Of a stretch of 10,048 nt of DNA, positions 1 to 10,048 are shown piece after piece. This DNA is from Planctomycetota bacterium (lineage in GTDB: Bacteria; Planctomycetota; Phycisphaerae; UBA1845; Fen-1342). A program made the position numbers and the translations under genes. Below the pieces are notes generated by a model. It was not told the origin of the DNA, made no database searches, and saw nothing but the letters and a program-made list of their open reading frames with translations. The stretch covers positions 1 to 10,048 of the forward strand of contig JAUWXH010000028.1 of NCBI GenBank assembly GCA_030616465.1. The letters run 5' to 3'. Position 1 is the stretch's first letter. Every line of letters starts with the position of its first letter.

Positions 1-56
1 CTGGAGGTGAGGGACTCGCCGCGGCCCTATCATCATCGACAACGCGGAGGTGTTTT

Positions 57-836
57 GTGTGCCGAGGATCCCTGATGGTTGTGTGCGCCGGGGCGGCGGG
101 CAGTCTGATCTTGGGTGTCTTCGGATGCCAAGGTCCACCACGGGACACTTCCCAGATGTTAAGGCATCGATTGAGGCCGGACACACGGGTCGTGAGCCGT
201 GTCGTGTACTACCCTGAGCGCCCGGCCCAGGCACTTACATTTCAAGCCAAGCGCGAGCTCGAGGCCAACACGGTGGGCGGATGTGATCGCGCGATTGCTC
301 TCGTATGCGATGTGTTGTGCACGCGCGAACCCTACTCCATCGCTTCAGCCATGGATTCCGTTACGTGCTGGGCATTGAGGTGGGAGAAACAGGAACACAT
401 GCGCCGGCTGATTGAGAGGACGTTTGAGACCGAGGATCCCTTCATACGTTGGACGGGCATACGATCAGCCTATTACTTAGGCCACGACGAACTGGCTGCC
501 CAACAGCTCGAGAGAGACTATCCGTCGCTTCTGATTCGACCGGATCCCGTACCGTGGTGGGCATTGCCATTCTGGAGGCCGGAAGCACGACGTGCAGCGC
601 GGTACGCACCAGCTCACTACTTGGCGGGCGTTCGAGAAAACATGATTAGATTGGTGGGAGAATACGGAATCCAGGACGCGATCGCTGTGCTAAGGGCAAT
701 CGAGACAGACAGCGCGGAATGGGACGAGGGCTCAAAGCGCGCGGCGCGAGCGGTGGCGAAGACTCTCGAATCAGCGGGTGTCCCAGACGCATCGGCGATG
801 AACGGGGGCGTGAGTAGACATTCGAACGACCCATGA
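57..836 (+). CDS. Predicted lipoprotein of unknown function
   Basis: I do not recognise the family. The 259-residue product starts with a short hydrophobic segment (about residues 5-22) ending in V-F-G-C, with Cys24 as the likely lipidated residue; Phe at -2 makes it a slightly atypical lipobox. After a short linker the mature part looks mainly helical and soluble, with several Ala/Leu/Arg-rich helices (about 76-90, 112-124, 135-152, 176-200, 205-240) and a Trp-rich stretch, PVPWWALPFW, near 164-173. This could be a HEAT/TPR-like solenoid, but no repeat is clear. The GTG start at 57 is chosen because GGAGG (46-50) sits 6 nt upstream and the signal sequence follows directly; an ATG at 75 is an alternative. 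The frame is open to the left edge of the window, so a start further upstream cannot be excluded. It faces the aldolase operon tail-to-tail. Codons such as TTA, ATA and AGG are more frequent than in the neighbouring genes. Confidence 0.78.
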   Translation: MCRGSLMVVCAGAAGSLILGVFGCQGPPRDTSQMLRHRLRPDTRVVSRVVYYPERPAQALTFQAKRELEANTVGGCDRAIALVCDVLCTREPYSIASAMDSVTCWALRWEKQEHMRRLIERTFETEDPFIRWTGIRSAYYLGHDELAAQQLERDYPSLLIRPDPVPWWALPFWRPEARRAARYAPAHYLAGVRENMIRLVGEYGIQDAIAVLRAIETDSAEWDEGSKRAARAVAKTLESAGVPDASAMNGGVSRHSNDP

Positions 837-1161
837 GGTTCCACCACGGGTTGGTTTGGTGGTCGCTTGCGTATCATTCGCTGCACGCGCTTGGCCCAGG
901 CAAGCGGGGAAGAGATTGGGGGTCGGGGTTTGATCGATTTCGGGCGTTGGCCGGGGCTGTTGAGCAAAACCTTCGTGGTCTGTGGCGTCGCCGGGCCGTT
1001 CCCCTTGACACGCTGGGTGCCGCTGGCAGCTCGCCTGCCGGTGCTGTTGGACGCGCCGCGGCCCAATCGGAAAGCACGGGCGGACAAGCCGCCCGTGGCA
1101 CGCGCGCGCGTCGACCACCCGCCGCCGAACCCGGTCCCGCGTGGGCAGCGCCGGACGGCGG
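837..1161. other. Convergent intergenic gap without a convincing gene
   Basis: This 325-bp stretch lies between the stop of the lipoprotein gene and the stop of the aldolase gene on the other strand. Several frames are open through it. One begins at 833 with an ATGA overlap on the lipoprotein stop. Another (TTG start at 867) is in the same frame as the lipoprotein and runs to 1199, into the aldolase 3' end. Neither has a Shine-Dalgarno sequence that I can see or a recognisable domain, and both become Arg/Pro-rich where the DNA is simply GC-rich. The only clear structure is the hairpin at 1075-1097, listed separately. Confidence 0.6.
1075..1097 (-). terminator. GC-rich hairpin, probable terminator of the DeoR-aldolase operon
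   Basis: CACGGGCGG (1075-1083) and CCGCCCGTG (1089-1097) are perfect 9-bp inverted arms around a 5-nt loop. The hairpin begins about 65 nt past the aldolase stop codon. Read on the minus strand it is followed by CTTTCC, which is only a short T run, so it is a weak or Rho-assisted intrinsic terminator at best. It lies between convergent genes and could also stop plus-strand transcripts from the lipoprotein gene. Confidence 0.45.
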
Positions 1162-2028
1162 TTAGCCGCTGCGCAGCGCGTCCACGACGCGGGCGGTAAT
1201 CGTCTTCACCAGCGCCTCGAAATCGTCCGCGCTATGCCGCCCTTTCTCCGCGGATGTGTCGCCGGCACGATCAGAGGGTGATGCGGCGGCGTCGCCGGCA
1301 CCGTCAGGTTCCACCTCACCCGTGACGCCGCGCCCATATTCCGTATTTACACAGAGTTCGCCCCCGTGCACGCGCCGCGGGTCGGTGCCGGCGCCGAACT
1401 GCTCCCTCAGGTCCAACAGTTCGTGTACTTTCGCTCCGGGCAGGCGCTCTATGTGCCCGAGCTGTTTGGCCAACATCAGCATGCGGCAGTACGAATCGAG
1501 AATCTCGGTATACCAATACGCCCGCTCGACCGTCCGTCCCCAACTCACCGTCCCGTGGTTGCTCAACACCACCGTATTCGCCTTGCTGACGAACGGACGC
1601 ACGGTCTCCGCGAAACGCTGCCCGCCCGGCGTCGCGTAGTCGGCCCGCGGTACCACACCCAGGAAGACCTCCACCTCCGGCAGAATGCAGGTTGGGATGT
1701 CCACGCGCGCAACGCCGAACGCGGTCGCGTGCGGCGGGTGGCAATGCACGACCGCTTTTGCCGAGGGGGCTGCCCGGTAGATTTCCAAGTGCATGAGGAC
1801 CTCGCTCGTCCGCTTGCGCTTGCCGGCGAGCTGGTTCCCGTCCATATCGACCTCGCAGAGATCGTCTACCTTCATGAACCCCTTGCAGATTTGCGTCGGC
1901 GTGCAGAGGACTGCGTTGCCCGAAAGGCGGTAGGAGATGTTGCCGGCGTTGCCGGCCGCAAACCCCTGGGCATAGAGGCGCCGGCCAATCTCGCAGATCT
2001 CTTTCTTGATTTCCCATTCATTAGCCAT
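1162..2028 (-). CDS. Class II aldolase (FucA/RhaD type) with C-terminal BMC-targeting-like tail
   Basis: A zinc-dependent class II aldolase/adducin-family enzyme. The family cleaves L-fuculose-1-phosphate or L-rhamnulose-1-phosphate to dihydroxyacetone phosphate and L-lactaldehyde. With the ATG at 2028 as residue 1 the product is 288 aa. Visible are the phosphate-binding GNAGNIS motif (26-32), TPT (43-45), the catalytic Glu (TSEVLMH, Glu76), zinc ligands His95 and His97 in VVHCHPPHATAF, and the third His158 in SNHGTVSWG. The core ends near residue 215. Most FucA proteins stop there, but this one adds about 70 residues: an Ala/Asp/Gly-rich linker and a terminal amphipathic helix. The ATG is preferred over the in-frame GTG at 2043 because GAGGG lies 8 nt before it and nothing similar precedes the GTG. 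It is 27 bp downstream of the DeoR gene, almost certainly in the same transcript. Exact sugar-phosphate specificity cannot be told from sequence. Confidence 0.92.
   Translation of the reverse strand: MANEWEIKKEICEIGRRLYAQGFAAGNAGNISYRLSGNAVLCTPTQICKGFMKVDDLCEVDMDGNQLAGKRKRTSEVLMHLEIYRAAPSAKAVVHCHPPHATAFGVARVDIPTCILPEVEVFLGVVPRADYATPGGQRFAETVRPFVSKANTVVLSNHGTVSWGRTVERAYWYTEILDSYCRMLMLAKQLGHIERLPGAKVHELLDLREQFGAGTDPRRVHGGELCVNTEYGRGVTGEVEPDGAGDAAASPSDRAGDTSAEKGRHSADDFEALVKTITARVVDALRSG
1165..1227 (-). other. Putative BMC encapsulation peptide at the aldolase C-terminus
   Basis: The last 21 residues of the aldolase form a predicted amphipathic helix containing FEALVKTITARVVDAL. Hydrophobic residues Phe270, Leu273, Val274, Ile277, Val281, Val282 and Leu285 fall on one face at i, i+3, i+4, i+7, i+11, i+12 and i+15, with charged and small residues opposite. 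It is separated from the catalytic core by a flexible linker (about residues 234-266) rich in Gly, Ala, Asp, Ser and Glu. A disordered linker plus a short terminal amphipathic helix is the established signature of encapsulation peptides that load enzymes into bacterial microcompartments. Planctomycetal BMC class II aldolases are known to carry such C-terminal tails. Assignment rests on pattern, not on a database match. Confidence 0.65.
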
Positions 2029-2055
2029 CGCTAAAACCCTCACATGCCGAGCGTG

Positions 2056-2817
2056 TCAGCCGGCGATATCCGTTTTCACGCCCATTCTGGTCAGTTCCTC
2101 GATCACGGCGGCGTCCGTGCCCGCATCCGTGATCACAAGATCCACGTCAGCCGGACTCGCGTAGAACACAAGCGACCTCACGCCGAACTTGCCGTGATCG
2201 GCGAGCAGGTACGTTCTTTCCGCCGCGTCGATCATGCGGCGTTTCACGCGGGCCTGCTCATCCGTTGCTTCGCTCAGCCCGCGCGCAAGGTCAACCCCCT
2301 TGGCGGATAAAAACAGCTTGTTGACGTTGAAGCGTTCGAGGGCGTGCTCCGCGAGTGTGCCGGTGAAGGATCGCGACGGCGCGTCCAACATCCCGCCGGT
2401 AGCCACGACCCGAATGTGTGCACTATCGACCAGAGAGGCGGCTACCGGCAGTGAGTTCGTGATGACCGTCAGCGGCATATCCGGAATGATCCGCGCCAGC
2501 TCGTGCACGGTGGAGCTGGCGTCTACCGCGATAACGTCGCCTTCGCTAACGTGCCGCAGCGCTCGGGCCGCAATCGCTTTTTTCGCCTCCAGATTCGTGA
2601 CCTTGCGAAGGTCGAACGGCAGCTCCCGGCGGTTGTTCTGCACCGGCACGGCCCCGCCGTGAGTGCGGACGAGCCGGCCTTCGCCTTCCAGCTTGTCCAG
2701 GTCGCGTCGAATCGTCTCCTGGGCGACCCCGAACGCTTTGGCCAGCGTGGCCACTCGGACGCCCCCACCCCTGCCGACCTGGCTCAGGATCTCCCGGTGC
2801 CGTTGTACCGCCAGCAT
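2056..2817 (-). CDS. DeoR-family transcriptional regulator
   Basis: A 253-residue sugar-metabolism repressor of the usual DeoR length. The N-terminal winged helix-turn-helix spans about residues 5-57, with the recognition helix at QETIRRDL (33-40) and the family signature HGGA (53-56) just after the wing. The C-terminal DeoRC effector domain (about 75-235) has the expected phosphorylated-sugar binding elements: DASST (99-103), TNS (120-122), a Gly-Gly turn (141-142), KGVD (173-176), LSE (181-183) and DHGKFG (207-212). The effector is probably a sugar phosphate, plausibly the aldolase substrate, but this is inferred from the operon. The ATG at 2817 follows a GAGAGA purine run on the minus strand, a modest ribosome binding site. 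It is the first gene of the operon, and autoregulation is likely. DeoR-type regulators are common partners of planctomycetal BMC aldolases. Confidence 0.93.
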   Translation of the reverse strand: MLAVQRHREILSQVGRGGGVRVATLAKAFGVAQETIRRDLDKLEGEGRLVRTHGGAVPVQNNRRELPFDLRKVTNLEAKKAIAARALRHVSEGDVIAVDASSTVHELARIIPDMPLTVITNSLPVAASLVDSAHIRVVATGGMLDAPSRSFTGTLAEHALERFNVNKLFLSAKGVDLARGLSEATDEQARVKRRMIDAAERTYLLADHGKFGVRSLVFYASPADVDLVITDAGTDAAVIEELTRMGVKTDIAG

Positions 2818-2838
2818 GTTCTCTCTCGGTCGCCCCAG

Positions 2839-2914
2839 CCGTCAATCTTTGGTTTTCTGTGATTGTGGGGCTTGACGTCGCCCGATCATGCCTGCAAATG
2901 TGGCTTCCGTCAAG
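2839..2914. promoter_or_regulatory. Three copies of a CGTCAA motif around the DeoR promoter (possible operator)
   Basis: On the plus strand CCGTCAA occurs at 2839-2845 and 2907-2913, and its inverse TTGACG occurs at 2872-2877. The pair CTTGACG (2871-2877) and CGTCAAG (2908-2914) is a perfect 7-bp inverted repeat flanking the -10 element. The right copy overlaps the -35 box. Multiple short operator half-sites near the promoter suit a DeoR autorepressor, but one copy is also simply the -35 hexamer, so chance is not excluded. Confidence 0.3.
2885..2913 (-). promoter_or_regulatory. Sigma-70-like promoter of the DeoR-aldolase operon
   Basis: On the minus strand, TTGACG (2913-2908, 5 of 6 matches to the -35 consensus) is followed after exactly 17 bp by CATGAT (2890-2885, 4 of 6 matches to -10). 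Transcription would begin near 2878, giving a leader of about 60 nt before the DeoR start at 2817. No other pair of this quality is visible upstream. Confidence 0.5.
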
Positions 2915-2940
2915 GCCTCCGGGCCGTGAACGCCAAAAAG

Positions 2941-3126
2941 GGGTGAGCCTCAGAAAAGTGGGTGACGTCCATATGTCATTCCGACCGCATCCGCCGATGG
3001 CGGACACGCGGAGGAATCTCGCTCAATCGCGCGACCGAGGCCAGATTCCTCGGCGCGAAGTTAACCCTGAGCAACGTCGAAGGGCTTCTCGGAATGACAC
3101 GCTACCCACGCAAGTGATGCTCACCC
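2941..3126. repeat. 186-bp nested inverted repeat, MITE-like
   Basis: The two ends are inverted copies of each other. GGGTGAGC (2941-2948) matches GCTCACCC (3119-3126) perfectly, and over the outer 27 bp about 19 positions pair. Inside this, TGTCATTCCGA (2974-2984) pairs perfectly with TCGGAATGACA (3089-3099), and GAGGAATCT (3011-3019) pairs with AGATTCCTC (3043-3051). Arms therefore nest at three levels around a centre near 3031. The outer ends are abutted by GCCAAAAAG (2932-2940) and GCCAAGAGG (3127-3135), a 7-of-9 direct repeat that could be a decayed target-site duplication. No transposase is encoded, so if mobile it would be non-autonomous. A structured intergenic repeat of REP or hairpin type is the alternative. 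Confidence 0.55.
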
Positions 3127-3617
3127 GCCAAGAGGGCGTAGCCGACCGTAGCCTGGGCGGAGGGGTGATGCCCCACGGGAGCGTCGGGCACAGGTGATGT
3201 GAGGGCTACCGCGGGAGTTCGCACGGGATGACCATAGCCCAAGCTCCGCCAAAGGGGCACATCGACTCCGACGAGGGGAATGCGCGCGATCTGCCCGGGG
3301 CGACATGCAAGCTGTGGAACACGCCAGGAGCGACGCGGCTACAAGCCCACCGGCCGCTTGCGCGCGGTCCGTCGGCGTCGCGCTAGTCCCACTGCACGTT
3401 GAGGGAATTCACCGAGGCGCGGGCCACGGCCAAGCGCAGCGCGGCCACGCTATGTCCGGGTGATTGGACATGCCCGCGCCGGCGGCCGGCGGCCACCGAC
3501 TTAGGCATCGTACCCAGCCCGGATGGTCCTGCCGCCCTACCAGCACCGCCGTGTTTCGCCAATAATGCGGCCTGGAAAGTGACTGCGGACGAGTTACCCC
3601 GCCATCAGGAGACTGAA
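3127..3617. other. Gene-free stretch upstream of the prolyl oligopeptidase gene
   Basis: About 490 bp with no gene I can support. It contains CGTAGCC twice, 10 bp apart (3137-3143 and 3147-3153), and GGTGATG twice (3164-3170 and near 3193-3199). There is also a small GGGG/CCCC hairpin (3162-3174), a GGGCTA/TAGCCC inverted repeat (3203-3208 and 3235-3240) and the ATGTCC inverted repeat listed separately. A possible -10 element AATAAT (3561-3566) lies about 50 nt before the oligopeptidase start but has no good -35 partner. The oligopeptidase frame is open back to 3399, but that extension is not protein-like. Confidence 0.55.
3452..3471. promoter_or_regulatory. ATGTCC-N8-GGACAT inverted repeat
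   Basis: ATGTCC (3452-3457) and GGACAT (3466-3471) are perfect 6-bp inverted arms around 8 nt, about 150 bp upstream of the oligopeptidase start. The dyad could be a regulator binding site. There is no supporting second copy in the window, so confidence is low. Confidence 0.22.
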
Positions 3618-5777
3618 ATGAACCCGTTCAAACACGTAGTCGTCATCGGAACAATCGCCATTCTGGCCGTCGGCGGGGCGACCGCTTATGGGCAGGCAGA
3701 GCTGCCCATCGATCAGCCGCTGGTCTACCCCAAAACCAAGACCATCGATGTCGTGGAGGACTACCATGGCACGAAGGTCACCGATCCATACCGCTGGATG
3801 GAGGACCTCGACTCCCCGGGAGTCAAGGATTGGATCGAGGCGCAGAACAAGGTCACCTTCGGGTATCTGGAAACCATCCCCCAGCGGAAGAAGATCAACG
3901 AGCGGCTGACCACGCTGTGGGACTACGAGAAGTACGGCATGCCGCGCAAACGCGGCGATCGCTACTTCTTCAGCAAGAACGACGGGCTGCAAAACCAATA
4001 CGTGCTCTACGTCACCGAATCGCTCGACGGGCAGCCACGTGTCTTGATCGATCCGAACAAGCTATCCGAAGACGGCACGATCGCACTGGCCGGCACGGCG
4101 ATCACCGATGACGGCAAGCTGATGGCCTACGGGTTGGCAGAAGCCGGTTCGGACTGGGTCGAGTACCACGTCCGCGACGTCGATGCCGGGAAAGACCTGT
4201 CGGACCATCTTAAGTGGATCAAGTTCTCCGGGGCGTCGTGGACGAAGGATGACCAGGGCTTCTACTACACGCGCTACGACCAGCCGGAGGGCGACGTACT
4301 GCAAGAGACGAACCGCTTTCCGAAGCTGTGCTACCACCGGCTGGGCACGCCGCAAGCGGAGGACAAAGTGGTCTTTCACGCTCCGGATCAGCCGGAGTGG
4401 CTGTTCGGCGGCGAGGTGACCGACGATGGCCGCTACCTGATCATTTCGATCGGCAAAGGCACCGAGCGGAAGAACCGCGTCTATTACATTGACCTCCAAG
4501 CCAGCGACGAGAAAGTCGTGAAGCTGGTCGACGTCTTTGACGCGCAATACGGCTTTATCGACAACGACGGGCCGGTGTTCTGGTTCTTCACCGACCTCGA
4601 CGCGCCGCGCGGGCGCGTGATCGCCATCGACACGCGCAAGCCACAGCGGGAGAACTGGAAGGAAATCATTCCGCAGGCCAAACAGACCCTGCGGGGCGTC
4701 GGCGCGGTGAACGACATGTTCATCGCCAACTACCTCAAGGACGCCCACACGCAGATCAAGATCTTCGATCTGGAGGGCAAGTTCGTGCGTGACGTCGAGC
4801 TGCCCGGCGTCGGCAGTGCCGGCGGGTTCGGCGACAGGCGCGACGAAACCGAAACCTTCTACATCTTCACCGGCTTCTCTTATCCGACCCCCATCTACCG
4901 TTACGACATGCCGACTGGTGAAAGCACCGTCTTCAAGCGGCCGAAGGTAGACTTCAACCCCGCCGAGTTCGTCACCAAACAGGTGTTCTACCGCAGCAAA
5001 GACGGCACGCGCGTGCCGATGTTCATCACGCACAAGAAGGGCCTCGAGCTCGACGGGAACAACCCCGTCTACCTATACAGCTACGGCGGGTTCAACGCTT
5101 CACTTACGCCGTATTTCTCGATCAGCAACCTGATCTGGATGGAGATGGGCGGAGTTTATGCCATGCCGAACATCCGCGGCGGCGGCGAGTACGGCAAAGA
5201 GTGGCACGAGGCCGGCCGGCTCACCAACAAGCAGAACTGCTTCGACGACTTCATCGCCGCGGCTGAATGGCTCATCGCCAACAAGTACACCCGGCCGGAG
5301 AAGCTCGCGATCGGCGGAGGCAGCAACGGCGGGCTGCTGGTCGGCGCCTGCATGACGCAGCGCCCGGACCTGTTCGGGGCCTGCCTACCGGCGGTGGGCG
5401 TGCTGGACATGCTCCGCTTCCACAAGTACACGATCGGCTGGGCCTGGACGTCCGACTACGGCAGTGCGGACGATCCCGAGATGTTCAAGGTGCTGTACGC
5501 CTACAGCCCGCTGCACAACCTCAAGCCGCGCACGGAGTATCCGGCGACACTCATCACCACTGCCGACCACGACGACCGCGTTGTACCGTGCCATAGCTTC
5601 AAGTTCGCGGCGGCGTTGCAGGCGGCCCACGCCGGCGACAACCCGGTGCTGATCCGTATCGAAACCCGGGCCGGGCACGGAGCCGGCAAGCCGACCAGCA
5701 AGATCATCGACGAAATCGCCGACAAATGGGCCTTCCTCGTGCGGACGCTGAACGTGGATACGTCCGGGGTATACTGA
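3618..5777 (+). CDS. Exported prolyl oligopeptidase (peptidase family S9A)
   Basis: A serine peptidase that cuts short peptides after proline. The product is 719 aa, close to the roughly 710 aa of classical prolyl oligopeptidases, plus a signal peptide (residues 1 to about 27: short basic start, hydrophobic core, AYGQA cleavage region), so it should act in the periplasm. The N-terminal region PYRWMED (about 57-63) is typical; a seven-bladed beta-propeller follows, then the alpha/beta hydrolase domain from about 450. Catalytic Ser569 lies in GGGSNGG, Asp652 in TADHDDRVVP and His687 in RAGHGAGKP. The P1-proline pocket motif AWTSDYG and the conserved RGGGEYG are present. The ATG at 3618 is chosen because AGGAG (3607-3611) is 6 nt upstream and the signal peptide begins there; the open frame back to 3399 has no such support. 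The small membrane protein gene begins 39 bp downstream with no obvious terminator between. Confidence 0.95.
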   Translation: MNPFKHVVVIGTIAILAVGGATAYGQAELPIDQPLVYPKTKTIDVVEDYHGTKVTDPYRWMEDLDSPGVKDWIEAQNKVTFGYLETIPQRKKINERLTTLWDYEKYGMPRKRGDRYFFSKNDGLQNQYVLYVTESLDGQPRVLIDPNKLSEDGTIALAGTAITDDGKLMAYGLAEAGSDWVEYHVRDVDAGKDLSDHLKWIKFSGASWTKDDQGFYYTRYDQPEGDVLQETNRFPKLCYHRLGTPQAEDKVVFHAPDQPEWLFGGEVTDDGRYLIISIGKGTERKNRVYYIDLQASDEKVVKLVDVFDAQYGFIDNDGPVFWFFTDLDAPRGRVIAIDTRKPQRENWKEIIPQAKQTLRGVGAVNDMFIANYLKDAHTQIKIFDLEGKFVRDVELPGVGSAGGFGDRRDETETFYIFTGFSYPTPIYRYDMPTGESTVFKRPKVDFNPAEFVTKQVFYRSKDGTRVPMFITHKKGLELDGNNPVYLYSYGGFNASLTPYFSISNLIWMEMGGVYAMPNIRGGGEYGKEWHEAGRLTNKQNCFDDFIAAAEWLIANKYTRPEKLAIGGGSNGGLLVGACMTQRPDLFGACLPAVGVLDMLRFHKYTIGWAWTSDYGSADDPEMFKVLYAYSPLHNLKPRTEYPATLITTADHDDRVVPCHSFKFAAALQAAHAGDNPVLIRIETRAGHGAGKPTSKIIDEIADKWAFLVRTLNVDTSGVY

Positions 5778-5816
5778 TCGCGGTTCTACCTTTGAGAAGC
5801 GCTGAGGGATGGCTGG

Positions 5817-6605
5817 ATGGAATCCGCAGATCAGAACCAGGCGACCAACGGCTCGCCGGAGCTCTGGTACGCCGGAGCAGTGATTGCGGAACCACGACCC
5901 AGCAAGACGCTTGCCAACGTAGCCCTTGGGCTCGGGCTCTGGGCCGCTGTCGGGCCGCTGCTGTTCGTGATTGAGTGGAACTCCTCACTCCATCTTGGGT
6001 TACCGTGCGCGATCGCCGGCGCAGGCTTCTACGTGGCGCCGTTCGGCATCATCGTGAGTGCTGTTGCACTGGTGCTGAGATCAAGAAGACCGCAGCGCGT
6101 TGGCGGTGGCCGGCGCGCCCTGGCCGGTCTGCTGATGTCGCTGATGGGCGTCGGCTGGTTCGGCCTCATCTGCTGGTCGCGTGCGGCGGTCTACGGACCG
6201 TGGGGCGCCCTCAGACAAATGGACGCACGTTCACGCCTGGAGGAGCTGGGGGGCACACTCGCCACATACGCCGGTGAGCACGGAGGGGGCTTCCCGCCGG
6301 AACTACAAGTTCTGGTCGACGTCCAACTCGCCGAACCGTATATGCTACGGCTCGCGTGTGTGGACACACCCAACGCCCTATTCGACTTCCATTATGTCAG
6401 TGGGTTGGATCAGTCATGTCCGACGGAGTGGATCGTGGTGTTCGCCGATTCGGATCTCTTCAACAACGAGGGCGGCGGGCTTCTCCATGTTGACGGCAGC
6501 GTACAGTTGCTCGATGAGCCGGAGTTCTCTGAGAGAATGGAGCGCTTAGTCAACGGATTCGAAGCCGAGCGCGGCCGTCCGCCGGAGATAATCGAGCCGC
6601 ACTGA
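5817..6605 (+). CDS. Three-helix membrane protein with pseudopilin-like C-terminal domain
   Basis: A 262-residue protein of uncertain function. Residues 1-30 are polar and probably cytoplasmic. Hydrophobic helices lie at about 33-53, 64-87 and 101-121, an arrangement resembling the DUF4190-type membrane unit. Residues 135-262 look like the globular part of type II secretion/type IV pseudopilin-like proteins common in planctomycetes: RLEELGGTLATYAGEHGGGF followed by PPELQVLVD, a short region holding paired cysteines (Cys181, Cys201), and GGGLLHVDGSVQLLDE (219-234), matching the familiar (H/F)-x-DG-x-V-x-(F/L) ending. No prepilin peptidase site is present, so it is unlikely to be processed as a pilin. 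The ATG at 5817 has GAGGG (5804-5808) 8 nt upstream. It probably shares a transcript with the upstream oligopeptidase gene, and its 3' end faces the antiporter gene. Confidence 0.82.
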   Translation: MESADQNQATNGSPELWYAGAVIAEPRPSKTLANVALGLGLWAAVGPLLFVIEWNSSLHLGLPCAIAGAGFYVAPFGIIVSAVALVLRSRRPQRVGGGRRALAGLLMSLMGVGWFGLICWSRAAVYGPWGALRQMDARSRLEELGGTLATYAGEHGGGFPPELQVLVDVQLAEPYMLRLACVDTPNALFDFHYVSGLDQSCPTEWIVVFADSDLFNNEGGGLLHVDGSVQLLDEPEFSERMERLVNGFEAERGRPPEIIEPH

Positions 6606-6761
6606 TCGGCGGCGCAGGGGCCAATCCACGCTTGACGACGAGACCGCCGGCTCGCCTTCCAGCGAGAAAACGCCAGCTACGCCCCGCCAGGAGACAAACT
6701 AGGACATTCCGTCCTTCGTGACCATCCGGACACCGCGGGCCGTCTGAATCTGCGACTGAGC
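6606..6761. other. Short convergent gap with small hairpins
   Basis: This 156-bp space lies between two convergent genes. It holds CTCGC-N6-GCGAG (6651-6666), AGGAC-ATTCC-GTCCT (6701-6715) and the palindrome CTGAGCTCAG (6756-6765), which overlaps the antiporter stop codon. Each stem is only 5 bp and none is followed by a T tract, so I do not call a terminator with confidence. Confidence 0.4.
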
Positions 6762-8576
6762 TCAGCGGACCGAGCCCGGATGGTGATCGTCGCGCTCGCG
6801 CTCGTTGACCAAGCTGATGAGCGTCTGGCCGGGCGCCGGCTCGATCGGCTGGTCGGCCGTGACGACGTTCAAAGCGCCTTTCTCAGTGATGACGAACAGG
6901 GGAATCGCCCCTTCGCCGTACATGGCGCGAAACGCCTGGTAGTCGAACGAATCGGTGAGCTTGGTGGCCTTGACGGTCGCGCCCGTGCCGAAGCGCTGCG
7001 CGAGCGTCGCGTAGGTAACCGCTTCCCCAAACAGCCGCCGCCCGTGTAGGTACTTGTGGCGCTCCTGCTTATGCGCCGGGTCTTTGCGCGGGGAAAGCTG
7101 AAAACACTGCGCCCGCCCGAACACCGGCCGGAAACGCTGCACCGCCAAGACGTTCACCCAGTCGTTGGGCGTGACCGCCAAGATGCGGCCGATGCCGCCC
7201 AGGTAGATTTCCTCGATGGCATACTCGGCCAGGATGCTGTCGGCGTAGGTTGGCAGGCCGGCCATGCGGGCGGCGGCGATGTTCTCCCGATTGCTATCCA
7301 CCAAGCAAACCGCGTACCCCTTATCCTTCAGCGCCGCCGCGACCGATCGCGCCCAGGCATGCGCACCCACAAACAACACACCCTGCGGGTTCGGGTCGGC
7401 CACGCCCAACCGGCGCGCCACCCACCCGGAAGTCAGCCCGTAGATCGCGACCGTCCCGATGATGGCGATGAAGGTGATGGACACGAGCAGGTGGGCGTCC
7501 TGATGACCGAGCTTTTCCAGGCGTAAAGCGAAGACCGAGCTGACCGCCGCCGCTACGACCCCGCGCGGTGCCACCCAGGCCAGGAAAACGCGTTCCTTGA
7601 AGGTCAACCGCGACCGGAGGGTGCAAGCGGCGACCGCCAGCGGTCGGGCGACAAGGACCAGCACGGCGACGAAGATGACTTCGGCGACGCCCACACGGGC
7701 CAGGTCAGCGCGTGGCAGCCGGGCCGCCAGCAAGATGAACAAACTGGCGATAAGCAGTACGCGCAGGTTCTCCTTGAATTCGACGATGTGGCGCACATCG
7801 ACAAACTTCTGGTTTGCCAGGGCGATCCCCATGACCGTCACCGCCAACAGGCCGGATTCCTGCTGAAAGTGGTTGGAAGCGGTGAACACGGCCAGCACCA
7901 GCATCAGCGAGGCGGCGTTCTGTAGGAAGTCCGGGATCGCGTGCCGGGCGAGCAGGAGTGTGAGCAGCGCGGCGGCCAGCAAGCCCAGCCCTCCGCCAAT
8001 GACCACCGTCCGCAGTACGGCCAGCGCGATGGACGTCGGCTGCACGCTGCCGCTGAGGATGACCTCGAAGACCAGCACGGCGAGCAGGGCGCCGATGGGG
8101 TCGATCACGATGCCTTCCCACCTGAGGATGGGCCCGGCGGTGCCGACGGGGCGAATGTGCCGAAGCAGCGGTCCGATCACGGTCGGTCCGGTCACGACCA
8201 GGATCGCCCCGAGCAGGATCGCCAGCTCGACCGGCAGGTCGAAGATCCAGTACGCGGCCAGCGCACCGACGCTCCACGTAATCAGGACTCCGAGCGAGAC
8301 GAGGTTTCGCACGATGCCGCCGACGGCCGGCAGGTCGGCGACGCGCAGGCTCAGCCCGCCTTCGAAGAGGATCAGCGCGACGCACATCGAGACGATCGGC
8401 AGCAGCAGGTCGCCGAACAGCTCCTTGGGATCGAGAAAGCCCGTGAACGGGCCCGCCACAAACCCCAGCAGCAGCAACAGCAGAATCGAGGGCAACCGCA
8501 GCCGCCAGGCGAGCCACTGCGCGGCCACACCGATGATGATGATCGCGGCGACTTGGACGACGATCGTCTCGGACAC
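6762..8576 (-). CDS. CPA1/NhaP-type cation:proton antiporter with TrkA-N (RCK) domain
   Basis: An inner-membrane antiporter exchanging Na+ or K+ for protons. Numbered from the GTG at 8576 it is 604 aa. Residues 5-385 carry about 12-13 hydrophobic helices with family landmarks: LFEGGLSLR (71-79), TGPTVIGPLLRHIRP (129-143), the ion-site helix WEGIVIDPIGA (153-163, essential Asp159) and the conserved Arg338 in APRGVVAAA. A cytoplasmic Rossmann-like TrkA-N/RCK domain follows (about 399-490: FVGAHAWAR, acidic Asp427 closing the second strand). A C-terminal segment follows to 604, suggesting ligand gating. GTG 8576 is preferred because GGGAG lies 6 nt upstream and the protein then begins directly with the first helix; a GTG at 8624 would add 16 non-conserved-looking residues. 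The PEP/pyruvate-binding gene lies upstream on the same strand, 280 bp away, so a separate promoter is likely. Confidence 0.93.
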   Translation of the reverse strand: MSETIVVQVAAIIIIGVAAQWLAWRLRLPSILLLLLLGFVAGPFTGFLDPKELFGDLLLPIVSMCVALILFEGGLSLRVADLPAVGGIVRNLVSLGVLITWSVGALAAYWIFDLPVELAILLGAILVVTGPTVIGPLLRHIRPVGTAGPILRWEGIVIDPIGALLAVLVFEVILSGSVQPTSIALAVLRTVVIGGGLGLLAAALLTLLLARHAIPDFLQNAASLMLVLAVFTASNHFQQESGLLAVTVMGIALANQKFVDVRHIVEFKENLRVLLIASLFILLAARLPRADLARVGVAEVIFVAVLVLVARPLAVAACTLRSRLTFKERVFLAWVAPRGVVAAAVSSVFALRLEKLGHQDAHLLVSITFIAIIGTVAIYGLTSGWVARRLGVADPNPQGVLFVGAHAWARSVAAALKDKGYAVCLVDSNRENIAAARMAGLPTYADSILAEYAIEEIYLGGIGRILAVTPNDWVNVLAVQRFRPVFGRAQCFQLSPRKDPAHKQERHKYLHGRRLFGEAVTYATLAQRFGTGATVKATKLTDSFDYQAFRAMYGEGAIPLFVITEKGALNVVTADQPIEPAPGQTLISLVNERERDDHHPGSVR

Positions 8577-8856
8577 GCATCGCTCCCGGGCGTTGCCGCG
8601 GACCCCAGCGTAAGCGGCCGGCACCGCGCGACGGTCACCGCGTGCAATCCGGATCTACCTGCCGGGACTGTACGTCAGACGTGCTGTACTGGCTACCGGC
8701 CTCGCGACCATCCGGCGGGTGATTCCACAGGATCTGCGTACGCAGTGAATTCGCGCACAGAGCAATGCTCCGCGCGTCCATCAGGCCGGGCGCCGCGCCG
8801 GCGTGTCCAGTCCGGCACAGCACGCGCCTTGCGCGAAGGCTACGGCGCGCGGGGCG
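8577..8856. other. Intergenic region upstream of the antiporter gene
   Basis: A 280-bp gap between two minus-strand genes that should hold the antiporter promoter, but I find no convincing -35/-10 pair. GCCTT-GCGCG-AAGGC (8826-8840) lies just past the upstream gene's stop codon and could be a weak terminator stem without a T tract. The palindrome at 8734-8745 is listed separately. Open frames here have no ribosome binding site or recognisable sequence. Confidence 0.45.
8734..8745. promoter_or_regulatory. Perfect 12-bp palindrome upstream of the antiporter gene
   Basis: CTGCGTACGCAG is identical on both strands and lies about 160 bp upstream of the antiporter start. It could be a dimeric regulator site. 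It is the only copy in the window and may be chance in GC-rich DNA. Confidence 0.25.
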
Positions 8857-10048
8857 CTACTGCGGAGCGCTGCGGGCTGACCACTTGAGCACCGCGGCCC
8901 GCGAGGTCCGCCCGTCGATCCGCGCTTCCAGTGGGAGCTCGAGGCGCACGTGCCGGACGAACTCGGCCTCGCTTTCGACAGGCTGCTCGCCCAGCCAGTC
9001 CCAATCGACAAACCCATGATCAGGGCCCGGCCGAACGGTCAGGTACGCGACACCGAACGAAGTCAGGTTGTGGAAGAAATGGCTGCCTTGTGAAGGGTCA
9101 ACACTGAAGTCTTCGAGGCTGGTCTCGACGATGATCCGGGCGGCGGAGATCTGTCCCCAGTTGACCGGGATCCCCAGCCAGGCGTCTGCCGATCCCCAGC
9201 GCCCGGGACCGATCAGCAGGTAGCCTCGATCGGCAGCCCGCAGCGTTTCGTTGAACGTCCCCACCTCACGCGCGATGGACCGTGTCTTGGCGGTGTTGAA
9301 GCGGTCCGGTTTGACGTAGACGATATCGCGGATCCCATCGACGAGCCCGTTGCCCATAGCCCGGGGGCTGTAGCACACCAAATACTCGGGCGGCAACCCA
9401 TCGATCGCCACCGGCTCGGCATCCTGTCCAGCCCCATAGGGTCGAATCTGGAGGATGGCAAACTCGCGCGGGCCGGCGTTGAGGTTCGCCGCGAACTCGA
9501 TCTCGACCGGGCCGCCCATCCCCTGCCGGCCCAGCTCGACCACGCGCCGAAGGATATCCGCGAGCGGGAAGAGATCCGATTTCAGGATGTGCGCGAACGT
9601 GACCACGCGCACGCCGGGCCGCTGAATCCCGTCGTAAAACGCCTTGTTCTCGATAGACCAGACCGAGCCGACCGGAGCCAGGGTCCCGTGGCTTTCCGCC
9701 GCGTCCAGGTCGAGCCGCACCACGATCCCCTCGTCCTCCGCGGAGGGGCCGATCTCGGAGTGGCCCAGATCGATGGCATAGAACCCGCGCTGCGACTGAT
9801 TGATGAACTTCTCGCCCAACGCCAACTGCGGCAGCACCTGCGGGTTCGCCGGACAGAACCGCAGGGCCTCGCCGCCCTCCACCACCAGCTTGCCCAGGCC
9901 CAGCGCGACGCACGCCACCCCTTCCTCGGGTTTCATGTGCCCGAACGGGTAGAAATTGTAGGAGCGCACCACGCCGGCGCAGCTCGGATAGAAGTGGTGC
10001 TCATGCCGGCTGCCCACGAGCTGCTGCAGGATCACGCCCATCTTCTGC
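8857..10048 (-). CDS. PEP/pyruvate-binding domain protein (PPDK_N-like), C-terminal part; start outside window
   Basis: This is the last 397 residues of a larger protein running off the right edge; the frame continues through 10048 (Gln-Lys precede Met 10041), so that Met is internal. The sequence resembles the ATP-grasp-like PEP/pyruvate-binding domain of pyruvate phosphate dikinase and PEP synthase. This belongs to the large stand-alone proteins found in planctomycetes and Bacteroidetes, not to classical PpsA. Conserved blocks are QQLVGSRHEHHFYPSCAGV, SYNFYPFGHM, EEGVACVALGLGKLVVEGG, RFCPANPQVLP, EIEFAANL and, near the end, GPGRWGSADAWLGIPVNW (around 9160-9213) and GSHFFHNLTSFGVAY. No C-terminal PEP-utilising swivelling His domain follows before the TAG at 8857, so phosphotransfer to pyruvate by the usual three-domain mechanism is doubtful. 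The substrate is unknown. Confidence 0.82.
   Translation of the reverse strand, partial: QKMGVILQQLVGSRHEHHFYPSCAGVVRSYNFYPFGHMKPEEGVACVALGLGKLVVEGGEALRFCPANPQVLPQLALGEKFINQSQRGFYAIDLGHSEIGPSAEDEGIVVRLDLDAAESHGTLAPVGSVWSIENKAFYDGIQRPGVRVVTFAHILKSDLFPLADILRRVVELGRQGMGGPVEIEFAANLNAGPREFAILQIRPYGAGQDAEPVAIDGLPPEYLVCYSPRAMGNGLVDGIRDIVYVKPDRFNTAKTRSIAREVGTFNETLRAADRGYLLIGPGRWGSADAWLGIPVNWGQISAARIIVETSLEDFSVDPSQGSHFFHNLTSFGVAYLTVRPGPDHGFVDWDWLGEQPVESEAEFVRHVRLELPLEARIDGRTSRAAVLKWSARSAPQ

Follow-up and report, generated by a model that had tools for sequence, protein, structure and literature searches.

Gene content of the window

The window, that is, the whole stretch of 10,048 nucleotides analyzed here, is an entire 10-kb contig that bears no shell gene. 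It codes for a class II aldolase (Table 1) of 293 aa when read from the GTG; the ATG at 2028 (MANEWEIKKE) is the likelier start, since a 96%-identical metagenome protein starts at the same point. The enzyme matches PF00596 with E=4e-47, and the solved folds nearest to it include YgbL and L-fuculose-1-phosphate aldolase. The signature residues of class II (zinc) aldolases appear to be in place, as E81, H100, H102 and H163 are invariant across 20 aligned homologues; extending the roles known from E. coli FucA, we take these to be the catalytic glutamate and the three zinc histidines. A DeoR-family regulator precedes the aldolase with 27 bp between it and the ATG, and the two genes are probably co-transcribed.

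Elsewhere the contig carries genes for a prolyl oligopeptidase, for a protein resembling potassium/proton antiporters and for a PPDK_N protein, plus two ORFs with no family assigned; family annotation of the whole contig revealed no link between these genes and the aldolase. The prolyl oligopeptidase (3399-5777, + strand; PF02897 and PF00326) likely has a later start, since a signal-like sequence, recognized by eye, begins at MNPFKHVVVIG.

Table 1. Features of the aldolase-regulator region in window coordinates
Feature	Position	Strand	Remarks	Families
Class II aldolase CDS	1162..2043	-	GTG start 2043, likelier ATG 2028; stop 1162-1164	PF00596
Aldolase catalytic core, residues 1-239	1327..2043	-	from alignment of homologues; pLDDT block means 76-97 after residue 10	
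Linker, residues 240-271	1231..1326	-	Ala/Gly/Asp/Glu/Ser-rich; pLDDT <50 at residues 242-269	
Terminal helix, residues 272-292, putative encapsulation peptide	1168..1230	-	pLDDT block means 84-91; contains FEALVKTITARVVDAL (275-290)	
DeoR-family regulator	2056..2817	-		PF00455, PF08220
Candidate DeoR operator CACAGAAAACCAAA	2848..2861	-	inferred; 14-base motif chosen post hoc	

A C-terminal tail resembling those of aldolases in PVM loci

The initial annotation had described a linker and a final helix after the aldolase core, at 1165..1350, which corresponds to the last 62 residues of the enzyme. This is confirmed by an AlphaFold2 model, built on a 20-sequence alignment, in which a low-confidence linker gives way to a confidently predicted helix (Table 1); tailless orthologues stop before, or shortly past, the conserved core. 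Encapsulation peptides of bacterial microcompartments (BMCs) are defined in excerpts of PMC8217296 as terminal helices of 15-20 residues with a flexible linker, and the tail as modelled fits this helix-plus-flexible-linker definition. The further argument that the hydrophobic residues of the helix lie on one face proved weak: when its 16 residues were shuffled, 16.6% of the permutations reached or exceeded its hydrophobic moment of 0.382. Amphipathicity alone hence proves little, and we rejected it as sole proof of an encapsulation peptide, as it is not significant against the shuffles.

According to excerpts of PMC4207490 and PMC8857213, the microcompartments of the PVM (Planctomycetes-Verrucomicrobia) type serve fucose and rhamnose; their signature enzyme is a class II aldolase, and their regulator is a DeoR protein. 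We built a tail profile from 57 aldolases of planctomycetal PVM loci (L125-L185), taking the C-terminal 45 residues of each (one of these training tails, that of L179, has a frameshifted end), and searched it against 9,345 C-termini, among which were 2,000 shuffled versions of the window tail. The window tail matched this profile at 26.1 bits (E=4.2e-6), as against 8.2 bits for the top shuffle, and only aldolases were recovered at E<1; it is this likeness to the tails of PVM loci that gives the tail its significance. Among the relatives, the profile scored E=9e-9 for the aldolase of locus L107, 0.0035 for that of genome G103, a weak 0.044 for G096 and a non-significant 5.8 for G005. The G005 tail is therefore recognized solely by a looser pattern, one that was picked after inspecting the sequences and is the basis for counting both G096 and G005 as tailed. 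A simple tail pattern was met by 91 among the 120 database proteins listed, and some of those scored as 'none' by it nonetheless end in a related helix.

The tail tracks microcompartment genes

At the level of loci, we examined 94 distinct aldolases, after excluding 11 duplicate loci and two aldolases scoring <320 bits (in the SPU loci L089 and L104). The homologue search retained the best 80 as ranked by similarity over the full length, a choice that favours tailed enzymes; its search patterns lay in the core. BMC genes occur on the same stretch as 70 of these aldolases, and 69 of the 70 are tailed; the remaining one, L179, was scored as tailless, its tail being encoded in another reading frame. 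None of the 15 other tailless aldolases has BMC genes on the stretch examined (P = 7e-12, with L179 omitted along with L079, the locus of G024, whose aldolase is cut by the contig end and was counted as unknown; shared ancestry is ignored in this value). Eight tailed aldolases are without BMC genes on their stretch, namely those of the window, L066, L067, L070, L123, L157, L167 and L173, with the aldolase lying close to a contig end in the last four.

A less biased count is provided by the 114 genomes of the window's order, 35 of which hold an orthologue at E<=1e-70. Of these orthologues, 16 have the tail, 18 lack it and one, in G024, is cut short (G051 and G118 also have tailed enzymes, but fall outside this set). 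A PF00936 match is present in all 16 genomes with a tailed orthologue versus 4 of the 18 with a tailless one (G017, G026, G034 and G113); the genomes without such a match accordingly have a tail in 0 of 14 orthologues. The PVM marker protein c7 was detected at E<1e-30 in 13/16 tailed genomes and 1/18 tailless ones (G113), and the three tailed genomes in which it was not detected at this threshold, G000 (the window's own), G005 and G063, are 63-77% complete. The corresponding Fisher P values, which likewise ignore shared ancestry, are 2e-6 for any BMC domain and 1e-5 for the PVM marker. Judged from these genes, the tail appears to be shared by the aldolases that lie in shell loci and missing from their homologues in shell-less genomes, with G113 as the exception. 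Helices serving in oligomerization or membrane binding are found in many enzymes, and the unexceptional hydrophobic moment would suit an element of this kind, unconnected with microcompartments; yet such a helix would hardly be expected to follow shell genes in this manner when the core is conserved in tailed and tailless enzymes alike, and we regard this explanation as very improbable.

In a tree built from the catalytic core, the two outgroups of the window's clade both consist of tailed enzymes, nearly all of them from PVM loci, which makes the tail ancestral. Four changes of the tail label are required on this tree; since one of these is the frameshifted L179, three losses are counted, one of which is forced by well-supported branches. 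Taken together, the structure prediction, the profile match, the genome counts and the core tree lend good support to the prediction that this PVM-type aldolase bears an encapsulation peptide.

PVM operons that lack an aldolase, and tailed aldolases encoded elsewhere

The PVM marker was recognized in eighteen genomes, in 17 of them at E<1e-30 and in G118 at 7e-15, and in 12 of the 18 the aldolase gene lies inside the PVM operon, past the third BMC-P (G029, G030, G035, G039, G042, G045, G048, G054, G057, G060, G069 and G118); the PVM operon of G066 is broken by contig ends. The relatives G096, G103, G015, G024, G113 and L107 have PVM operons in which the BMC-P genes are not followed by an aldolase, and RnfC and BMC-T genes are found there or on a further contig. 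In L107 (VGXW01000001.1), whose aldolase is 74% identical to that of the window over residues 8-245, the DeoR and tailed aldolase genes are directly divergent from the PVM operon; in G096 the tailed aldolase lies on the same contig as the operon, at a distance of ~570 kb. Two genomes run against the reading of the tailed enzyme as PVM cargo, which leaves both unexplained: G113 (81% complete) combines a PVM operon with a tailless orthologue, and in G015 (L100; 97% complete), which also has a PVM operon, no aldolase homologue was found at E<=1e-3.

The loci L086, L093/L094, L097/L098, L100, L107 and L198/L199, in which RnfC and BMC-T are present and no aldolase follows BMC-P, possibly represent a PVM subtype. 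We also noted that the marker c7 (e.g. L086:7972-8685 and L073:10025-10633) is a protein of ~200 aa occurring in most PVM loci examined, with no Pfam match at 1e-5 in the one copy scanned. It may be a relative of RpiB, as its profile weakly matches RpiB-DeoC fusion frames, along with other ORFs, over approximately residues 100-180.

The regulator and a candidate operator

The window DeoR falls into a group with 100/100 support together with the DeoR proteins of G015, L107 and G005. Those of G015 and L107 adjoin the PVM operon and that of G005 adjoins its tailed aldolase, whereas G096 and G103 have, next to their PVM operons, DeoR proteins of another group that are 33% and 28% identical. The window regulator hence looks to be of the PVM-system kind, and we infer co-regulation. 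Upstream of it, the candidate operator (Table 1) is the single exact match to CRCAGAAWNMCAAA in its own genome; similar sites are found upstream of DeoR in G005 and G015, with no exact one in L107. Loose matches to the motif number seven in 263 kb of loci, five of them upstream of DeoR (the window once, G005 twice, G015 twice, L107 none) and two elsewhere, and a shared DeoR operator is only a lead.

Shell genes of the window's own genome

The assembly to which the window belongs is 62.7% complete, and all its PF00936 and PF03319 matches are confined to one contig of 3,226 bp, C533, where a gene for a PF00171 aldehyde dehydrogenase is followed by one for BMC-T and two for BMC-P. The initial annotation had inferred that the organism probably makes a sugar-phosphate/lactaldehyde microcompartment, and this is borne out in part: shell genes exist, but in trees the aldehyde dehydrogenase and BMC-T of C533 group with loci bearing an RpiB-DeoC fusion, and by this grouping they appear to be of the SPU and not the fucose/rhamnose PVM kind. 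Of the genes it had proposed to look for, the assembly contains BMC-P and an aldehyde dehydrogenase, whereas BMC-H and a PduL-type phosphotransacylase (PTAC, PF06130) were not found; given the completeness of the assembly, the latter result is not decisive. Nor did the assembly yield a match to c5 or a PVM-type shell gene, and the c7 profile gave a partial match only (E=3.8e-5). The two outcomes that had been named as speaking against an encapsulation peptide, namely a genome devoid of shell genes and a tail equally conserved where BMC genes are lacking, are not what we observed.

The SPU signature enzymes RpiB and DeoC are not on C533. An ORF there (L065:2933-3226), RHS-repeat-like by eye and without a Pfam match at 1e-5, follows the second BMC-P, which is the place of a short aldolase in the SPU loci of G012 and G031.

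One way of reading these data is that the SPU-type shell takes up the tailed aldolase, making one compartment for ribose/deoxyribose and methylpentose phosphates. SPU-type genes are indeed the sole shell genes seen both in the window's own genome and in G005, which parallels it in having a tailed aldolase and SPU only; further, an N-terminal stretch of the SPU aldehyde dehydrogenase of C533, EQVDRIARRVMHGL, shares by eye the hydrophobic spacing of the helix, and C533 is without the aldolase that follows BMC-P in G012 and G031. However, G017, G026 and G034, which are 94-97% complete and have SPU genes with no strong match to the PVM marker, hold tailless orthologues in 3/3 cases, so that SPU shells seemingly do not maintain the tail, and the two genomes combining a tail with SPU genes only are just 63% and 68% complete. 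We therefore consider SPU loading unlikely, and quite unlikely the related notion of a hybrid organelle, in which a mobile cargo tag would bring nucleic-acid sugar and methylpentose phosphates into the care of one SPU shell.

A different account would make the tail a relic, with the PVM organelle recently lost and the aldolase now cytosolic. It would sit well with an assembly in which no PVM shell gene was found and with other genomes of the clade that have neither tail nor BMC domains. What it does not predict is the conservation of the helix, which is 18/19 identical in an 84%-identical metagenome protein whose linker has drifted (18/26; core 201/232), and 19/19 identical in the 96%-identical one. 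Moreover, no remnant of a tail was seen past the stop of tailless orthologues in 16 downstream regions (L168 and L189 being the same contig). We deem a relic rather improbable. A PVM shell encoded in the unassembled part of the genome is instead likely, considering the tailless orthologues of G017, G026 and G034, the grouping of the DeoR protein and the arrangement in L107.

Substrate and proposed mechanism

The best NCBIfam model for the aldolase, 3-oxo-tetronate 4-phosphate decarboxylase, scores under its cut-off and names another activity, and the substrate is thus predicted from gene neighbours in relatives. In G096, G103 and G005 the tailed aldolase adjoins L-rhamnose isomerase and alpha-L-rhamnosidase, remote from shell genes. 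A rhamnulokinase is also present in the rhamnose cluster of G096 and G103 (the G096 isomerase and kinase score under the NCBIfam cut-offs, at 529.0 versus 531.35 bits and 481.8 versus 527.95 bits), and in G005 rhamnose isomerase, tailed aldolase, DeoR and rhamnosidase all lie together. The window's own genome has an L-rhamnose isomerase on contig C515, 73% identical to that of G005, with no further rhamnose genes recognized beside it, and a single, partial rhamnosidase-domain match of 28.5 bits (cut-off 24.5). No fucose isomerase (PF02952) was detected in this genome (63% complete), so that fucose is not favoured as the substrate. The rhamnose clusters of the relatives and the isomerase of the own genome make L-rhamnulose-1-phosphate the likely substrate. 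In L066 (9907-11562) and L067 (3807-5480) the genes for the tailed aldolase and the alpha-L-rhamnosidase are separated by one for a protein of 551-557 aa, whose L066 copy matched no family.

We consider it probable that the window aldolase is a PVM cargo delivered in trans by its tail to a shell encoded elsewhere in the genome. As the linker and helix match the tails of aldolases in PVM operons, the helix would dock the enzyme in a PVM-type shell, presumably by binding shell or core proteins during assembly. The aldolase would split its sugar phosphate into dihydroxyacetone phosphate and lactaldehyde, and this toxic aldehyde would be kept in the lumen and processed there by the PVM aldehyde dehydrogenase and PduL, the route described in excerpts of papers on PVM compartments, PMC4207490 and PMC8857213 among them. 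The aldolase gene would have left the shell operon in this lineage, with delivery in trans coming to depend on the tail.

Relation to known microcompartments

Features of the window aldolase recall several known systems. Excerpts of PMC8217296 describe for the ACI microcompartment of Acidobacteria a PF00596 aldolase with a C-terminal encapsulation peptide, as is predicted here, but that aldolase lies within its locus and in another phylum. The HO microcompartment, as portrayed in the same excerpts, has PF01791 enzymes elsewhere in the genome, some with an extension resembling an encapsulation peptide; the likeness is that of an enzyme distant from the shell locus and tied to it by its extension, whereas the aldolase family, the N-terminal position of the extension and the shell type all differ. 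The SPU system is shared through the shell genes of C533; however, its signature enzymes are RpiB and DeoC, and those class II aldolases that neighbour the SPU loci in G012 and G031 lack a tail and are only ~35% identical.

The closest resemblance is to the PVM system, which, in the parts of PMC4207490, PMC8217296, PMC8857213 and PMC6620236 drawn on, has a homologous aldolase, a similar C-terminal helix and a DeoR-family regulator. The window aldolase is mostly 51-62% identical to those of planctomycetal PVM loci, and differs in that its gene stands outside a shell operon, with no PVM shell gene found in its own, incomplete genome. Among the titles and abstract openings listed, a scope that did not extend to Erbilgin 2014, reportedly the founding PVM paper, we found no PVM aldolase encoded apart from the shell operon. 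What is new is the combination of three things: PVM operons that lack the aldolase, a tailed aldolase located away from them, and tailless enzymes where there are no shell genes.

PVM aldolases have so far been recognised as neighbours of shell genes. With the signature enzyme outside the operon, and with PVM operons of relatives lacking it, surveys confined to the surroundings of shell genes would miss it, and the tail is what connects the detached aldolase with the shell operon. The loss of the tail in shell-less genomes would offer a natural control for the function of encapsulation peptides, and suggests that the helix could act as a genome-wide marker of cargo.
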